From: Verrucomicrobiota bacterium | GTDB taxonomy: Bacteria > Verrucomicrobiota > Verrucomicrobiia > Verrucomicrobiales > Akkermansiaceae | Assembly (NCBI GenBank): GCA_030835305.1 | Contig: JAURPJ010000066.1 | Location: 1 to 64,000 of the forward strand | Direction: 5' to 3' | Length of the DNA: 64,000 nucleotides | Shown: one piece after another, positions 1 to 64,000 of the stretch | How the letters are laid out: every line of letters starts with the position of its first letter | Numbering within the stretch: position 1 is the first letter of the stretch | Position numbers and translations under genes: made by a program | Notes under the pieces: model-generated | The model's database searches: none | What the model saw: the letters and a program-made list of their open reading frames with translations, nothing else | Told to the model about the DNA's origin: nothing

Positions 1-2
1 GC

Positions 3-1430
3 CCCGGAGCAGGTCCGGTGGTGATCGATGCGCGGGGAAAGAAGGCTCGCTTTGTCCGAATCGTCGCCACCAGGTTGTGGAGTCGTCGTCAAGCAGGAGG
101 GCCTTTGAGCAATGATTGGATCTTTGCCTTGAGCGAGCTGAAGGTGATTTCAAAGGGGGATCTTTTGGGGCTGCATCATTTGACGTCTCTCGACTCCATT
201 GAAGCGATGCCACGTTGGGGGCTTGCAAACCTTGTTGACGGCAGAACCGGAACCGGAGTTACTAAAATTGATCCTCAAAAAAAAGAGCGCTACGATCTTC
301 TTTTGCAGGAGCTCCCAGGTGGTCTTTTACAAGAAGAGAACCAGCTTGCGGCTGAGTTGAAGCTATTAGAGGCGGACGTTTTGCGCTTGCCTCAACTCCA
401 CCGTGCTTATGTGGCGACCGTCCATCATGGAAAAGGGAATTTCATCGGGCGTGGTCATGTGAACGGGAAGCCAAGGGAGGTTTGCATTCTGGATCGCGGT
501 GATGTCACCAGCCCTCTTAGTGAGGTCGAGCCCGCTCCGATTCCCGGAGTTGTCGATGGCTTAGATTCCTTCGATCTTCCCGAGAATCATTTGGAAGGAG
601 ATCGCCGCGTCGCGCTGGCTAATTGGGTGGCCCATCCTAAAAATAAATTGACCTGGAGGAGCATTGCCAATCGAGTGTGGCAGCAGTATTTTGGGGCGGG
701 CCTTGTTGAAACCGCCAACGATTTTGGCCGGATCGGTGCGCAGCCGTCTCATCCCGAATTACTTGATTGGTTGGCGGTGGAATTTCGAGACAGCGGGGGG
801 TCTCTCAAAAAACTTCATCGCATGATTCTCTTAAGTGAAACCTACCGGCAGAAGAGTTACGGAGCAGAGGTGAACAATTCGATGGACGGCTCCAACCGAT
901 TCCTTTGGCGACAAAATCGTCGACGTCTTGAGGCGGAGGTCGTTCGCGATACCGTTCTTGTCGTGGCAGGGAAAATGAACTTCAAAATTGGAGGTCCATC
1001 CTTCCGGGATTTCATCATCGAGAAGCCCCAGCACTCGCCCCATTACCAGTATCACAAGGCGGATCCCGATGACCCGACGACCCACCGGCGATCGATCTAC
1101 CGGTTTCTCGTTCGTTCCCAACCCCAGCCATTTATGGATGCCCTAGATTGCGCGGACCCTTCCCTGCAGGTTGACAAACGGAGTGAAACAACCACCTCTT
1201 TGCAAGCTCTCGCAATGTTGAATAATCGGTTCATTCTCCGCATGGCGGAGCATGTTGCAGCTAAATTGAAGGACGACCTAGATCCGGTTGGAGAGTTGAT
1301 TTTGGGGGCTCTTGGAAGACCGGTGAAAGCGGAAGAACGAAAGCTTTTGGAGGACTATCGGAAGTCTCATGGCATGGCGGCCTTGGTCCGGGTAGTTTTT
1401 AATATGAGTGAGTTTTCCTACGTGGATTGA
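3..1430 (+). CDS. PSD1 (DUF1553) domain protein, C-terminal part, cut by the window start
   Basis: The reading frame is open from the first bases, so the true start lies outside the window. The first 40 residues (VRIVATRLWSRR, then FALSELKVISKG) look like the end of a discoidin/F5-8C-type carbohydrate-binding fold. After about residue 190 comes a DUF1553 (PSD1) domain with family signatures such as ANRVWQQYFGAGLVET, HPELLDWLAVEF and LHRMILLSETYRQ. Whole proteins of this family usually carry an N-terminal CxxCH cytochrome segment and DUF1549, which would lie upstream. They are exported proteins typical of Planctomycetota and Verrucomicrobiota, thought to act in polysaccharide breakdown; the exact reaction is unknown. 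The DUF1501 gene starts 4 bp after the stop, a pairing that is very common in these phyla. Confidence 0.9.
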   Translation, partial: PGAGPVVIDARGKKARFVRIVATRLWSRRQAGGPLSNDWIFALSELKVISKGDLLGLHHLTSLDSIEAMPRWGLANLVDGRTGTGVTKIDPQKKERYDLLLQELPGGLLQEENQLAAELKLLEADVLRLPQLHRAYVATVHHGKGNFIGRGHVNGKPREVCILDRGDVTSPLSEVEPAPIPGVVDGLDSFDLPENHLEGDRRVALANWVAHPKNKLTWRSIANRVWQQYFGAGLVETANDFGRIGAQPSHPELLDWLAVEFRDSGGSLKKLHRMILLSETYRQKSYGAEVNNSMDGSNRFLWRQNRRRLEAEVVRDTVLVVAGKMNFKIGGPSFRDFIIEKPQHSPHYQYHKADPDDPTTHRRSIYRFLVRSQPQPFMDALDCADPSLQVDKRSETTTSLQALAMLNNRFILRMAEHVAAKLKDDLDPVGELILGALGRPVKAEERKLLEDYRKSHGMAALVRVVFNMSEFSYVD

Positions 1431-1434
1431 TGTG

Positions 1435-2880
1435 ATGAAAAACCGACGTGATTTTCTGTGGCAATCCGGCGGCGGTCTCGGCGGGATTGCCTTGTCATCT
1501 CTTCTCGGAGGCGAGGCACGTGGTGGCGGGGTGTTGCAGGAAGCGCATCATCGACCCAAGGCGAAGCGGGTGATCCAGCTTTTCATGGCAGGTGCAGCGA
1601 GTCACCTCGACCTTTTTGACTACAAGCCTGAGTTGGTGAAACGCCATGGTGAGAAGTCGGATTTCGGGGAGCACGTTGAAGCCTTCCAAAATGGTCTTGG
1701 TCCATGGAAAAAGCCGGTGTGGGAATTCTCTCCTTACGGGTCTTGTGGCAAGTTGCTTGGTGAGACCATTTCGCCTTTGGGTGATGTCGTTGATGAGATT
1801 GCCTTCGTCCACAATATGACGGGAAAGACCGGCGTTCACAGCCAAGCAACCTATCTGCAGGCCACGGGCTTTGACCGTCCCGGGTTTCCCGGCATGGGTT
1901 CGTGGGTGAGTTATGGATTGGGGAGCTTGAACGACAATCTCCCGACCTTCGTGGTTCTTCCCGACCATCGAGGCTATGCTTCCAACGGGCCCAAGAATTG
2001 GGCTTCCGCCTTTTTGCCGACCGTTCATCAAGGCACGATCATTCGCCCCGGAACAAGTGAGCCCATCACGCATCTCTACCCCCACGAAAGCGCGGAGTAT
2101 CTCACGCCGCAAGCTGAGAAAGATGCCAGATTCTTGCTCGAAAAATTGAACCGAAACTACGCGGAGCAACGTTCCGGTGATTCCCGCCTGGATGCCCGAA
2201 TCCAGAGTTATGAACTTGCGGCGCGAATGCAATTGGCCGCGCCCGAAGCACTCGATCTCGCGAAGGAGCCGGATTACATCAAATCAATGTATGGGCTATC
2301 TCCGGATGGCACCAAGTGGCCCAAGGAGATCAATTGGAAGGAAGAAGCCGATGCCTTTGGCCGGAAGTGTCTTGCGGCACGCCGGCTCTTGGAGCGCGGG
2401 GTGAAGTTCGTGCAGATTTGGTCGGGAAATGACAACGGATTTCCGCGGCGCAATTGGGATAGCCATGAGGATATTGGGCGTGATCACGGTCCGCTCTCGC
2501 GCGGCATGGCGATTGGGACTGCTGCTCTTATTAAGGATTTGAAGCAGCGAGGCATGCTCGAAGATACCGTGATTCTCTGGACCACCGAATTCGGGCGCAT
2601 GCCATCGACGCAAGGGAGCAAAGGGCGTGATCATAACCCGCACGTCTTTACCAACTGGCTTGCCGGGGGCGGGGTGCGTGGCGGGATCACTCACGGCGAA
2701 AGCGATGAGTGGGGTTACAAGCCGGCTGACCGGGATCACCCCACGCAGGTCTACGATATTCATGCCACCATGCTCCATCTTCTCGGAATCGATCACGAGA
2801 GATTGGTGTTCCGCAAGGATAGCATCGACCGTCGCCTCACTGATGTGCACGGTCGGGTGATTCGGGGAATTCTTGCTTAG
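1435..2880 (+). CDS. DUF1501 domain protein with twin-arginine signal
   Basis: 481 residues. I chose the ATG at 1435 because it opens directly onto a twin-arginine leader (MKNRRDFLWQSGGG, then a hydrophobic stretch) and sits 4 bp after the PSD1 stop; an upstream in-frame ATG at 1408 would overlap that gene. The body fits DUF1501, a member of the alkaline phosphatase/sulfatase superfold: FMAGAASHLDLFDYKP near the start, TTEFGRMPSTQG and GRDHNPHVFTNWLAGGG near the end. DUF1501 proteins are Tat-exported partners of PSD1 proteins in PVC bacteria; they are often annotated as sulfatase-like, but their activity is unproven. The 3' end overlaps the convergent beta-helix gene by 4 bp at the stop codons. 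Confidence 0.92.
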   Translation: MKNRRDFLWQSGGGLGGIALSSLLGGEARGGGVLQEAHHRPKAKRVIQLFMAGAASHLDLFDYKPELVKRHGEKSDFGEHVEAFQNGLGPWKKPVWEFSPYGSCGKLLGETISPLGDVVDEIAFVHNMTGKTGVHSQATYLQATGFDRPGFPGMGSWVSYGLGSLNDNLPTFVVLPDHRGYASNGPKNWASAFLPTVHQGTIIRPGTSEPITHLYPHESAEYLTPQAEKDARFLLEKLNRNYAEQRSGDSRLDARIQSYELAARMQLAAPEALDLAKEPDYIKSMYGLSPDGTKWPKEINWKEEADAFGRKCLAARRLLERGVKFVQIWSGNDNGFPRRNWDSHEDIGRDHGPLSRGMAIGTAALIKDLKQRGMLEDTVILWTTEFGRMPSTQGSKGRDHNPHVFTNWLAGGGVRGGITHGESDEWGYKPADRDHPTQVYDIHATMLHLLGIDHERLVFRKDSIDRRLTDVHGRVIRGILA

Positions 2881-4100
2881 CGGCTTTTAAATCCTGTGGT
2901 GATTTTCCAGCCGGGGTTTCCATTTGCTGAAAATTGGTAAGCGCCGACATCTTGGCGCTTCTCTCGGGGAGTTTTATTAAAGTCAACCAGGGTAAGGAAT
3001 TTGGGGTTGGCAACTTCAAGGAGAGGTGACTCGGGGGTTGGAAAAATTTCGAGGACTCCAGTGATGTTCGTACTTTTTGTGATTCCTTCAATTGCGGGAA
3101 TGCGGGGCTTGCTGGTCAGTGCGTTGTTGGCGATCACCACGGGACCGCTGACATTTTCCGGAGGAGAGATGCGGATTGAATGCCTGGAGAGGATGGTGTT
3201 GTGAACGATAGTGAGGTTGCCGACGATTGCGCTTTGGTGGTTTCGTGACGAAATGCCCTCGCCTCCGGTGTCAAAAATGATGTTATTGCGAATGATGGCG
3301 TCGGCGGCAGCCTGAATTCCATGATCACCGGTGTTCCAGATGACATTGCGTTCGATGATGTTCGGTGCTTTTCCGTCGGTGTCATAGACGATGATACCCG
3401 GATATTTGGTGTCGTGGATGACATTGTCGCGCACGATGTTTCCGTAACTGCCGTCTTTGAGTTTGACTCCGTCGCCCTGGCTCACAGGCCCCCCCTTTAA
3501 GTCGTGTATATAATTGTTTTCGATGATGGAGTTGAAAATGTAGCCGTTCGTGGAGCCGTCCGAATTGTTGTTGGAGCCGAGGTAAAACCCTTCGCCGTGG
3601 CCTCCGGTGTGGTGAATATGATTGTGGCGAAAGGTGAGGGATTCGTATTTTTCCCCCGGGTAGTTCGCGGTGACGGCAACGCCCCCGATGTGATGGATGT
3701 GGAGATTCTCCAGTGTGATGAACTTCGCGGGGTGCGGCCCTTTTTTGCCAATGCGAACAGCGGCGGAACCTCCCGTGATTTCGAGATCGCGAATGATGAG
3801 ATGCTGGCACCCGCCCAGGTTGATTGTGTTTTGGTTGGCGTCGGGGCGCTTGATGATCACTCGGGCATTCCTTGCTGCGCGGATCACAATGGGCTTTTTG
3901 GCGGAACCACGTTGCGAGATTTCCAGACGTCTTGAGTCCGAATAGATTCCCGCCTTGAGGACAATTTCATCACCAGGTTTGAGGGATCGGCCGCTCAGCG
4001 TTGAGAACCAATCGTCGGTTGGCGAAACGTTGACCGTTCCTCCCGAGAGAGCCAGCGCGGAGATAAACAAGGCTAGGGTGGCAAGAAGAGATGGTCTCAT
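2877..4100 (-). CDS. Secreted right-handed parallel beta-helix protein (possible polysaccharide lyase)
   Basis: 407 residues with an N-terminal signal peptide (MRPSLLATLALFISALALS). Residues about 35-80 (GDEIVLKAGIYSDSRRLEIS, KPIVIRAARNARVII) match the entry of PL6/chondroitinase-B-like beta-helices. The rest is a ladder of short repeats rich in asparagine and histidine (LIIRDLEITGG, LENLHIHHIGG, NNYIHDLKGG, NVIHDTKYPG, NIIFDTGGEG), typical of parallel beta-helix coils. It probably binds or cleaves an acidic polysaccharide outside the cytoplasm, but I cannot assign catalytic residues. It converges on the DUF1501 gene with overlapping stop codons, so there is no room for an intergenic terminator. 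Confidence 0.85.
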   Translation of the reverse strand: MRPSLLATLALFISALALSGGTVNVSPTDDWFSTLSGRSLKPGDEIVLKAGIYSDSRRLEISQRGSAKKPIVIRAARNARVIIKRPDANQNTINLGGCQHLIIRDLEITGGSAAVRIGKKGPHPAKFITLENLHIHHIGGVAVTANYPGEKYESLTFRHNHIHHTGGHGEGFYLGSNNNSDGSTNGYIFNSIIENNYIHDLKGGPVSQGDGVKLKDGSYGNIVRDNVIHDTKYPGIIVYDTDGKAPNIIERNVIWNTGDHGIQAAADAIIRNNIIFDTGGEGISSRNHQSAIVGNLTIVHNTILSRHSIRISPPENVSGPVVIANNALTSKPRIPAIEGITKSTNITGVLEIFPTPESPLLEVANPKFLTLVDFNKTPREKRQDVGAYQFSANGNPGWKITTGFKSR

Positions 4101-4192
4101 TTGATAATCAAGAGTTCCTGTGCAATCTATGAAAGCATAGGAAGTAACGAGAGGGGTAGAAGGCAGATATTAGAGCGTCCGTCTTTCCCGGG

Positions 4193-4669
4193 CTACTCGA
4201 TTATTTGCAAAATCAATCGAATGAAGCGTTGGTCGTCATCGTTCAGACTTTTATCATGTGCTACCTTGATGATAGATAGGTTTGGTGAAACGTTTTCTTT
4301 GGTGATGACGCTTCCTTGGCTCCAGGGAAAAGTTTCTTTTTTAATTTTGATGGTGATGAGATCGGTCGTTGATTGCCGGTCGGTGGAAGCGGTGATGGGT
4401 ACGGTATAAACTCCGGGTGGAGTGGGAGGAGTTCCGGAAATTCCACTTTGGAAAGGTGGCTGAGGATTTCCCTTTCTTGGAATGATGGCGAGCTCGGCTG
4501 GATTCGATGATCTTTCGCTGTAGTTCGGAGTGCCCTTCCCGGAGGGTACAACCGCAAGAGGCGACAGCGGCGGCCCGCTTTTTTCTAGAGCGAGGAACGG
4601 GCCTGCCGGGCGCTGGCCGGTGTAACCAGCTTTGGTGAAAAGCCGTTTTACCCGCCGGGCTTCAATCAA
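4193..4669 (-). pseudogene. Remnant of an Ig-like (He_PIG type) surface protein
   Basis: An open frame of about 158 codons that begins only at a TTG and has no convincing start. The stretch SGISGTPPTPPGVYTVPITA, preceded by NPAELAIIP and followed by DLITIKI, matches the putative Ig (He_PIG) repeat seen in large bacterial surface proteins. About 50 further codons of plausible protein follow to the stop. No signal peptide or upstream exported domain can be joined to it, so I treat it as a gene fragment. It may be a short intact ORF, but the absence of a start and the decayed surroundings argue against that. Confidence 0.45.
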
Positions 4670-4687
4670 TTCGACAGTTGCTATGTT

Positions 4688-4864
4688 GACTTATCCTTCT
4701 ACACGGATTTGAGCGGCCAACAAGATCCGTGATTGTGCCGGAGCTATCGATTTTGGTTCTGATGTTTATTGGACTTTTGTTTCTGATGAGACGCAGGACG
4801 CTAGGTTGTTACCGGGCCGATTGTATCCACTATCCACGAGCGGAACCGATTTGCTTTAAAGAGC
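4688..4864 (+). pseudogene. Ghost of a PEP-CTERM sorting signal
   Basis: In the frame bounded by stops at 4687-4689 and after 4861, codons from 4729 read SVIVPELSILVLM, continue with FIGLLFLM and then RRR. This is the tripartite PEP-CTERM layout: VPExS motif, hydrophobic span, basic cluster. VPELS is one C-to-T change away from the canonical VPEPS (CTA for CCA). No parent protein remains upstream, the frame closes after about 15 codons, and the normal stop after the arginines is missing, so this looks like the tail of a lost gene. Another forward frame across the same bases also reads plausibly (DVYWTFVSDET), so the assignment is tentative. Confidence 0.4.
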
Positions 4865-4901
4865 TTTGGAGAAGAACACAGGCTTGAAACCGCGCTTCAT
4901 C

Positions 4902-6701
4902 CTAGTCTCCCGACTTCAGCACCTTGATAAAGGCATCCTGGGGGATGTTGACTTTGCCGAAAGCTTTCATTTTTGCTTTCCCTTTTTTCTGCTTCTCGAG
5001 GAGCTTGCGTTTTCGGGAAATATCGCCGCCGTAGCATTTGGCGGTCACGTTTTTGCGCATCGCCGAAATGGTTTCGCGGGCGATAATGTTGCCGCCGATG
5101 GCGGCTTGGATGGCGACGACGAACATCTGGGTCGGGATCACTTCCTTGAGCTTGGCTGCGAGTTCGCGGCCTCGGGCCTGGGCCTTATCGCGGTGCACGA
5201 TGGTGCTGAAGGCTTCAACGGGGTCGCCGGCAATAAGCATGTCCATTTTGACCATGTTGGCGGCGCGGTAACCGCAGTGTTCGTAGTCCATCGAGCCGTA
5301 GCCTTTGGTCATGGATTTGAGGCGATCGTTGAAGTCGACGAGGATGTCGGCAAGAGGGACCGTGGCAGTTAGGAGAACGCGGAATTCATCGATGGTTTCG
5401 GTGTTTTCCAACTCACCACGCTTCTCCATGATAAGTTGCATGGCGTCGCCAATATATTCGCCGGGAAGCATGATGAAGATTCGGACCATGGGCTCACGGA
5501 TTTCCTGAATTTCCTGCTGCTCGGGAAGGTAGGAAGGATTGTCGATGATCAATTCCTCACCGTCGGTTTTGGTAACCTCGTAGATCACGGACGGGTAAGT
5601 CGAGATGACATCCATGTCGAACTCCCGGCGGAGTCGTTCCTGGATGATTTCCATGTGGAGAAGGCCCAGGAAGCCGCAGCGAAACCCGAAGCCGAGGGCG
5701 GTGGAGGACTCGGTGGTAAAGGTGAAGGCGGCGTCGTTAATCTGGAGTTTGCCCATGGCGACCTTGAGCGCTTCGTAGTCAGAGGTATCGATGGGGTAGA
5801 TGCCGGAGAAGACCATGGGGCGGATTTCCTTGAACCCGGGAAGGGGCTCTGGGCAGGGCTTGTCCTTGTGGGTGATGGTATCGCCGATTTTGACTTCAGC
5901 GGAGGATTTCATGTTGGCGATGATGTAGCCGACGTCTCCGGTCTGGAGTTTATCGGTCTTGGTCATCTTGGGAGTAAAAATACCGGTCTCCTTAATCTCG
6001 TAGTTGTTGGGGGTGTGGAAGAGTTTGATTTTGTCACCTTTTTTCATCTCGCCGGAGACGACGCGAACGTAGGAGATGACGCCGCGGTAGGCATCGTAGA
6101 TGGAGTCGAAGACCGAGGCGCGCAAAAGGCCATCAGGGTTTTCATCGGGAGGGGGAACGAGTTCGACGACCGCTTCGAGGATGTCCTGGATGCCGATCCC
6201 CATTTTTGCGGAGGCGGGAATACCGTGTTCACCGGGGATGGCAAGGATTTCCTCGAGCTGCTGGCGGCAGCGGTCGACATCGGCGGCCGGGAGGTCGATT
6301 TTGTTTAGGACGGGGACAATGGCGAGGTCCTGCTCCATGGCGAGGTTGACGTTGGCCATGGTTTGGGCCTCGACGCCTTGGGCGGCATCGATGATGAGAA
6401 TGGCGCCTTCGCAGGCGGCCAGTGAGCGTGAGACCTCGTAGGAAAAATCAACGTGCCCGGGGGTGTCGAGAAGGTTGAGCTTATAGGTTTTGCCGTCTCT
6501 GGATTTGAAGGCGAGTGTGACGGGATGTGATTTGATGGTAATGCCTTTTTCCCGCTCGAGGTCCATGGAGTCGAGATGTTGGGCCTGGGCCTCGCGCTGG
6601 GTGATGGTTTGGCAGGTCTCCATGAGGCGATCAGACAGAGTCGTTTTGCCATGATCGATGTGGGCGATGATGGAGAAATTACGGGTGAGTTCGACGGACA
6701 T
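4902..6701 (-). CDS. lepA: Elongation factor 4 (LepA), back-translocating ribosomal GTPase
   Basis: 599 residues from the ATG at 6701, exactly the usual LepA length; an upstream in-frame start at 6839 would add 46 atypical residues and is rejected. G-domain motifs are complete: AHIDHGKTTLSDRL (G1), the G3 box DTPGHVDF followed by SYEVSRSLAACEG, and NKIDLP (G4). The remainder follows EF4, including RCGFLGLLHMEI, EPMVRIFIMLP, a region around HCGYRAANMVKMD, and the LepA-specific C-terminus ISRKRKLLEKQKKGKAKM. EF4 binds ribosomes in the cytoplasm and helps resolve stalled or mistranslocated complexes. The gene stands alone, with decayed DNA downstream. No clear Shine-Dalgarno sequence precedes the start. 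Confidence 0.98.
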   Translation of the reverse strand: MSVELTRNFSIIAHIDHGKTTLSDRLMETCQTITQREAQAQHLDSMDLEREKGITIKSHPVTLAFKSRDGKTYKLNLLDTPGHVDFSYEVSRSLAACEGAILIIDAAQGVEAQTMANVNLAMEQDLAIVPVLNKIDLPAADVDRCRQQLEEILAIPGEHGIPASAKMGIGIQDILEAVVELVPPPDENPDGLLRASVFDSIYDAYRGVISYVRVVSGEMKKGDKIKLFHTPNNYEIKETGIFTPKMTKTDKLQTGDVGYIIANMKSSAEVKIGDTITHKDKPCPEPLPGFKEIRPMVFSGIYPIDTSDYEALKVAMGKLQINDAAFTFTTESSTALGFGFRCGFLGLLHMEIIQERLRREFDMDVISTYPSVIYEVTKTDGEELIIDNPSYLPEQQEIQEIREPMVRIFIMLPGEYIGDAMQLIMEKRGELENTETIDEFRVLLTATVPLADILVDFNDRLKSMTKGYGSMDYEHCGYRAANMVKMDMLIAGDPVEAFSTIVHRDKAQARGRELAAKLKEVIPTQMFVVAIQAAIGGNIIARETISAMRKNVTAKCYGGDISRKRKLLEKQKKGKAKMKAFGKVNIPQDAFIKVLKSGD

Positions 6702-7409
6702 GGTGGCTGGGTGGCGAGATGTTAACCGCAAAGGCGCGAAGACACGAAGGGTTTTGAGGTCGCTGGTGCGCAGGAGATAGGGGGATTTTTGGAAAAAGGA
6801 AAGAGTGGAGTGGGGAAAGGAAGTCGTGACGGGGTGCATGCGTGAAATGGGATTCAGGCGATGAAAGTTTTTGGATGTCTTCTTTTGATGGCGTAGTTTA
6901 CCGGGGGCAGCTCAAGGTTACGGATGAGGGGTGGAAGTTGCTGTAGAAAGGAGATGGCAAAACGGAAGGGAAGAGAGCTCTGGGCGTCTGGCAAAATGAG
7001 GCAAAAACGGCGATCGTGTGAGCTTCCCGGGATGAGAAACCGCCTGGGTCTGCGACGCTTTACGTTCTGGGTCTGCGACAAGATCTGAGACTTTATGCTC
7101 CAGAATATTTGTGAGATAAAGTAGAGTTTCTTGAGAAGCCCCGCTCGGGGGTAAAAACTATGTTTTTAGCGAACGGTGACGAGCGAACGGGGCGCTTGGA
7201 GCACTACTGTGTTTGCGGGAAAAAAGGCGTGGTGTTGTTCAAGGTTTCTCTAACAGCCTGTTGGAAAATAGCTCAATTTGAGTTAGAGCAACTTGGAAGT
7301 TTAGACGATTGGTTGACTTATGTCTTGCGCAATTTGACGACCCACCGAGCCGAGATCGCAGTCGACCGGCACAATGAGGATATTCAGCAGGGAGTTCTCG
7401 CAAAACCGA
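6702..7409. other. Gene-poor interval upstream of lepA
   Basis: No convincing gene. At 6721-6750 there is a purine-rich stretch (GCAAAGGCGCGAAGACACGA) of a kind I associate with dispersed intergenic sequence in bacteria; no second copy was noticed here. The 13-mer CTGGGTCTGCGAC occurs twice, at 7044-7056 and 7067-7079. Short open frames here have no recognisable content. The lepA promoter should lie in the first 200 bases, but I could not identify it. Confidence 0.4.
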
Positions 7410-7651
7410 GCCGGATAATGCGTGTCGTGGTGACCTACAATGCCAACTGTGCTCAAGCTGTCGAATGCCACCGAGAAACAGAATCGGATCGGTCTTTTTA
7501 CCGGAATCTTTAATGAATTTCGAATTTATGATTTTGTACTGAGTGCCGCCGAGGTCGGTGGCAGTTATAATGAGGGCTCTGAGAAGCTGGTCATTGCAAA
7601 ACAAGGGGATGGAGCCAAATCGCCTTTTAAGGAAATCACGCAACCGGGTGT
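7410..7651 (+). pseudogene. LamG/concanavalin-like domain remnant, frameshifted
   Basis: Two forward frames together resemble the end of a LamG-type jelly-roll domain. The first reads RVVVTYNANCAQAV, like the central VAVTYD strand of the family. The second, from about 7440, reads GLFTGIFNEFRIYDFVLSAA and EVGGSYNEG, a close match to the standard LamG ending (DELRIYNRALSAAEV). A frameshift near 7440 separates them, and no signal peptide or full domain can be built upstream. The fragment overlaps the 3' end of the convergent DUF3472 gene. Confidence 0.55.
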
Positions 7652-8934
7652 CATTTCGCGACCGGCTCACCTTTTGGCAATTTTTTGAAATTAATGGTCG
7701 GTTTCGTTTCAGGGTTGGATCGCTTTTCAAACCATTGGTCAAACTCGACCCGGTCATCAAAGAAGCCGCCGTTCTTCATGAAGAAGACCTCGTCATTGGC
7801 GCCGCCGGCGTAATCGAGGCGGTGGCCACCGCGTGCGGTGGCGTCGGCCGTGAAGCGGGCGCGGGTGATCTCGTGCCAATTCCCCCTGGTGTCACAAACC
7901 CATTGGTTGCCGTAGAATCCAAGACGCGTTTCTGCACCAAAATTTACCGAGAAGTTTTCCAGGAAAGAGTGAAACCCGGTGAGGTGGGTCTTGGTGCGGG
8001 GGCGGAGGAAGCTGGCAATGAGTTGCCATTCACCGGCTTCCTTGTCGCCAAACCAAGAGGTGTAAACGGTGGTGTCCTCTTCGCTGGGTTGGACGCGGGT
8101 TAAAAAGCGGTAGGTCTTCCCGGATTGCCACGGGTATTTCAAAAAGCTTTGTCCCCCGGACCCCTCGCCACCGAATTTTTGAGCGCGAACATTCCTGCCT
8201 TTGGCCAGCGTCGTGATGCGATCTTTTTCAGGGATAGCGTTTGGATTGTTGGTTTTAAAGGGACTCCATACTGAAAACAGAACCCAGCGCTCCGTCGGGC
8301 TTTTGACCTGAAACCCGAAGTAGCCCTGACTAAAACCATTGGCCATGAAGTAGGAACCAATCGGGTCTTCCCCCTTCGGAACCGTGATTTCACTGTAAGC
8401 CCATTCGATGTTTTGCCCCTTCGGTACCTGATAGCCGAGATGGACCGAAGGTCCGCGTCGGCCCCAGTAGAACATGTTACCTTTGTTGGATTTGACGAAG
8501 TGCAACTTAAGGTCTTCATTCCAAGACTGTAGAATCAGGTCGCTTATTTCGCCAAAGTTGGCTCCTCCTTTCTTGAGGCCGGAGAGGTCCAATTTCAGAT
8601 AGCCTGCTTTCGCGACTTTAATTTTACCAACCGGATATTTCTTGGCGTCAGCTCCCTCAGCCTCGATTTCGAAGCTTTGATTTGCGCTTGCTAGCTTCCA
8701 GCGGACCGGTGTTGGCGAAGCGCCACGAAGAGCGACGTCTAAGGTGGCTGCTTGGTCAAGATGGATGTAAATGGAGTGGACTTCCTCCGGATTGGACCAA
8801 ACGAGTTTCCCTGCGCGATTAATGCCGCTGCCGGGTGCCGGTGCGGTGCGGTAGGTGTTGCCCGCAAGCGGGATGGTCCATTCTCCGGCCAGGCCGGAAG
8901 TCGCATTGAGAAGGAGACAAAAAAATAGCTTCAT
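7651..8934 (-). CDS. Secreted DUF3472 (with N-terminal DUF5077-like) protein
   Basis: 427 residues with a short signal peptide (MKLFFCLLLNATSGLAG). Residues about 18-125 resemble DUF5077, a beta-sandwich often found before DUF3472 (WTIPLAGNTYRTAPAP, AGYLKLDLSGLKK). Residues about 160-410 match DUF3472: HLGYQVPKGQNIEWAYSEIT, SYFMANGFSQGYFGFQVKS, WVLFSVWSP, FLTRVQPSEEDTTVYTSWF, and a final region with LGFYGNQWVCDT. The family is extracellular in Bacteroidetes and PVC bacteria and probably binds or processes carbohydrate; no catalytic residues are established. It stands alone, between the LamG remnant and a strong terminator-like hairpin. Confidence 0.85.
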   Translation of the reverse strand: MKLFFCLLLNATSGLAGEWTIPLAGNTYRTAPAPGSGINRAGKLVWSNPEEVHSIYIHLDQAATLDVALRGASPTPVRWKLASANQSFEIEAEGADAKKYPVGKIKVAKAGYLKLDLSGLKKGGANFGEISDLILQSWNEDLKLHFVKSNKGNMFYWGRRGPSVHLGYQVPKGQNIEWAYSEITVPKGEDPIGSYFMANGFSQGYFGFQVKSPTERWVLFSVWSPFKTNNPNAIPEKDRITTLAKGRNVRAQKFGGEGSGGQSFLKYPWQSGKTYRFLTRVQPSEEDTTVYTSWFGDKEAGEWQLIASFLRPRTKTHLTGFHSFLENFSVNFGAETRLGFYGNQWVCDTRGNWHEITRARFTADATARGGHRLDYAGGANDEVFFMKNGGFFDDRVEFDQWFEKRSNPETKPTINFKKLPKGEPVAK

Positions 8935-9041
8935 CGGTGTTAGCCGAAACGTAACGCCGGTTTACCTTCTTGCAGTGACCCTTTGCCAAAGAGAATAGAA
9001 GACGCTGCCCGGTGGTTGGAACTTCGATAGGAGTCCATGCA

Positions 9042-9079
9042 GAAAAAGAGCTGATGTGCTCGCACACCAGCTCTTTTTC
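9042..9079 (-). terminator. Rho-independent, bidirectional terminator
   Basis: A 17-bp inverted repeat (9042-9058 and 9063-9079) with one mismatch and a 4-base loop. The A-rich left arm and T-rich right arm would give a U-tract on either strand. It lies about 35 bp after the stop of the leftward secreted-protein gene ending at 9113 and should terminate the two-gene unit. Confidence 0.85.
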
Positions 9080-9112
9080 GCAGAATCTAAGAATGCCCCT
9101 GCCGGCTTGAAA

Positions 9113-10249
9113 CTATTGTTTTTCGACCCGGAAGAACAACTTTGTTGCACCCTCCAGTCCAAACTCGGTGAGGTCAAAGGTTGCGGAGGTGGAGTCACCT
9201 GCTTCGCCAACAATTCCATCATCGAGATCGAAATCCCAATTTTCCAAATTGGTCGCATATTTGACAGCATATGTGGTTCCCTCGGTCGAGTTCCAGGTCA
9301 GTGCAACCGAGGTGTCTCCAGGAGTGTAGTTGATGCTGGTGATCTCGAGCGGAGAAGAGGATGGAATTGTTCCGCCAACCACGTCTCCGAAGGTATTGCC
9401 AACACGAATCTCGTCTACGTAGCCCACCTGGGTGTCACTGAAGTTGAAGACGTCGAGCGACTGCTGGGTGGCGAGGTCAAAATCGAAGGTGTCGCTGGCA
9501 AGAGCATCGGCTTCATCAGGCTCAGTGGTTAAATCGTCAATGATGAAGACGAAGATTTCATCCGGTGTTCCTTCCGGATTCCAGTTCACTTTCATTGCTA
9601 GGAAGAAAGTTTCGCTAGCAGCAGGGCCATTGAAAGTAGGCTCGGTTTCAAATTGTCGGGTGAAATTTACGGTATTGTCGTAGACTGCGGTTCCGATATT
9701 GCGGGCTTGGCCACCACTCGAAACGATTCCAAAGCCGACGCCGAAGCCGGGTGCCTCGAGGTCCTGATTGTCATTTCCAACCATTTTCTCGGAATGCAGA
9801 CCGATGCCGAAGTCGGGCCCGCTGAACCCAAAATCTTGAAACAGAAAGGTCATCCACATCGTCGAGTTGTCCGCAGTCATAGCGGTGGTTGCTGCGGGGT
9901 CGATCGGTGCGCTGCATGAGACTTGTCCCACCCGGTTGCGACGCTCGTATGCATTTCCGGAGACTGGAAGCACATTTCCAAGTGAGTCGGTGAACTCGAC
10001 TCCCTCGTCTGATATGTCCCCTTCGTTGGTGGGAGCTGTTCCAGTAGGAGTTCCATTTCCAGCGGCATCACGATGAGACCATGCTCCGAGACCAGCTCCA
10101 GTATCGTAAGACTGGGTTTTGTCCCCAAAGAACCTTCCATCGTTAACTTCCGTGGTCGGTTCGTAGTTAAAGGGTTCGTAGATGATAAGGTCTGCCACGG
10201 CCGGAGAAACACAGCATCCAAGCTGGGCCGCGATAGGTAAACATTTCAT
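9113..10249 (-). CDS. Secreted protein, paralog of the PEP-CTERM gene upstream, with a different C-terminus
   Basis: 378 residues. The N-terminus (MKCLPIAAQLGCCVSPAVAD) looks like a signal peptide. Residues 20-300 are clearly homologous to the gene starting at 11234: both share LIYEPF, RRNRVGQV, WMTFLFQD and FSGPDFGIGL, and both end the shared region with SLDV, a short variable part and SDTQVGYVDEIRVG (here). After about residue 300 the two differ. This one carries an Fn3-like module (ITSINYTPGDTSVALTWNS, NLENWDFD) ending LFFRVEKQ, the ending seen on several other secreted proteins in this window. It has no PEP-CTERM signal. The gene starts 25 bp after the stop of its paralog, so the two are probably co-transcribed. 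Function unknown. Confidence 0.8.
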   Translation of the reverse strand: MKCLPIAAQLGCCVSPAVADLIIYEPFNYEPTTEVNDGRFFGDKTQSYDTGAGLGAWSHRDAAGNGTPTGTAPTNEGDISDEGVEFTDSLGNVLPVSGNAYERRNRVGQVSCSAPIDPAATTAMTADNSTMWMTFLFQDFGFSGPDFGIGLHSEKMVGNDNQDLEAPGFGVGFGIVSSGGQARNIGTAVYDNTVNFTRQFETEPTFNGPAASETFFLAMKVNWNPEGTPDEIFVFIIDDLTTEPDEADALASDTFDFDLATQQSLDVFNFSDTQVGYVDEIRVGNTFGDVVGGTIPSSSPLEITSINYTPGDTSVALTWNSTEGTTYAVKYATNLENWDFDLDDGIVGEAGDSTSATFDLTEFGLEGATKLFFRVEKQ

Positions 10250-10274
10250 GGAATGAAATCGTGGTGTTTATCGA

Positions 10275-11234
10275 TTATCTCCGACGCCGACTAATTGCGA
10301 GGAGGCTTGCCATAGCGCCAAGAAGGATAGAAGAGGGCTCTGGGATAACGCCAGCACCGCCAACGGCTTCTTCGAAAGTTGTCGCAATCCGAACTTCATC
10401 AACGAATGCAACCTGCGTGTCACTAATATTAAGAACATCCAAGGAATCTTGCTCAGCTTGAGAAAGGTCAACTGTTGCGACGGCAAGTGGGTTGGTCGGC
10501 TCGGTTGTTAGGTCGGTAATGTTGTAAACGGAAATAATATCGTCGGTCCCATCCGGGTTCCATTCGACTTTCATACCGAGTAGAAAGATATCACTCGCGG
10601 CAGGACCATTAAATGTGGAAGTTTCTTCAGTGACACGGTCGAATCCTGTTGCGTTATCGTAGTAAACCGCGCCGATACTTCGGGCTGGACCTCCAATGCT
10701 ATTAATACCGAGACCGACTCCCACGCCTGCCGCAGTGAGACTCTGATTGTCGTCGCCGATCATGGGCTCAGAACTCAGTCCAATTCCAAAGTCAGGCCCG
10801 CTGAATCCAAGGTCCTGGAATAAAAAGGTCATCCAAACAGTTGAGTTGTCTGCACTAAATCCACTTGTGAGAATGGGGCTGCTCGTTGCAACTTGGCCCA
10901 CTCGGTTCCTCCGGACCCAGGCGTTTCCTTTGCTGGGAAGAGCGTTTCCCCCGGCGTCTGAGAATGAAAGACCACCATCGGAAACGTCGGCCTCATTGTT
11001 TGTTGGTGCGGCTGCTGTTCCAAGGGTCCCTTGTGAACGTTGACTCCAAGTCCCTAGCCCTAAGGCGCCGGTCTGGTTTCCATCACCAAGGAAAGCTGCA
11101 CCATTGTTGATGGGCTCGGTCTGGGCGTAATCAAATGGCTCGTAAATCAAGAGGGTGGCTGAAGCTGAGCCATTAAGGGCAAAGGCGCTGGCAAAAGCGC
11201 AGGCGATTGATTTGGTGGAGTGGGAGACGTTCAT
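10275..11234 (-). CDS. PEP-CTERM sorted secreted protein
   Basis: 319 residues. A signal peptide occupies residues 1-27 (IACAFASAFALNGSASA). A jelly-roll-like body follows (LLIYEPFDYAQTEP, RRNRVGQVATSSP, WMTFLFQDLGFSGPDFGIGL, DTQVAFVDEVRIATTFEEAV). The C-terminus is a textbook PEP-CTERM signal: VIPEPSSILLGAMASLL, then AISRRRR and stop. Such proteins are cut by an exosortase and sorted to the surface or extracellular matrix; no exosortase gene is in this window. It is the first gene of a tandem pair with the 9113-10249 paralog. The 240 bases before it hold no other gene and should include the promoter. Confidence 0.88.
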   Translation of the reverse strand: MNVSHSTKSIACAFASAFALNGSASATLLIYEPFDYAQTEPINNGAAFLGDGNQTGALGLGTWSQRSQGTLGTAAAPTNNEADVSDGGLSFSDAGGNALPSKGNAWVRRNRVGQVATSSPILTSGFSADNSTVWMTFLFQDLGFSGPDFGIGLSSEPMIGDDNQSLTAAGVGVGLGINSIGGPARSIGAVYYDNATGFDRVTEETSTFNGPAASDIFLLGMKVEWNPDGTDDIISVYNITDLTTEPTNPLAVATVDLSQAEQDSLDVLNISDTQVAFVDEVRIATTFEEAVGGAGVIPEPSSILLGAMASLLAISRRRR

Positions 11235-11478
11235 GTATTGAGAAATAGCTTGTTTAAAAATTTGTATGAAGCTAACTAAAATTTTTCAAGGGAAAGTTTT
11301 ACGTGACCTTACCCCATAATGGACAGGTCCGCTGGCTTGTTTTTGAGGATTTGGTTTTCTTCTGACCGGCTGATTAGATTGTCGGATTCCGTACTATTAA
11401 GGGGTATCTTGAAGCAAAACCTATGCCATGGATTGAGCATCCCGTTCATAGGTAACCTCCGTTTTTGGATACATGAGG

Positions 11479-13569
11479 TCACAATTTGGAGATTGAAAAT
11501 CCAGCCTCCACGACGAAGGAGGCCAGACTGTTTGTGGGCTTGCTGAGGGCGATGAAGGTGCGATTGACCGGGGTGCCGGTTTGCTCGGTGGCGGCGAGGA
11601 GTTTGAAGTGGTCCCGTTGGAGGTCGAAATCGGGATCAGAGCAGGGTTGCCATCCATGATTGAGAAGGTGGCGGTAAAGTTCGTGGCGGCCGAGGCCTTC
11701 CTCGCTGATTATGGTGAGACGCGAGGCGACGGAAGGAGTTCCGGCTGGCGATCTCGGCCATTTCCCGCGAGTGGCCGGTCCGCCATTTTGTCTTCTTTTC
11801 CAGTTGCGAAGATGACTTTGAAGCCAGGTTAGAAGCGTAAGAGCAGCCCGGGCGGGCGGGGTGTCGAAATGCGGGTGCAGTCCGCGCATGGGTTGACGGA
11901 GCATTTTGCCGACTGATTGGTAAGGATCCTCGCCGGTGGGGCCGGAGTAGATGAAGTCACCTGGTTCGATGCCGAGGGCGACTCCGCGATAGACATAGCC
12001 TTCCCAGCGGATGCCGCCTTCGGAAAAGCGATGAGGGTGTTTTTTAAAGAGCAGGGCTTCGGCGGCTCCGTAGCCCATTTGTTGTTTGAGGTATTTCCAA
12101 GGGGTGGCGCGGCGGTGGTGCCAGACGAAGGAAGCACCGGAAAAGCCCAAGGAAAAGCCGGCTTCGCGAAGCCGCCAGCAGAAGACGACGTCATCGCCGG
12201 CGGTTTGGAAGATGGGATCAAAACCGCCGATTTGTTCGAAGGCGGATTTTTTGACCGAGAGATGACAGCCGGGAAGGTGTTCGGCAGTTAGGTCATCGAT
12301 CATGACGTGGGTGGGGGCGCCGGGGGCGGCCGTGGTCAGGGCGAGCGCAAGAGACCCGGGCCTTGGAGCGAGATTGGGTCCGCCAATGGCGGCGTGGTCC
12401 GAACTGGAATAGGCGTGTGCGAGCCAGGTGAGCCATTGTTCGTCGGGCCGACAGTCGTCGTCGGTGAAGGCGAGGATCCGTCCGGTGGCCTTTGCGGCAC
12501 CGTGGTTACGGGCGGCCGAGAGGCCGGAGGGTTCGAGATGGAATGCGCGGACTTCTTTTTGCCGGTCCAGAAGTTCAGCGGTGCCATCGGTCGAGCCGTC
12601 GTTGACGACGATGATTTCAAAGTTGGGGTAGTCGATGTTTTGGCAGGCATCGAGGCAGGCCTGAATGCGATGGGCGCCGTTGCGGGTGCAGATGATGACC
12701 GAGAAGCGCGGTGGGTTGGATGGAAGCGGAGAGGGAAGATCGAGGGCGCGGAGGGCGGGGAGGATCGGTTTTTCCGAGCCGTCCCTGCGGAGGAGGCCGA
12801 AGGACCAGTCGTCCATGACCTCGCAGTTGTTGAGCCAGTGGTCCGACCAGGCGTAAAGGGTGGCGCCGGCGAGGCCGGCGGTCCGTGCGGACTTGAGAGC
12901 GGCGGAGAGGAGGGTGGCTTGCACTTCCTCGGTATTGCGCTTGGTATCGAGCCCGAATTCGGTGAGGTAGACGGGTCGGTCCCCGGCGAGGTGGTGAAGG
13001 CGGGGGAGGTAGCTTTCGAGCGCTTCACCGTCTTCGAGGTAGATATTAAAGGCCGTGAAGTCGGCCGAGGGAGGTTCCAGGTATTCGGTGGTGGGGAAAT
13101 TGGCGTAGCCGATGGGGATTCCGGGTGCGGTTTTTTGGCAGGTGCGAATGAGGCCGTCGAGTGCCCGGTTGACCTTCCAGGGGGTCATCCAGCGCGCCAT
13201 ATCGGAGGGGACTTCATTCCCGACGAGGACCGCGCCAAGACCCGGGTGGTCTTGATAAAGTTCAAGCCAAGCGACGAGATCGCGGCGGGCCTGATCGAGG
13301 AGATCCGGATTCTCGGTGATGAAGTCGCAGCCGTGACCCCAGGCGTGGGTGGCAATGACGATGAGGCCATTCCGGACGGCGTGGTCGAGAATGTTGCGAT
13401 CCGGGAGGGCGTAAATTCGAATGGAGTCAAAACCGGCGTCGCGGATTTTCGGGAAGTCCTTTTTGGGGGAATGTCCGGATGAATCCGGGAAGGGGCCATA
13501 GGTGACGGTCCGCAGGAAGTGCGGTCTTCCATTGAGATGGAAGTGCTTTCCGTGAACCGTCAGTTGCAT
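11479..13569 (-). CDS. Fusion: clan GH-A-like glycoside hydrolase plus family 2 glycosyltransferase
   Basis: 696 residues with no signal peptide. Residues 1-275 form a TIM-barrel glycosidase-like domain: HLNGRPHFLRTVTYGPFPDS, FDSIRIYALPDRN, the acid/base motif VGNEVP (Glu119), and YLTEFGLD with the candidate nucleophile Glu204. Residues 287-540 are a GT2 domain: SVIICTRNGAHRIQACLD, VVNDGSTDGTAELLD, the DxD-type motif TDDDC (369-373), GGPN, and GDDVVFCWRLREAGF near 458-472. Residues 600-696 are an unrecognised basic tail domain. Both sets of key residues are present. The product is probably a cytoplasmic or membrane-associated bifunctional enzyme of glycan or glycoconjugate metabolism; substrates are unknown. 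It is divergent from the DsbD gene across 169 bp. Confidence 0.85.
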   Translation of the reverse strand: MQLTVHGKHFHLNGRPHFLRTVTYGPFPDSSGHSPKKDFPKIRDAGFDSIRIYALPDRNILDHAVRNGLIVIATHAWGHGCDFITENPDLLDQARRDLVAWLELYQDHPGLGAVLVGNEVPSDMARWMTPWKVNRALDGLIRTCQKTAPGIPIGYANFPTTEYLEPPSADFTAFNIYLEDGEALESYLPRLHHLAGDRPVYLTEFGLDTKRNTEEVQATLLSAALKSARTAGLAGATLYAWSDHWLNNCEVMDDWSFGLLRRDGSEKPILPALRALDLPSPLPSNPPRFSVIICTRNGAHRIQACLDACQNIDYPNFEIIVVNDGSTDGTAELLDRQKEVRAFHLEPSGLSAARNHGAAKATGRILAFTDDDCRPDEQWLTWLAHAYSSSDHAAIGGPNLAPRPGSLALALTTAAPGAPTHVMIDDLTAEHLPGCHLSVKKSAFEQIGGFDPIFQTAGDDVVFCWRLREAGFSLGFSGASFVWHHRRATPWKYLKQQMGYGAAEALLFKKHPHRFSEGGIRWEGYVYRGVALGIEPGDFIYSGPTGEDPYQSVGKMLRQPMRGLHPHFDTPPARAALTLLTWLQSHLRNWKRRQNGGPATRGKWPRSPAGTPSVASRLTIISEEGLGRHELYRHLLNHGWQPCSDPDFDLQRDHFKLLAATEQTGTPVNRTFIALSKPTNSLASFVVEAGFSISKL

Positions 13570-13738
13570 ACAGGGAGATTGAAGGAAGATTGACTCGTTC
13601 TCCAGTTTGGAGTTTTTGTTTATGGGGGGAATTCCCAGCTGAAACGTGTCCTCCCCTTGGGGTGGAGGCGCACTTTGTCAAAAAATTCGGGAAGAAACTC
13701 GCCTCTGCATCGCTCCAATGAACAATCCTGCCATTCCA

Positions 13739-15958
13739 ATGAAGCACCGATTTCTCATTTTCAACCTAACTGTGTGCCTCGTGCCTCTTGTCTTGGCGCA
13801 AGATCCCTTCGGCGAATCGGCGTTTCTAAAGAAGGAAACCACCGCAACGATCAAGCCGGAGGCGAGTCAGATCCAGCCGGGGGATTTTTTCAAGGTGGCG
13901 TTCACCCTGGATCTCCAGCCTAAATACCATGCCTACTTTAAAAGTGCGGGATCCGTTGGTGATCCTCCGGCGGTCGAGTGGGAGCTTCCTGCCGGATTTA
14001 CGGCGGGTGAATTGCAGTTTCCGCTTCCCAAGGCTTTCAAATCGACAGCGACAGGGGTCGAGGTTGTAGGTTATGGTTATGACGGGAGGGTGACCTTTGT
14101 GACCGAGATCGTGGTCGATGAGAGTCTCGAGCCGGGCAAGGAGTTTACCATCAAAGGTAACTTCAATTGGCAGGAATGTGATGAGACCTGCATTCTTGGA
14201 GACAAGGATTTCTCATTCTCGGTCAAAACCGGCAATGAGACCGTGATGGTCGAAGCTGACGAGGAGTTCTTCCAGGAAGCCCGCATGAACCTGCCGAGTG
14301 ATAGTTCGGCGTGGGGTTTCCTCGCGACTGAGAAAAGTAACGTCATCACCCTGAAGGCCATTTTTCCGGAAGGTTTGACCTTTAGCGAGCCGGTCTATTT
14401 CTTCTCGACCGACAAGCAGATCGACTCGCAGGCGGACCAGGAAGTGGAGATCGGTGAGACTGAGATTACCGTCACTCTGAAAAGAAACGAAGGAAACGAA
14501 GAACTCTTTATTGAGGCTGGAAAGGTTCGGGATAAATTATCGGGGCTCCTGACTGTTCAGGCTGATTACGGGCGCATTGGGTTGGGGGTCGATGCGCCCT
14601 TCATTCCTGATGCCGATGTCCAGATGGATGGTCCCGGTGAAAAAGTGATCAAGGCATCCAAGGAAGACCGTGAAGCAGGTCTTGCGCTCTACGACGTCGA
14701 TGTGCGGCCTGAGGTCGTTCTCTTGGGTGGGGCCAAGGAAAAGGAGGTCACTTTCATTTCATCGCTTGGGCTGGTGTTCCTTGGAGGTTTGATTCTCAAC
14801 CTAATGCCCTGTGTTTTTCCGGTGCTGGGCCTCAAAATCATGGGCTTCGTTTCGCAGGCCGGTGAAGACGAGGATAAGATCAAGGTGCACGGCTTGGTAT
14901 TTGGTCTCGGACTGCTGATCACAATGTGGATCCTGGCTGCTTTCATTATCGCGCTCGAGTTGGACTGGGGCCAGCAGTTGGCCAACCCAGTCTTTCTTGG
15001 AACCATGATTATCGTTTTCTTCCTGATGGGTCTCAATCTTTACGGAGTATTTGAAATTGGCACGAGCATGACCAGCGTGGGCGGCGAGCTTCAGGCTAAG
15101 AAAGGCTACTCCGGGTCCTTCTTTTCCGGAGCACTGACAACTCTCGTGGCGACACCTTGTTCGGGGCCATTCCTCGGAGCGGTGATGGCTTTTGCGCTTT
15201 CTCAGGATGACAAGGCGATTCAGTTTTCGGTCTTCACCGTCTTTGGGTTGGGAATTGCCTCACCCTATATCCTGTTGTCCTTCTTCCCTGCCCTCATCAA
15301 GAAGTTGCCACGTCCGGGAGCGTGGATGGAAACCTTCAAGCAGGTCATGGCCTTCTTTGTTTTTGCAACCGCGGTCTTCTTTATGAAAGGCTACCTCAAG
15401 TTGGTGGGCGACGATCACTTCAACGTCTTCCTCTTTGCCCTGTGTTTGATTGGTCTCGGAGTTTATATCTACGGTCGCTATGGCAATCAGGCTGTCGAAA
15501 AGACCAAGCGAGTTGTGACGGGTTTCGGGCTTGCCGGCTTGATGACGGTGGGTGGTATCGCTTGGGCTTACTCGACGGCGAAGCCGCCCGAGCCGGGGTT
15601 GGCTTGGAACGAGTGGTATCCCGGAATTGTGGAGCAATCGCGTTCCAAGAAACGAATAATATGGGTCGATTACACCGCCGATTGGTGAGCGACTTGCAAA
15701 GTGAACGAGAGCCGTGTGTTCTCGAATCAGAAAGTTCTCGATCGGTTGGAAGAGCTGGATGTTCTCCTTATAAAGGCGGACAACACCGACAAGCTACAGT
15801 CCATCAATGATGATCTTAAGCGCTTTGGTCGTGCCAATCTGCCCGTAAATCTGGTGGTGCCGGCCGATCCCGATGCTCCAATCATTGTCATGCCGGAAGT
15901 CTTCGGGCCGGACGATGCCCTGCAAGCCCTTAAGGAAGCGGAATACCTCGGCAAATAA
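13739..15958 (+). CDS. dsbD: DsbD-type thiol:disulfide interchange protein, predicted selenoprotein (UGA at codon 650)
   Basis: 739 residues if the in-frame UGA at 15686-15688 is read as selenocysteine; otherwise the protein stops at residue 649 before its thioredoxin domain. Order: signal peptide (MKHRFLIFNLTVCLVPLVLA), a periplasmic alpha domain with a C-x3-C pair (WQECDETC, Cys147 and Cys151), a polytopic CcdA-like membrane domain (about 338-620) with NLMPCVFPVLGLK (Cys358) and VATPCSGPFLGAV (Cys474), then a thioredoxin domain. At that domain the sequence reads VDYTADW-UGA-ATCKVNESRVF, where relatives have ADWCxxCK, so UGA replaces the first redox Cys and Cys653 is kept. About 90 conserved codons follow to TAA. 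DsbD passes electrons from cytoplasmic thioredoxin across the membrane. I prefer the start at 13739 for its signal peptide; 13718 is possible. Confidence 0.85.
15706..15724 (+). promoter_or_regulatory. Predicted SECIS element (selenocysteine insertion hairpin)
   Basis: Within the DsbD coding sequence, the stem CGAGAGC (15706-15712) pairs with GTTCTCG (15718-15724): seven pairs, one of them G-U. It closes a five-base loop, CGTGT, with G in its second position. The stem begins 17 nt after the UGA, and the loop G is 26 nt from its last base. This fits the general bacterial SECIS layout: a short stem, a small loop with an early G, about 16-37 nt from UGA. SelB binding would recruit Sec-tRNA here. 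It is predicted by eye only, without folding energies. Confidence 0.65.
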
Positions 15959-15977
15959 ACTCACGGAGAACCAAACC

Positions 15978-16457
15978 ATGATTTTTTTCCCAATCATGGT
16001 TGCGGGTCTGTTGGTGGTGGTCGCTGCGATGTGGGCAAACCTCGATTTTCTGAACGAAAAACTGCTTCGTGCAAAACCACCGCTTTGCGCCCCTCCCTAC
16101 GAGGTGGCATGGCTTCCCTGGAAGCCGGGGTTGGTGGAGTTTGCCAGGAATGAAGAGAGAATAGTTTGGCTGCAATTCGCTTCAGACTGGGATATGACGG
16201 GTCACGTTAATGAAAAGAGAGTTTTCTCTGATGACGATCTCCTCCAGACCTTGGCGAAGCACCGGGTCTTCTCAATCAAGGCAGACCATACGAATCTCGA
16301 CGAAGAGATCACAAAGGAACTTAAAAAATATGGGAGGTTTTCGATTCCAACGAACCTCATCTTTCCGGCAGATCCGGAAAAGGAAATGATTGTCCTTCCC
16401 GAGTTGCTAACGCCGGAAATTGTGATGGCAGCTTTGAATCAGGCGGCGGGAAGGTAG
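15978..16457 (+). CDS. Membrane-anchored thioredoxin-like protein lacking redox residues
   Basis: 159 residues. I chose the ATG at 15978, 19 bp after the DsbD stop, because it opens a transmembrane helix (MIFFPIMVAGLLVVVAAMWA); an upstream start would overlap DsbD. Residues 45-159 are a clear paralog of the DsbD thioredoxin domain: WLPWKPGLVEFARNEERIVW against WNEWYPGIVEQSRSKKRIIW, then DWDMTGHVNEKRVF against DWUATCKVNESRVF, then a shared NL-x-PADP and LPEL/MPEV ending. The redox pair is gone: Asp72 stands for U/Cys and Gly75 for Cys. It faces the periplasm if the helix is an N-terminal anchor. It may be a binding or regulatory partner of the reductase rather than an enzyme; that is inference. 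Confidence 0.8.
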   Translation: MIFFPIMVAGLLVVVAAMWANLDFLNEKLLRAKPPLCAPPYEVAWLPWKPGLVEFARNEERIVWLQFASDWDMTGHVNEKRVFSDDDLLQTLAKHRVFSIKADHTNLDEEITKELKKYGRFSIPTNLIFPADPEKEMIVLPELLTPEIVMAALNQAAGR

Positions 16458-16518
16458 CAAGGAGCTCCAGCTTTTTGAGATTGCAGGGGAGTTCCGAAAG
16501 CGGGGGCGTTCGGCTACC

Positions 16519-16546
16519 TTGTCAGAGGCAGGATAAGTCCTATACT
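16519..16546 (+). promoter_or_regulatory. Sigma70-like promoter for the FtsX-type permease
   Basis: TTGTCA (16519-16524) and TATACT (16541-16546) are separated by 16 bp, each close to the consensus boxes. Transcription would start about 5 bp before the ATG at 16558, giving an almost leaderless mRNA. Called by eye. Confidence 0.45.
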
Positions 16547-16557
16547 CCAAATATCGC

Positions 16558-19500
16558 ATGAAGAGCACAGGATTTATTTGGAAGGGGATTCGCCACTACC
16601 GGTCGGCCTATTGGGGGGTGCTTACAGGGGCTGCGGTGGGGGCCATGGTGCTCCTTGGGGCGCTCATGGCGGGGGATTCCGTGCAAGAAAGTCTGACTCG
16701 ATCGGCTGAGTTGCGGACTGGCAAGGTGGCGAAGATTTTCTCGGGCGGAGAGCGATTTTTCCGGGCTGATCTTGCTGAGCGCAATGGTGGCTCGGCGATG
16801 ATTTATCTGAAAGGGCAAGTGAATGTGGAGGAACGAGCCGAAGGGCAGGTTCAGGTGATGGGCGTTTCAGAGGACTTTTGGGACTTTGCTCCGCAGGAGA
16901 CTTCAGTCGATTTATCGAATTTTGACGCTGCCATCAGCGGGCCCCTGGCGCGGGCCCTCGATCTTAAGGAAGGTGATTCGGCGGTAGTGCGTTTGCAGAA
17001 GCCGGGTCTCCTCTCGCGGGATGCCCCGCTCTCGGGCGAGAGCGAGTCGGTATCCTCAATGCGGATTACTGTGGCAAAGATTCTCACCGACGATGAGTTC
17101 GGGAGATTCAGTCTCGAGCAAACCCAGGTTCCTCCATCTTCGGTTTTTGTGCCGCTGAAGCGCCTTCAAAAAGTCTTCGATCTCAAGGGTAAGGCCAATG
17201 CTCTTTTATTGGATGAGGACCAGTCCTTTGATCCTGGTAAACTGGATTTGGCGGATTACGGGATCTCGGTGGTCGAGGTGCCGGGTGGCGTGGAGGTGCG
17301 TTCCGAGCGAATTTTCATCGAGCCCAGGATCGCTGAAAGGATCGAGGGCGAACCGGTGCTTACTTATTTGATCAATACGCTGGCAACCGAGGTCGGAGAA
17401 ACACCGTACTCCATGGTGACAGCAGTGAGCGGGAAGTCGGCGGTGTTTCTCCCCACCCAGCCCGGAGAGGGGGAGGTTGTCATCAATGACTGGCTGGCAG
17501 ACGATTTACGGGCCCAAATCGGCGACGAGTTGACGATGGATTATTTCGTCGTGGAATCCGGCAGCAAGCTGGTTGAAAAGCGTGGGGTTTTTACGGTGAA
17601 GGCGATCGTGAAGATGGAAGGTGCGGCTGCCGACAAGCGCTGGATGCCGGATTTCCCAGGTGTCGCTGATGTGGAGAGTGCACGCGATTGGGAGCCGGGG
17701 CTGCCTTTGGATCTGACCCGGATTCGGGATAAGGACGATGAATATTGGGAGAACTTCAAAGGAACTCCAAAGGCTTTTGTTTCGCATGAAACCGGCGAAG
17801 AGCTTTGGGAAAATCGTTGGGGGAAGGTGACTGGAATGCGGATCCCGGGGGGGAAGGTGGATGAGGTTTCAAAGTCCGTCCGGGATGTTCTCGAGCCTTC
17901 TTTGGCCGGGATGCAGGAGATGGATTTTTCAGGTCAGGCGAAAGAGGCTGCGAAGTCGCCGGTGGATTTTGCCGGTCTCTTTCTGGCGATGAGCTTTTTC
18001 CTGATCATTGCCGCGATTGCTTTGGTAGCGATGTTGTTTCGCTTTAACGTGGAACAGCGGGCGGAGGAAGGCGCTCTTCTTTCGGCGGTTGGAATTCGGG
18101 CAGGAAAGATCACCAATTGGCGGATCGGTGAAGCTTTCTTCGTGGTGCTCGCGGGGGCGCTTGCCGGAACTCTTCTGGCAACGGTTTTCTGCACGATGGT
18201 GCTAAAGGTGATCGGTTCGATTTGGGGTGAAGGAACAGCTTTTGGACTTCACCTGAGCGGAGGAACAATTGTGACGGGCATCGTGGTGATCGTGAAGCTT
18301 TCCCTCCTGGCGGTCTGGCTGACGACCCGCAAGCAGGCGAAGCAGAGTGCCAGCATGCGGCTCAATTCGGGAGCCGAGGAGGAAGTGGGCAAGCCCAGCA
18401 GGTGGGCGACTGGTTTCCTGGTTTTTGGACTTCTTCTGGTGGCGGGAGGAATTGCAATGAGCTTCAGCGCAGCGGCACAGGGTGCTTTCTTCCTGGTGGG
18501 CTTCGGGGTGTTGGTGACCGGATTGGCGGCCTTCCGGAAGCGATTGGCAAGGATTGGCTCGTTGGGAGAACTTTCACCGGATGGTATGGCCAAGGTGAAC
18601 CTTTCTCGTCGGGCTTCGCGAAGTTTGACGGTCGTCGGCGTGCTGGCTGCCGGAGTTTTTCTGGTCCTCTCGGTGGCCTCATTCCGAAAAAACGGAGGAG
18701 AAAATTGGCAGAACAAAAGGAGCGGAGCCGGTGGATTTGCGTGGTGGGTCGAGACCACTTCCCCGGTGAACCGGCCGGCGGATGCCAAGGGCGAGGTTGT
18801 TTGGTTTGGGCTGGAAACCCTGGTTCCGTTCCGGATTGGTGCGGGCGACGATGTGGATTGTTTCAACCTGACCGCCTCCACCCAACCCCGCCTGCTCGGT
18901 GTGGATCCTGGTCTCCTCGAAGGTCGCTTTCGCACAAGCGATGATTGGTCTTTTTTGAAAGGCGACGGGGTGCCGGCCTTTGTCGATGAAACGACAATGA
19001 TGTGGGTTTTGAAAAAGAAGGTGGGTGATGAGTTGATCTATCAGGACGAATGGGGGAATGATTTCCCGATTACGATTGCAGGTGTGGTCAAGGACTCGGT
19101 TTTTCAGGGCAGTTTGATTTTGGACGAGGCAAAACTTCTGGAGAAATTCCCCTCGCTCGGCGGGTATCAACTCTTTCTCTCACCCGACGAAAAGGCGCGT
19201 GAAACTTTGCAGGAGGAGACCGCGGATCTTGGCGGCAAGGTGACCGCGACGAAAGATCGACTCGCTGCCTTCCATGAGGTTGAGAATACCTACATCGCGA
19301 TCTTCAATGTTCTCGGTGGATTGGGAATCATCCTCGGAAGCTTCGGCGTGGGAATTGTGACTGCTCGTAATCTGGTGGAGCGGAAAGCGGAATTCGAAAC
19401 GCTCCGGGTGCTTGGGATTTCGAAACTGCGACGATCAAGGATTGTGAAAAGGGAGGTGCGCTCAATGGTTGCGTGGGGCCTTGGCCTTGGTTTGTTGTCC

Positions 19501-19632
19501 GCCTTGATTGCGGTGATTCCGGTCTTGGGAGGAACGGTTGGTGTGATGGACTTGCTCTGGATGGGAGGCTTGGTTTTGGCAATGGCGGGCATTGCCAATT
19601 TTGTGGGAACCCGGGCTCTTCGTAGTCTTTAA
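16558..19632 (+). CDS. Large FtsX-family ABC transporter permease
   Basis: 1024 residues. An N-terminal helix (about 18-42, YWGVLTGAAVGAMVLLGALM) is followed by a large extracytoplasmic MacB/LolE-like region (about 45-475). Then comes an FtsX domain with three helices (about 478-610: FFLIIAAIALVAMLFRF, FFVVLAGALAGTLLATVF), two more helices (about 620-660), a helix near 695, a second soluble region, and a final FtsX domain (about 905-1024) with RKAEFETLRVLGISKLRR, the motif that contacts the ATPase. The layout matches two-FtsX-domain permeases of the lipoprotein or lipid export type. No ATPase or membrane-fusion gene is adjacent here, so the partner is elsewhere. A TPR-like membrane protein follows 1 bp after the stop. 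Confidence 0.85.
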   Translation: MKSTGFIWKGIRHYRSAYWGVLTGAAVGAMVLLGALMAGDSVQESLTRSAELRTGKVAKIFSGGERFFRADLAERNGGSAMIYLKGQVNVEERAEGQVQVMGVSEDFWDFAPQETSVDLSNFDAAISGPLARALDLKEGDSAVVRLQKPGLLSRDAPLSGESESVSSMRITVAKILTDDEFGRFSLEQTQVPPSSVFVPLKRLQKVFDLKGKANALLLDEDQSFDPGKLDLADYGISVVEVPGGVEVRSERIFIEPRIAERIEGEPVLTYLINTLATEVGETPYSMVTAVSGKSAVFLPTQPGEGEVVINDWLADDLRAQIGDELTMDYFVVESGSKLVEKRGVFTVKAIVKMEGAAADKRWMPDFPGVADVESARDWEPGLPLDLTRIRDKDDEYWENFKGTPKAFVSHETGEELWENRWGKVTGMRIPGGKVDEVSKSVRDVLEPSLAGMQEMDFSGQAKEAAKSPVDFAGLFLAMSFFLIIAAIALVAMLFRFNVEQRAEEGALLSAVGIRAGKITNWRIGEAFFVVLAGALAGTLLATVFCTMVLKVIGSIWGEGTAFGLHLSGGTIVTGIVVIVKLSLLAVWLTTRKQAKQSASMRLNSGAEEEVGKPSRWATGFLVFGLLLVAGGIAMSFSAAAQGAFFLVGFGVLVTGLAAFRKRLARIGSLGELSPDGMAKVNLSRRASRSLTVVGVLAAGVFLVLSVASFRKNGGENWQNKRSGAGGFAWWVETTSPVNRPADAKGEVVWFGLETLVPFRIGAGDDVDCFNLTASTQPRLLGVDPGLLEGRFRTSDDWSFLKGDGVPAFVDETTMMWVLKKKVGDELIYQDEWGNDFPITIAGVVKDSVFQGSLILDEAKLLEKFPSLGGYQLFLSPDEKARETLQEETADLGGKVTATKDRLAAFHEVENTYIAIFNVLGGLGIILGSFGVGIVTARNLVERKAEFETLRVLGISKLRRSRIVKREVRSMVAWGLGLGLLSALIAVIPVLGGTVGVMDLLWMGGLVLAMAGIANFVGTRALRSL

Positions 19633-19633
19633 G

Positions 19634-20155
19634 ATGATGGTTTTTGCAGGAATCAATCAAAGTCCGCTGGCCATCTTTTTGTTGGTTTCGATAGGTCTGC
19701 TTGTGGCGATACTACTCGCGATTCCAACGACTGGTTGGGTGAGCCAGAAGATGGCAAATGTCCTCTCCTTTTTCTCGCTGGAGAAGTTCCGCAAGCCCCC
19801 GCCGCTTTTGAGCAAAGGCGATGCCCTTGCGATGCAGGGGAGAGTCGGCGATGCCTTCCACATTTTCCGGCAGTTTCTAAAAGACCATCCCCGCGATCTT
19901 GAAATTTACAGCCGTCTGATCGATTTGGCCTTTGGCCCGATGCAGGATGCGGAGCTTGGTGATGCCATTATCGCGTTTGGCGTGAAGCGTCTCGATCGCC
20001 GTGGTCGACGGGTGATCAAGCGCCGACGGAACGCCATTGTTCTCGGGGAGCTCTACCCTTTGAAGCACCTGGGATGGCGGCAGGAAACGGAATACGTTCA
20101 CCCGAAGGTTGAGATCCCGGAGGAGCTGAAAGGGCAGTTTGCGCCGAAACCCTAA
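19634..20155 (+). CDS. Small membrane protein with a TPR-like cytoplasmic part
   Basis: 173 residues from the ATG at 19634, which is 1 bp after the permease stop; a second ATG follows directly. One N-terminal transmembrane helix (about 10-33, PLAIFLLVSIGLLVAILLAI), then a soluble part with a helix pair (KGDALAMQGRVGDAFHIFRQ, then FLKDHPRDLEIYSRLIDLAF) that resembles one TPR unit. The C-terminal part is rich in arginine and lysine (VKRLDRRGRRVIKRRRN). I do not recognise the family. Its position suggests co-translation with the permease and perhaps a role with it. Confidence 0.7.
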   Translation: MMVFAGINQSPLAIFLLVSIGLLVAILLAIPTTGWVSQKMANVLSFFSLEKFRKPPPLLSKGDALAMQGRVGDAFHIFRQFLKDHPRDLEIYSRLIDLAFGPMQDAELGDAIIAFGVKRLDRRGRRVIKRRRNAIVLGELYPLKHLGWRQETEYVHPKVEIPEELKGQFAPKP

Positions 20156-20216
20156 ACCATTTCAGCAATCGCTTCTGAAAATCATTTTTTGGCGAGCCCG
20201 AGGGTTGCCGGTCTGC

Positions 20217-21305
20217 TCATTTCTTCACGGCCTGGCGGCTCGCGAGACTTTCGGAGCTGAAGCGGCGGGGGTCACGACAGTTCTGGACGGCGTCTTGCTG
20301 GGTGATGTAGCTGTGGGCGACGAGTGTCTCAAGGCAGTCATCGATGGTGTGGCATCCTTCCTGACGGCCGATCTCCATGAGGCCGACCACTTGTTCGATC
20401 TTGCGTTTACGGAGACAGGATTGAATCCCTGAGTTGACGCGGAGAGCTTCAGTGGCAAGGACGCGGCCATCGGTATCTGCTCTTGAGAGAAGTCTCTGGC
20501 AGATGATGGCTTCGAGAACATTTGAGAGCTGGGAGGCGATCTGAACTTGTTGATCGGAAGGGAAAAGATCCATGACGCGCTCCACTGACTTGGGGGCGTC
20601 GATGGTGTGAAGGGTGCTGATGACAAGGTGTCCCGTTTCGGCGGCGGTCATCGCGATCTGCATCGATTCGCGGTCGCGGAGTTCACCGACGATAATGACA
20701 TCCGGGTCCTGGCGCATGCACTGGCGGAGCCCGAGTGAGAAGGACTTGGTATCCCGTCCAATCTCCCGCTGTTTGATGAGCGAGGAATTGTGTTTGAAAG
20801 AATATTCAATTGGATCTTCGAGGGTGATGATGGTTCCGGAGCGAATCTCGGAAATTCTTCGTACGATCGAAGCAAGAGTTGTTGTCTTGCCGGATCCGGT
20901 AACTCCGGTGATGAGGACGAGTCCGCGTTGGAGGTGACAGATTTCTTCGAGGACGGGGTAGTGGCCCAAGGTCGAGAGATCGGGTATTTCGGCTGGAATG
21001 TAGCGGTAGACGGCTTCGATGTTTTGCCGGCAAAAGTGGACGTTCCCGCGAAAGCGGCCGACTCCGCTCACCTCGATGGCGTAGTCGAGCTCCCAATCGC
21101 TCTCCAGTTTTGAGCGCTGGGTTTCATTCATGGTGCCGAGGATTAACTCGCGAACCTGGTCAGCGTCGAAAGCACTCTCTTCAAGAGCCTGTAGGCTTCC
21201 GTGGACTCTTGCAGCCGGCGGAGCGCCGACGGTGAGATGAAGGTCGGAGCCGCCTCTGGTGACGGTCTGGGCAAGGTATTCCCGTATTCCTTGTGGTGTG
21301 GTCAT
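20217..21305 (-). CDS. pilT: PilT-type twitching motility ATPase
   Basis: 362 residues, the usual PilT length. N-terminal PAS-like subdomain (GGSDLHLTVGAPPAARVHG), then the secretion ATPase core: Walker A GVTGSGKT (134-141), Asp box ITLEDPIEYSF, Walker B DVIIVGELRDRES, His box GHLVISTLHT. The C-terminal region contains ICQRLLSR and the PilT-like LRVNSGIQSCLRKRK. Hexameric PilT powers type IV pilus retraction at the inner membrane. It lies 15 bp after a second PilT-type gene, so the two are co-transcribed. A direct PilT/PilU division of labour is likely but not proven by sequence alone. Confidence 0.93.
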   Translation of the reverse strand: MTTPQGIREYLAQTVTRGGSDLHLTVGAPPAARVHGSLQALEESAFDADQVRELILGTMNETQRSKLESDWELDYAIEVSGVGRFRGNVHFCRQNIEAVYRYIPAEIPDLSTLGHYPVLEEICHLQRGLVLITGVTGSGKTTTLASIVRRISEIRSGTIITLEDPIEYSFKHNSSLIKQREIGRDTKSFSLGLRQCMRQDPDVIIVGELRDRESMQIAMTAAETGHLVISTLHTIDAPKSVERVMDLFPSDQQVQIASQLSNVLEAIICQRLLSRADTDGRVLATEALRVNSGIQSCLRKRKIEQVVGLMEIGRQEGCHTIDDCLETLVAHSYITQQDAVQNCRDPRRFSSESLASRQAVKK

Positions 21306-21320
21306 GGTGTAAAAGATAGG

Positions 21321-22376
21321 TTACGAAATACCGCGGATCTGGCGGTCAAAGTCACCCGGGTTTGGCGCGGCATCCCGGGCGACTTCCTCTGTGATCAGGC
21401 CCTGATGATAACTTTCCACGATGCTGGTGAGCATGTTTCTGGTTTGAGCATCCTGCGGGCGTTGCAGGTGGTCAATGATATCGCGATAGCGCCCGTCGCG
21501 GATCCATCCGCGCACCGCACCCTCGTTTTGGAGATATTCTGAAACAAGCTTGAGCGATCCGTCCGTGCCAGGGAGGAGGTTTTGATTGATTACTCCGACG
21601 AGTTGTCGGGACAGGAGCATTCGCGAGGTCGCGCCGTGGTTTTCGGGGAACAAGTTTCCCAGTCTCTCGATCGACTCGACCACTCCCGAGCTGTGCAGGG
21701 TGCTGAGGACGAGGTGACCGGTCTCGGAGGCACGAAGGGCAAGTTGGGCGGTTTCCTCGTCACGGATTTCGCCGATCATAATGACGTCGGGGTTTTGACG
21801 CAGAGATGCCCGGAGAGCGGTTGAAAATTTATGGGTATCCGAATTCAGCTCGCGTTGGGAAAAGAACGAATTTTTGTTTTGGAAAAGATACTCGATAGGG
21901 TCTTCGAGAGTGACGATGTGGCTTTGGCGGATTTCGTTGAGTTCTTCGAGAGCTGAAGCGAGAGTGGTGGACTTGCCCGACCCGGTGGTTCCGGTGACAA
22001 GGATGAGTCCGGAGCGGCGGTGAATCCAGTGGCGGATGAGGTCGGTGGGGAGGCCGAGTGAATCGAGCGGCGGGATGATCGCCTTGATGGGGCGGATGGC
22101 GGCGGAGAGGTTTCCCATGGCGCGATAAAGATTTGCCCTGAGGTAGCCGCCGTCTTTCATCTGGTAACGCGAATCGATCTCATTGGCAGAAGCTGGGTCG
22201 ACGCCACAGGCGAGCCAAAGATTGGACATTTCCTGGTGCGACATGGTCGAGTCGGGGACAGGGACGACCTCACCGTTGATGCGAACGCGGCTCCGTTGAC
22301 CTTCACTCAGAAAGATGTCGGTTGCCCCCTGGGTGAGCCACACATCGATGGTGGATTCGAGTTCGTCGAGAGTCAT
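21321..22376 (-). CDS. PilT/PilU-type pilus retraction ATPase paralog
   Basis: 351 residues from the ATG at 22376; an in-frame extension to 22778 is arginine- and proline-rich antisense sequence over apbE and is rejected. It has the same order as its neighbour: TQGATDIFLSEGQRSRVRIN, Walker A GTTGSGKS (129-136), TLEDPIEYLF, Walker B DVIMIGEIRDEETAQ, His box GHLVLSTLHSS. The C-terminus ends in a short acidic tail with VARDAAPNPGDFDRQ. It is clearly paralogous to the downstream PilT gene. By analogy with PilT-PilU pairs it may act as an accessory retraction motor. It sits 62 bp after apbE in the same direction, so all four leftward genes from 24090 could be one transcript. Confidence 0.9.
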   Translation of the reverse strand: MTLDELESTIDVWLTQGATDIFLSEGQRSRVRINGEVVPVPDSTMSHQEMSNLWLACGVDPASANEIDSRYQMKDGGYLRANLYRAMGNLSAAIRPIKAIIPPLDSLGLPTDLIRHWIHRRSGLILVTGTTGSGKSTTLASALEELNEIRQSHIVTLEDPIEYLFQNKNSFFSQRELNSDTHKFSTALRASLRQNPDVIMIGEIRDEETAQLALRASETGHLVLSTLHSSGVVESIERLGNLFPENHGATSRMLLSRQLVGVINQNLLPGTDGSLKLVSEYLQNEGAVRGWIRDGRYRDIIDHLQRPQDAQTRNMLTSIVESYHQGLITEEVARDAAPNPGDFDRQIRGIS

Positions 22377-22438
22377 TGAGGGAACATTCACCTGTCTGTG
22401 TGAATGGGCAATGAACAAAGGCAGAATTTGTTGGAGAT

Positions 22439-23449
22439 CTACTCGGCAAAAATTCCGGTGGTGACCGGAGGGGTTTCGCGATCTTCGTAAATGATGCGGA
22501 TGGAAGCTTCCGGGAATTTTTTGAAGAGTGCTTTGGGATCGTCCGAAAGGCAGGCGGCGGTTGCCAGGGGGTCGGTCATTTTGGCTTCCGGCATAATGAC
22601 AGAGGCGGCGCGGCGGGTGGTGAGTCCGAGTCCGGTGCGGAGATCGATGAGGTGGGAATAGGTTTTGCCTCCGGTGGTGACGCGTTGGAAGAGATCGCCG
22701 GAGGTTGAGACGGCGCAGTTTTTGAGCGGCACGCTTTCGGTGGGAGTGAGGCGGAAGGTGCGAAGGCCGATATTCCACCCTTCTTTTCCGGGTGGCGGGT
22801 CACCCATGCGCAAGTCACCGGCGGCGGCGACGAGGGTTTTGGGGAAGCCTTTTTTGACAAGATGTTCGAAGATGAGATCGGCTGCGAAGCCTTTGGCAAT
22901 GCCTCCAAGATCGAGTTGCAGGTCCTTGCGCTTTGCGGCAATGGTTCGTTTTTCTTCATCGAAGATCAGGAATTCGATCCCGCAGCGGCTGCGGGCTGCT
23001 GCGATTTCCTCCTCGGACGGAACCTTTCTGGTTTTTCGGGTTTCACGCCAGAGGTGGGTGAGTGGGCCGAAGGTGGGGTCGAAGATTCCCTCGGTTTCTT
23101 TGGCCAGTTTCTTACCGAGGAGGAGGATGTCGAAGAGTTCCTTGCTGACGGGAAGGGGCACCCCGGGTTGCGATTTGGTGAGGTGGTTGAGTTCGGAGTT
23201 TGGGTCGTAGTCGGTGGCGCGATTTCCGAAGTCTTCGGCAAGATCCAGCGCCTCTTGCATTGCAAGATAGCCTTCCCTGGGATCTTTGCCATGGGTAATT
23301 ATTTTGAAGAGGGTGCCCATGAGCGGGCGCTCGCTTTCGAGGCGCATGAAAGCGGGTGGTTCATGCGATTTTTCCTCTTCAGCAGGGCGCTGGTCCTGAC
23401 CGCAGGCCGAAAGAAGAGCGAAGAGGAGGGGGTGAAGAAAGTAGCGCAT
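22439..23449 (-). CDS. apbE: FAD:protein FMN transferase (ApbE), lipoprotein
   Basis: 336 residues. A lipobox (LLSAC, Cys16) indicates export and lipid anchoring. Family motifs: RPLMGTLFKI at the start of the domain, SELNHL, LDLGGIAKGFAADLI, AAGDLRMGD, YSHLIDLRTG and MTDPLATAACL. ApbE transfers FMN from FAD to threonines of membrane redox proteins such as Nqr or Rnf subunits, at the periplasmic face; no target is encoded nearby. The start overlaps the stop of the HAD gene by one base (TGATG), which suggests translational coupling. The position next to pilus ATPases has no obvious functional meaning. Confidence 0.92.
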   Translation of the reverse strand: MRYFLHPLLFALLSACGQDQRPAEEEKSHEPPAFMRLESERPLMGTLFKIITHGKDPREGYLAMQEALDLAEDFGNRATDYDPNSELNHLTKSQPGVPLPVSKELFDILLLGKKLAKETEGIFDPTFGPLTHLWRETRKTRKVPSEEEIAAARSRCGIEFLIFDEEKRTIAAKRKDLQLDLGGIAKGFAADLIFEHLVKKGFPKTLVAAAGDLRMGDPPPGKEGWNIGLRTFRLTPTESVPLKNCAVSTSGDLFQRVTTGGKTYSHLIDLRTGLGLTTRRAASVIMPEAKMTDPLATAACLSDDPKALFKKFPEASIRIIYEDRETPPVTTGIFAE

Positions 23450-24090
23450 CAGAGGTCTTCAAGAAATTCGACGAGGGAGGGATATTGGTATTCCGCTGCC
23501 GAAAAATCAATGCATTGCGTGATCCGGTTTGGGATGGCTGCGACGGGGCAGCCAACTTCGTGGGCAGACTTCATTCCGTTGAGAGAGTCCTCGATGACGA
23601 GGCATTTTGGAGCGGGCAGTCCGATGCGCCTGACCGCTTCGGCGTAAAGGTCGGGTGCGGGCTTGATGCGAGGGGCGTCTTCGCGCGCGATGATGTGATC
23701 GAATGATTCGAGAAGATCCAGCTTCTTGAGCCAGCCGTCGACCCACTTGTGGTTGGAGCTGGAGACAATGGCGGTCGGTATTTCCCTTTTCTGGCAAAAG
23801 GCGACGGCATCGCGAACTCCTGGCATGGCGTCCAGTTTGGCAATCTCCTCCCGGATCCACTTATTGCGGGCGATTCCGATGGTTTGCCAGTCAAAGGTCT
23901 TACCGGTGAGGCCTTCGAGCATGGTCTCGGGTGACCAGGTGTTGAAGTCCGAGCCGATGCATTTCACGTATTCCTCGAGCGGCAGGTCATGGCCGTTCTC
24001 GACGAAGACCCCGCGCATCGATTCATAAATCGACCATTCGGTGTCGAGGATGACTCCATCGAAGTCAAAGAGGATGGCATCAGCTTCCAT
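23449..24090 (-). CDS. HAD-IA phosphatase, beta-phosphoglucomutase-like
   Basis: 213 residues from the ATG at 24090; an extension to 24279 is antisense to the next gene and unlike the family. Motif I is DFDGVILDT (Asp9 and Asp11), motif II IVSSSNHKWVDGWL, and motifs III/IV APRIKPAPDLYAEAVRRIG and CLVIEDSLNGMKSA. The helical cap between residues 17 and 90 places it in the sugar-phosphatase/mutase subgroup. Substrate cannot be told from sequence. It is the first gene of the leftward unit with apbE (stop-start overlap TGATG) and is divergent from the MmcQ/YjbR gene. Confidence 0.9.
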   Translation of the reverse strand: MEADAILFDFDGVILDTEWSIYESMRGVFVENGHDLPLEEYVKCIGSDFNTWSPETMLEGLTGKTFDWQTIGIARNKWIREEIAKLDAMPGVRDAVAFCQKREIPTAIVSSSNHKWVDGWLKKLDLLESFDHIIAREDAPRIKPAPDLYAEAVRRIGLPAPKCLVIEDSLNGMKSAHEVGCPVAAIPNRITQCIDFSAAEYQYPSLVEFLEDL

Positions 24091-24223
24091 GCGTGAGAGG
24101 TAGCTTGGATTATCGAGGTGGCAATGAGGAATGACTGTTTCCTTCAACCAAAAGCGAAGCTTTCGATTTGGTTCGGTGAAAAATGATGGATTGAAATTCC
24201 AACAAAAATTGAAAGGGTCGGTG

Positions 24224-24583
24224 ATGAATTTTTTGGTCGGTGACGCGCGGATCCACATGGTGGCCAAGTCCGGAGTCACCGAAGAGATCCCATTTGGGCC
24301 GGAGGTTCTGGTCTACAAGGTGCTGGGAAAAATGTTCGCGACCCTGGGGTTCGAGAACGAAGTCGGGCGTATGAATTTGAAGTGTGATCCGGATCGTGCG
24401 CTGGAGTTGCGTGATGAGCATGAGGCGGTCTTGCCGGGTTACCACATGAACAAGAAGCATTGGAATACCCTGGTGCTGGATGGCTCTTTATCGGGCGATT
24501 TGGTGAGTGAACTGATCGATCACTCCTATGATTTGGTGGTAGAGGGAATGTCGAAAAAATTGAGAGAGAGTCTGGTGAAATGA
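24224..24583 (+). CDS. MmcQ/YjbR family DNA-binding-like protein
   Basis: 119 residues. The ATG at 24224 places GVTEEIPFGPEVLVYKVLGK about 15 residues from the start, as in the family; upstream codons to 24131 are probably leader DNA. Further family marks: KMFATLGF, LKCDPDRALELRDEH, GYHMNKKHWNTLVLDG. The fold is a two-stranded, CyaY-like alpha/beta domain proposed to bind DNA; its role is unknown. It overlaps the downstream phosphatase by ATGA (24580-24583), so the two are translated together. Confidence 0.85.
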   Translation: MNFLVGDARIHMVAKSGVTEEIPFGPEVLVYKVLGKMFATLGFENEVGRMNLKCDPDRALELRDEHEAVLPGYHMNKKHWNTLVLDGSLSGDLVSELIDHSYDLVVEGMSKKLRESLVK

Positions 24584-25248
24584 AATTGGTTATCGGCGAT
24601 ATTCATGGCTGCCGGACGGCGCTGGAGACGATGTTCGAGGTGGTTGTGCCATCAAATGAGGATTTGATTGTGACCTTGGGAGATTATGTGGACCGGGGGC
24701 CCGATTCAAAAGGGGTGATCGATTATTTGCTTGAGAAAAAGCGAACCCACAAACTGGTTCATCTGATGGGGAATCATGAAATCCAGATGATTAGGGCTCT
24801 GGAAACCAAGCAGGACTGCGAGCGGTTTTTGAGTGGCATGTGCGGAGGGCGGGACACGCTCGAGTCTTATGGCGGAGGTTTTGAAGACGTTCCGGAAGAG
24901 CATTGGGAGTTCATCAAGAAGGCAGAGCTCTATCACGAGCTGGACGCTTTTATTTTGGTCCACGCCGGAGTGGAGGCTGGTCTGCCGGTTGATGAGCAGG
25001 ACCGGGAGACTTATTACTATCAAAGGTTTTACAGTCAGCAGCCACATCGGTCTGGAAAGACGGTGGTGTGCGGCCATACCATCCAGGGTGACCTGCCAAC
25101 AAATTTGGGCTACGCGATTTGTCTCGATACCTGTGCTTATGGTGGAGGGTGGCTGAGTGCGCTGGATTTGGATTCCGGGAGGATTTGGCAGACCAACGAA
25201 AAGGGCGGATCCCGCGAGATGATGCTGGGAGACCTGCCGGTGGGTTAA
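24580..25248 (+). CDS. Calcineurin-like metallophosphoesterase (bacterial PPP-type phosphatase)
   Basis: 222 residues with the full PPP metal-site series: GDIHG (Asp7, His9), GDYVDRGPDS (Asp35), GNHE (Asn65, His66), HAG near 127 and CGHT near 166. It resembles PrpA/ApaH-like cytoplasmic phosphatases; substrates could be phosphoproteins or dinucleotides. It starts inside the stop of the MmcQ/YjbR gene (ATGA). Its own stop overlaps the stop of a convergent, broken metallophosphoesterase by 4 bp. Confidence 0.92.
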   Translation: MKLVIGDIHGCRTALETMFEVVVPSNEDLIVTLGDYVDRGPDSKGVIDYLLEKKRTHKLVHLMGNHEIQMIRALETKQDCERFLSGMCGGRDTLESYGGGFEDVPEEHWEFIKKAELYHELDAFILVHAGVEAGLPVDEQDRETYYYQRFYSQQPHRSGKTVVCGHTIQGDLPTNLGYAICLDTCAYGGGWLSALDLDSGRIWQTNEKGGSREMMLGDLPVG

Positions 25249-25929
25249 TCGACCTCGAAGGTGATGGGATTGAATCCCATGCCACGAATGCCCGAGCCCG
25301 TGTTGAAGTAGGTCACTCCGTCGTGGAGGTGGCTTGAAAACGGCATCTGGGAATGACCGAAGTAGCATTTCGAAACATTCTCAAGCTCGTCGTTGAGGAA
25401 GCCCGCCACTCTTGCAACGGTGGCGGCTTCGCGAAAGTAGGGTTGGTGAAACAGGCGGCTGAGACCGCAGGCATCAACGAGTCGGTAGAGCTTCCTGGAC
25501 AACGTCCCATTCGGAGAATCCTGACTCTAGGCCTGACGATATTGCTTGAGTTTCTCCGGGGTCATCCCCCAGTTGCTGCAATCGCCGTGGAGGAAGAGGT
25601 GGGAGCCCAGACGAAAGTGATCCTCGTGAAGGTGGAATTTGGGATGTGAGGGAATTCGTTCGCGAAAGCGGGTGAGGCAATCGTGGTTTCCCAATACGTA
25701 GTGGATTTCCCACGTTGGAAAGCGGTTCCTGAGCTTTTTGCAACCAGCATAAGGCCGCCTCAATACTCTCTTCTTCGCTGCTAAAATGGCTCCAGCGAAA
25801 GTCGAAGGTCTCTCCGTTGAGGACGAGGATTTTAACGGTCCCCAGTCGGGGAAGGATTCCGTCAAAAAGAATTTCGCCATCGGAGCGACCAGCAAAGAGG
25901 TGGAGGTCGGAGACGACGAGGCCGGCCAT
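25245..25929 (-). pseudogene. Broken metallophosphoesterase (LpxH/YbbF-like), two frameshifts
   Basis: Three frames join into one calcineurin-fold protein. From 25929: MAGLVVSDLHLFAGRS and LVLNGETFDFRW. Then, after a shift near a run of five A/T bases at about 25737-25741: NRFPTWEIHYVLGNHDC and LGSHLFLHGDCSNWG. Then, after a shift near 25500-25535: RKLYRLVDACGLSRLF and CYFGHSQMPF, ending FEVD. The metal motif is GETFDF where GDxxDF is expected, so a ligand is also substituted. Two frameshifts plus a lost ligand indicate real decay. It begins 3 bp after gatB and was probably once co-transcribed with it. Confidence 0.85.
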
Positions 25930-25932
25930 TCT

Positions 25933-27396
25933 CTAGAGAAGCTTCGACCTTAAACCTTCGGTGACAATCCTCGGGTTGGCTTTCCCCTTTGAGGCTTTCA
26001 TGACCTGGCCGGTTAGGAAGTTGAGGAGCTTTTCGTTCCCGCCCTGGATCTCGGCAACCTTATCGGGGTTGGCGGCGATCACTTGGTCGATGAGGGAGTC
26101 GATGGCTCCGGTGTCAGCGGTTTCGAAGCCCATTTCTTTAGCCAGGGCGGCGGGGTCTTTTTCCGTTGCTTCCCACAGTGCGGTGAAAAGTTCCTTGGCC
26201 TGGCTGTTGGAAACAGTGCCGGCTTCAATGAGGTTGAGAACGTCGGAGAGCTTTGCCGGGGTGACGGGGGAGTCCTGGATCTCGACGGACTTTTCGTTGA
26301 GGAGTCCGAGGAGATTGTTGATGATCCAGTTGGCGACCTTCTTGCCGGGAGCCTTGGCCGAGGCGACGGTAGCTTCAAAGTACGAGACAAGCTGGACATC
26401 AGAGGTGATGACCGAGGCATCGTAATTGGTTAGTCCAAGCTCTTTCTGGAAACGGGCTGATTTTTCGTGCGGGAGTTCGGGGACGAGAGGGCGGACTTTC
26501 TCGATGTAGGCTGCGGTTTTTACCGGGAGGAGATCGGGATCAGGGAAGTAGCGGTAGTCGTGGGCGTCCTCCTTGGTGCGCATCTCCTGGGTTTCGCCGA
26601 GATCCTCGTCCCAACGCCAGGTGGCCTGAACGAGGGTTTCGCCATTGTCGAGCGCTTCGCATTGGCGGGCCACTTCGTAGTGAATGGCGCGCCGCACGGC
26701 CGAGGTCGAGTTCATGTTTTTGAGCTCGATTTTGGTGCCGAGGGGATCGCTTTCGTTTTTGCGCACCGAGATGTTCACGTCGCAACGCATCTGGCCCTTA
26801 TCCATATCGGCATCCGAAATACCGCCGGCGATGAGGATTTGCTGGAGCGATTTGAGATAGGCGAAGGTTTCCTCGGCAGACTCGATGTCGGGTTCGGTGA
26901 CGATCTCCATGAGGGGAGTGCCGGCCCGGTTGAAGTCGATGAGGGTGGTTTTGGCGAGGTGAGTGGACTTGGCGACATCTTCCTCGAGGTGAATGCGATT
27001 GAGCTCCACGACCTTGCCGGGGTTCTTGATCTTTTTCTGGGCGTCTTTGGGGTAGTTGTGATCGTAAAGAGGGACTCCGCCGCCGAGGCAGAGGGGAAGG
27101 TCCATCTGGGTGATCTGGTAGTCCTTCGGCATGTCCGGGTAAAAGTAGTTCTTTCGATCCCAAACCACGGTGGGCGGAGTTGAGCAGCCGAGAAGCATGC
27201 CGGAGAGGATGGTGCGCTCGATGGCAAACTCATTGAGCACCGGCAGGGCACCCGGGAGTCCCAGGCAGGTTGGGCAGGTGTGGGTATTTGGTTCGTCGGC
27301 GAAGGAGGTCTCGCATCCGCAGAACATCTTAGTGTTCGTTTTGATCTGGCAATGGACCTCAAGTCCGATGGTGACGATGTAGTCTGAAACTGGCAC
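25933..27396 (-). CDS. gatB: Aspartyl/glutamyl-tRNA amidotransferase subunit B
   Basis: 487 residues, typical for GatB. It starts at GTG (27396), where the family N-terminus YIVTIGLEVHCQIKTNTKMF begins. The zinc-binding cysteines are present (FCGCETSF and HTCPTCLGLPGALPVLN). Other marks: NYFYPDMPKDYQITQMDLP, FNRAGTPLMEIVTEPD, MRCDVNISVR, KIELKNMNS, and the C-terminal YqeY-like domain with LLNFLTGQVMKASKGKANP. With GatA and GatC (not in this window) it converts Glu-tRNA(Gln) and/or Asp-tRNA(Asn) to the amidated forms. The broken phosphoesterase follows directly. Confidence 0.98.
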   Translation of the reverse strand: MPVSDYIVTIGLEVHCQIKTNTKMFCGCETSFADEPNTHTCPTCLGLPGALPVLNEFAIERTILSGMLLGCSTPPTVVWDRKNYFYPDMPKDYQITQMDLPLCLGGGVPLYDHNYPKDAQKKIKNPGKVVELNRIHLEEDVAKSTHLAKTTLIDFNRAGTPLMEIVTEPDIESAEETFAYLKSLQQILIAGGISDADMDKGQMRCDVNISVRKNESDPLGTKIELKNMNSTSAVRRAIHYEVARQCEALDNGETLVQATWRWDEDLGETQEMRTKEDAHDYRYFPDPDLLPVKTAAYIEKVRPLVPELPHEKSARFQKELGLTNYDASVITSDVQLVSYFEATVASAKAPGKKVANWIINNLLGLLNEKSVEIQDSPVTPAKLSDVLNLIEAGTVSNSQAKELFTALWEATEKDPAALAKEMGFETADTGAIDSLIDQVIAANPDKVAEIQGGNEKLLNFLTGQVMKASKGKANPRIVTEGLRSKLL

Positions 27397-27539
27397 GGGT
27401 TTTGTTTAAACGGGAATTCGGAAAATCTGAAACCCTAATCCTGCTGATGCCCATTTTTGGTGGGAAAATTCCAACATGCGGCTCGGTTTCGGCCCTTGTC
27501 ACGGTTGTTTGTGAATTCGTATGCTTGGGAAGTGCCCGT

Positions 27540-28089
27540 CATCTTCTCATAGTTTCTCTGTTTGTCGGAACCTGCATAGCTTCTGCCCAGGTTCCGCTAA
27601 TCGAGAGTTTTTCCGTTGATACTGGCCTCGCCGTTTTCTTCACCTGATCACTCTCTTATATCCAGTTGGGCGGCAAGTGAATTGATCGGCGGAACGCCGG
27701 GAAGAGACAACCAGTCGTTACTTACCTCTGCTGATTGGGCGGAAGTCAATGGAGTGATCGACTCCAGCGCGGATAATGATGGCGACAGTGTGACGAATCT
27801 TCAGGAGTTTGTGCTTCTCTCTTCTCGTCTGGCTTCCAATCCCTCGCTGCTAGATCCGACAAAGGTGGTGAATAATCGCCTCGTTCAAGAGATCACCTGC
27901 AATCTGAAGACGGGCGAGTTTCTGCTTTAGGCATGGACCTCAGGTGATCTTGCGATTTGGTTGCGGACGTAGATCGAACACACCATCTATCATGGAGACG
28001 GAACCACGACCACGACCTTCCGAAGTGCCTAGTCCTTCATTGACACTCCCCGGAATTTTATTCGTCTGCAGTTTTCGCCGACGCCTTAA
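27540..28089 (+). pseudogene. Dead secreted-protein gene with the FYRV-type C-terminus
   Basis: An N-terminal piece reads like a signal peptide and mature start (RHLLIVSLFVGTCIASAQVP, then LIESFSVD) before a stop at about 27645. A shifted frame continues: TSADWAEVNGVIDSSADNDG, then DSVTNLQEF, typical calcium-binding-type linker sequence. In-frame stops follow at 27928, 27970 and 28030, with coding-like sequence between them (AWTSGDLAIWL, IEHTIYHGDGTTTTTF) and a final FIRLQFSPTP before TAA at 28087. The ending matches the module on intact secreted proteins in this window. One frameshift and three nonsense codons show it is long dead. Confidence 0.7.
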
Positions 28090-28098
28090 AGTGTTTTG

Positions 28099-28608
28099 CT
28101 AACGGAGTCGGATCGTACCCTGCCAGTTGGCAATGCCTTTGGAATTAATGTTGATGTTGAAGCTGGGATTAAACTGCGAAAGAAGGACTGTGCCCGTTGT
28201 GGAGTAGCGGTAGCCGTTGCTTCCGGTAAACGAGCGATTGACATACTGACTGGAATTTTGGTTGCCGCTCACGCTGTAAGAAAGCTGATGCTGTTCTCCA
28301 TTCTCAAGAGTGACTGTGACCAAGAAATCCATCTCAACTATTACGGCTTCTCTCTCCCGGATTACGATTTGTTCCTGGTTGTTTGTGGACTTGTTTTCGA
28401 CTACCTCTACCCGCTCTCTCACAAAAGGGTTGCCGTTGAGCTGCACGCTTGTCACTTGAAGAGGAGCCGCGCCCTGGTAAGTTGAATCATCAGATTTTGA
28501 CCAGATGCCGTTACCTTGGTAGGTGTCCCCCGGTCCACAATTATTCAAAAAAAGGATGGGAATACCGAGGGCAAGGGTTTTTGCGGATTTCAGGATTAGG
28601 TTTTTCAT
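28099..28608 (-). CDS. Putative lipoprotein of unknown function
   Basis: 169 residues. The N-terminus (MKNLILKSAKTLALGIPILF) is followed by a lipobox-like LNNC (Cys24), although Asn before the Cys is unusual. The mature part is polar and beta-rich, with VRERVEVVENKSTNNQEQIV, VIVEMDFLVTVTLENGEQHQ and SSQYVNRSFTGSNGYRYST. I recognise no family. It lies intact between two decayed secreted-protein genes, on the opposite strand from both. Confidence 0.65.
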   Translation of the reverse strand: MKNLILKSAKTLALGIPILFLNNCGPGDTYQGNGIWSKSDDSTYQGAAPLQVTSVQLNGNPFVRERVEVVENKSTNNQEQIVIREREAVIVEMDFLVTVTLENGEQHQLSYSVSGNQNSSQYVNRSFTGSNGYRYSTTGTVLLSQFNPSFNININSKGIANWQGTIRLR

Positions 28609-28850
28609 AATGATTCAATAGCTCGGACCTTATCCTAAGGTCAGTCAAGATGATCCCCTTCCCGGTCTCCGGGGAAGATATTTGGATTTCTTCTGGAGTT
28701 GCGGTTCTCCCGAAATAGGGGAGGATCAGTCATGCTCTGACTCCTTTGTAAAGCAGCCGAGAAAAAATCCGGTCGGATTTTTCTTGGGATCGTCGCTCTG
28801 GTTGTTCTGGCGCTGGTGATCTATTCCAAGAGTAATGGATAAACAGCGGT
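28609..28850. other. Interval with possible membrane-protein fragment
   Basis: No intact gene. A forward frame of about 32 codons (about 28754-28839) reads AEKKSGRIFLGIVALVVLAL then VIYSKSNG and stop, like the last helix of a membrane protein. It has no start, and a stop lies just before it. The rest should hold the promoter of the leftward lipoprotein gene. Confidence 0.3.
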
Positions 28851-29350
28851 GGAATAGAAAGAGTGGTAACTGGTTTGGTCGCGAACGGGGTGCAACTTGA
28901 ACCAAGTGCTTTGGTGGACCCGGAGGTGCCTTTCAGATGATTTCGCGGACCTACGATGCTGCCGCACTGGCTGGCAGCCTTGGGGCCTCGACCAAGATTA
29001 TTTTGGGAGTGGAAGATGACAATGACTTTGCGAACCGAGTGATTTTTGACAACGTCACGATCGAAGGTTTGTCGGGACCACCGGCGGATGGCGAGCTTGC
29101 ATTGTCGATCTCGCCAATGTCCGCTGATCCGTACCTCTTTGATTTCGCCTGGAATAGCAAAACTGGTTTTGTTTACGACTTGGTAAGCAGTGATGACCTT
29201 ACCGAACCCATTGAAAACTGAACGGTCTGGGAAGGACAAAGTGACATTCCCGGGACTGGTTCTGAAATCACGATCTCCGAAGTGTTCAGTGGTGACTCGA
29301 AACGATTTTTTGCAATCGTTGAAAAAGTCTCTGTTGACGCAGGTGGCTAG
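28851..29350 (+). pseudogene. Dead secreted-protein gene with a nonsense codon in the C-terminal module
   Basis: One frame reads VVTGLVANGVQLEPSALVDP. After a shift near 28930 the next reads QMISRTYDAAALAGSLGAST, KIILGVEDDNDFANRVIFDN and VTIEG, the end of a jelly-roll-type domain. The C-terminal module follows: LALSISPMSADPYLFDFAWN and VYDLVSSDDLTEPIEN, then UGA at 29219-29221, then TVWEGQSDIPGTGSEI and KRFFAIVEKVS to TAG at 29348. The UGA stands where a Trp of the module is expected, so TGG to TGA is the likely change. The start of the gene is missing. Confidence 0.7.
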
Positions 29351-29410
29351 ATCTAAGCGCCGAGGGGGCGCTGCGAAAGAAAGTGGCGGGCGGGAAGGTA
29401 ATCTCTAGTT

Positions 29411-30277
29411 ATGAAGAGATCCCTTTTTCTTGCCCTTCTTCCGATCATTGGACTCGGCGTTTATGCGGCCAAGGTGAAGTCCATGTCCGAGGCCGATCTG
29501 GTGCAGGCCAACCTGCCCAAGATCGAAAAGCCGAAGAAGAAGCACCAGATTCTCTGTTTTTCGAAGCCTTATGGTTTTCGCCACAACTCCATCGAAATCG
29601 GAGAAACGATGCTTCGGGTGATGGGGGAGGAGACGGGACTTTTCGAGGTGACGTTTGCCAACGATCTGGTGAACTTCGAACCGGAGAATATCGCGAAATT
29701 TGACGCCATTTGCTTCAACAACAATACCCACATTCAAAAGGGGATGAGAGATGAGGCACTCCGCAAGTCACTGATCAATTACGTCAAATCCGGCGGAGGG
29801 ATCTTTGCGATTCACTCGGCGACGGACGGCGGATGGCCGGAGTATGTCGATATGATTGGCGGGAACTTTCAGAGCCACCCCTGGGGGGCGGGCGGAACCT
29901 GGGACATTGCCAACGAGGATCCAAAACACCCGATCGTGAAGGATGTTCACGGTGGTAAAGGATTTCAACTGAAGGACGAGCTTTACGTTTACAAAGACTT
30001 CGACCGGGCAGATCAACGGGTGCTGATGGCGTTGGATATGAACAGCGAGGTCAACGGGAAGAGAAAGGGCCCCCGTGACGACAAAGATTACGCCCTCGCA
30101 TGGGTGAAAAATTACGGGAAAGGGCGCGTTTTCGTGAGCGCCTTCGGCCACAACAAGGAAGTCTTCTACAATTCCGAGATTCTTAAGATGTGGGTGGAGG
30201 GATTTCGCTACGTGCTGGGCGAGACCGACGTGGAGACCAAGTCGATGCCCAAACCGGCCTTCAATTCACCGAAATAG
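29411..30277 (+). CDS. Secreted ThuA-domain protein
   Basis: 288 residues with a signal-like N-terminus (MKRSLFLALLPIIGLGVYAA). Residues 45-270 form a ThuA-like class I glutamine amidotransferase fold: ILCFSKPYGFRHNSIEIGE, FDAICFNNNTHI, GGGIFAIHSATDGGWPEYVD, MIGGNFQSHPW, and YGKGRVFVSAFGHNKEVF. The nucleophile position reads IHS rather than a Cys elbow, as is usual in ThuA. ThuA proteins take part in trehalose or other sugar turnover; in PVC bacteria exported versions are common beside DUF1080 and PVC-type cytochromes, as here. It converges on the PQQ-propeller gene with a 3-bp gap. Confidence 0.88.
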   Translation: MKRSLFLALLPIIGLGVYAAKVKSMSEADLVQANLPKIEKPKKKHQILCFSKPYGFRHNSIEIGETMLRVMGEETGLFEVTFANDLVNFEPENIAKFDAICFNNNTHIQKGMRDEALRKSLINYVKSGGGIFAIHSATDGGWPEYVDMIGGNFQSHPWGAGGTWDIANEDPKHPIVKDVHGGKGFQLKDELYVYKDFDRADQRVLMALDMNSEVNGKRKGPRDDKDYALAWVKNYGKGRVFVSAFGHNKEVFYNSEILKMWVEGFRYVLGETDVETKSMPKPAFNSPK

Positions 30278-30280
30278 GTT

Positions 30281-31510
30281 TTACTTCCAACGGTAAACGT
30301 TGAGGCCTTTGAGGTGGCGGACATAGAGTTCGTCACCACAGACGGCAAGGTGGGCCCAAGTGTCCGGAGTCTCGAGTTTAACCTCGGAGAGAAGTTTGAA
30401 GCTCTTCGGGTTGGCTTCGATGTGGAAAAGGATACCGCGTTGGTCCAGGGCGAGGATTCGATTTCCTTGCGTGACCATGGACCAGTATTCGCCAAACTTG
30501 TCGTCCGAGCTCCAGAGGGTTTTTCCGCCTTCGGGATCGAGGCAATGGAACTTTTTATCGCGGCCATGAAGGTAGATTTTTCCGCCGATGACAACAGGTG
30601 AGGACATGTAGCCTTCACGTTTCGAATCGTTCCAAAGTTGGGTTGCGAGGAATTTGTCCTTCTTGGCGATGTCGTACAGGAAGGAGCCTCCGCCATAAGT
30701 GGCGGTGAAGATTTTATCACCGAAGGGAGTCGGGGGGAGGATGTTCATACCGCGGAAGGCTTTGACCGGAGTGGTCCAGACCGCTTTGCCATTCGAGGGG
30801 AGAATTCCGCCAAGGGTGCTGCGGGTCTGCACGAGAATTTGGTCCACTCCCTGAATGGTGGCGCGGGAGGGTGAAGAGAAGGCGCTGCCAAACATGGCTC
30901 GGTCGTCGGCGAGGGATTGCCAGACGGTCTTGCCATCGCTTTTGTTGATTTTACGCAGAGCCGTGCCGACTTGCACGTAGATGTGGCCGTCATCGAGAAG
31001 GGGAGAGGAGACAAATCCAAAGGAGGGAAGGGGTGTCTTTTCCTCGGAGGGGTAGTCACGGCGCCATTTTTCTTTTCCGGTCTCGACGTCAATCGCAACA
31101 AGGACATCGCGCATTCCGCCGACAAAGAGGGTCTTGCCATCGGTGGCGGGAGTGCAGCGGACCCAGGAGCCGTTTTTGGCGGCGTAGAAGGGAACCCTCA
31201 TCGAGCCGGCCCAGTCATTGTCCCAGAACTGCTTGCCGGTTTTTCGATCAAAAGCGCGGACAATTTCGGTTTTCTTTTCCCACGTTTCGACGGTGAAAAC
31301 CTTTGATCCGGCAATGATGGGACTGGAATATCCCTCGGCAAGATCGACGGACCATAGGAGTCTCAGATTCTCTTTGGAGAGAGATGTGGGCCACGGGGCG
31401 GCCTCCTTGTGGATTTTGCCATCGCGGGTGGGGCCACGCCACTGGACCCAATCTGCGGCGGAGAGGAAGGTCGTGCTGAGGGAGAGGGACGTGATGATGC
31501 TCTTGAACAT
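30281..31510 (-). CDS. Secreted PQQ-like beta-propeller protein
   Basis: 409 residues with a signal peptide (MFKSIITSLSLSTTFLSA) and the mature start ADWVQWRGPTRDGKI, the standard opening of PVC propeller proteins. Repeated blade motifs include GKQFWDNDW, GKEKWRRDY, GKTVWQSLADD, GKAVWTTPV and GKTLWSSDD. The fold resembles BamB and PQQ dehydrogenases, but I see no dehydrogenase active-site pattern, so it is more likely a binding scaffold or a PQQ-independent enzyme. It is divergent from the DUF1080 gene. Confidence 0.9.
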   Translation of the reverse strand: MFKSIITSLSLSTTFLSAADWVQWRGPTRDGKIHKEAAPWPTSLSKENLRLLWSVDLAEGYSSPIIAGSKVFTVETWEKKTEIVRAFDRKTGKQFWDNDWAGSMRVPFYAAKNGSWVRCTPATDGKTLFVGGMRDVLVAIDVETGKEKWRRDYPSEEKTPLPSFGFVSSPLLDDGHIYVQVGTALRKINKSDGKTVWQSLADDRAMFGSAFSSPSRATIQGVDQILVQTRSTLGGILPSNGKAVWTTPVKAFRGMNILPPTPFGDKIFTATYGGGSFLYDIAKKDKFLATQLWNDSKREGYMSSPVVIGGKIYLHGRDKKFHCLDPEGGKTLWSSDDKFGEYWSMVTQGNRILALDQRGILFHIEANPKSFKLLSEVKLETPDTWAHLAVCGDELYVRHLKGLNVYRWK

Positions 31511-31596
31511 TTCTAACAGCTCATCCCGTTTTTGGGATGTGCAAGTGCGGGGATGAATGAAATTTTTCAGGCTTTTGGGCCGTTTTGACTGCTACG

Positions 31597-32253
31597 ATGA
31601 TTAAAATAGCATGCACACTGGCCCTTGTGGCCTCGGTTTCCGCTTTACAGGCGGAGGACGGATGGGTCTCGATTTTTGATGGCGAGACGCTCAAGGGATG
31701 GACTAATTCCAAAGGTGGAGAGGTTCAGGAGGGGGCCTGGGTGGCGGAGGACGGGGTGTTACACCGGAAGGCGAAGGGCGGAGACCTTTACTCGGCCAGG
31801 AAATACGCTGACTTTGAGTTTCGTTGGGAGTGGAAGATTTCGCCGAAAGGAAACAGCGGGGTGAAGTATCGGGTGACGCAGTATGGGAATCAGTTGCTGG
31901 GGCCGGAGTATCAGGTGTTGGATGACGCGCATCCGGATGGCGCCAAGAGCGTGAAGCGGCAGGCTGGGTCGCTCTATGATTTGCTGGCTGCAAATGACAA
32001 AAAGAAGCTGAATGCGGTGGGCGAATGGAATTCCTCACGCGTGGTTGTGAAGGGAAAACATCTCCAGCACTATTTGAATGGAGAGCTTGTGGTAGATGTC
32101 GTGGTGGGCAGTGACCGTTGGAGAGAGGCTCACAAGAAATCCAAGTTCAAGAGGAAAGAGGATTTTGCTCACAATGCCAGCGGCCGAATCTATCTTCAGG
32201 ATCACGGTGACGAGGTTTGGTATCGCAAGCTGGAGATTAAGGAGATCAGATAG
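31597..32253 (+). CDS. Secreted DUF1080 protein (3-keto-disaccharide hydrolase family)
   Basis: 218 residues from the ATG at 31597, which opens a signal peptide (MIKIACTLALVASVSALQA); a TTG 12 bp upstream is the alternative. The single domain matches DUF1080: WVSIFDGETLKGWTN, VAEDGVLHRKAKGGDLYSAR, FRWEWKISPKGNSGVKYRV, GPEYQVLDDAHPDG, GRIYLQDHGDEVWYRKLEI. The fold is a concanavalin-like jelly roll; characterised members hydrolyse 3-keto-glycosides. It fits with the ThuA and PVC-type genes nearby as part of exported sugar catabolism. A terminator-like hairpin follows about 20 bp after the stop. Confidence 0.92.
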   Translation: MIKIACTLALVASVSALQAEDGWVSIFDGETLKGWTNSKGGEVQEGAWVAEDGVLHRKAKGGDLYSARKYADFEFRWEWKISPKGNSGVKYRVTQYGNQLLGPEYQVLDDAHPDGAKSVKRQAGSLYDLLAANDKKKLNAVGEWNSSRVVVKGKHLQHYLNGELVVDVVVGSDRWREAHKKSKFKRKEDFAHNASGRIYLQDHGDEVWYRKLEIKEIR

Positions 32254-32272
32254 GTTCTTTGTTCGAATCAAA

Positions 32273-32310
32273 AAAAACTGCGTCATCCGAATTCGGGTGA
32301 CGTCAGTTTT
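32273..32310 (+). terminator. Terminator-like hairpin after the DUF1080 gene
   Basis: AAAACTG-CGTCA on the left pairs with TGACG-T-CAGTTTT on the right, with one bulged base and a loop around GAATTC. The arms are A-rich and T-rich at their bases, so it could work in both directions. It lies 20 bp after the DUF1080 stop. Confidence 0.65.
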
Positions 32311-32335
32311 GCGTTTAGGTTTAGGTGAAGTTTGT

Positions 32336-32430
32336 TTATGGGTCGACTACGAAGTGAAAGTAGGCTTTGGCCGGAGCTCCGATTCCGTTGAGGTCGAAGT
32401 CTCCGGCGACAGGGTGGAAGCAGTTCCACG
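32336..32430 (-). pseudogene. Possible C-terminal remnant of a secreted protein
   Basis: The reverse strand reads FHPVAGDFDLNGIGAPAKAY, then FHFVVDP and TAA at 32336-32338, similar to the FYRV-type endings elsewhere in the window. The frame is closed by a stop about 10 codons upstream of this fragment. The remaining bases from 32431 to about 32700 hold nothing I can name. Confidence 0.3.
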
Positions 32431-32718
32431 TTTGATCTCAGTCCGCCAAAATAGAGTGAACACTCATGAACCCGGGCAGTGGGGCTAGGACCAAGGCAGT
32501 AGTAATTCGATAAGAGGAGTGTTTAATTTTAATTGTGATTCTAACAATTCTTAAGTGAATCCGTGAGGATTTTGGGGGGCATAGTGTGTTTTGGATGTCG
32601 GAAGCTACCGGGTTCCCACAAAATGATCTCTTTTACGTGTTGCTCCGGACTTATTTCAGCGCAGTAAGGCTTTCACTTTGGTCTCGTTCACTCGTCTCGC
32701 TAATGGTTCACTCTGGTA

Positions 32719-34752
32719 ATGAAGCGATCATTATTATTATTAACTGTCTTAATCTTTACCTCCCATGGCGATACCTTGGGCCTGTGGCGATTTGAGGAGG
32801 ATGTTGCGGCCGAGGGTCAGCCTGTGATCACCGCTGTGAATGAAGTGGACCCGGGACCGCTGGATGCTACAAACACGTCTGGAAACCCGGTCTACTCAGC
32901 TGATGTTCCTGCCGCTGAGATTTTTGATCCGGTTGCCAACGCGACCTTTGAAAATAGGCTCTCGCTCGATGTCACAGCCGCGAATTCCCAGCTTCAGGTT
33001 TTGAACTCCGCGATATTCGACACTTCGTTCACGATCGAGTTCTTTGTGAAATATGTCGGCCAACCCGGTAGCTATGAAAGTATTTTTCGTCGTCGGCAAT
33101 TTAGAGATCTGGGCTGGCAGATTGATTTTGATCACGGTGCCAATTTGGAATTTGGAAAGCCCAGGTCCCGTTGGGATACTCCGGCTGGCGCGCCCGATGA
33201 TACTGCGGAGAATGGGGTGGACGAAAACGTCAACTTCGTCCTGAAACCCCAGGGGCAGAGCGACAGCACCAAAATTTATATCGATACTGGAGCCAAGGAC
33301 ATTAATGGAGCCGATATCGGTGACCAGAATACTGGCGTCGGAACCGACTACGTTTATGATGTCAATAGTGGTAATCCCAACGATGCTGACATCGCAGTCC
33401 AGGGTGATGGGACTAACGATCTCGCCAAGTGGCATCACATCGCGGTCTCCTTTGATCAAGAAGCACAGGAGATCAAATTCTACTTTAACTATCGTCTCGG
33501 GCAGGCGCGCACTCTTAGCGACTCCGAAGGTGACGGGTATACTCATCCCGCAGCCGATCTCTTTTTCGGAAAGCTTTCGGGCAATGGGGGCGCGCTGTTT
33601 ATGGACGAGCTTCGTTTCTCAAATTCGATTCTGACTCCGGGAGAATTTCTCCGCGAAGCTGGCGAGATCGATACCGAGATCGCGGCCTATTGGAGACTCG
33701 AAGAAGAAGGTGCTGTGAAAGGCGGAGACATTTTCCTTGCTGAAAACGCCACTGGTGATCTTAACGATGCCAGCGCGGTCAATGGAACTCCAGTTTATTC
33801 GACTGATGTCCCGGCCCCCGTCATTTATGATCCGCTGACTGATACTAGCTTTGTAAATCAATTCTCTTTCGATGCCAGTGCTCCAGGTTCCCGGCTTCGT
33901 GTCGAAAACAACGCCTCGCTGGATACATCCTACACGCTTGAGTTCTTTATGAAAGTTATTGGTGAGCCTGGTGGATATCACGCCTTCTTGCGCCGTTCCC
34001 AAGCTAATGATCTTCGCTGGCAGGTTGATTTTGATCACGCTGCAACCGGCGCTTTTGGCCGGCTTCGGGCACGCTTCGACACGCCTGCGGGTGATTCCGA
34101 TGGCGTTGCTGAGAATGGAGTCGATGAGAACGTTAACTTTGTCGTAGGTCCCGCCGGTGGAGCGAACATTCCATCCGAACTACGCATCTGGGTTGATACT
34201 CCAACGGGTGACGGAGACGTCGCCAGCTATGTTGGGGTGGATTGGGCGGAGGACGGCGATGGCGTTAATGATAATGATTCATGGCACCATGCCGCCCTCA
34301 CTTTGAATGAGGAGACCGGTGAAGTTGGTTTTTATTACGATTACGAGCTCATGCAGACCCGCACGCTTTTGGACAGTGAGATGAATGGCTACACCCACCC
34401 GGCGGCGGCCTTCGAATTTGGGAAATTGACTAATGCAGATTATGGCTTGCTCCTTGATGAAATCCGCTACACCAGCAAAGTCATTCTCCCATTCCAGTTC
34501 CTGCAGATTGAGGCTCCCGTGCCTGAAGCTGAGTTGAGAATCACCTCCATCGTGGTTGACTCCGGGAATGGAACGACGATCACTTGGGCGTCGTCTGCCG
34601 GCCAAGGTTACTCGATCCAACGATCCACCGATTTACTTAACTGGGATGAACTTGACGATTCGACTGCCAGCGGTCCTTCTTCAACCTTCAATGACATTGA
34701 TCCACCTCTTGATATTTCTCGGGTTTTCTACCGCGTTGTCCAAATTCCATAA
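32719..34752 (+). CDS. Secreted protein with two tandem LamG-like domains
   Basis: 677 residues with a signal peptide (MKRSLLLLTVLIFTSHG). Two homologous units of about 300 residues follow, 20-318 and 322-612. Each opens with a LWRFEE/YWRLEE strand, has VYSADVPAAEIFDP or VYSTDVPAPVIYDP, shares TPAG, two to three variable residues and AENGVDENVNFV, contains WHHIAVSFDQE or WHHAALTLNEE, and ends in a DELRFSN/DEIRYTS strand. This is the LamG/concanavalin-like arrangement with long insertions. The C-terminus is the recurrent module (ITSIVVDSGNGTTITWASSA, DLLNWDEL, VFYRVVQIP). Probably a surface or extracellular carbohydrate-binding protein. The internal duplication is ancient, since the copies differ at most positions. 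Confidence 0.85.
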   Translation: MKRSLLLLTVLIFTSHGDTLGLWRFEEDVAAEGQPVITAVNEVDPGPLDATNTSGNPVYSADVPAAEIFDPVANATFENRLSLDVTAANSQLQVLNSAIFDTSFTIEFFVKYVGQPGSYESIFRRRQFRDLGWQIDFDHGANLEFGKPRSRWDTPAGAPDDTAENGVDENVNFVLKPQGQSDSTKIYIDTGAKDINGADIGDQNTGVGTDYVYDVNSGNPNDADIAVQGDGTNDLAKWHHIAVSFDQEAQEIKFYFNYRLGQARTLSDSEGDGYTHPAADLFFGKLSGNGGALFMDELRFSNSILTPGEFLREAGEIDTEIAAYWRLEEEGAVKGGDIFLAENATGDLNDASAVNGTPVYSTDVPAPVIYDPLTDTSFVNQFSFDASAPGSRLRVENNASLDTSYTLEFFMKVIGEPGGYHAFLRRSQANDLRWQVDFDHAATGAFGRLRARFDTPAGDSDGVAENGVDENVNFVVGPAGGANIPSELRIWVDTPTGDGDVASYVGVDWAEDGDGVNDNDSWHHAALTLNEETGEVGFYYDYELMQTRTLLDSEMNGYTHPAAAFEFGKLTNADYGLLLDEIRYTSKVILPFQFLQIEAPVPEAELRITSIVVDSGNGTTITWASSAGQGYSIQRSTDLLNWDELDDSTASGPSSTFNDIDPPLDISRVFYRVVQIP

Positions 34753-34823
34753 CGAAGTGGCAGTAAATCTCATGATGTTCGGTTTGTCCGGCTCGTAAAT
34801 TTAGAAAACCAATTCAATTCTCA

Positions 34824-34854
34824 GCCTCTGGGAGAACTTCCCGGAGGCTTTTTT
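34824..34854 (+). terminator. Rho-independent terminator
   Basis: GCCTCTGGGA (34824-34833) pairs with TCCCGGAGGC (34839-34848) with one G-T type pair and a 5-base loop, followed by six T. It ends the double-LamG transcript and lies just before the start of the next small gene. Confidence 0.9.
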
Positions 34855-34862
34855 CCACCTCC

Positions 34863-35258
34863 GTGAAACGCCTGTTTCTCGTCCTGCTCTGTTTCTTGGT
34901 CTTTGGAGGGAATCGCATTGTTGCCTTCAGGCTTCTTGTGGTTGAGATGGCTTTGGCTGATCGCGACAGGATCTCGCTCGTGTTTCTTGATCGTTCCTCA
35001 AATCTACCTCGTCTCGAGAGTGATGACAGTGGTCTCCTTATAACACATGCGGTGAGCGCTGATCCTGAGCTTGCAGTCGTTGTCGAATCTTCCGTTAATT
35101 TAAGGGATTGGACCCAAATGGAGTCGGGAACTAATTACATCATCGATTCTGAATCAGTGAATTTGGACGGGACTCGCGATCTTTCCCTTCGGATTATGGA
35201 TGCTGACGAAAAGCCTCGAGGCTATTTCAGGGCAAGCGTTGAAAGAATGGACAAATAA
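34863..35258 (+). CDS. Small secreted protein consisting mainly of the recurrent C-terminal module
   Basis: 131 residues starting with GTG (34863), directly after a terminator. A signal-like stretch (MKRLFLVLLCFLVFGGNRIV) is followed by about 100 residues. These resemble the module at the end of other secreted proteins here: LLITHAVSADPELAVVVESS, VNLRDWTQ, and a final RGYFRASVERMDK. I recognise no catalytic domain. It may be a shortened derivative of a larger gene or a stand-alone module. No clear ribosome binding site precedes it, so the start is uncertain. Confidence 0.5.
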   Translation: MKRLFLVLLCFLVFGGNRIVAFRLLVVEMALADRDRISLVFLDRSSNLPRLESDDSGLLITHAVSADPELAVVVESSVNLRDWTQMESGTNYIIDSESVNLDGTRDLSLRIMDADEKPRGYFRASVERMDK

Positions 35259-35343
35259 AGTGGGCCGGGCTCTAGAAAATTAGATGTCAGGGGGGGTGGT
35301 AGATTGAAAGAAATGGCTGCTTCCGCACGAACTATGCGTGCTT

Positions 35344-38300
35344 ATGAAGCGTCTTCTGCCACTCCTCCTCGCTACTGCGGTCCTTGGTTCATTTCTTCTT
35401 GTTAGTGGACAGGAGAGGAGAGCTGCTGGGTCTCAGCCTGTAATTCCTCTCAAGGCTCTTTTGATCGCTGGCGGTTGCTGTCACGACTACGCCAAGCAGC
35501 ACGTGGTTCTTTACAAGGGGATCCAGGAACGTGCCAACGTTCGTGTCGATGTCATGTGGACACGTGACAAGTCCACCAATCCACCGCTGCCACTCTACGA
35601 TGATCCCGATTGGGCGAAAGGCTATGACATCATCATTCACGATGAATGCGCCGCGTCCAACAAAGACCTGAAGGTCATGGAGAATATCCTTGAGGTTCAC
35701 AAAACCATTCCCGCAGTCCATCTCCACTGCGCCATGCACTCTTTTCGCAATGGCACCGACAAGTGGCCCAAGCACCTCGGTCTCCATTCCACCGGCCATG
35801 GTCCGCAGAAACCTCTCGAAATCACCTACACCAATCCCGATCATCCTATCACTAAGACGCTCGAAAATTGGGTCACCAAAAATGAGGAGCTTTATAATAA
35901 CCGCGAGATTTTTGATGCTGAGCCGCTCGCCCTCGCGACCCAAAAAGTGGGTGACCGTGAAAATTCGGCGGTTGTTGCGTGGATCAATACCAAACAAGGT
36001 GCGCCTACCTTCTCAACTACCGTGGGGCACAATACTTACACGGTTGAAGATCCTCGTTACCTTGATTTGGTCACCCGCGGATTACTCTGGGCTGCCGGGA
36101 AGTTGAATGATGATTATCTCAAACCCTATACTGGATCTAACGTCATCACTGAAATGGGGGCGAAGGAAGAGAAAGTGGAATCGCTTTTTGGTAAGCCTTC
36201 CAAAGATGCTGTGAAGGTAAAATTGACTGCTTCATCCGTCCAAGTTAGCGATAGCCACTTTCCTTGGAGAGCTATTGATGGCAACGTCGAAACCCGTTGG
36301 ACCGCCAATGGGGCCTCTCATCCGGCTTGGCTACAGCTCGAATTTGAAAAGCCCGCCACAGTGACTTCGGCTGAAATCCTCTGGGAGCAGCGCAACGAAT
36401 GGTATCACTACAAGATCGAGACTTCGCTCGATGGCAAGACGTGGAAGATGGCTTATGATGGTTCGAAGAACGAACGAAAGTCCGACACCAAGGATCACTT
36501 CAAGGCGGAGAACATGAAATTCCTCCGCGTCACCACCATGGGCCAGCAAACCGGCAAATGGCCGGCGCTTTGGGAGATCCGCCTCACCGGGCCGAAGGGA
36601 AAACTGAATCTCTTCCCCATCCTTGATAAAAAGGAGATCAGCCAAACCAAAGGTGCGTCCGGCAAAGGCTTCGAAAAGTCCGGCAATATCAAGCCGCAAA
36701 TCGCCAAGCTGTCCCCCGAGGAGGAAGCGGCCATCCTCAAGGATTGCGAGGTTCCCGAGGGATTCGAAAAGACGCTCTTCGCGTCATGGCATTCTGCCAA
36801 CTACCCCGTTTATGTCGCGGCTTCTCCGGGCGGGGATCTTTACGTTTCGTCCGATGGCAATGGCTCGCTGGGTCGTCAGCCGAATCGTGGCCGCGTGCTG
36901 CGACTGCGTGACACCGACAAAGACGGCCGTGCGGATGAAGTCACCGAATTCATCCGCGATATCGATTCGCCACGCGGGTTGATTTGGGATCACGATCGAC
37001 TTTATCTTCTGCATCCGCCGCATATCTCGGTCTTCTTTGATCGTGATGGTGATGGCGTGGCCGAGGAATCGAAGCGGCTCATTTCCGACATTGCTTTTGG
37101 CTTTGAGGACCGACCCGCCGACCACACCACGAATGGTTTGGAAATGGGCATCGATGGTTGGATCTACATCGCGGGCGGCGATTTCGGTTTCATGAAAGCA
37201 ACAGGCACCGACGGGCGTACTTTGCAGCATCGAGGCGGTGGCGTCATTCGTTTCCGACCCGATGGCTCCGGGCTAGAGTTGTTCTCGACGGGAACGCGTA
37301 ACATTCTCGCGACTCCGATGTCGCCCACGCTCGACATGTTCGTGCGTGACAACACCAATGACGGCGGCGGCTGGGATGTCCGCTTTCATCACTTTACCCC
37401 ACTTTCCGATCACGGTTACCCGCGCCTTTATAAGAATTTTGAGAAGGAGCATATCCACCCCCTTGCCGACTACGGTGGTGGCTCCGGTTGCGGTGGTGTC
37501 TACATTCACGAACCGGGTTTCCCGAATGAGTGGAACAAGGCTCCTTTTACCTGCGATTGGGGTCGTGCGGGTCTTTTCCGCCACACTGTCGAACCCGAGG
37601 GTGCGACCTTTAAGGAGACCGCCGAGCCACAACGCTTCATCAAGGTAAGCCGGCCCACCGATGCCGATGTCGATGGCATGTCCGCAGTTTACCAAGCCGC
37701 CTGGAAAGGTCCCGCGACCTTCAATTGGGCGGGCCCGGATCAAGGCTACATTGTGCGCGTGACCCCGAAGGATTACACCCCGGAGCCGCTTCCGAATTTT
37801 GAAAAAATGAGTGATGAAGAGTTGGTGAAAGCGCTCGATTCTCCGTCGCACGTTAGAACACTGGCGGCTCAGCGGACTTTGATGAGACGAGGTGAAAACC
37901 CGGATGTTGCCCGATTACTGGTAAAGAAGTTTGTCAGGGACTCAGTGGTCGGAGCACAAGCGAGGAAATCTCTCTCGCCAGCTGGTATTGCTGCACTTTT
38001 TGCCCTCGGAGAAGTTGCTCCCGATTCTCTAGAGGGGATAGATGATCTCATTGTTCTTGAATCAGCAGGTTCCTACTTTGCCCGGTTTGTTGGAGATTTT
38101 CCCAAGAAGAAGTCCGATGGTTTTACCAAAGCCTTGGAATCGGGCCTGAAGCATTCCGACCCTAAGTTTAAGCTTGAAGCGATTGCTTCGACCGCCCGCC
38201 TCGGTATAAGTGGTTTGGGAGATAGTGTGGCCGAAGCCCTTTCTGATTCCGATCCCGTCATCCTCCACACCGCCTACCGCGCACTCGCAAAAATGTCGGC

Positions 38301-39777
38301 GCACGAGGCTGCATTTTCGAAGATTAACTCGGACGATACCGAAACCCGCAAGGCCGCCGCTTGGGCGCTCATGCGGATGCATAAGAAGGAGGTCGTGGAT
38401 GGCTTGTTGGCTCGATTGAAGTCCGAGGATACTCCGGAAAAACGCCGTCCTCTTCTGTCGACTCTCGCTCGTCTTTATCACAAGGAAGCCGAGTGGAAGG
38501 GCGATTCCTGGGGGACTCGTCCGGACACGCGCGGGCCATACTATCAGCTTGCGACCTGGGAGGAGTCCGACCGGATTTTGAAGAACCTTAAAGCCATTTT
38601 GAAAGATGCTTCCGCCGAGGAAGCCGCTTTCATTATCACCAAGCTGAACAAGAATCGCATCCCGGCGAATGATGCTTTGGAGCGCATCATTGATCTCGCT
38701 CTCAAAGACGACAAGTTGATTCCGGTTGCGATCAAGCAGATCGCTTCCGGCGGATCCGTTCCGGCCAAAGCCATTCCTCTCGTGGTGAAAGGTGCCAGCG
38801 ATCCTGAAACTCCTGCCGATTCTCTTGCTGACGCCGTTAAGATCCTCGTGAATTCCGATGACAAATCATCTCTCCCTGCGGTTCTCAAAGCGCTGGTGCA
38901 ACTCGACAAGACCAAGGGAGCAGGTAAGCAACAAGCGGCAGCGAAAGATCACTTTTTCAAGGCCGCCAAGCTTGAGAATCATCACCTTATGCTCGAGAAA
39001 ATGGCAGCAGAGAAGCCGGACACTCCGGAAGGCAAGTATGCCGCGATGGCGGTGGTGACCCTGGCTTTTCGCAAAGGTGGATCGCCCGAGTCACGGGAGA
39101 TGTCCCTCAAGGCAATCTCCAAAGGATGGTCTGATTCGAAGCAGAAGATCGCCTTCATCAATGCCGCCCGCGATTTGCGAAATCCGGTCATTAACGACCA
39201 GATCCGCATCGCTCTCAGCGACCCTGACGAAGCGGTGGCGAAGGCCGCCAAGGATGCCGCCGGACGACTTAAGATCCAGGCTCCCGGCGCAGACAAGACT
39301 CCCAAAATCGCCACTTTGAAACCGGAGGAGGCTTTGAAGAAAATCACCGCTCACAAAGGTGACGTTGCACTGGGGCAGGCTATCTTCGCGCGTGCGACCT
39401 GCAATGCCTGTCACACCGTGTCTCAGAACGAAAAACAGAAGGGCCCCTACCTTGGCAACATCGCCGAGACCTATCGTCGTAATGAACTCGTCGAAGCGAT
39501 TCTCGATCCGAACAAAACGATTGCGCAGGGTTTTGCGACGAATGTCTTCAGTCTCAATGACGGAAAATCCTTCGTGGGATTTGTGACTGATGAAGCAGGT
39601 GAGAGCGTGAGCATTCGTGACATCAGTAGTGCCGAACATACCTTCAAGAAAAGCGAGATTAAGGATCGTTCCACCCTGCCAACTTCATTGATGCCTCCGG
39701 GTCTGCTTTCCGGTTTTACGGTGCACGAAGCGGCCAGCTTGTTGGACTACCTTGAATCACTGGTGAAGAAAAAATGA
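35344..39777 (+). CDS. PVC-type heme protein: ThuA + discoidin + beta-propeller + HEAT + cytochrome c
   Basis: 1477 residues from the ATG at 35344 (a GTG 6 bp upstream is possible), with a signal peptide (MKRLLPLLLATAVLGSFLLV). Order: ThuA-like domain (about 33-255; LLIAGGCCHDY, VHLHCAMHSFR); F5/8-type discoidin domain (about 290-420; WRAIDGNVETRW, LQLEFEKPATVTSAEILWE); PVC/NHL-type propeller (about 465-815; VPEGFEKTLFAS, FFDRDGDGVAEE, TTNGLEMGIDGWIYIAGGDF, GRAGLFRHTVEP); alpha-helical HEAT-like repeats (about 820-1330); and a C-terminal cytochrome c with CNACH (1353-1357) and a possible axial Met in SLMPPGLL. This composite architecture is characteristic of PVC bacteria. It is periplasmic or surface-located and probably a redox enzyme for carbohydrate, but unproven. 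It is intact over 4.4 kb. Confidence 0.92.
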   Translation: MKRLLPLLLATAVLGSFLLVSGQERRAAGSQPVIPLKALLIAGGCCHDYAKQHVVLYKGIQERANVRVDVMWTRDKSTNPPLPLYDDPDWAKGYDIIIHDECAASNKDLKVMENILEVHKTIPAVHLHCAMHSFRNGTDKWPKHLGLHSTGHGPQKPLEITYTNPDHPITKTLENWVTKNEELYNNREIFDAEPLALATQKVGDRENSAVVAWINTKQGAPTFSTTVGHNTYTVEDPRYLDLVTRGLLWAAGKLNDDYLKPYTGSNVITEMGAKEEKVESLFGKPSKDAVKVKLTASSVQVSDSHFPWRAIDGNVETRWTANGASHPAWLQLEFEKPATVTSAEILWEQRNEWYHYKIETSLDGKTWKMAYDGSKNERKSDTKDHFKAENMKFLRVTTMGQQTGKWPALWEIRLTGPKGKLNLFPILDKKEISQTKGASGKGFEKSGNIKPQIAKLSPEEEAAILKDCEVPEGFEKTLFASWHSANYPVYVAASPGGDLYVSSDGNGSLGRQPNRGRVLRLRDTDKDGRADEVTEFIRDIDSPRGLIWDHDRLYLLHPPHISVFFDRDGDGVAEESKRLISDIAFGFEDRPADHTTNGLEMGIDGWIYIAGGDFGFMKATGTDGRTLQHRGGGVIRFRPDGSGLELFSTGTRNILATPMSPTLDMFVRDNTNDGGGWDVRFHHFTPLSDHGYPRLYKNFEKEHIHPLADYGGGSGCGGVYIHEPGFPNEWNKAPFTCDWGRAGLFRHTVEPEGATFKETAEPQRFIKVSRPTDADVDGMSAVYQAAWKGPATFNWAGPDQGYIVRVTPKDYTPEPLPNFEKMSDEELVKALDSPSHVRTLAAQRTLMRRGENPDVARLLVKKFVRDSVVGAQARKSLSPAGIAALFALGEVAPDSLEGIDDLIVLESAGSYFARFVGDFPKKKSDGFTKALESGLKHSDPKFKLEAIASTARLGISGLGDSVAEALSDSDPVILHTAYRALAKMSAHEAAFSKINSDDTETRKAAAWALMRMHKKEVVDGLLARLKSEDTPEKRRPLLSTLARLYHKEAEWKGDSWGTRPDTRGPYYQLATWEESDRILKNLKAILKDASAEEAAFIITKLNKNRIPANDALERIIDLALKDDKLIPVAIKQIASGGSVPAKAIPLVVKGASDPETPADSLADAVKILVNSDDKSSLPAVLKALVQLDKTKGAGKQQAAAKDHFFKAAKLENHHLMLEKMAAEKPDTPEGKYAAMAVVTLAFRKGGSPESREMSLKAISKGWSDSKQKIAFINAARDLRNPVINDQIRIALSDPDEAVAKAAKDAAGRLKIQAPGADKTPKIATLKPEEALKKITAHKGDVALGQAIFARATCNACHTVSQNEKQKGPYLGNIAETYRRNELVEAILDPNKTIAQGFATNVFSLNDGKSFVGFVTDEAGESVSIRDISSAEHTFKKSEIKDRSTLPTSLMPPGLLSGFTVHEAASLLDYLESLVKKK

Positions 39778-39853
39778 GCCAGCCGAAAGCTCTTGCGGCT
39801 TTCACTTGTGTCTGGTGGGGAGGCCAGAAGCAGGAGCCTTTGGCAACGCCCTA

Positions 39854-40819
39854 TCAGGAAACTGGCTCGGCGGAGTATTCCTTGTCGTTATCGTAGGCTT
39901 TCGAGCCATCGATTACGATCTTGGGATCTGGCTCGCATGCCATTTTGGGATCCTTGTTTGGGTAATCAAGGACTGACAAGAAATGGCGGAGGCAGTTAAT
40001 GCGCGCTCTTTTTTTGTCGTCCGATTTGATGACAGTCCATGGTGAGTCGGCGGTATGGGTGTGGAAAAACATCGCTTCCTTGGCCTTGGTGTAATCATCC
40101 CATTTGTCGAGGGACTGGAGATCAATGGGGCTGAGTTTCCATTGCTTGAGGGGATCGGTTTTTCTCCCTTGAAAGCGCCGGAGTTGCTCAAGTCGACTCA
40201 CCGAGAACCAGTACTTCACCAACTTGATTCCACTGTTGGCAATCATTCTTTAGAGCGAAGGGCACTGGCGGAGGAACTCGAGGTAGTCCGAGGGGGTGTA
40301 AAATTCCATGACCCGCTCGACGCCGGTTCGATTGTACCAGGAGCGGTCAAAGAAGACCATTTCTCCCTTGGTTGGCAGGTGTTTGATATAGCGCTGAAAA
40401 TACCACTGGCCCATCTCGCGTTCGGTTGGTTTTTCGAGCGCGATAATGTGGGCGGCGCGTGGGTTTAGGTGTTCCATGAAGCGTTTGATGGTCCCTCCCT
40501 TGCCGGCGGCATCGCGTCCTTCGAAAAGAATAAGGATCCGCTGTCCGGTCGATTTGACCCACTGTTGGACTTTAAGAAGTTCGGCCTGGAGCTTGAGCTT
40601 TTCCTGCTCGTATTCAACTGTCGCAATTTTTTCGCGGTAGGGATAGACCCCTTTGCGGTGGGCGACTTCGAGCGACACCTGATTGCTGAGACCTTTTGGA
40701 TGTCCGTTGCTGGCTTCGAGTAATTCTCCCAGATTGGCGAATTCCGGAGCCAGTTCGACCTTCTTCGGAGCCGTCTTCTTTTTGGTGCTGCTCTTCTCTT
40801 GCGCTCTCGATTTTGACAT
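39854..40819 (-). pseudogene. ppk2: Polyphosphate kinase 2, interrupted by one nonsense codon
   Basis: 322 codons from the ATG at 40819 with one in-frame TAA at 40250-40252 (codon 190). Before it: LFEGRDAAGKGGTIKRFMEH (Walker A near 101-109), REMGQWYFQRYIKHLP, and the Walker B/lid region VFFDRSWYNRTGVERVM. After it, in the same frame: IANSGIKLVKYWFSVS, FQGRKTDPLKQWKLSPIDLQ, DDKKRARINCLRHFLS. Relatives have a Glu at this place (CPEFERML), so GAA to TAA explains the stop. An ATG follows two codons later, so restart could yield two polypeptides, but a split active enzyme is unproven. PPK2 makes or uses polyphosphate with GTP/GDP or ATP/ADP. Confidence 0.85.
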
Positions 40820-40979
40820 GCAGGAACCCTAACAGAATGAGGGGCAGGGGCTAAGCGGATGCAAACTGGTGCGGATAGAATCAATTCCCATGCGCAATGA
40901 GCGGCATTCTGCGTTTTGTTTTGACCAGAGATCTTTCTGTTTCCTTTTGCCACCGCGCTGCTATGACATGGGGATCCCC

Positions 40980-42272
40980 ATGCGGATTGGTTTACTATTT
41001 CTCTACTTTCTTTCCCTAGCTGCACTGGGTGAAACCTCGATCTTGTCAGGCTACGGCGAGCTCCGGCATCTTGCAGGCACGGGGAATGCCGAGGATGCGA
41101 ACTTTTGGAATCCAACATTTGAAGGGGCCCATCCCTTGGCGGTTGAACTTTCAAACCCCCACGATTGCGGAAGCGATGCCTTTGGCCGGGTTTACATCGT
41201 CGACAAGGAATCGCACAGTGTGCTGCGGATCTCTGCCAACGGGGCCGTGCTCACCACGGTCGCTGGCACCCACATTGCGGGCGACGGCCCTGATTCAGGA
41301 ACTCCCGCCACATCAGTGGCTCTCGCCAATCCGAATGGCCTGCATGTTCTGGCTGATGGCACCTTCTACATTCTGGATACTGATAATGCCAAGATTCGTC
41401 GCGTTACTCCTGACGGAAATTGTTCGACCGTGGTGCATTATCCCGCCGGATTTGGAGCAGGACGGGGACTCTGGGTTTCTCCGGATGAGCAAACGATTTA
41501 CTTTAACGGAGCCAATGTTGGTGGAGGCCTTCAGGCTGTCATGAAATGGACCCCGGCGACCGGTGCGACAGAGATGACAAGACTTCCTCATGGAAGTGGG
41601 AGTGACGGTTTCGGTCTCGGCAACCTGGATGTGGCACCGGACGGTTCTGTCGGCATTACCAGTTTGGGAAATCAATTGGTTTATCGATTTGATGGAGAGA
41701 CCAGCTCCGTGATTGCGGGGACCGGGTCAACTTCCGGGACCAATGGTTCCGGTTCGGCGGCCACGGTGGTGGCTCTGAATCGGCCTCGTGGCATTGCCTT
41801 TCTTCCCGATGGATCTTATTTTATCGCGACCCAGAAGGGCGGCGATATCTGGTGGGTTGATACGAGCGGCATCATTCACCTCTTTGTTCAGGGGGCGGAC
41901 AAAGGAAACGTGAATGCGGGAAACGGCCAATCGTGGACGGTCGCCGGAGATAAAATCGCGGAACCCCGGGCCATCCATCTTGCCACCAACGGAGATCTCC
42001 TGATCACCACCAACGACAGGGGGGTTATCCGCGCCGTCGATAATGTTTGTCTCCCCATCGTGCCCACGCCAACACTCCGATCGCTCGATGGTGAATTGGC
42101 GTTCGACTGGCAGCCTGCCTACAAGTCCGGTTTGCTACTTGAGTCCTCCGAATCTCCTGTCGGCCCATGGAGTATTGAGACCGCGCCCAATGACTCCGCC
42201 GCAATTCTCCCGCTTGATGGGCCCTCGCGCTTCTACCGTCTTCGCGCCACGGTTCTGTCCGGTGGACGCTAG
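40980..42272 (+). CDS. Secreted NHL/SMP-30-like beta-propeller protein
   Basis: 430 residues from the ATG at 40980, which opens a signal peptide (MRIGLLFLYFLSLAALGETS); an ATG at 40968 is equally possible. The body is an NHL-type propeller: LRHLAGTGNAED, NPHDCGSDAFGRVYIVDKES, VLRISANGAVLTTVAGT, NPNGLHVLADGTFYILDTDN, IRRVTPDGN, RPRGIAFLPDGSYFIATQKG, IAEPRAIHLATNGDLLITTN. The C-terminal 70 residues are a version of the recurrent module (LRSLDGELAFDWQPAYKSGL, SRFYRLRATVLSGGR). Function unknown; likely a surface-exposed binding or lactonase-like protein. It stands alone, divergent from PPK2 and convergent with the luxC-type gene. Confidence 0.85.
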   Translation: MRIGLLFLYFLSLAALGETSILSGYGELRHLAGTGNAEDANFWNPTFEGAHPLAVELSNPHDCGSDAFGRVYIVDKESHSVLRISANGAVLTTVAGTHIAGDGPDSGTPATSVALANPNGLHVLADGTFYILDTDNAKIRRVTPDGNCSTVVHYPAGFGAGRGLWVSPDEQTIYFNGANVGGGLQAVMKWTPATGATEMTRLPHGSGSDGFGLGNLDVAPDGSVGITSLGNQLVYRFDGETSSVIAGTGSTSGTNGSGSAATVVALNRPRGIAFLPDGSYFIATQKGGDIWWVDTSGIIHLFVQGADKGNVNAGNGQSWTVAGDKIAEPRAIHLATNGDLLITTNDRGVIRAVDNVCLPIVPTPTLRSLDGELAFDWQPAYKSGLLLESSESPVGPWSIETAPNDSAAILPLDGPSRFYRLRATVLSGGR

Positions 42273-42306
42273 GAATTCGGAGTGCGGGCCATTGCTTCCC
42301 CCCTTC

Positions 42307-43278
42307 TTAGGATTGATGGGTCACGAGTGAGGCGAGAGGCAGTATGCCGTCGTGCGGCCAGAGAGCGGGTGGGTTCTGGGCTTCGCCGAGTGGGAAGATC
42401 CTGGGTGACGGGAGGTCGGTGCGCTTTTTGAAAGGATGAAGGGCGATGCCGGAGAGATGGCTGAAGTTCGAAAAGTCATCCGGCATGGGGCGAAGAATGA
42501 CAGTACGGTTTCCGGGGGAAAGAGTGAGTTGGGGGTTGTCCTCGTAGATGATGGTCCACGCGGTGGAGCTTTCGCTATGCCAGAGGGCGTGGGATTTGGG
42601 ATCTTGTGCGATGAGGTAGCGGGTTTCCTCGCGGAGGTTGGTGATGGCACCTGCTTCGGAAAGCGACAGAGGGCCGCGGGGATTTTCTTTCTCAAAATCA
42701 GCCATGGCTTCCGCCAGGACCGGGCCGAAGGAGCGGGGGTCTCTTAAGAAAATAGTCTGGAGAGAGAGACAGCCGGCTTGGTTGAAAAGGCCGATGTCGC
42801 GCGCCGCGAGGCGGGCTGCTTCCGGGGTGGGGTCGTCGATGAGGGCGATGCCGAGCCGGTTTCCGTGGCCCACGAAGGGAATCTCGAGCGGGCAGAGTTG
42901 CTGAAATTGGCGGATTGTTTCATCGGAGCCGAAGACGACGAGGGCATCGGCGGTCTGAATCCAGTGGTCGGGGAGGTCGCGGGAGACTTCGACGAAGGGC
43001 CGAAGTGGCGCCGGGATTTCGAAATCAAGGAGGGCCCGGGAGGGGAGCTTAAGCCGGTTGTGAGCGCCGAGAAGGATGCCGTTGAGAAGAGTTTGGAAGG
43101 CGGCGTGCGGAGTGTTGCCGCTGACGATGTGGACGATCGCTTTTGGGAGGCGAACGGTTGGGCCGCCGGCTTCGCGCTGGAAAATCTCCACCAACGATGC
43201 GCGGGTGAGTTTGCCGGTGAAGGGCTCGAGTTGTCCGGCGGAAGCGAGGATGAGATTGAGGCGATCGGCGAGGGTCAT
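42307..43278 (-). CDS. luxC: LuxC-like acyl-CoA/acyl-protein reductase
   Basis: 323 residues from the ATG at 43278, which overlaps the stop of the luxE-type gene by ATGA. It belongs to the LuxC branch of the aldehyde dehydrogenase superfamily: VSGNTPHAAFQTLLNGILLG, ADALVVFGSDETIRQFQQ, VGHGNRLGIALI, and NQAGCLSLQT, whose Cys is the likely acyl acceptor. LuxC reduces activated fatty acids to aldehydes with NADPH. At 323 residues it is shorter than the roughly 480 of luminescent LuxC, mainly at the N-terminus. No luxA, luxB or luxD lies nearby, so light production is not implied; aldehyde supply for another pathway is more likely. Confidence 0.8.
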   Translation of the reverse strand: MTLADRLNLILASAGQLEPFTGKLTRASLVEIFQREAGGPTVRLPKAIVHIVSGNTPHAAFQTLLNGILLGAHNRLKLPSRALLDFEIPAPLRPFVEVSRDLPDHWIQTADALVVFGSDETIRQFQQLCPLEIPFVGHGNRLGIALIDDPTPEAARLAARDIGLFNQAGCLSLQTIFLRDPRSFGPVLAEAMADFEKENPRGPLSLSEAGAITNLREETRYLIAQDPKSHALWHSESSTAWTIIYEDNPQLTLSPGNRTVILRPMPDDFSNFSHLSGIALHPFKKRTDLPSPRIFPLGEAQNPPALWPHDGILPLASLVTHQS

Positions 43279-44312
43279 GACGAGAGAGCGTGGTCGACGG
43301 TTCGCGAGCATCCACGAGGGAGGGCTCCGGGGTCGCGGCCGATAAGGGTGAAGGAACCATCATCGTGACGCGTGGCAAAATCCTGGGTCCGAATTCCGCA
43401 AACGCTGTGGAGGTTTGCGAGGTCATGGATGACGAGGTATCCGGTTTCGCCGGGGGCGACTTCGCGTTCGGTTTCCGGATCGAGGATGAGATGACGGCAC
43501 CAGTGGGGGAACCGGTGGGTGCCATCCGGACCCGTGGCGTAGGCCTGGCTGGAGAGTTCGGTCATGCCGTATTCGTTGTGAATGTGATCAGGCGGGAGAT
43601 TAAAAAATCCGGAGAGATCGTGGTAAAAATCGGATTTGGAAAGCGAGTGGGCAGTTCCTTTGTAACCACCGGTTTCGAGGAGGTGGGAGCCTGACGGAAG
43701 GGGGATCGGGCCGAGATATGCCATCAGGTGAAGAAAGGCGAGGGCGGTTCCCATGAGGAAGAGGGGTTCGCCGGTTTGGAGGTGATCAAAGAGCGGGGCG
43801 AGGTGAAATTTGGAATGACGGAGGAGGAAGCGGGATTCCTGTCCATCATTGAGGTGGCCGAACATGTGACTGAGTGAGGATTGGGGGGCTTCGGGCTGTG
43901 AGGGAGCAAGGAAAAAGGGGGGGAGCTTGGGGAGGGGCCAGCCTTGGGAAATAGCTTTCTCGTAGAGTCGGGTGGAGGAAAAGTGATGGGAGCCCCTTGT
44001 CTCGGTGGTGGTGCCGGAGGTGAGGAAGGTGGTGCGTATTTCGCCGCCGCAGGTGAGCGGGAAGTCGGGGAGTTTGAAGGCGGAGGTGGGAACGGCTGGG
44101 ATCTGTTGCCAGTGGGTGACGGAAGCGGGAGTTTTGCCGTGTGATCGAGCGAAGGCCGAGAAGGGGCGATTCTGGGAGAATTGATACCTAAAAACATCCA
44201 GCGCAAGGGAGTTGAATTTATCTGTGGCGGAAGTCGTGAGGAATTTCTCGAGCCGCTGGGTCAAGCCGCGATCTTCCGGGCTGTTCGTTAAAGGTCCTTC
44301 GATTTCAGTCAT
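43275..44312 (-). CDS. luxE: LuxE-like acyl-protein synthetase
   Basis: 345 residues. LuxE/PaaK-type adenylating enzyme: PAVPTSAFKLPDFPL, the nucleotide-binding stretch TTFLTSGTTTETRGSHHFSS, LETGGYKGT, HNEYGMTELSSQAYAT, and ETGYLVIHDLANLHSVCGI with the late GRDPGAL motif. LuxE activates a fatty acid with ATP and passes the acyl group to LuxC through a Cys. The adjacent LuxC-like gene, translationally coupled by ATGA, supports a two-part fatty acid reductase. Its chain-length preference cannot be told from sequence. It is divergent from the lipoprotein gene at 44416. Confidence 0.8.
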   Translation of the reverse strand: MTEIEGPLTNSPEDRGLTQRLEKFLTTSATDKFNSLALDVFRYQFSQNRPFSAFARSHGKTPASVTHWQQIPAVPTSAFKLPDFPLTCGGEIRTTFLTSGTTTETRGSHHFSSTRLYEKAISQGWPLPKLPPFFLAPSQPEAPQSSLSHMFGHLNDGQESRFLLRHSKFHLAPLFDHLQTGEPLFLMGTALAFLHLMAYLGPIPLPSGSHLLETGGYKGTAHSLSKSDFYHDLSGFFNLPPDHIHNEYGMTELSSQAYATGPDGTHRFPHWCRHLILDPETEREVAPGETGYLVIHDLANLHSVCGIRTQDFATRHDDGSFTLIGRDPGALPRGCSRTVDHALSS

Positions 44313-44415
44313 TTCGCTACGGGTGGTGACTTGACAATTGGGTCAAAGATCGCGATGAGTTCTCTTGTTGGTACTCGACAACGCACTATCTCCAACCCCT
44401 ATCATATTGAAAGCC

Positions 44416-44886
44416 ATGTTTTCATTGAAACTCAACCTGATGCTTCTTCTAAGCAGCTTACTCTGTGTGAGCTGTACACTTCCCGAACCCTATCGAGCTT
44501 CGAACCCCCAGCAATTCCCGCCGCCGGTTGGAGTAGTGGCTCCGAATCTTCCAAAGACTCCGGAGCAAATTAGAGAAGAGGCCGAGCTTAAGGAGGCCCG
44601 TGACAAGGCCAATGATGAAGCCAAGGCCCGTCGTGAAAAACTGGAGGAAGAGCGCTTGGCAAACGGAGATGGTTCAACCGAGACGACCGACGTCATTCCC
44701 CCGATTCTGCGTGATCCGGTAAAACGGACCAGCAAATATCGCACGGCGCGGGCTATCGTGACCAAGCCCGGTTATGTTTTTAATCCATGGACCAACAAAG
44801 CGGTTGATGTCCGTGGAATTCCAAGTGGAACGCTAATTCGTGACCCTAACGATGGAGATCCCGATCATAAGTTCCGCGTCCCTTGA
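44416..44886 (+). CDS. Putative lipoprotein with a short coiled coil
   Basis: 156 residues from the ATG at 44416; an earlier in-frame start at 44365 would add an unlikely leader. A signal with a lipobox (LLCVSC, Cys20) is followed by a proline-rich linker, a charged helix (about 50-80; REEAELKEARDKANDEAKAR), and a small C-terminal domain with YRTARAIVTKPGYVFNPWTN, KAVDVRGI and PSGTLIRDPNDGDPDHKF. The C-terminal pattern is like other short verrucomicrobial lipoproteins, but I cannot name the family. It is ended by a strong terminator. Confidence 0.7.
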   Translation: MFSLKLNLMLLLSSLLCVSCTLPEPYRASNPQQFPPPVGVVAPNLPKTPEQIREEAELKEARDKANDEAKARREKLEEERLANGDGSTETTDVIPPILRDPVKRTSKYRTARAIVTKPGYVFNPWTNKAVDVRGIPSGTLIRDPNDGDPDHKFRVP

Positions 44887-44909
44887 GGATTAGAGCTGAG
44901 TTTCCCGAT

Positions 44910-44944
44910 GCCGGATTTCCAAAAGGGAATCCGGCTCTTTTTTT
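44910..44944 (+). terminator. Rho-independent terminator between the lipoprotein gene and tyrA
   Basis: GCCGGATTTCC (44910-44920) pairs with GGGAATCCGGC (44925-44935), with one mismatch-type pair and an AAAA loop, followed by a T-rich tail to 44944. It separates the lipoprotein gene from the tyrA operon. It also excludes a tyrA start upstream of 44953. Confidence 0.92.
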
Positions 44945-44952
44945 CCAATTTC

Positions 44953-45786
44953 ATGTCATTCTCCCGAATTACGATTCTTGGTCCCGGCCTTCTTGGAGGC
45001 TCGGTAGGGTTGGCTGCGAAGGCCGCAGGTTACAAGGTGACTTTGTGGGGAAGGAATCCCGAGCGCGTGGAGGCCGCGCGTGCGCTTGGTCTGGGGGCGA
45101 CAACCAGTTTGTCGAGTGCGGTGGAGAAAGCGGATCTCATTATTTTAGCGGTTCCGGTTGGGGTTATGGGATTACTTCTGGACTCTCTGAGGGTAGACCT
45201 GAAAACCGGAGCATTGGTGACGGACGTGGGAAGCGTGAAAAGTCTTCCTCACGAAGTAGCGGATCAACATGAGGTACCGTTCATTGGGAGCCATCCTATG
45301 GCGGGATCCGAGCAAACCGGCATTGAGGCGGCGCGCGCTGATCTTTTTCATGGCGCGGCATGTGCGCTGACTAATGACCAGGAGCGGACCAAGGAGGAAT
45401 TGCACGCAGTGGTAGGCTTTTGGCAAGAATTGGGGTGCACTACTATGGTGATGAATTCAGAAGACCATGACCGGGCGGTTGCGCGAATCAGTCATCTTCC
45501 CCATGCGATGGCGGTGGCCACGGCGGGGGCGGCTTTGCGATTCTCGGGTGACGAATCTTTGGCGGCGGGGGGATTTCGGGATACCACACGCGTGGCATCG
45601 GGTGACCCCGCGATGTGGGCGGAAATTTTGGTGGAGAATCGGGTTGCGGTCACGGCTGCGCTGGAGGACGCCCAAGAGGAGATTCGAGAGATGCTTGATC
45701 ACCTCGCCAAACCAGACAAGAAAGGGTTGCAGAATTATCTCTCGGAGGTCAAAGCCCGAAAAGAGAACCCATCCGAAAATATATGA
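44953..45786 (+). CDS. tyrA: Prephenate (or arogenate) dehydrogenase
   Basis: 277 residues from the ATG at 44953, just after the terminator. Rossmann motif ITILGPGLLGGSVGLAAK, then LIILAVPVGVM, TDVGSVKSLPHEV, and the family motif GSHPMAGSEQTGIEAAR. Later features: EDHDRAVARISHLPHAMAVA and GGFRDTTRVASGDPAMW. It oxidises prephenate or arogenate in tyrosine synthesis in the cytoplasm. No ACT or chorismate mutase domain is attached. It overlaps aroA by ATGA (45783-45786) and starts an operon tyrA-aroA-cmk-plsC. Confidence 0.95.
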   Translation: MSFSRITILGPGLLGGSVGLAAKAAGYKVTLWGRNPERVEAARALGLGATTSLSSAVEKADLIILAVPVGVMGLLLDSLRVDLKTGALVTDVGSVKSLPHEVADQHEVPFIGSHPMAGSEQTGIEAARADLFHGAACALTNDQERTKEELHAVVGFWQELGCTTMVMNSEDHDRAVARISHLPHAMAVATAGAALRFSGDESLAAGGFRDTTRVASGDPAMWAEILVENRVAVTAALEDAQEEIREMLDHLAKPDKKGLQNYLSEVKARKENPSENI

Positions 45787-47096
45787 GTGAGACCATCCAA
45801 GTTAGTCCGCTAACATCGATCACCGGCGAGCTCGCGGTTCCCGGTGATAAGAGCATTTCGCACCGCGCTGCCATTCTCGCAGGTCTTTCCAACGGATCCT
45901 GTTTAGTGGAAAATTTTCTCTCCAGCGAGGATTGCGTGAATACGCTCCGGGCGATGGTCCAGCTTGGGGTTCGCTATGAGGTAAGGAAGGGGAGTGACGA
46001 TTTGCCTGTTGACCTTCTCATCCATGGTTGCGGAGGCGAACTGCAGGCTCCCGAGCGTGAGCTTGATTGTGGAAATTCCGGAACCGGAATGCGCCTCTTG
46101 GCGGGAGTTTTGGCTGCGCAGAACTTTGATAGTACATTGATTGGAGATAAATCGCTTTCAGGTCGCCCGATGGGGCGCATCATCACTCCGCTTGCCCAAA
46201 TGGGAGCGCGGTTTGAAACCAGGGGAGCGAAGCCCGGATGTGCCCCGCTTCAGATTACCGGAGGTGAATTGAAGCCGATTACTTATGAGATGCCTATGGC
46301 GAGCGCCCAAGTGAAGAGCGCGATTTTGTTGGCTGGGTTGTTGGCGCCCGGAACCACCACTGTGATTCAACCGGCGACGAACCGGGATCACACCGAGCGG
46401 CTTTTGAATTCCTTCGGGGTGAAGGTGAAGACCGAAGGCAACACCATTTCCATTGACGGAGGTCAAGTGGTGGAAGCCCGTGACCTGGTGGTGCCCGGAG
46501 ATATATCGAGCGCGGCATTCTGGATCGTGGCTTCTGCTTCTGCTCCCGGATCCAAGTTGACGATTACCAATGTGGGACTCAATCCAACCCGGACGGCCTT
46601 ACTGGATGTTTTGATCCGCATGGGCGCGCAAATCGAGGTTCACCTTGAGCATGAAGACGGAGGCGAACCACGGGGGAGAATTGAGATTACCGGAGGCAGG
46701 CTTCAAGGCACGGAGATCTTAAAGGAAGAGGTGCCCAACCTCATTGACGAGGTACCCATCCTGGCGGTGGCCGGTGCTTTGGCGGACGGAAAAATGACGA
46801 TTCGCAATGCAGCCGAGCTTCGGGTCAAAGAGACAGATCGGATTGAAACCACTGCGAAAAATCTTCGTTTGATGGGTGGTGAGGTTGAGGAATTTGAAGA
46901 CGGAATGCTCATCACCGGGAGTCGTAATCTTATGGGAGTCGGACTCGATAGCCATGGGGACCATCGTATTGCCATGGCCTTTGCGATCGCGGGCCTTTTG
47001 GCCAGAGAAGGTCAAACGATCATCACTAATACGGCTTGCGTTGCCACTTCGTATCCGACCTTTGCCGAGCACCTCGAAACTTTCTGCCAATCATGA
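45783..47096 (+). CDS. aroA: 3-phosphoshikimate 1-carboxyvinyltransferase (EPSP synthase)
   Basis: 437 residues, the usual length. Motifs: PGDKSISHRAAILAGLSNGS, LDCGNSGTGMRLLAGVLA, GDKSLSGRPMGRIITPLAQM, PMASAQVKSAILLAGLLA, DEVPILAVAGALADG, RVKETDRI, and SHGDHRIAMAFAIAGLLA. It joins shikimate-3-phosphate and PEP in the sixth step of the shikimate pathway. Residues near LAGVLAAQ and MGRIITPL should decide glyphosate class, but I did not assign it. It overlaps tyrA and cmk by ATGA at both ends, so translation of the three genes is coupled. Confidence 0.98.
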   Translation: MSETIQVSPLTSITGELAVPGDKSISHRAAILAGLSNGSCLVENFLSSEDCVNTLRAMVQLGVRYEVRKGSDDLPVDLLIHGCGGELQAPERELDCGNSGTGMRLLAGVLAAQNFDSTLIGDKSLSGRPMGRIITPLAQMGARFETRGAKPGCAPLQITGGELKPITYEMPMASAQVKSAILLAGLLAPGTTTVIQPATNRDHTERLLNSFGVKVKTEGNTISIDGGQVVEARDLVVPGDISSAAFWIVASASAPGSKLTITNVGLNPTRTALLDVLIRMGAQIEVHLEHEDGGEPRGRIEITGGRLQGTEILKEEVPNLIDEVPILAVAGALADGKMTIRNAAELRVKETDRIETTAKNLRLMGGEVEEFEDGMLITGSRNLMGVGLDSHGDHRIAMAFAIAGLLAREGQTIITNTACVATSYPTFAEHLETFCQS

Positions 47097-47743
47097 GTCA
47101 AACACACTGTGCTGTAGCGATTGATGGTCCCGCTGCTTCGGGAAAGAGTACGGTTGCCAGGCGGCTTGCCGAGTCACTGGGACTGGTTATGGTGAATTCC
47201 GGCGCGATGTATCGTGCAGTCACCTGGCAGATTTTGGAGGAGGGGATTGATCCGACTGATTCTGCTGCCGTGCTCGGGGAGATGTCCCGGATGAAGATTG
47301 ACTGTGGCGTTGAGGAAGGCCTCTCGACCATCTCCATCAATGGCCGTCTTTTGACGACAGAGATTCGTTGTGCCGAAGTGAACGATCATGTTTCCAAGGT
47401 AGCCTCGATCCCCGAGGTGCGCGAGCGTCTGGTGGCAATGCAGCGCAATTACCTCGAGGAGAATGATGTGGTGATGGAGGGTCGCGATATTGGCTCGGTG
47501 GTTTTCCCAGACACTCCGTTCAAGCTCTATATCAGTGCTTCGGAAGCAGTTAGGGCGGCCCGGCGGGTTAGGGATGGCGAGGCGGATGCGGTGGCGAAGC
47601 GGGATGCGGAAGACAGCCAGCGCAAGGCTTCACCACTGAAAATCTCGGACGGTTCCATTGTGATCGATTCCTCGGATCTTACCATTGAGGCCACGGTAAA
47701 TGCTGCCCGTGAAGCACTGATAAAACTTGGCTGGAAAGACTAA
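47093..47743 (+). CDS. cmk: Cytidylate kinase
   Basis: 216 residues from the ATG at 47093 (ATGA overlap with aroA). Walker A AIDGPAASGKSTVARRLAES, NMP-binding region VNSGAMYRAVTWQ, and VVMEGRDIGSVVFPDTPFKL with the LID region SASEAVRAARRVRDG. It phosphorylates CMP and dCMP to the diphosphates. The aroA-cmk-plsC order is a familiar gene neighbourhood; rpsA, which often follows, is not here. plsC begins 3 bp after the stop. Confidence 0.97.
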   Translation: MSQTHCAVAIDGPAASGKSTVARRLAESLGLVMVNSGAMYRAVTWQILEEGIDPTDSAAVLGEMSRMKIDCGVEEGLSTISINGRLLTTEIRCAEVNDHVSKVASIPEVRERLVAMQRNYLEENDVVMEGRDIGSVVFPDTPFKLYISASEAVRAARRVRDGEADAVAKRDAEDSQRKASPLKISDGSIVIDSSDLTIEATVNAAREALIKLGWKD

Positions 47744-47746
47744 GAA

Positions 47747-48367
47747 ATGAAGACGACTTATTGGGTTGGACATACTATTTTCCGCGCAGCGGCGAAGGCA
47801 TTTTTTCGATATCAAGTCGTGGGACGCGATAAGCTGGTGACGGACGGACCTGTTTTGATCGCCTCGAACCACGAGAGCTTCCTGGATCCACCGTTGGTCG
47901 GGATTGCCTATGATGATTCGGTTTACTACCTGGCCCGGAAGACTCTTTTCAAGGGGCCGACCAAGTGGCTGTATCCAAGGTGGAATGCCATTCCGGTGGA
48001 TCAGGAGGCTCCGGATATGAGCAGCCTGAAAAAGATCATCAAGATTCTCAAAGACGGAGAACAGGTGGTGGTGTTTCCGGAAGGCTCGCGGACCTTGACT
48101 GGCAAGCTTCAGCCGGGAGAGGCTGGCGTGGGATTGATTGCAGCCAAAAGTCGGGCGGTGATCCAGCCGGTGCGGATCTTTGGGGCTTACGAGGCCTTGC
48201 CCCGGGGAAGCGGGCGCTTGCGATTTCACCCTGTGACCATCGTGGTGGGCGATCCCATAACTCTGACCCCAGAGGAGATGAAGGCCAAGGGGCGTGAGGC
48301 CTACCAGGCGATCTCGGATCGGATCATGGCAGAGATTGCCAAGATCAAGCATCCTTCCGAAGATTGA
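47747..48367 (+). CDS. plsC: 1-acyl-sn-glycerol-3-phosphate acyltransferase
   Basis: 206 residues. The acyltransferase motif NHESFLDP (His42, Asp47) is followed by YYLARKTLFKGPTKWLYPRW (glycerol-phosphate binding), VVVFPEGSRTLTGKLQPGEA (motif III) and the PVRIFGAYEALPRGS region. It makes phosphatidic acid at the inner membrane. An N-terminal amphipathic stretch (IFRAAAKAFFRYQVV) probably gives peripheral membrane contact. It is the last gene of the tyrA operon; the next gene starts 85 bp later. Confidence 0.95.
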   Translation: MKTTYWVGHTIFRAAAKAFFRYQVVGRDKLVTDGPVLIASNHESFLDPPLVGIAYDDSVYYLARKTLFKGPTKWLYPRWNAIPVDQEAPDMSSLKKIIKILKDGEQVVVFPEGSRTLTGKLQPGEAGVGLIAAKSRAVIQPVRIFGAYEALPRGSGRLRFHPVTIVVGDPITLTPEEMKAKGREAYQAISDRIMAEIAKIKHPSED

Positions 48368-48452
48368 TTTCGTTGAATTTTGAACGGAATGATTGTCAGC
48401 ATGGACTAATATGCCGATAGTCTTTTCAGATGGCTTTCAATCACCCCGTTCC

Positions 48453-50072
48453 ATGAGTCTGAAAATCCAATGTCCCAAATGCTCAAAGAAATTTACGGTG
48501 CACGAGGATCTTACCGGCAAGACGGTTGAGTGCGGTGCCTGTGATCATCGTTTCTCGGTTAAGGAGGACACACTTATCGTCGAGCGCCCCAAGGTCTATC
48601 CCGGAGAGCACAACAAGAGGGACGATGAATTTTTGAGTCGGCTTGGCCGTGATTCTTTGGCTTCTCCAGAGACCAGCCCGGCTGGTCCTCCGGCAGGAGC
48701 ACCCACTCCTAATGTGGATGCGATCATGCCGGCTTCGGCAGGACAAAACATTGCAGCGGGAGCGGGCGTCAGTTTTATCCTTCTCTACGCCTTGATTTTT
48801 TTTCTGGGCAGTTCCGAAGGAGGGACGTTTCAGGATGTGGACAAGATCCAGCGGTACGTCCTGGGTGCCTTTGTGGTTCTTATTGCAGGCGGTCTGATCT
48901 TGTTTGGTGCCAAGAATTGGCGGGGCCGGGCATTTTTACTCGCTCTGTTGCTTGGAGGTGCGCTTTTTGCTTTGATTCTTGTTTGCCCAATCCATTTGAC
49001 GCCTGAAGCTTCGTTGGTTTTCGATTCCGGATCTGGTTTGAATCAGCCTGTCGTCCCGGCGCCAACCGATGGAGCTCGTGATCGTCGCGAATTGAAAACG
49101 CGGGTTGGCTATCAGGCTATCGAGCGCAAGTTGCGCGGACTTGAGGGCAAGTTTGGTGATGCGGCCTCCCAACACCTGGTTGGAATCTTTATTGAAGATC
49201 TCACCAGCAGCCAGTTCCACAATCTCGAGAGGTATTTTCAGATCGAACTGAAGATTCCACCGACCGAGGCAATCAGCCGCTATCCGCGCAATGGAGAAAG
49301 AGACAGCCTGATTGTGATCTCAGGATTCAAGCTCGATCTTGATGCCGTGGTCGGGGTTTGTGATCCGAGGTTGGGCCGTGCAACGACTTATCCTGAATTG
49401 CGACTTATTGATCTGAAGCTCTCTGCTCTTCACGAATCAAAGCTAACGGACGATCTCCGGAACAAGCTCTCCAACCCCGCGCACCCCTCATTCTTTAAGG
49501 AAAATCTTAATGAGCTCAGGGCGCTGGATCCGTTGAGGAGAAGGGATGCGGTGAGAGAACTTTCCGAAATTCCAGCAAGCGTGGAGCTTCGTTACGGCGA
49601 AGAGATTGTCACGGAGTTGATCCGCCTGACCCGGAATGAGACGGATCCCCAGTTGCTGTCGGATATGGGGCGGGCGCTCTCAATCTGGGCAGAAAATAGC
49701 CCGGCTGCGGTAGATGTTGTGACCAAGAAAGTCGAGAAATGGCTGGAATCGAAATCCAACGTTCCGGCGTCGTTCATCGCCTTTTTAGTGGCAGCCAATG
49801 GTGAAAAGGCACCGCTTCTGCTTGATATGCTCTGGAGCGAGGATCCGGAAGTCTGGTCAGGCCAATATATTGCTCTTGGGGTCGCGGCTGAAAAGAGAAT
49901 GATCTTCCATTTGGATGGGCCCTCGATTCGGCTCAAAAAAGCTGCTGCCTTTGTTCTTGCAAGTATCGGTACTGAGAGGGCTCTCCCATCTCTCTCCGAA
50001 TACCAAGAGGTGTCCGACAATGAGTTCAAAGTTCTGGTCGAACGAGCCATTGCCGCGATCAAAGCGCGCTAG
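48453..50072 (+). CDS. Zinc-ribbon (MJ0042-type) membrane protein with HEAT-like C-terminal region
   Basis: 539 residues from the ATG at 48453; upstream codons to 48393 do not resemble protein. Residues 1-38 form an MJ0042/zinc-ribbon motif (CPKCSKKFTVHEDLTGKTVE, CGACDHRFSV), common at the N-terminus of PVC and myxobacterial proteins. A proline-rich linker is followed by three transmembrane helices (about 103-120, 138-155, 161-181) and a large soluble region. That region contains a mixed alpha/beta part (about 210-350) and an alpha-helical, HEAT-like tail (DAVRELSEIPASVELRYGEE, KKAAAFVLASIGTERALPSL). Function unknown; the ribbon suggests protein-protein or nucleic-acid contact. It ends in a strong terminator. 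Confidence 0.85.
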   Translation: MSLKIQCPKCSKKFTVHEDLTGKTVECGACDHRFSVKEDTLIVERPKVYPGEHNKRDDEFLSRLGRDSLASPETSPAGPPAGAPTPNVDAIMPASAGQNIAAGAGVSFILLYALIFFLGSSEGGTFQDVDKIQRYVLGAFVVLIAGGLILFGAKNWRGRAFLLALLLGGALFALILVCPIHLTPEASLVFDSGSGLNQPVVPAPTDGARDRRELKTRVGYQAIERKLRGLEGKFGDAASQHLVGIFIEDLTSSQFHNLERYFQIELKIPPTEAISRYPRNGERDSLIVISGFKLDLDAVVGVCDPRLGRATTYPELRLIDLKLSALHESKLTDDLRNKLSNPAHPSFFKENLNELRALDPLRRRDAVRELSEIPASVELRYGEEIVTELIRLTRNETDPQLLSDMGRALSIWAENSPAAVDVVTKKVEKWLESKSNVPASFIAFLVAANGEKAPLLLDMLWSEDPEVWSGQYIALGVAAEKRMIFHLDGPSIRLKKAAAFVLASIGTERALPSLSEYQEVSDNEFKVLVERAIAAIKAR

Positions 50073-50101
50073 AAAATCCGCAGGGAATCTCTTTCATGAA
50101 A

Positions 50102-50129
50102 AAACCCGCTCCTGGGAAGGAGCGGGTTT
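50102..50129 (+). terminator. Rho-independent, bidirectional terminator
   Basis: AAACCCGCTCCT (50102-50113) pairs perfectly with AGGAGCGGGTTT (50118-50129) around a GGGA loop. It lies 30 bp after the zinc-ribbon gene. The 175 bases between it and the next gene hold nothing else that I recognise. Confidence 0.93.
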
Positions 50130-50306
50130 ATGTATGGATTGCGTTTGTGTGTGCAAAAGGAATTTCCCTTTCGTGAGATTTATCTAAACAACTCTGTCAC
50201 AACTCGACAAGAAGAAGGTGAAATAAAGCTCTATTTGTTGAAAAATCATCTACTCAATCAATGTTTAAGCTAGTTTCTATCGATTTTAGATTGTGATCAA
50301 TCTGTG

Positions 50307-50999
50307 ATGAAGTGTGGAGTAATGAATCGATTGAAGATGATGATTCCGCCACTGCCCTGGCACAGGCCCCGCGTTCGGCCTGGCGATAGTAGTCGGGTGG
50401 TCTTGCTTCACGGACTTTGGCGAAGTGTCTGGGCGATGGAGGAGCCAGCTCGTTTTTTAAATGACCGTGGCTTTGAGACTCTCAATCTTCCTTATCCGTC
50501 TTTTCGTCAATCGATGGATGACATTGTTAATCACATTGCCCGTGAGATTGGTCCGTCCTCGAAGCGGACGCACTTTGTCACTCACTCGATGGGTGGGATT
50601 GTCCTGCGCTGTCTGGCGAAGCGGTATCCCGAATTGATCACGGGAAAGGTAGTCATGCTGGCCCCGCCAAATCAGGGGAGCGAGATCATCGACTGGCTTG
50701 AGGATTCTCCGCTTGGGCGATTGTCGCTCGGCCCGGGTGGGATGAGTTTATCGACGAGCCGGGTGCCGAGGGAGGTGCCGCCGTTTGACCGGGAACACGA
50801 CGTTTCCGTAATTATGGGGAGTAAAAACATAGTGCCGGTTTTCGACTGTCTCCTCGAAGGGGAGAACGATGGCGTAGTTACGGTCGAGGGAGGTCGAGTC
50901 AGGGGAGTGAAACGCCTTGAGGTTGTGGATGCCGATCACACTTTCATCATGGGGGAGGAGGTGGTTCTGAAGCGGATTGCCGAATTGCTGGAGGACTGA
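50307..50999 (+). CDS. Alpha/beta hydrolase, lipase/PGAP1-like
   Basis: 230 residues from ATG 50307; other ATGs follow at 50322 and later, and the true start may be any of these. Fold marks: VVLLHGLWRSVWAMEEPARF (oxyanion region), the nucleophile elbow FVTHSMGGIVLRCLAKRYPE (Ser in HSMGG), VVMLAPPNQGSEIIDWLED, and a terminal ENDGVVTVEG and VVDADHTFIMG providing the acid and His. No signal peptide is visible. It resembles cytoplasmic esterases related to PGAP1 or triacylglycerol lipases. It converges on the esterase/SMP-30 fusion with a 7-bp gap. Confidence 0.88.
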   Translation: MKCGVMNRLKMMIPPLPWHRPRVRPGDSSRVVLLHGLWRSVWAMEEPARFLNDRGFETLNLPYPSFRQSMDDIVNHIAREIGPSSKRTHFVTHSMGGIVLRCLAKRYPELITGKVVMLAPPNQGSEIIDWLEDSPLGRLSLGPGGMSLSTSRVPREVPPFDREHDVSVIMGSKNIVPVFDCLLEGENDGVVTVEGGRVRGVKRLEVVDADHTFIMGEEVVLKRIAELLED

Positions 51000-51006
51000 A
51001 CCCGGA

Positions 51007-52707
51007 TTAGAGCTTCGGCTTCGGGACGTTTGCGGGAGCTTGCCAGGCGGGCGCGCCGGTGAGCTTGATCCTGCGTTTGTAGACATGGTGGCGGGTGGCG
51101 ATGTAAAGGGTCTTTTCGTGGAGGTAACAGTAGTTGATGCGACCGTCCTCGAAGCGGGGCTTGGGAAGAATGAGCTGAACGCGACCGGCTTGATCGAAAA
51201 TCTGGAGCCCGGCTTCCGTGCCCACAAGCAGGTGTCCCGATGCGGCGGAGCACTGGCCGTCGAGTGCGCAACTTCGAACGGTCGTAGGACGCTGCGCGCA
51301 GAAAAAAGCCTGTTGGTCGACGGGATCGGCGCCTTCAATCCGAAAAGAGTGGATGAACGGGCCGTCGAAACGGCAGACGAAAAGCTGGGATTGATCCGCG
51401 CTCAGGCCAATCCCGTTGATTCCATCAAGAGAGATGGAGCGAGATTTCGAGGAGCCCAAGGACTGATCCTTCGGGTCCCAACTTCCCAGGCACTCGATCA
51501 TTTTGTTTTTTGGGCTCGTATAATAGACGTCACCGTCACTGCTGACCACGATGTCGTTGGCTCTCGCGTTTTCCCGGATTGTCGTATATTTGCCTGTCTC
51601 AAGGTTATAGGCTCTGACTTCGTCTCCTGCGGTCAGAAGTGTTTTGCCGTCCTGCGCGAGGGCGATTCCATTGGCCCTTGCCGTATCCTTGGCGAACAGG
51701 GTCTCTGTTCCATCCGGAGTGATTTTATAAAGCTCACTATCGGGTACGTCCGTGAAATAGAGATTACCATCAGCAGTCACAGCGAGCCCTTCGGCCCAGT
51801 TGTGGCCGACTGACACGAGCTTCCAGTCTTCGCCGGGAATGAGCCATTGGGAGGCTCGGGATTTGCATTTTTCGGGGTGCGCCGAAACCGGCTTTTTGCC
51901 ATGGTCTTTCCAAAGCCAGGTCAGGGCTTCTTCCATGATTTTGTTACCTTCCTTGCGGTTGTGACCTCCGTCATCCCATCGATGGGTGTGCTCGTATCCA
52001 GCGAATTCGAGGGCGCGCTGTATGGTCTGGTTAGCCATCCACCAATCACCCCCGTAACTGTTGAGATCGTTCTTCCCGTCTTGCAGGAAAATGCGGAGGG
52101 GCTTGGGTTCGGTTTTGCGGATGAGCGTCGGGTAGTCGTTTCCGCCACGAAGTCCGACGTAGGTGCCGATCATGGAATAGACGCGGCGGAAGTGATCGGG
52201 CCGTTCCCACGCGGCCGTGAACGAGGCGATCGCTCCGGAAGACCCCCCACAAAGCCCCCGATCATCGGGGTTGTTGGAGATCTTGTATTTTTCACCCACG
52301 ATCGGGATCATTTCCGTGATGAGGAAGTTGGCGTAGTTCGGCCCCAGGCCATCGTACTCGAAAGATCGGTTGAAGCGGGGTTGGGCCTGCTCGTTATTGC
52401 TGGGAGGTGCGGCGACGCCGGGGTCAACAAACAGACCGATGGTGACGGGCATGTCTCCCGAGGCGATGAGTTTGTCGAAGATGTCGGGAATGTATCCGGG
52501 TTTGCCGGGATTACGGACGAATCCGGCCCCATCTTGAAAGATCATCAGGCACGCTGGTTCGGATCCATCATATTGCTTGGGAACATAGATCCAGTAGTCG
52601 CGGTAGGTGCCTGGGAAGATCCTGGATCTGGCGAAGGAGCCCTTGGTGAGCGTGCCATTGGCGGCGAATGACTGGGCGATGAGTATTAGGAAGAGGAATA
52701 GACGCAT
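51007..52707 (-). CDS. Secreted fusion: esterase plus SMP-30/gluconolactonase-like propeller
   Basis: 566 residues with a signal peptide (MRLFLFLILIAQSFA). Residues 18-280 are an enterochelin-esterase-like alpha/beta hydrolase: GTYRDYWIYVPKQYDGSEPA, CLMIFQDGAGF, LGPNYANFLITEMIPIVGEK, RGLCGGSSGAIASFTAAWER (candidate Ser in GGSSG), and a late His in RWDDGGHNRKEG. Residues about 300-550 form an SMP-30-type propeller: WAEGLAVTADGNLYFTDVPD, RANGIALAQDGKTLLTAGDE, ANDIVVSSDGDVYYTSPKNK, DGINGIGLSADQSQLFVCRF. Both parts look intact, so the enzyme may cleave an ester and then open or bind the released lactone. The joining is the notable point; substrates are unknown. Confidence 0.9.
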   Translation of the reverse strand: MRLFLFLILIAQSFAANGTLTKGSFARSRIFPGTYRDYWIYVPKQYDGSEPACLMIFQDGAGFVRNPGKPGYIPDIFDKLIASGDMPVTIGLFVDPGVAAPPSNNEQAQPRFNRSFEYDGLGPNYANFLITEMIPIVGEKYKISNNPDDRGLCGGSSGAIASFTAAWERPDHFRRVYSMIGTYVGLRGGNDYPTLIRKTEPKPLRIFLQDGKNDLNSYGGDWWMANQTIQRALEFAGYEHTHRWDDGGHNRKEGNKIMEEALTWLWKDHGKKPVSAHPEKCKSRASQWLIPGEDWKLVSVGHNWAEGLAVTADGNLYFTDVPDSELYKITPDGTETLFAKDTARANGIALAQDGKTLLTAGDEVRAYNLETGKYTTIRENARANDIVVSSDGDVYYTSPKNKMIECLGSWDPKDQSLGSSKSRSISLDGINGIGLSADQSQLFVCRFDGPFIHSFRIEGADPVDQQAFFCAQRPTTVRSCALDGQCSAASGHLLVGTEAGLQIFDQAGRVQLILPKPRFEDGRINYCYLHEKTLYIATRHHVYKRRIKLTGAPAWQAPANVPKPKL

Positions 52708-52826
52708 GGAATGATAATGGAGAATTCTGCGATAATCTCTGCTAATTTAAGGGAAGGGTAAATGTTAGATTACTCGGTAGCGCTGCATACTTGCTTTAAT
52801 GGGTAGAGCGAGGCAACTTGTCTCTC

Positions 52827-55800
52827 ATGATAATGCTTGGAAGAGTCGTTGCCGGATTTGCTTGTGTTGGGTTGGCGCCGGCGGAGATTGTGATCAACGA
52901 AATTCACTACAACAGCCGGCCCAATGATGCGCGGGATGAATTTGTGGAGCTTCACAATACCGGAGAGGTCGCGGTGGAATTGGGAGGATGGTTTTTCAAC
53001 GATGGATTCGATTACACCTTCCCTCCGGGCACCAGCATCGGGGCGGGAGGCTATGTGGTAGTGGCACAAAACCCAACGGCATTGCTGGATCATTACGGAG
53101 TCCATGCTCTTGGACCCTTTGATGGCGGATTGTCCGGTGACGGGGAGCGGATTGAGTTACGAAGGGCGGATGGCTCGGTGGCCGATGAGGTCAATTATCA
53201 GAATCATTTTCCCTGGCCGACCGCAGCGGGCGGTGCAGGGGCCTCGATGGAATTGATTCATCCAAGCTTGGATAATGACCTAGGCGGTTCGTGGCGGAGT
53301 TCGCAGGTGGTAGTGCTGCCGGAGTTGACCTACCTTCCCGAGGACGGCCCGGGTTGGCGTTGGCGGCCGGGGATGACTGAAGCTTCTTCGCCCATTAATG
53401 CGTGGACAGAGGCTGATTTTGTTGAAGACGGAACGTGGACCACGCAAGCGATGCCGATTGGCTTTGGAATTGTGGGGACGCAGGAGTTTAATTCACCGAT
53501 CAGCGGGATGGTTGGAAATTATACGAGCTGTTTTTTCCGAAATGAATTTGAAATCGCGGAGGGTGAAATTCCACAAGAGATTCTTTTTCGTTATCTTCTC
53601 GATGCCGGAGCGGTCGTCTACATCAACGGTCTGGAGGTCTTTCGAACGGACAACCTTGGTGATGGTCAATTGACCATTGCGGATTCGGCCGATAACGACG
53701 GCGATGAAAATGAGTGGTATGAGGCGAGCATCAGTGGAGGTGCTGCCGGCTTGCGGGAAGGGATCAATATCATTGCGATCCACGCCTTCAACCGGTCGGC
53801 GGGAAGCAGTGACTTTGGCGTAAACGTCGAGCTACTCCGTCCTGCTCCGGCGGATGAAGCGGAGCCGGAGCCATCACCCGGTTTGGTAAATACTGTCTTT
53901 TGGGAGACGGCGCCACCGGCTATCCGGCAGGTCGACCATACGCCCAGGCAGCCAGTGGTGGGCGAGGTGACCGTGATCACCGCGAAGGTGACTGATCCGG
54001 ACGGTGTCGCTTCGGTGACCTTGGAAGTTCAGGATGTTGCGCCGGGGGCATATGTTCCGGCATTTCTAGCAAAATCAACACCTGCTCTTCTGGCAAACCC
54101 GACAGCTCCCCGGACGCCCAATCCCGCTTACGAACAGAATTGGGTTTCGCAAGTCATGACCGACGATGGGCTTGGAGCGGATGAAGTGGCGGGCGATGGG
54201 ATCTACTCGGCAAGTTTGGCATCGCGACCCAACCGGACGCTGGTGCGCTATCGCATCTCGGTGGAAGACACGGGTGGGGAATCAGTGAGAGTTCCTTATG
54301 CTGACGACGAGCGTCTTAATTTTGCTTACTTCCAATATGACGGCGTTCCTGATTATGAGACGACGAGCGGAACTTTTTCGGCGGAGACCATTGAGGCAAT
54401 ACCGGTCTATCATGTCCTGACCACATCGCGTGATTTCAATCAGGCCGTCGCTTACAATGGCGGAGATCGAATCCCGTCAAATAACTTTGATGCGAGAAGC
54501 GAATACAACTGGGACTGCGCCTTTGTTTACGACGGAGTGGTTTATGATAACGCCCGCTACCGGCTCCGTCAGCGGAATGCGCGTTATTCAGGATCACAAA
54601 AGCGGAGTTTGAAGTTTCGCTTCAACCGCGGGAACTATCCGACTTTTCGAGATAGCGATGGCGAAAAATACCCCGAGCCTTGGAAGTTTCTCGCGACCCA
54701 TAAGATGGTGGGTTCTCGCGGAAATCTCACCTGGGGAATGGATCAGGCCACCAACCATCTCATGTGGAATCTGACCGGGACTCCGGCTCCTTTCACTCAC
54801 TGGGGGCACTTCCGGGTCATTCAATTTGCTGACGAGGCGGCCACGCAGACCCAGGGTGATTATTATGGAATGCTGCTGGCTTTGGAGGAATATGATTCGC
54901 GCTTTCTGGATTCCCATAATCTCGAAAGAGGAAATTTGTATAAGTTGATTAGTTACCGGACAAACGGCAAGGATGTGCAGCGATATCAGGCTCCCGATGC
55001 AGTGACCGATGCCTCGGATTTCTCAAACATCATCTCCCAGTTACGTCCCCAGCGCGACGACAACTGGCTTAGTGAGCACGTCAATTGGGATAGCTGGAAT
55101 CGGTATCATGCCGTGGTCGATATGATTCGCCACTACGATGTCCAGACCAATACCGGTGAACATTTGAAGAATCGTGCTTATTACTTTGAGCCGTCCGCTA
55201 CGAATCCATTGGGGAGGCTCAATGTGCTTCCCTGGGACTCGGATACGAGTTGGGGGCCGAACTGGAATGCCGGGGTTGATTTTCCCAAGGAGGCCATTTT
55301 TGGAACGAGCGGAGTGGGAGTCCGGGCGCCCTTCACGATCGACTATTTGAATACAGTCAGGGAGATGCGGGATTTGATTTGGACCGCGGAGCAGATCGAT
55401 TTGATGATCGAACCGTTGGCTGCCAAAATTGAAGAGGTGACTGAGGCTGATCGGGTCCGTTGGTCGGGCAGTCTGCCACTTGAACGGGTAGTGGCAGATA
55501 TGAAGAAGTTTGCCTTCGACGGTGGACGCTGGGTCGGAGGTGACAATGGTGGCATGCCTCTTATCTCGCGGGATAGCGGAATCTCCGGACTGGAAGGGCG
55601 GGATGCCTATCTTGATGCGTTGACCACTGATCCGTCGCTGCCGGCCAAGCCTACGATTACCTATTCGGGTGACGCCGGATTCCCGCAGGATGGCCTCGCT
55701 TTCACGAGTACTGCCTTTTCAGACCCACAGGGGGCCAACACCTTTCGAGCGATGGAATGGCGTCTCGCCGAAGTGACCAGCCTCGGTGGAGGAGTTCGTG

Positions 55801-57314
55801 AAATCATGGCTCCGGGGCGTATCTGGAGTTACCAGGATGACAACATTGATGAGGGCACGGCATGGCGCGAGGTTGGTTTTGATGACAGTGCCTGGAAGAG
55901 CGGGGCAGCGCCGCTGGGCTTCGGCGGCGTCAACGGGATCAACATTGCAACCACCACTAATTCAGGAATTCCAACCGCTTATTTCCGGACCACGATCAAT
56001 GTGACCAAGCTCAATTTTATCGATAGCTTCACCTTCAAATTGCTTCTTGATGACGGGGCGGTTGTTTACGTGAATGGCCAGGAGGCCTTCCGCGATGGTT
56101 TTTATCCGGAAACGGTGGTGGGGCACAATGTGCTCGCAGATCAGCCAGGTAATGAAGATGTTTTCGATGAGTTCGAGGTCAGCGCCAACCTGTTTGTGGA
56201 AGGGGCGAATGTGATCGCGATCGAAGTTCACAACAGGAGCCTTGGAAGTAGTGACCTGGGATTTGAAATGACGCTCGATGCCCGGGAGGTTCTTCTTCCT
56301 CCGGGCGAAAGCCCCTCATTTGAATGGACGGCAGTCTGGGAATCCGGCGAGCTCCCGACGTTCAATCCCACCATTGAGGTGCCATCGGTCGCGCGAGTCG
56401 GGAAAACCTATCGGGCCCGGGTCCGGCATCAGGATGCCACCGGGCGGTGGAGCAAATGGTCAGATCCTGTGGGATTTGTAGCGGGTGCTCCCTCCATCCA
56501 GCCTTTCTTGGACGGGATTGTTATCAGTAAGATCATGTATCATCCGGTTCCTCCGTCGGCTGAGGAATTGGCAGCGATTCCTTCGCTCGATGAAGGTGAC
56601 TTTGAATGGATCGAAATTATGAACATCGGTTCCGGAGAACTCGACCTCACTAACCTGCGCTTCACCAAGGGGATTGAATTCGACTTCGTGAATGGAAGCA
56701 GATCGTCCATTGCCGCAGGTGAGCGCTTGCTGGTTGTTTCGAATGTGGAGGCCTTCAATCTGCGCCACGGATTTGCGGAGACGCCTGATTTTGTCTTGGG
56801 CGAGTTCTCCAAGAGTCTTTCAAACGGAGGGGAACGGGTGAAATTGTCCTTTGGTGCCGGAACGCTCGTGCGTGAACTTGAATATGGAGATGACTTCCCG
56901 TGGCCTGAGGCCGCGGACGGAAGTGGGGCTAGCTTGGTCTGGGTTAATGGATTCGGCGAGACGGCCGACGACTGGCGTCCGAGCGTGGGTGCCAACGGAG
57001 CACCTGCCGTGGACGACGGGCTTCCATATACCGGTGATTTGAACAGCTATGTCTTGCGCGGCGCTCCTGAAGTTGCCGTGGTCGAAATCGGCGGGGAACT
57101 TTATGCAGAGATTTCCTTCGACCGCCAATTCAATGCCGACCAAGCTCGCATTCTGGTGCAAGGCTCGGATGATGTCGAATCATGGGCCGATTCACCGGTG
57201 ACAAGGGTTTCGGAAGTTTTTGGTCCGGCGGAAACCAGCCGGGTGACCTTCCGGACGAACGGTCCCGTAACGAACGAGTGCGGCTTCTACCGGCTTAGGC
57301 TGCTCTTGAAATAG
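52827..57314 (+). CDS. Secreted CotH-kinase and lamin-tail domain surface protein
   Basis: 1495 residues from ATG 52827 (a TTG 9 bp earlier is open), with a short signal (MIMLGRVVAGFACVGLAPAE). Order: lamin-tail domain (about 15-150; IVINEIHYNSRPNDARDEFV, FPPGTSIGAGGYVVVAQNP); jelly-roll 1 (about 195-340); Ig-like region (about 365-490); CotH-like kinase domain (about 530-880; YHVLTTSRDF, YRLRQRNARYSGSQKRSLKF, FGTSGVGVRAPF); jelly-roll 2 (about 1010-1140), a paralog of the first (DAGAVVYINGLEVFR against DDGAVVYVNGQEAFR); Fn3-like part; a second lamin-tail domain (about 1240-1400); and the recurrent C-terminal module ending GFYRLRLLLK. CotH family members can be atypical protein kinases; here the role is unproven. 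Probably an outer surface protein. Confidence 0.88.
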   Translation: MIMLGRVVAGFACVGLAPAEIVINEIHYNSRPNDARDEFVELHNTGEVAVELGGWFFNDGFDYTFPPGTSIGAGGYVVVAQNPTALLDHYGVHALGPFDGGLSGDGERIELRRADGSVADEVNYQNHFPWPTAAGGAGASMELIHPSLDNDLGGSWRSSQVVVLPELTYLPEDGPGWRWRPGMTEASSPINAWTEADFVEDGTWTTQAMPIGFGIVGTQEFNSPISGMVGNYTSCFFRNEFEIAEGEIPQEILFRYLLDAGAVVYINGLEVFRTDNLGDGQLTIADSADNDGDENEWYEASISGGAAGLREGINIIAIHAFNRSAGSSDFGVNVELLRPAPADEAEPEPSPGLVNTVFWETAPPAIRQVDHTPRQPVVGEVTVITAKVTDPDGVASVTLEVQDVAPGAYVPAFLAKSTPALLANPTAPRTPNPAYEQNWVSQVMTDDGLGADEVAGDGIYSASLASRPNRTLVRYRISVEDTGGESVRVPYADDERLNFAYFQYDGVPDYETTSGTFSAETIEAIPVYHVLTTSRDFNQAVAYNGGDRIPSNNFDARSEYNWDCAFVYDGVVYDNARYRLRQRNARYSGSQKRSLKFRFNRGNYPTFRDSDGEKYPEPWKFLATHKMVGSRGNLTWGMDQATNHLMWNLTGTPAPFTHWGHFRVIQFADEAATQTQGDYYGMLLALEEYDSRFLDSHNLERGNLYKLISYRTNGKDVQRYQAPDAVTDASDFSNIISQLRPQRDDNWLSEHVNWDSWNRYHAVVDMIRHYDVQTNTGEHLKNRAYYFEPSATNPLGRLNVLPWDSDTSWGPNWNAGVDFPKEAIFGTSGVGVRAPFTIDYLNTVREMRDLIWTAEQIDLMIEPLAAKIEEVTEADRVRWSGSLPLERVVADMKKFAFDGGRWVGGDNGGMPLISRDSGISGLEGRDAYLDALTTDPSLPAKPTITYSGDAGFPQDGLAFTSTAFSDPQGANTFRAMEWRLAEVTSLGGGVREIMAPGRIWSYQDDNIDEGTAWREVGFDDSAWKSGAAPLGFGGVNGINIATTTNSGIPTAYFRTTINVTKLNFIDSFTFKLLLDDGAVVYVNGQEAFRDGFYPETVVGHNVLADQPGNEDVFDEFEVSANLFVEGANVIAIEVHNRSLGSSDLGFEMTLDAREVLLPPGESPSFEWTAVWESGELPTFNPTIEVPSVARVGKTYRARVRHQDATGRWSKWSDPVGFVAGAPSIQPFLDGIVISKIMYHPVPPSAEELAAIPSLDEGDFEWIEIMNIGSGELDLTNLRFTKGIEFDFVNGSRSSIAAGERLLVVSNVEAFNLRHGFAETPDFVLGEFSKSLSNGGERVKLSFGAGTLVRELEYGDDFPWPEAADGSGASLVWVNGFGETADDWRPSVGANGAPAVDDGLPYTGDLNSYVLRGAPEVAVVEIGGELYAEISFDRQFNADQARILVQGSDDVESWADSPVTRVSEVFGPAETSRVTFRTNGPVTNECGFYRLRLLLK

Positions 57315-57373
57315 GGTGGGCTCTTTCAATATCCGGGCTTTTTTTCGGAGAGGTCTTGCGCCACCTTCCCCGC

Positions 57374-58657
57374 ATGAACAAGACACTTTCCCAGAAGCTT
57401 TTCGCCAAGGCCAAGACGGTAATCCCCGGCGGGGTGAATTCGCCGGTGAGAGCCTTTCGGAATGTGGATGGTGATCCCTTCTTCGTCCGCCGCGCCAAGG
57501 GAGCTCGTATCGAGGATATCGATGGGAATTCTTTGATCGATTATATTGGGTCATGGGGGCCGAATATTCTCGGTCACGCTCCGACCGCCATCATCGCAGC
57601 AATTCACGAGGCGGCCAAAGACGGGATTTCTTACGGAATCCCAAACCCCAAGGAAGTCGAGATGGCCCGGCTCATCACGGATTGGATTCCCTCGGTTGAG
57701 AAGGTCCGCATGGTGAACTCTGGAACGGAAGCCACGATGTCGGCAATCCGTTTGGCTCGGGGATTCACCGGGCGGTATAAAATCGTCAAATTTGAGGGTT
57801 GTTACCATGGTCACGTCGATTCGCTTTTAGTCGCGGCGGGGTCGGGTGCGCTGACTTTTGGTGAGCCTGATTCAGCCGGGGTGCCACAGTCTTTCGCAAA
57901 TGAAACCATCACTTTGCCCTACAACGATTTGGAGCGTCTCGAGGAGGTCTTTGAACAATTTGGTGAGCAAATCGCGGCGGTCATTGTCGAATCCTATCCC
58001 GCCAATGCGGGACTTGTTTTTCCACGTAAAGGATATCTCGCCAAGCTTCGTGAGATTACCAGAGCCAATGGTGCGCTCGTCATCTTCGATGAGGTCATGA
58101 CAGGTTTCCGCCTGGCCAAAGGCGGGGTGCAGGAAATCGAAAACTTCGACCCCGATCTCACGGCCATGGGCAAGGTTATCGGAGGAGGCCTGCCTGTCGG
58201 AGCCTTCGGTGGTCGAGCAGATATCATGGATATGCTGGCACCTGATGGCCCGGTTTATCAGGCCGGAACCCTGAGTGGAAACCCGCTTGCGATGGCTGCC
58301 GGGCTCAGCCAGTTGCGCGAATTGGAAAAGAAGGGAGCTTACAATTATCTCAAGGAAATCGGTGCGCAAATGGCGGAGGGGCTGCGCAAAATTTTCACCG
58401 AAAAAGGGATGCCCCACCGGGTCAATCAGGTTGGCTCGATGTTCTGTCTCTACTTTGTCGATGAGGAGATAGTGAATGTCGAAACCGTGCAGAAGCAGGA
58501 CTTCGGAATCTTCAAGAAGCTTTTCTGGGGATGTCTTGAGGCCGGGGTTTATCTGGCCCCAAGCCCCTACGAAACAGGCTTTATTTCAGCGGCTCACACC
58601 AAAGGGGACATTGCAGACACCCTCGATGTAATCCAGGATGTTGTGGCGAAGTGGTGA
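57374..58657 (+). CDS. hemL: Glutamate-1-semialdehyde 2,1-aminomutase
   Basis: 427 residues from the ATG at 57374; an in-frame start 18 bp upstream is rejected. Motifs: PGGVNSPVRAFRNVDGDPFF, GSWGPNILGHAPTAII, VRMVNSGTEATMSAIRLARG, CYHGHVDSLLVAAGSGAL, FDEVMTGFRLAKGG, the PLP lysine in AMGKVIGGGLPVGAFGG, and YQAGTLSGNPLAMAAGLSQL. It converts glutamate-1-semialdehyde to 5-aminolevulinate, the C5 route to heme. It lies 59 bp after the CotH gene and before a convergent transglutaminase-like gene. Confidence 0.98.
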   Translation: MNKTLSQKLFAKAKTVIPGGVNSPVRAFRNVDGDPFFVRRAKGARIEDIDGNSLIDYIGSWGPNILGHAPTAIIAAIHEAAKDGISYGIPNPKEVEMARLITDWIPSVEKVRMVNSGTEATMSAIRLARGFTGRYKIVKFEGCYHGHVDSLLVAAGSGALTFGEPDSAGVPQSFANETITLPYNDLERLEEVFEQFGEQIAAVIVESYPANAGLVFPRKGYLAKLREITRANGALVIFDEVMTGFRLAKGGVQEIENFDPDLTAMGKVIGGGLPVGAFGGRADIMDMLAPDGPVYQAGTLSGNPLAMAAGLSQLRELEKKGAYNYLKEIGAQMAEGLRKIFTEKGMPHRVNQVGSMFCLYFVDEEIVNVETVQKQDFGIFKKLFWGCLEAGVYLAPSPYETGFISAAHTKGDIADTLDVIQDVVAKW

Positions 58658-58681
58658 GTTTCACTTTGATCTGCTGACCTT

Positions 58682-58700
58682 GGGGCGAATGTTTCGCCTC
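58682..58700 (+). terminator. Hairpin after hemL, possible terminator
   Basis: GGGGCGAA pairs with TTCGCCTC (one G-T pair) around a TGT loop, 24 bp after the hemL stop. No T-tract follows, so it may only protect the 3' end. The interval to 58810 has no gene. Confidence 0.4.
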
Positions 58701-58809
58701 TGAATTCCACTAATTGGAAGAACAGTGGCGAGGACCAGTTACGCCTCCTTCACCATTGAAGGTAGTCCCGTGATCAACGCTGTCGAAGATTCCCGGAGGA
58801 GCTTTTAAA

Positions 58810-60957
58810 TCACTTCCGTGTTACTCGGCCGGAGGTCGGAGTCAGGGTGAAGTCCTTGATGCTCACCCCCTTGACATTTCCTTCACGTGAGAAGGTGAGA
58901 ATGTTTTTGCCTTTTTTTAGTTCGACGACCACGGTCTCGGATTTATCCCAAAGCCCAACGGTATGGGGGAGGTGGAGTTCGGCCTTTTCCTTCGCTCCAT
59001 TTAAGGAGACGAGAAGATATTGACGCCAGCTTGGAGTGACCACGTGGGCGGTGAGCTGATACTTTCCGGCAGCGGGTGCCTCGATAGTGTATTCGAAGTT
59101 TTGATGTCCTCCGCTGGTCCGGCTGTAGTGGAGCTGCTTGCCGCCGAGGACGCTGTCCATGAAGATAATTTTTCCTCCGCTCTTGGTGGGCTTGGTGGTG
59201 GCGGCAGCGGGAATGGTAATGATGCCCTTCGAATCGACCGAAACGTTCCGGTCTTTTTCGGTGATCGTGACCTTAGTGATTGCTACTTTCTCCTTGGTTT
59301 CGGTTGCTTCGGCAATGTCTTGGCCGACGGCGTCGAGGGTTTTGGACCTGGCATTCTCAATAACATCTTTCTGAATGTAGAGGGAGGCTCCATACCAAAA
59401 CTCCGGTTTGGTGCGCGATTGCAGTCCATAAACGCGGGGCTCTCCGGCGACATCGCCGATCCACTGCGCGCGCTTGACCATCATGAAAGGCTCGCCGGCA
59501 GCGCGGGCCTGGGTGGTGGCGAGAAAATCGAGATCTTTATCGTATCGTCCCTTGGTCCAGCCGCTTCCCCATCCTGCGCCAAGGCAGGGGACCCAACCGT
59601 CCGGAGTCCAGTGGACAAGAGCAGCGTGACCGCGTTGAGGGCGGGCGGTGGTAGGAATTCCGAAGGCGCGGAGAGTGAAGCGGCCGATGAAGGCGCGTCG
59701 CCCGCAGATTCCGCCATTCATGAGGATGTTTTGGAAGAACTGAAGCTCGGGTTTATCGTATTTGTTGTCTTGTGAGCCATAGGGGATGTCGCTGCGAACC
59801 AGTGCGACGTAGCGCCAGCGGTAATCCTCGGTGGTGACGTGGTCCGGCCGGTAGTTGCGGAGCATTTCGCGGCCCCAGGTCAGGATCTCATTGGGCTCCT
59901 CACCATCGATGACCATACGGTATTCCCAGACTGTGAGATTTTTGAAGGCAGGATCGAGTTCACCGTTCAGGAGAGCTTTTTCGTAGTTGAGGTATCGTTC
60001 GACCGGGTCGACGAACTCGGGCGCGTCTTTCTTCGATTCGGCGTTCCGTTGTTTGATCGGGGTGGCGTGTTCCAGGCTGATGGCCAGCGCAAGACGGCGC
60101 AGCGGATCCTCGGCGACCTTGTCGCTGGCCTGCCAGATCTTGCTATAAATTTCCATAGCCGCTCCGTAGTTGCCGTCTTTGGCCCCGTCGGCGACAGCCA
60201 TCTGGACGAGAAGTTCATTGGCGCTGAGCATCTTGTCGATCAATTCCCCCCGCTTCTTGCTCTGTTGGGCGAAGGCTGCGAGCCTGGCCGGGGTGGCTTC
60301 GGCGAGGACGGAATAGCGAGCCAGTTTGGCGTCGAGTTTGTTGCTTGAGAGTTGTCCGGTTAGTCCAAGGTCTTTCACGGCGGCGATAGTCGCAGCTTTT
60401 GCCTCAGCCAGCGTCTTTTCGGCATCCCTGAGAGTCTGCTCATACTGATCCTTGTTTTTGAGCGCGGCTTCGAGTTTCGCCTGACGTTCTTTGAGGGCGG
60501 CTTCGCCGTCTTTTTTGTTTTGCTGCCAATGGGCGAGGTCCTTTTTGGCTTCCTCACGTTCAGCGGCAGTCTTGGCATTTTTGAGTTTGGCTTCAGCGGC
60601 AGCAATGCCCTTGTTTGCGCCGCCAATCCATTTGCCCTTGGCGTGGCCCACGAGGCCCTTGGCCGAGGCGATTTCGCCCATCTTCTTGCGAGCTTCCTCA
60701 ATTTGCTTGGTCGCGGCAATTTCGGCTTCGCGGGCCTCGATAAAGGCGCTTTTTTTCGCTGAGCTTACCGAAGGAAGGGCTTGGGTGAGCTCTGTTTTTA
60801 GCGCCTCGAGTTGCCTGGCATAATTCGCTTCAAGCTTCTTTCCTGTCGCCGTGAGGATGAGTTGTTCCTTTTGCTTTTTGGCTGCAAGGAGATCTGGGGC
60901 TCCGACCACGGTTGCGGCCAGAATGTTTGTGCAGGTGATCAATGTTGTGATTTTCAT
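58810..60957 (-). CDS. Secreted coiled-coil protein with transglutaminase-like domain
   Basis: 715 residues from the ATG at 60957, opening a signal-like stretch (MKITTLITCTNILAATVVGA). Residues 30-200 are Lys/Glu/Ala-rich helices, probably coiled coil (AREAEIAATKQIEEARKKMG, KTLAEAKAATIAAVKDLG). A helical part (about 230-390) leads to a transglutaminase-like core: NGGICGRRAFIGR with candidate Cys418, GHAALVHWTPDGW with His444 and Asp453 completing the triad. The C-terminal 130 residues form a beta-sandwich typical of carbohydrate-binding modules (FEYTIEAPAAGKYQLTAHVV, VSIKDFTLTP). It may cleave or cross-link peptides or glycoproteins outside the cell; that is inference. It converges on hemL. 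Confidence 0.75.
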   Translation of the reverse strand: MKITTLITCTNILAATVVGAPDLLAAKKQKEQLILTATGKKLEANYARQLEALKTELTQALPSVSSAKKSAFIEAREAEIAATKQIEEARKKMGEIASAKGLVGHAKGKWIGGANKGIAAAEAKLKNAKTAAEREEAKKDLAHWQQNKKDGEAALKERQAKLEAALKNKDQYEQTLRDAEKTLAEAKAATIAAVKDLGLTGQLSSNKLDAKLARYSVLAEATPARLAAFAQQSKKRGELIDKMLSANELLVQMAVADGAKDGNYGAAMEIYSKIWQASDKVAEDPLRRLALAISLEHATPIKQRNAESKKDAPEFVDPVERYLNYEKALLNGELDPAFKNLTVWEYRMVIDGEEPNEILTWGREMLRNYRPDHVTTEDYRWRYVALVRSDIPYGSQDNKYDKPELQFFQNILMNGGICGRRAFIGRFTLRAFGIPTTARPQRGHAALVHWTPDGWVPCLGAGWGSGWTKGRYDKDLDFLATTQARAAGEPFMMVKRAQWIGDVAGEPRVYGLQSRTKPEFWYGASLYIQKDVIENARSKTLDAVGQDIAEATETKEKVAITKVTITEKDRNVSVDSKGIITIPAAATTKPTKSGGKIIFMDSVLGGKQLHYSRTSGGHQNFEYTIEAPAAGKYQLTAHVVTPSWRQYLLVSLNGAKEKAELHLPHTVGLWDKSETVVVELKKGKNILTFSREGNVKGVSIKDFTLTPTSGRVTRK

Positions 60958-61043
60958 GGAAAGTGATGTTGGTGGGTTGCTGAGATCTTCGTTGCTATCC
61001 AATAAGATGCCGCGAGCCAGGTGAACTCGTTCTTCTTGAAATA

Positions 61044-61319
61044 ATGGCCCCGGAGCGGCTTCTTTTCAAAGGGTTTACTGAAGATTTGAAATCAAGCTAC
61101 GAACTTTTGGTTAGGTTAGGCAAAGCGGACCTTCAGATTAGGCCAGTAAAGGACTCCGTGGAAAGCCCGGGCGCGAGACGAGCACTGCAGGTTGCAGGAA
61201 TCTCCACAGAGTGGAAAGATTCGCAAGACTGGGGGCAATTCGTTCGTTTAAATAGGTCGAAAGGTCGGTTTCGTTTTCAGTTGCTTTTGAGGAGTGGTCG
61301 GGAACGTTTCCACCATTGA
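61044..61319 (+). CDS. Doubtful short ORF upstream of the PSD1 gene
   Basis: 91 codons (MAPERLLFKGFTEDLKSSYE onwards, ending RSGRERFHH) with no family resemblance, no visible ribosome binding site and mixed basic composition. It fills most of the interval between two divergent genes and stops 13 bp before the next ATG. I include it only because the region has nothing else; it could be non-coding leader. Confidence 0.2.
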   Translation: MAPERLLFKGFTEDLKSSYELLVRLGKADLQIRPVKDSVESPGARRALQVAGISTEWKDSQDWGQFVRLNRSKGRFRFQLLLRSGRERFHH

Positions 61320-61332
61320 AAATTTGATTTTT

Positions 61333-64000
61333 ATGAAAGGACTTCTCCCCGCGGCATTTTTTGTAGGCTCGCTGTCAGCAGGAACAATCGATTTCAATCG
61401 TGACGTGCGCCCCATTCTCTCGGACACCTGCTTTAAATGTCACGGACCGGGTGAAACGAAGGGCGATCTGCGTCTCGATGATCGTGAGGATGCGCTGGAT
61501 GCCGGCGTCCTTTCTCCGGGAGATGTCGCCAAGAGCGAAATCGTGAAGCGCCTCAAGTCGCATGATCCCGAGGAGTTGATGCCGCCGCCCGAGTCCAACA
61601 AAACTCTCACCCCAAAGCAGATTCAAACTCTCGAAACCTGGATCGCAGAGGGTGCGGAATACGACGATCATTGGTCGCTGGTGCCCCCCAAAAGGGATGC
61701 CGGGGTAAAATCTCTCGACCACTTCATCGACAAGCGGATCAAGGATGCCGGTCTTGAATCTCAACCGGAAGCCGACCGCAGGACCCTAATCCGCCGCGTC
61801 ACTCTTGACCTCACCGGCTTGCCTCCCACCCCGGAGAAAGTGGAGGACTTCATTGCTGATAAGTCGCCGGATGCTTACGAGAAATTGGTCGATCGCCTTC
61901 TGGCCTCGAATGCTTATGGAGAACGCATGGCGGTCGCCTGGATGGATGCTGCACGATATGGCGACACCAGTGTGATGCACGCGGACGGGCCGCGCGACAT
62001 GTGGCCGTGGCGGGACTGGGTGATCAAAGCCTACAACAGCAACATGCCTTTCGATCAGTTTACGGTTGAGCAGATTGCCGGCGATCTGATTCCGGAGGCA
62101 ACCGTTTCACAGAAGGTCGCCTCGGGCTTCAATCGGAACCATGCTACGAGTGACGAGGGCGGGGCGTTTGCCGAAGAGCTGCGGGTCGAGTATGTTGCTG
62201 ACCGCGTTCAAACCACCGCGAATGTTTGGATGGGGCTGACCATGGAATGTGCCCAGTGCCACGACCACAAATACGATCCTATTTCTCAAAAGGAATACTA
62301 TCAGTTTTTTGCTTTTTTCAACAACACGACCGATCCCGGCATGCAGACCCGCAACGGGAACCAGGCGCCGGTTGTGGAGGTCCCCGACGAGGAACGGATG
62401 AAGCGTCTTGCCGAGCTACACCAGCAATTGACTGCCTCTGACGAGAAGATCGGAGGTTATCGTAATCTTGTTGCCAGGAGCCCGGAATTTCAAAAATGGG
62501 TCGCCAAAAAGTCAGCGGAAGCCCGCAAGAACGGATCTACCAAACAGCCGGACGGCTTGATCCACTGGTTCCCGATCAATGAAGCTGCAAATGATTTTCG
62601 TGATGAAATCACGGGTTCGGCGGCTGTGGCCGAAAAAGGAATGTTCGAGGTATCCGACCGCGGGAAGTCCAAGGCTCTAAAGCTGAATGGCCGCACACAG
62701 TTCAAGTTCGATACTTCTGTCAACGTAGAGTTTGACCGCCCGTTTAGTATCACCGGCTGGGTCAAGCCGAATGGCAATGCCGCTGGTGCCATCCTATCCA
62801 AGATGGATGACAAGGCAGGTTTCCGTGGTTTTGATTTCTGGATGGAAGGCGGAAAAATTGGAACCCACATCGTCAATACCTGGCAGTCCAACGCGCTTAA
62901 GGTGGTCACAAATGAGCTGCTTAAGCCAAATCAATGGCAGCACATCGTTTTGACTTATGATGGCACTCACAAGGCATCCGGGGTTAAGATCTTCATTGAT
63001 GGCAAACTCGCCACCAACCAAGTGCAGGCTGACACTCTCCGGGCATCCATTAAAACCAGTCAGCCGCTGCGGATAGGTGGTCGTTCCACCAGTTCGATCT
63101 GGAAAGGGGAGCTCGATGATCTTCGTCTCTACGGTCGGGCTTTGAGGCAAGATGAGCTCGCTGCGGCCGGAGGCGGCGATCCAGTGCAAAACATCCTAGC
63201 TACTCCTGCGAAGGACCGAAAACCGGGGGATCAGCAGATCCTTCTCGCTCGCTACCTGGGAAGTCAGGACAAAACCTATAAGAATTTGGTTTCTGCAAAG
63301 CAGAAGCTTGAGAAACAGCGCGCTGATCTAGATCGCAAGCCGATCACTTCGATGATCATGCAGGACAATCCTCCCGATAAAATGCGGAAGACCTACGTGC
63401 TTGATCGTGGGGCTTATGATTCACCGAAAAAGGACGAAGTCATCTCGCCTGGTGTTCCCAAGGCTCTTCCCGCGATGCCCGAGGGTGCTCCGGCAAACCG
63501 CCTCGGTCTGGCCAAATGGCTGACCCAAGCCGATCACCCGCTCACCGCAAGAGTGGCGGTCAATCGCTACTGGATGATCCTCTTCGGAGAAGGCTTGGTG
63601 CGATCAGTCGGTGACTTCGGCGCCCAAAGCACGCCGCCAACCCATCCCGAACTTCTCGATTGGCTTGCGGTCGATTTTGTGGAAAGCGGATGGAACGTGA
63701 AGCGCATGCTCAAGCAAATCGTGATGTCGAAAACCTACCGGAAAAGTTCGAAGATCGAGTCGATGCATCGCGAGAAGGATTCTGAAAATGAACTCCTCGC
63801 TCGCGCTCCTCGCTTCCGGCTGCAGGGCGAATTTATCCGTGACCACGCCCTCGCGGTCAGTGGTTTGTTGAACCCAACTGTGGGCGGTCCCGGGGTGAAA
63901 CCTTATCAGCCTGCGAATATCTGGAATGAAGTGAGTCTCAACGGTGGTCTGCGTTACCGACAGGATAAAGGCGATAAGCTCTATCGTCGCTCGATGTATA
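61333..64000 (+). CDS. PSD1-family cytochrome protein (DUF1549/LamG/DUF1553), cut by the window end
   Basis: At least 889 codons from the ATG at 61333; no stop before the window ends. Signal peptide MKGLLPAAFFVGSLSAG, then FNRDVRPILSDTCFKCHGPG with the heme motif CFKCH (33-37). DUF1549 (about 115-330) includes LDLTGLPPTPEKVEDFI, AARYGDTSVMHADGPRDMWP and the family heme-like motif CAQCH (306-310). A concanavalin/LamG insert (about 420-610) contains FSITGWVKPNGNAAG, WQHIVLTYDGTHKASGVKIF and DDLRLYGRALRQDEL. DUF1553 begins near 710: LAKWLTQADHPLTARVAVNR, GDFGAQSTPPTHPELLDWL. Exported; probably acts on polysaccharides with a DUF1501 partner beyond the window, as at the left end. Confidence 0.92.
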   Translation, partial: MKGLLPAAFFVGSLSAGTIDFNRDVRPILSDTCFKCHGPGETKGDLRLDDREDALDAGVLSPGDVAKSEIVKRLKSHDPEELMPPPESNKTLTPKQIQTLETWIAEGAEYDDHWSLVPPKRDAGVKSLDHFIDKRIKDAGLESQPEADRRTLIRRVTLDLTGLPPTPEKVEDFIADKSPDAYEKLVDRLLASNAYGERMAVAWMDAARYGDTSVMHADGPRDMWPWRDWVIKAYNSNMPFDQFTVEQIAGDLIPEATVSQKVASGFNRNHATSDEGGAFAEELRVEYVADRVQTTANVWMGLTMECAQCHDHKYDPISQKEYYQFFAFFNNTTDPGMQTRNGNQAPVVEVPDEERMKRLAELHQQLTASDEKIGGYRNLVARSPEFQKWVAKKSAEARKNGSTKQPDGLIHWFPINEAANDFRDEITGSAAVAEKGMFEVSDRGKSKALKLNGRTQFKFDTSVNVEFDRPFSITGWVKPNGNAAGAILSKMDDKAGFRGFDFWMEGGKIGTHIVNTWQSNALKVVTNELLKPNQWQHIVLTYDGTHKASGVKIFIDGKLATNQVQADTLRASIKTSQPLRIGGRSTSSIWKGELDDLRLYGRALRQDELAAAGGGDPVQNILATPAKDRKPGDQQILLARYLGSQDKTYKNLVSAKQKLEKQRADLDRKPITSMIMQDNPPDKMRKTYVLDRGAYDSPKKDEVISPGVPKALPAMPEGAPANRLGLAKWLTQADHPLTARVAVNRYWMILFGEGLVRSVGDFGAQSTPPTHPELLDWLAVDFVESGWNVKRMLKQIVMSKTYRKSSKIESMHREKDSENELLARAPRFRLQGEFIRDHALAVSGLLNPTVGGPGVKPYQPANIWNEVSLNGGLRYRQDKGDKLYRRSMY

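Follow-up and report, generated by a model that had tools for sequence, protein, structure and literature searches.

A predicted selenocysteine-containing DsbD with a conserved SECIS-like hairpin in Akkermansiaceae (Verrucomicrobiota)

Introduction

DsbD is a membrane protein that carries electrons across the inner membrane, and in E. coli and other bacteria it is a main electron source for the reduction of periplasmic thiols. The DsbD proteins of E. coli and Neisseria (structures of the C-terminal domain: 2fwe-2fwh, 1uc7, 1vrs, 6dnl, 6dnu) have an alpha, a membrane, and a gamma domain, each with a redox pair. The protein described here has the same three domains with a redox pair in each, and its gamma domain matches DsbD C-terminal domains by profile and by fold. 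It differs at the first redox position of the gamma domain, where the proteins from E. coli and Neisseria have Cys and where selenocysteine (Sec) is predicted here. The protein is outside the subfamily described by the NCBIfam dsbD model PRK00293 (118.8 bits compared to a cut-off of 330).

The CDD model cd02953 is, as we take it, the model for the DsbD gamma domain. Among reads from Global Ocean Sampling (GOS), a predicted selenoprotein family named "Trx-like 2 (Thiol disulfide interchange protein)" was assigned to cd02953, with the motif UxxC and 22 sequences (PMC2398784, Table 2). It shares the UxxC motif (here U657-A-T-C660) and the thiol:disulfide interchange type with our protein. That table gives read counts, whereas our case is a full-length gene from a defined lineage, followed by a covarying hairpin in a genome that has the sel genes. 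A Sec-containing "thiol:disulfide interchange protein" from Geobacter and Syntrophus, with three listed, is found in the consulted part of PMC1794560, and such a protein with UxxC is listed under PF13098 in that of PMC13188914. By description, on which this comparison is based, the Geobacter/Syntrophus protein is of the same Sec thiol:disulfide interchange type and has UxxC, but it is assigned to PF13098 rather than to PF13899 as here. Sec thiol:disulfide interchange proteins also recur in the consulted parts of two reviews (PMC9312934, PMC13188914).

The best NCBIfam match is TsoB (NF045694), a rhodanese/DsbD fusion-like selenoprotein, which aligns with residues 342-700, that is the membrane and gamma parts. 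With 175.5 bits compared to a cut-off of 805, our protein is not a member of that family. TsoB has two Sec in a UxxxxU motif and is the only mention of DsbD in the consulted part of PMC13188914. Our protein, in contrast, has one UGA and a DsbD_N domain, and Pfam detects no rhodanese domain.

The words DsbD and Verrucomicrob do not occur in PMC12013277, PMC2398784, PMC5029168, PMC9312934, and PMC1794560, as far as these texts were available; likewise, Verrucomicrob is absent from PMC13188914 and DsbD from PMC1088965. Judged by listing, no paper on a verrucomicrobial Sec-DsbD was found in the open-licence literature. Sec-containing thiol:disulfide interchange proteins have thus been predicted since early surveys, and the gene described here very probably codes for a real selenoprotein of this known general kind. 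What appears to be new within the literature searched is the full three-domain Sec-DsbD, its host clade, its covarying hairpin, and the fact that no further DsbD_TM protein was found in its genome.

The dsbD gene and its domains

The window, by which we mean the whole 64,000 nt stretch of DNA that was analysed, is located on contig C48 of a 4.45 Mb genome (133 contigs, 96.89% complete). All features of the window described below are on the forward strand. The dsbD gene (13718..15958) has 746 codons when TGA is translated as U. Its start codon is ambiguous, being either ATG 13718 or ATG 13739, the latter of which precedes a hydrophobic leader. Pfam assigns DsbD_N, DsbD_TM, and Thioredoxin_7 to this one chain, each above its cut-off, and the translation thus has the three-domain architecture of DsbD. 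The alpha domain (13871..14215; residues 52-166; DsbD_N, PF11412, 43.1 bits with a cut-off of 25) carries C154 and C158. The membrane (beta) domain (14765..15388; residues 350-557; DsbD_TM, PF02683) carries C365 in an MPC motif and C481 in a TPC motif. The gamma domain (15602..15859; residues 629-714; Thioredoxin_7, PF13899) carries U657-A-T-C660. A redox pair is thus found in each domain (C154/C158, C365/C481, U657/C660), the pairing being assigned on the assumption that it follows that of E. coli DsbD.

The sequence-only reading had reported a UGA in place of the first redox cysteine of the thioredoxin motif, followed by about 90 codons of conserved sequence. This was reproduced: TGA at 15686..15688 is in frame with the upstream DsbD sequence, reads ADW-UGA-ATCK, and is followed by 89 codons up to TAA at 15956-15958. 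The predicted Sec657 replaces the first Cys of CxxC, and Cys660, the second residue of the UxxC motif, is encoded by TGC (15695..15697). When the UGA is left unread, as in the mechanical list of open reading frames, dsbD ends at residue 656 and the gamma domain is hidden.

The assignment of the gamma domain was examined further by profile and structure comparison. A gamma profile matched DsbD chains in the PDB (best E-value 1.9e-10), with the UGA column aligned to the first Cys of WCVACK in DsbD; phmmer with the whole protein against the PDB gave no match at E 0.001. The gamma fragment was also modelled with AlphaFold, with Cys in place of Sec (mean pLDDT 86). In this model, residue 657 is immediately ahead of a helix (residues 52-61 of the model), which is where thioredoxins have their active site. 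The ten best Foldseek matches of this model are DsbD chains, identified by their titles or, for 1vrs and 7aye, by the name of the molecule, and the top ones are DsbD C-terminal domains.

Directly after dsbD, a small protein of the thioredoxin type is encoded (15978-16457; Thioredoxin_7 by Pfam), the N-terminus of which is hydrophobic. It is 42% identical to the gamma domain and represents a tandem duplicate of it that has degenerated, with WDMTGH in place of WUATCK so that both redox residues are lost. Among the UGA loci, for which up to 1500 bases after dsbD were covered (fewer in some cases), similar duplicates were limited to L022, L031, and L041, together with the duplicate records L073 and L081. 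Elsewhere in the genome, a separate frame of 349 codons (L072, G000:C108:6340-6948) resembles the N-terminal (alpha) part of DsbD alone.

The codon at the redox site among relatives

A search of 195 genomes from the same family gave a match in 192, and among the matches listed there were 37 with a single TGA. In 36 of these 37, the TGA is exactly at the catalytic Cys codon, which bears out the earlier argument that its position is not due to chance. All 37 were extracted together with 13 stop-free copies (the 11 best-scoring and two others). The first redox codon (Cys1) is TGA in 36 of the 50 extracted copies (including that from the window) and TGC or TGT in 14, a ratio which is a product of the selection, as the many lower-scoring stop-free matches, mostly starting only around residue 340, were left out. 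Relatives thus differ at this codon, with UGA in some and Cys in others, a comparison that had been proposed as a check, and UGA stands at a Cys position as expected for selenoproteins. The second Cys is retained in all 50 copies, and the UGA copies extend down to 40% sequence identity. Two candidates with one TGA each (G117/L067 and G246/L171) were rejected as UGA cases because they have Cys at the site (TGC in G117/L067).

A TGA copy is present in 24 of the 27 genomes of the genus represented in the window; the matches in the remaining genomes, G134, G138, and G157, were weaker and were outside the extraction. The closest named genomes are Akkermansiaceae/Verrucomicrobiales MAGs with 86-97% identity in the DsbD protein. 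Of the 80 named contigs, TGA is found in 19 and TGC or TGT in the other 61. Sixteen of the 19 represent genomes already contained in the set of 195, and the additional ones are L090 (Kiritimatiellia), L094, and L124. One of the 19 TGA carriers has been isolated in culture: Persicirhabdus sediminis KCTC 22039 (G014; L087, L046), which has SelA and a tRNA-Sec match. A draw of 387 genomes across the phylum, in which up to two candidates per genome were scored, gave three with TGA among the matches listed, at the site in G000 and G014 and elsewhere in G246. The Sec form is thus common in the genus and also occurs in four further genera of this family; elsewhere it seems to be rare.

A SECIS-like hairpin downstream of the UGA

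Local recoding, which the sequence-only reading considered necessary, is supported by a conserved hairpin. This predicted bacterial SECIS element (bSECIS; 15706..15724) consists of a 7 bp stem (15706-15712/15718-15724) and the loop CGUGU (15713-15717). It was characterised by minimum free energy (MFE) folding, consensus folding, covariation, codon freezing, and synonymous shuffling. The consulted part of PMC13188914 gives the limits for a bSECIS as a loop of 3-9 nt, a stem of 4-16 bp, a distance of 16-37 nt from UGA to loop, G within the first two loop positions, and an MFE of -7.5 or below. The hairpin in the window fits this model, with a 5 nt loop that starts 24 nt past the UGA, 7 bp, and -10.0 kcal/mol when the 48 nt from the UGA are folded (-10.2 without the UGA). 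As a single sequence, its fold energy is ordinary (z -0.59).

Among the 31 distinct UGA sequences (36 genes), 94.0% of the 217 cells are paired, and 13 cells are changed on both sides, compared to 3.0 in shuffled alignments, a value reached by none of 500. Compensatory changes are C-G for U-A at columns 21/39 (7 distinct sequences) and G-C for C-G at columns 27/33 (6). Of five covariation measures, none of the 500 shuffles matches three (the paired cells, the cells with changes on both sides, and the covariation score); the remaining two do not exceed the shuffles (2 vs. 1.7 double-change pairs, 7 vs. 7.3 further pair types). When the partner is slid by 1-3 columns, pairing falls to 30-70%, and RNAalifold recovers the same helix as consensus. 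The 14 Cys copies, by comparison, have 28.6% paired cells, and as a group they lack the hairpin.

The bSECIS shape is found in 31 of 36 UGA sequences, compared to 7.9 expected from synonymous shuffling, and the shape together with the energy limit in 27 (2.1 expected); 5 of 36 fail the former and 9 the latter. For the 14 Cys sequences, the corresponding numbers are 4 (2.0 expected) and 1 (0.6 expected). Codon choice in the stem is frozen: GAG in 36/36 (compared to 45% in the rest of these genes), TTC in 35/35 (58%), CGT in 30/32 (19%), and GTG in 29/33 (29%), although the small probabilities calculated from such counts overstate the significance because related sequences are not independent.

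The DsbD of L090, encoded within the match at 2127-4238 and with UGA at Cys1, has a fitting hairpin of 6 bp, the loop of which is likewise CGUGU and lies at a distance of 23 nt from the UGA. The stem, however, is not the same and is shifted by one base relative to the codons, which argues that the RNA rather than the peptide has been kept. L094 and L124, which are UGA carriers outside the extracted set, have no hairpin that fits the bSECIS model and are therefore weaker candidates.

Selection downstream of the UGA

From codon +13 after the UGA to the end of the gene, dN/dS is 0.05-0.07 (33-37 synonymous and 14-17 nonsynonymous changes) compared to L023-L028, six relatives that are mutually close. 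For the 300 codons upstream of the UGA, the corresponding values are 0.016-0.021. By these estimates, the gamma domain is constrained by purifying selection, less so than the membrane part. The value for the nearest relative, L022 (0.47), is based on five changes, which are too few, and dS is saturated for the more distant L029-L037.

Selenocysteine machinery

A search for selA, selB, selC, and selD had been suggested as a check, and all four are present in the genome. SelA (415.1 bits), SelB (317.7 bits), and SelD (385.6 bits) are above their curated cut-offs. The selD gene (L018 1480-2430, G000:C27) is itself predicted to code for a selenoprotein, with an in-frame UGA in SCGG-UGA-ASK. The tRNA-Sec is detected by the Rfam model (52.9 bits, cut-off 47) and is also called by ARAGORN with anticodon UCA. 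Among 14 control genomes, the Rfam model also gives a match over the cut-off in 5 (SelA in 2 of 14) and is thus soft evidence for other genomes; for this reason, the call in the genome under study also relies on ARAGORN.

SelA is found in 31 of the 36 UGA genomes (missing in five) and in 4 of the 14 Cys genomes (Fisher p 0.00018, uncorrected for kinship). With strict filters (E ≤ 1e-8), a tRNA-Sec match is present in 25 of 36 UGA genomes and 5 of 14 Cys genomes, so that a match over the cut-off is missing in 11 UGA genomes. Three UGA MAGs (G109, G110, and G095; 83-86% complete) show neither SelA nor tRNA-Sec. For the link between UGA and SelA, which is clear in the raw counts, four independent pairs are left once kinship is removed, too few to reach 0.05 (p 0.25-1); on average, 2.3 pairs differ in the same way, 0.5 in the opposite way, and 1.1 show no difference.

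Gene tree

A quick tree was computed with the site masked from 93 sequences (the 50 extracted copies, 18 of the 80 named loci, and 25 of the 28 loci L153-L180). On this tree, the distribution of Sec and Cys requires five changes, at least four of which are forced by the starred branches. The main Sec-type group has 45 rows, 37 with UGA and 8 with Cys. The latter include six genomes from the family (G004, G005, G017, G018, G029, G041; 85-93% complete), of which G041 has SelA and the other five lack it. Several exchanges between the Sec and the Cys form are thus seen on the tree, with gain and loss indistinguishable.

The other two Cys rows are from Pirellulaceae (Planctomycetota; L135 and L141), whose Cys-type DsbD nests within the Akkermansiaceae Sec-type group on the quick tree. 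This suggests either transfer between phyla or shared ancestry.

Proposed mechanism and alternative explanations

The prediction of a selenoprotein by the sequence-only reading is strongly supported by the sequence evidence. We consider it nearly certain that dsbD encodes a full DsbD electron transporter with the gamma motif U-A-T-C, in which Sec would be inserted at the UGA. SelB and Sec-tRNA would use the hairpin to insert Sec at 15686-15688, resulting in a protein of 746 residues. Electrons would pass from cytoplasmic thioredoxin to C365/C481 in the membrane domain, then to U657-C660, to C154/C158 in the alpha domain, and finally to periplasmic substrates, a relay order which we assume to be that of E. 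coli DsbD. That the predicted Sec-DsbD would deliver cytoplasmic electrons to the periplasm is thus proposed from its architecture. According to general selenium chemistry, a motif with Sec at its nucleophilic, N-terminal position should exchange faster and be more resistant to overoxidation. The full-length Sec protein, and an effect on redox potential and rate as envisaged in the sequence-only reading, are predictions from the gene sequence. If Sec were not inserted, codon 656 would be the last one translated, and the product would be an alpha-beta protein lacking gamma.

No other match to the DsbD_TM family was found in the genome, which is 96.9% complete so that it may have an unseen Cys paralogue. 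A search of the genome with the whole protein gave, besides dsbD, only the downstream gamma-like copy and the frame resembling the N-domain. Because a second DsbD_TM protein was not found, the relay is probably selenium dependent, and periplasmic reduction in this organism may thus depend on selenium. A stronger version is that the sole route of the DsbD/CcdA family runs via Sec, that periplasmic disulfide reduction and its dependents, for example cytochrome c maturation, are obligately tied to selenium, and that a lack of selenium switches the relay off by truncation at the UGA ahead of gamma. This we propose only tentatively and consider rather doubtful.

A related possibility, compatible with the Sec reading, is that the UGA acts as a switch, with a functional truncated alpha-beta DsbD and a gamma domain made conditionally, for example according to selenium supply. 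Termination at UGA competes with Sec insertion, and a Cys-type backup was not found in the genome, both of which would fit such a switch. Purifying selection over gamma, on the other hand, shows that the full-length product matters, and a functional short product seems unlikely to us.

It is highly improbable that the UGA is read as Cys or Trp, either by a genome-wide code change or by an unusual tRNA. Relatives without TGA do carry Cys, as this explanation would have it. However, SelA, SelB, SelD, and tRNA-Sec are present, and the hairpin accompanies UGA codons, not Cys codons. UGA is also an ordinary stop elsewhere in the window, as had been stated: when the window was divided mechanically, without gene curation, into non-overlapping frames from stop to stop, 12 of the 27 frames with 250 codons or more end in TGA, with that of dsbD included. 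A genome-wide code change is thus rejected.

A nonsense mutation or sequencing error, with the gene broken or misread, has next to no probability and is rejected: although most genomes are MAGs and three UGA genomes show neither SelA nor tRNA-Sec, the same codon is conserved in divergent copies and in the cultured isolate, selection continues past the TGA, and the hairpin is conserved.

Implications

Selenocysteine insertion at the UGA, which we prefer, has a consequence for annotation, as reading by the standard code cuts such genes at residue 656 and conceals the gamma domain. The occurrence of Sec and Cys forms of one gene, together with a cultured carrier of the Sec form, makes the contribution of Sec to the relay step testable. 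As the only DsbD/CcdA-type protein found, a Sec-DsbD would tie selenium supply to the redox balance of the cell envelope.
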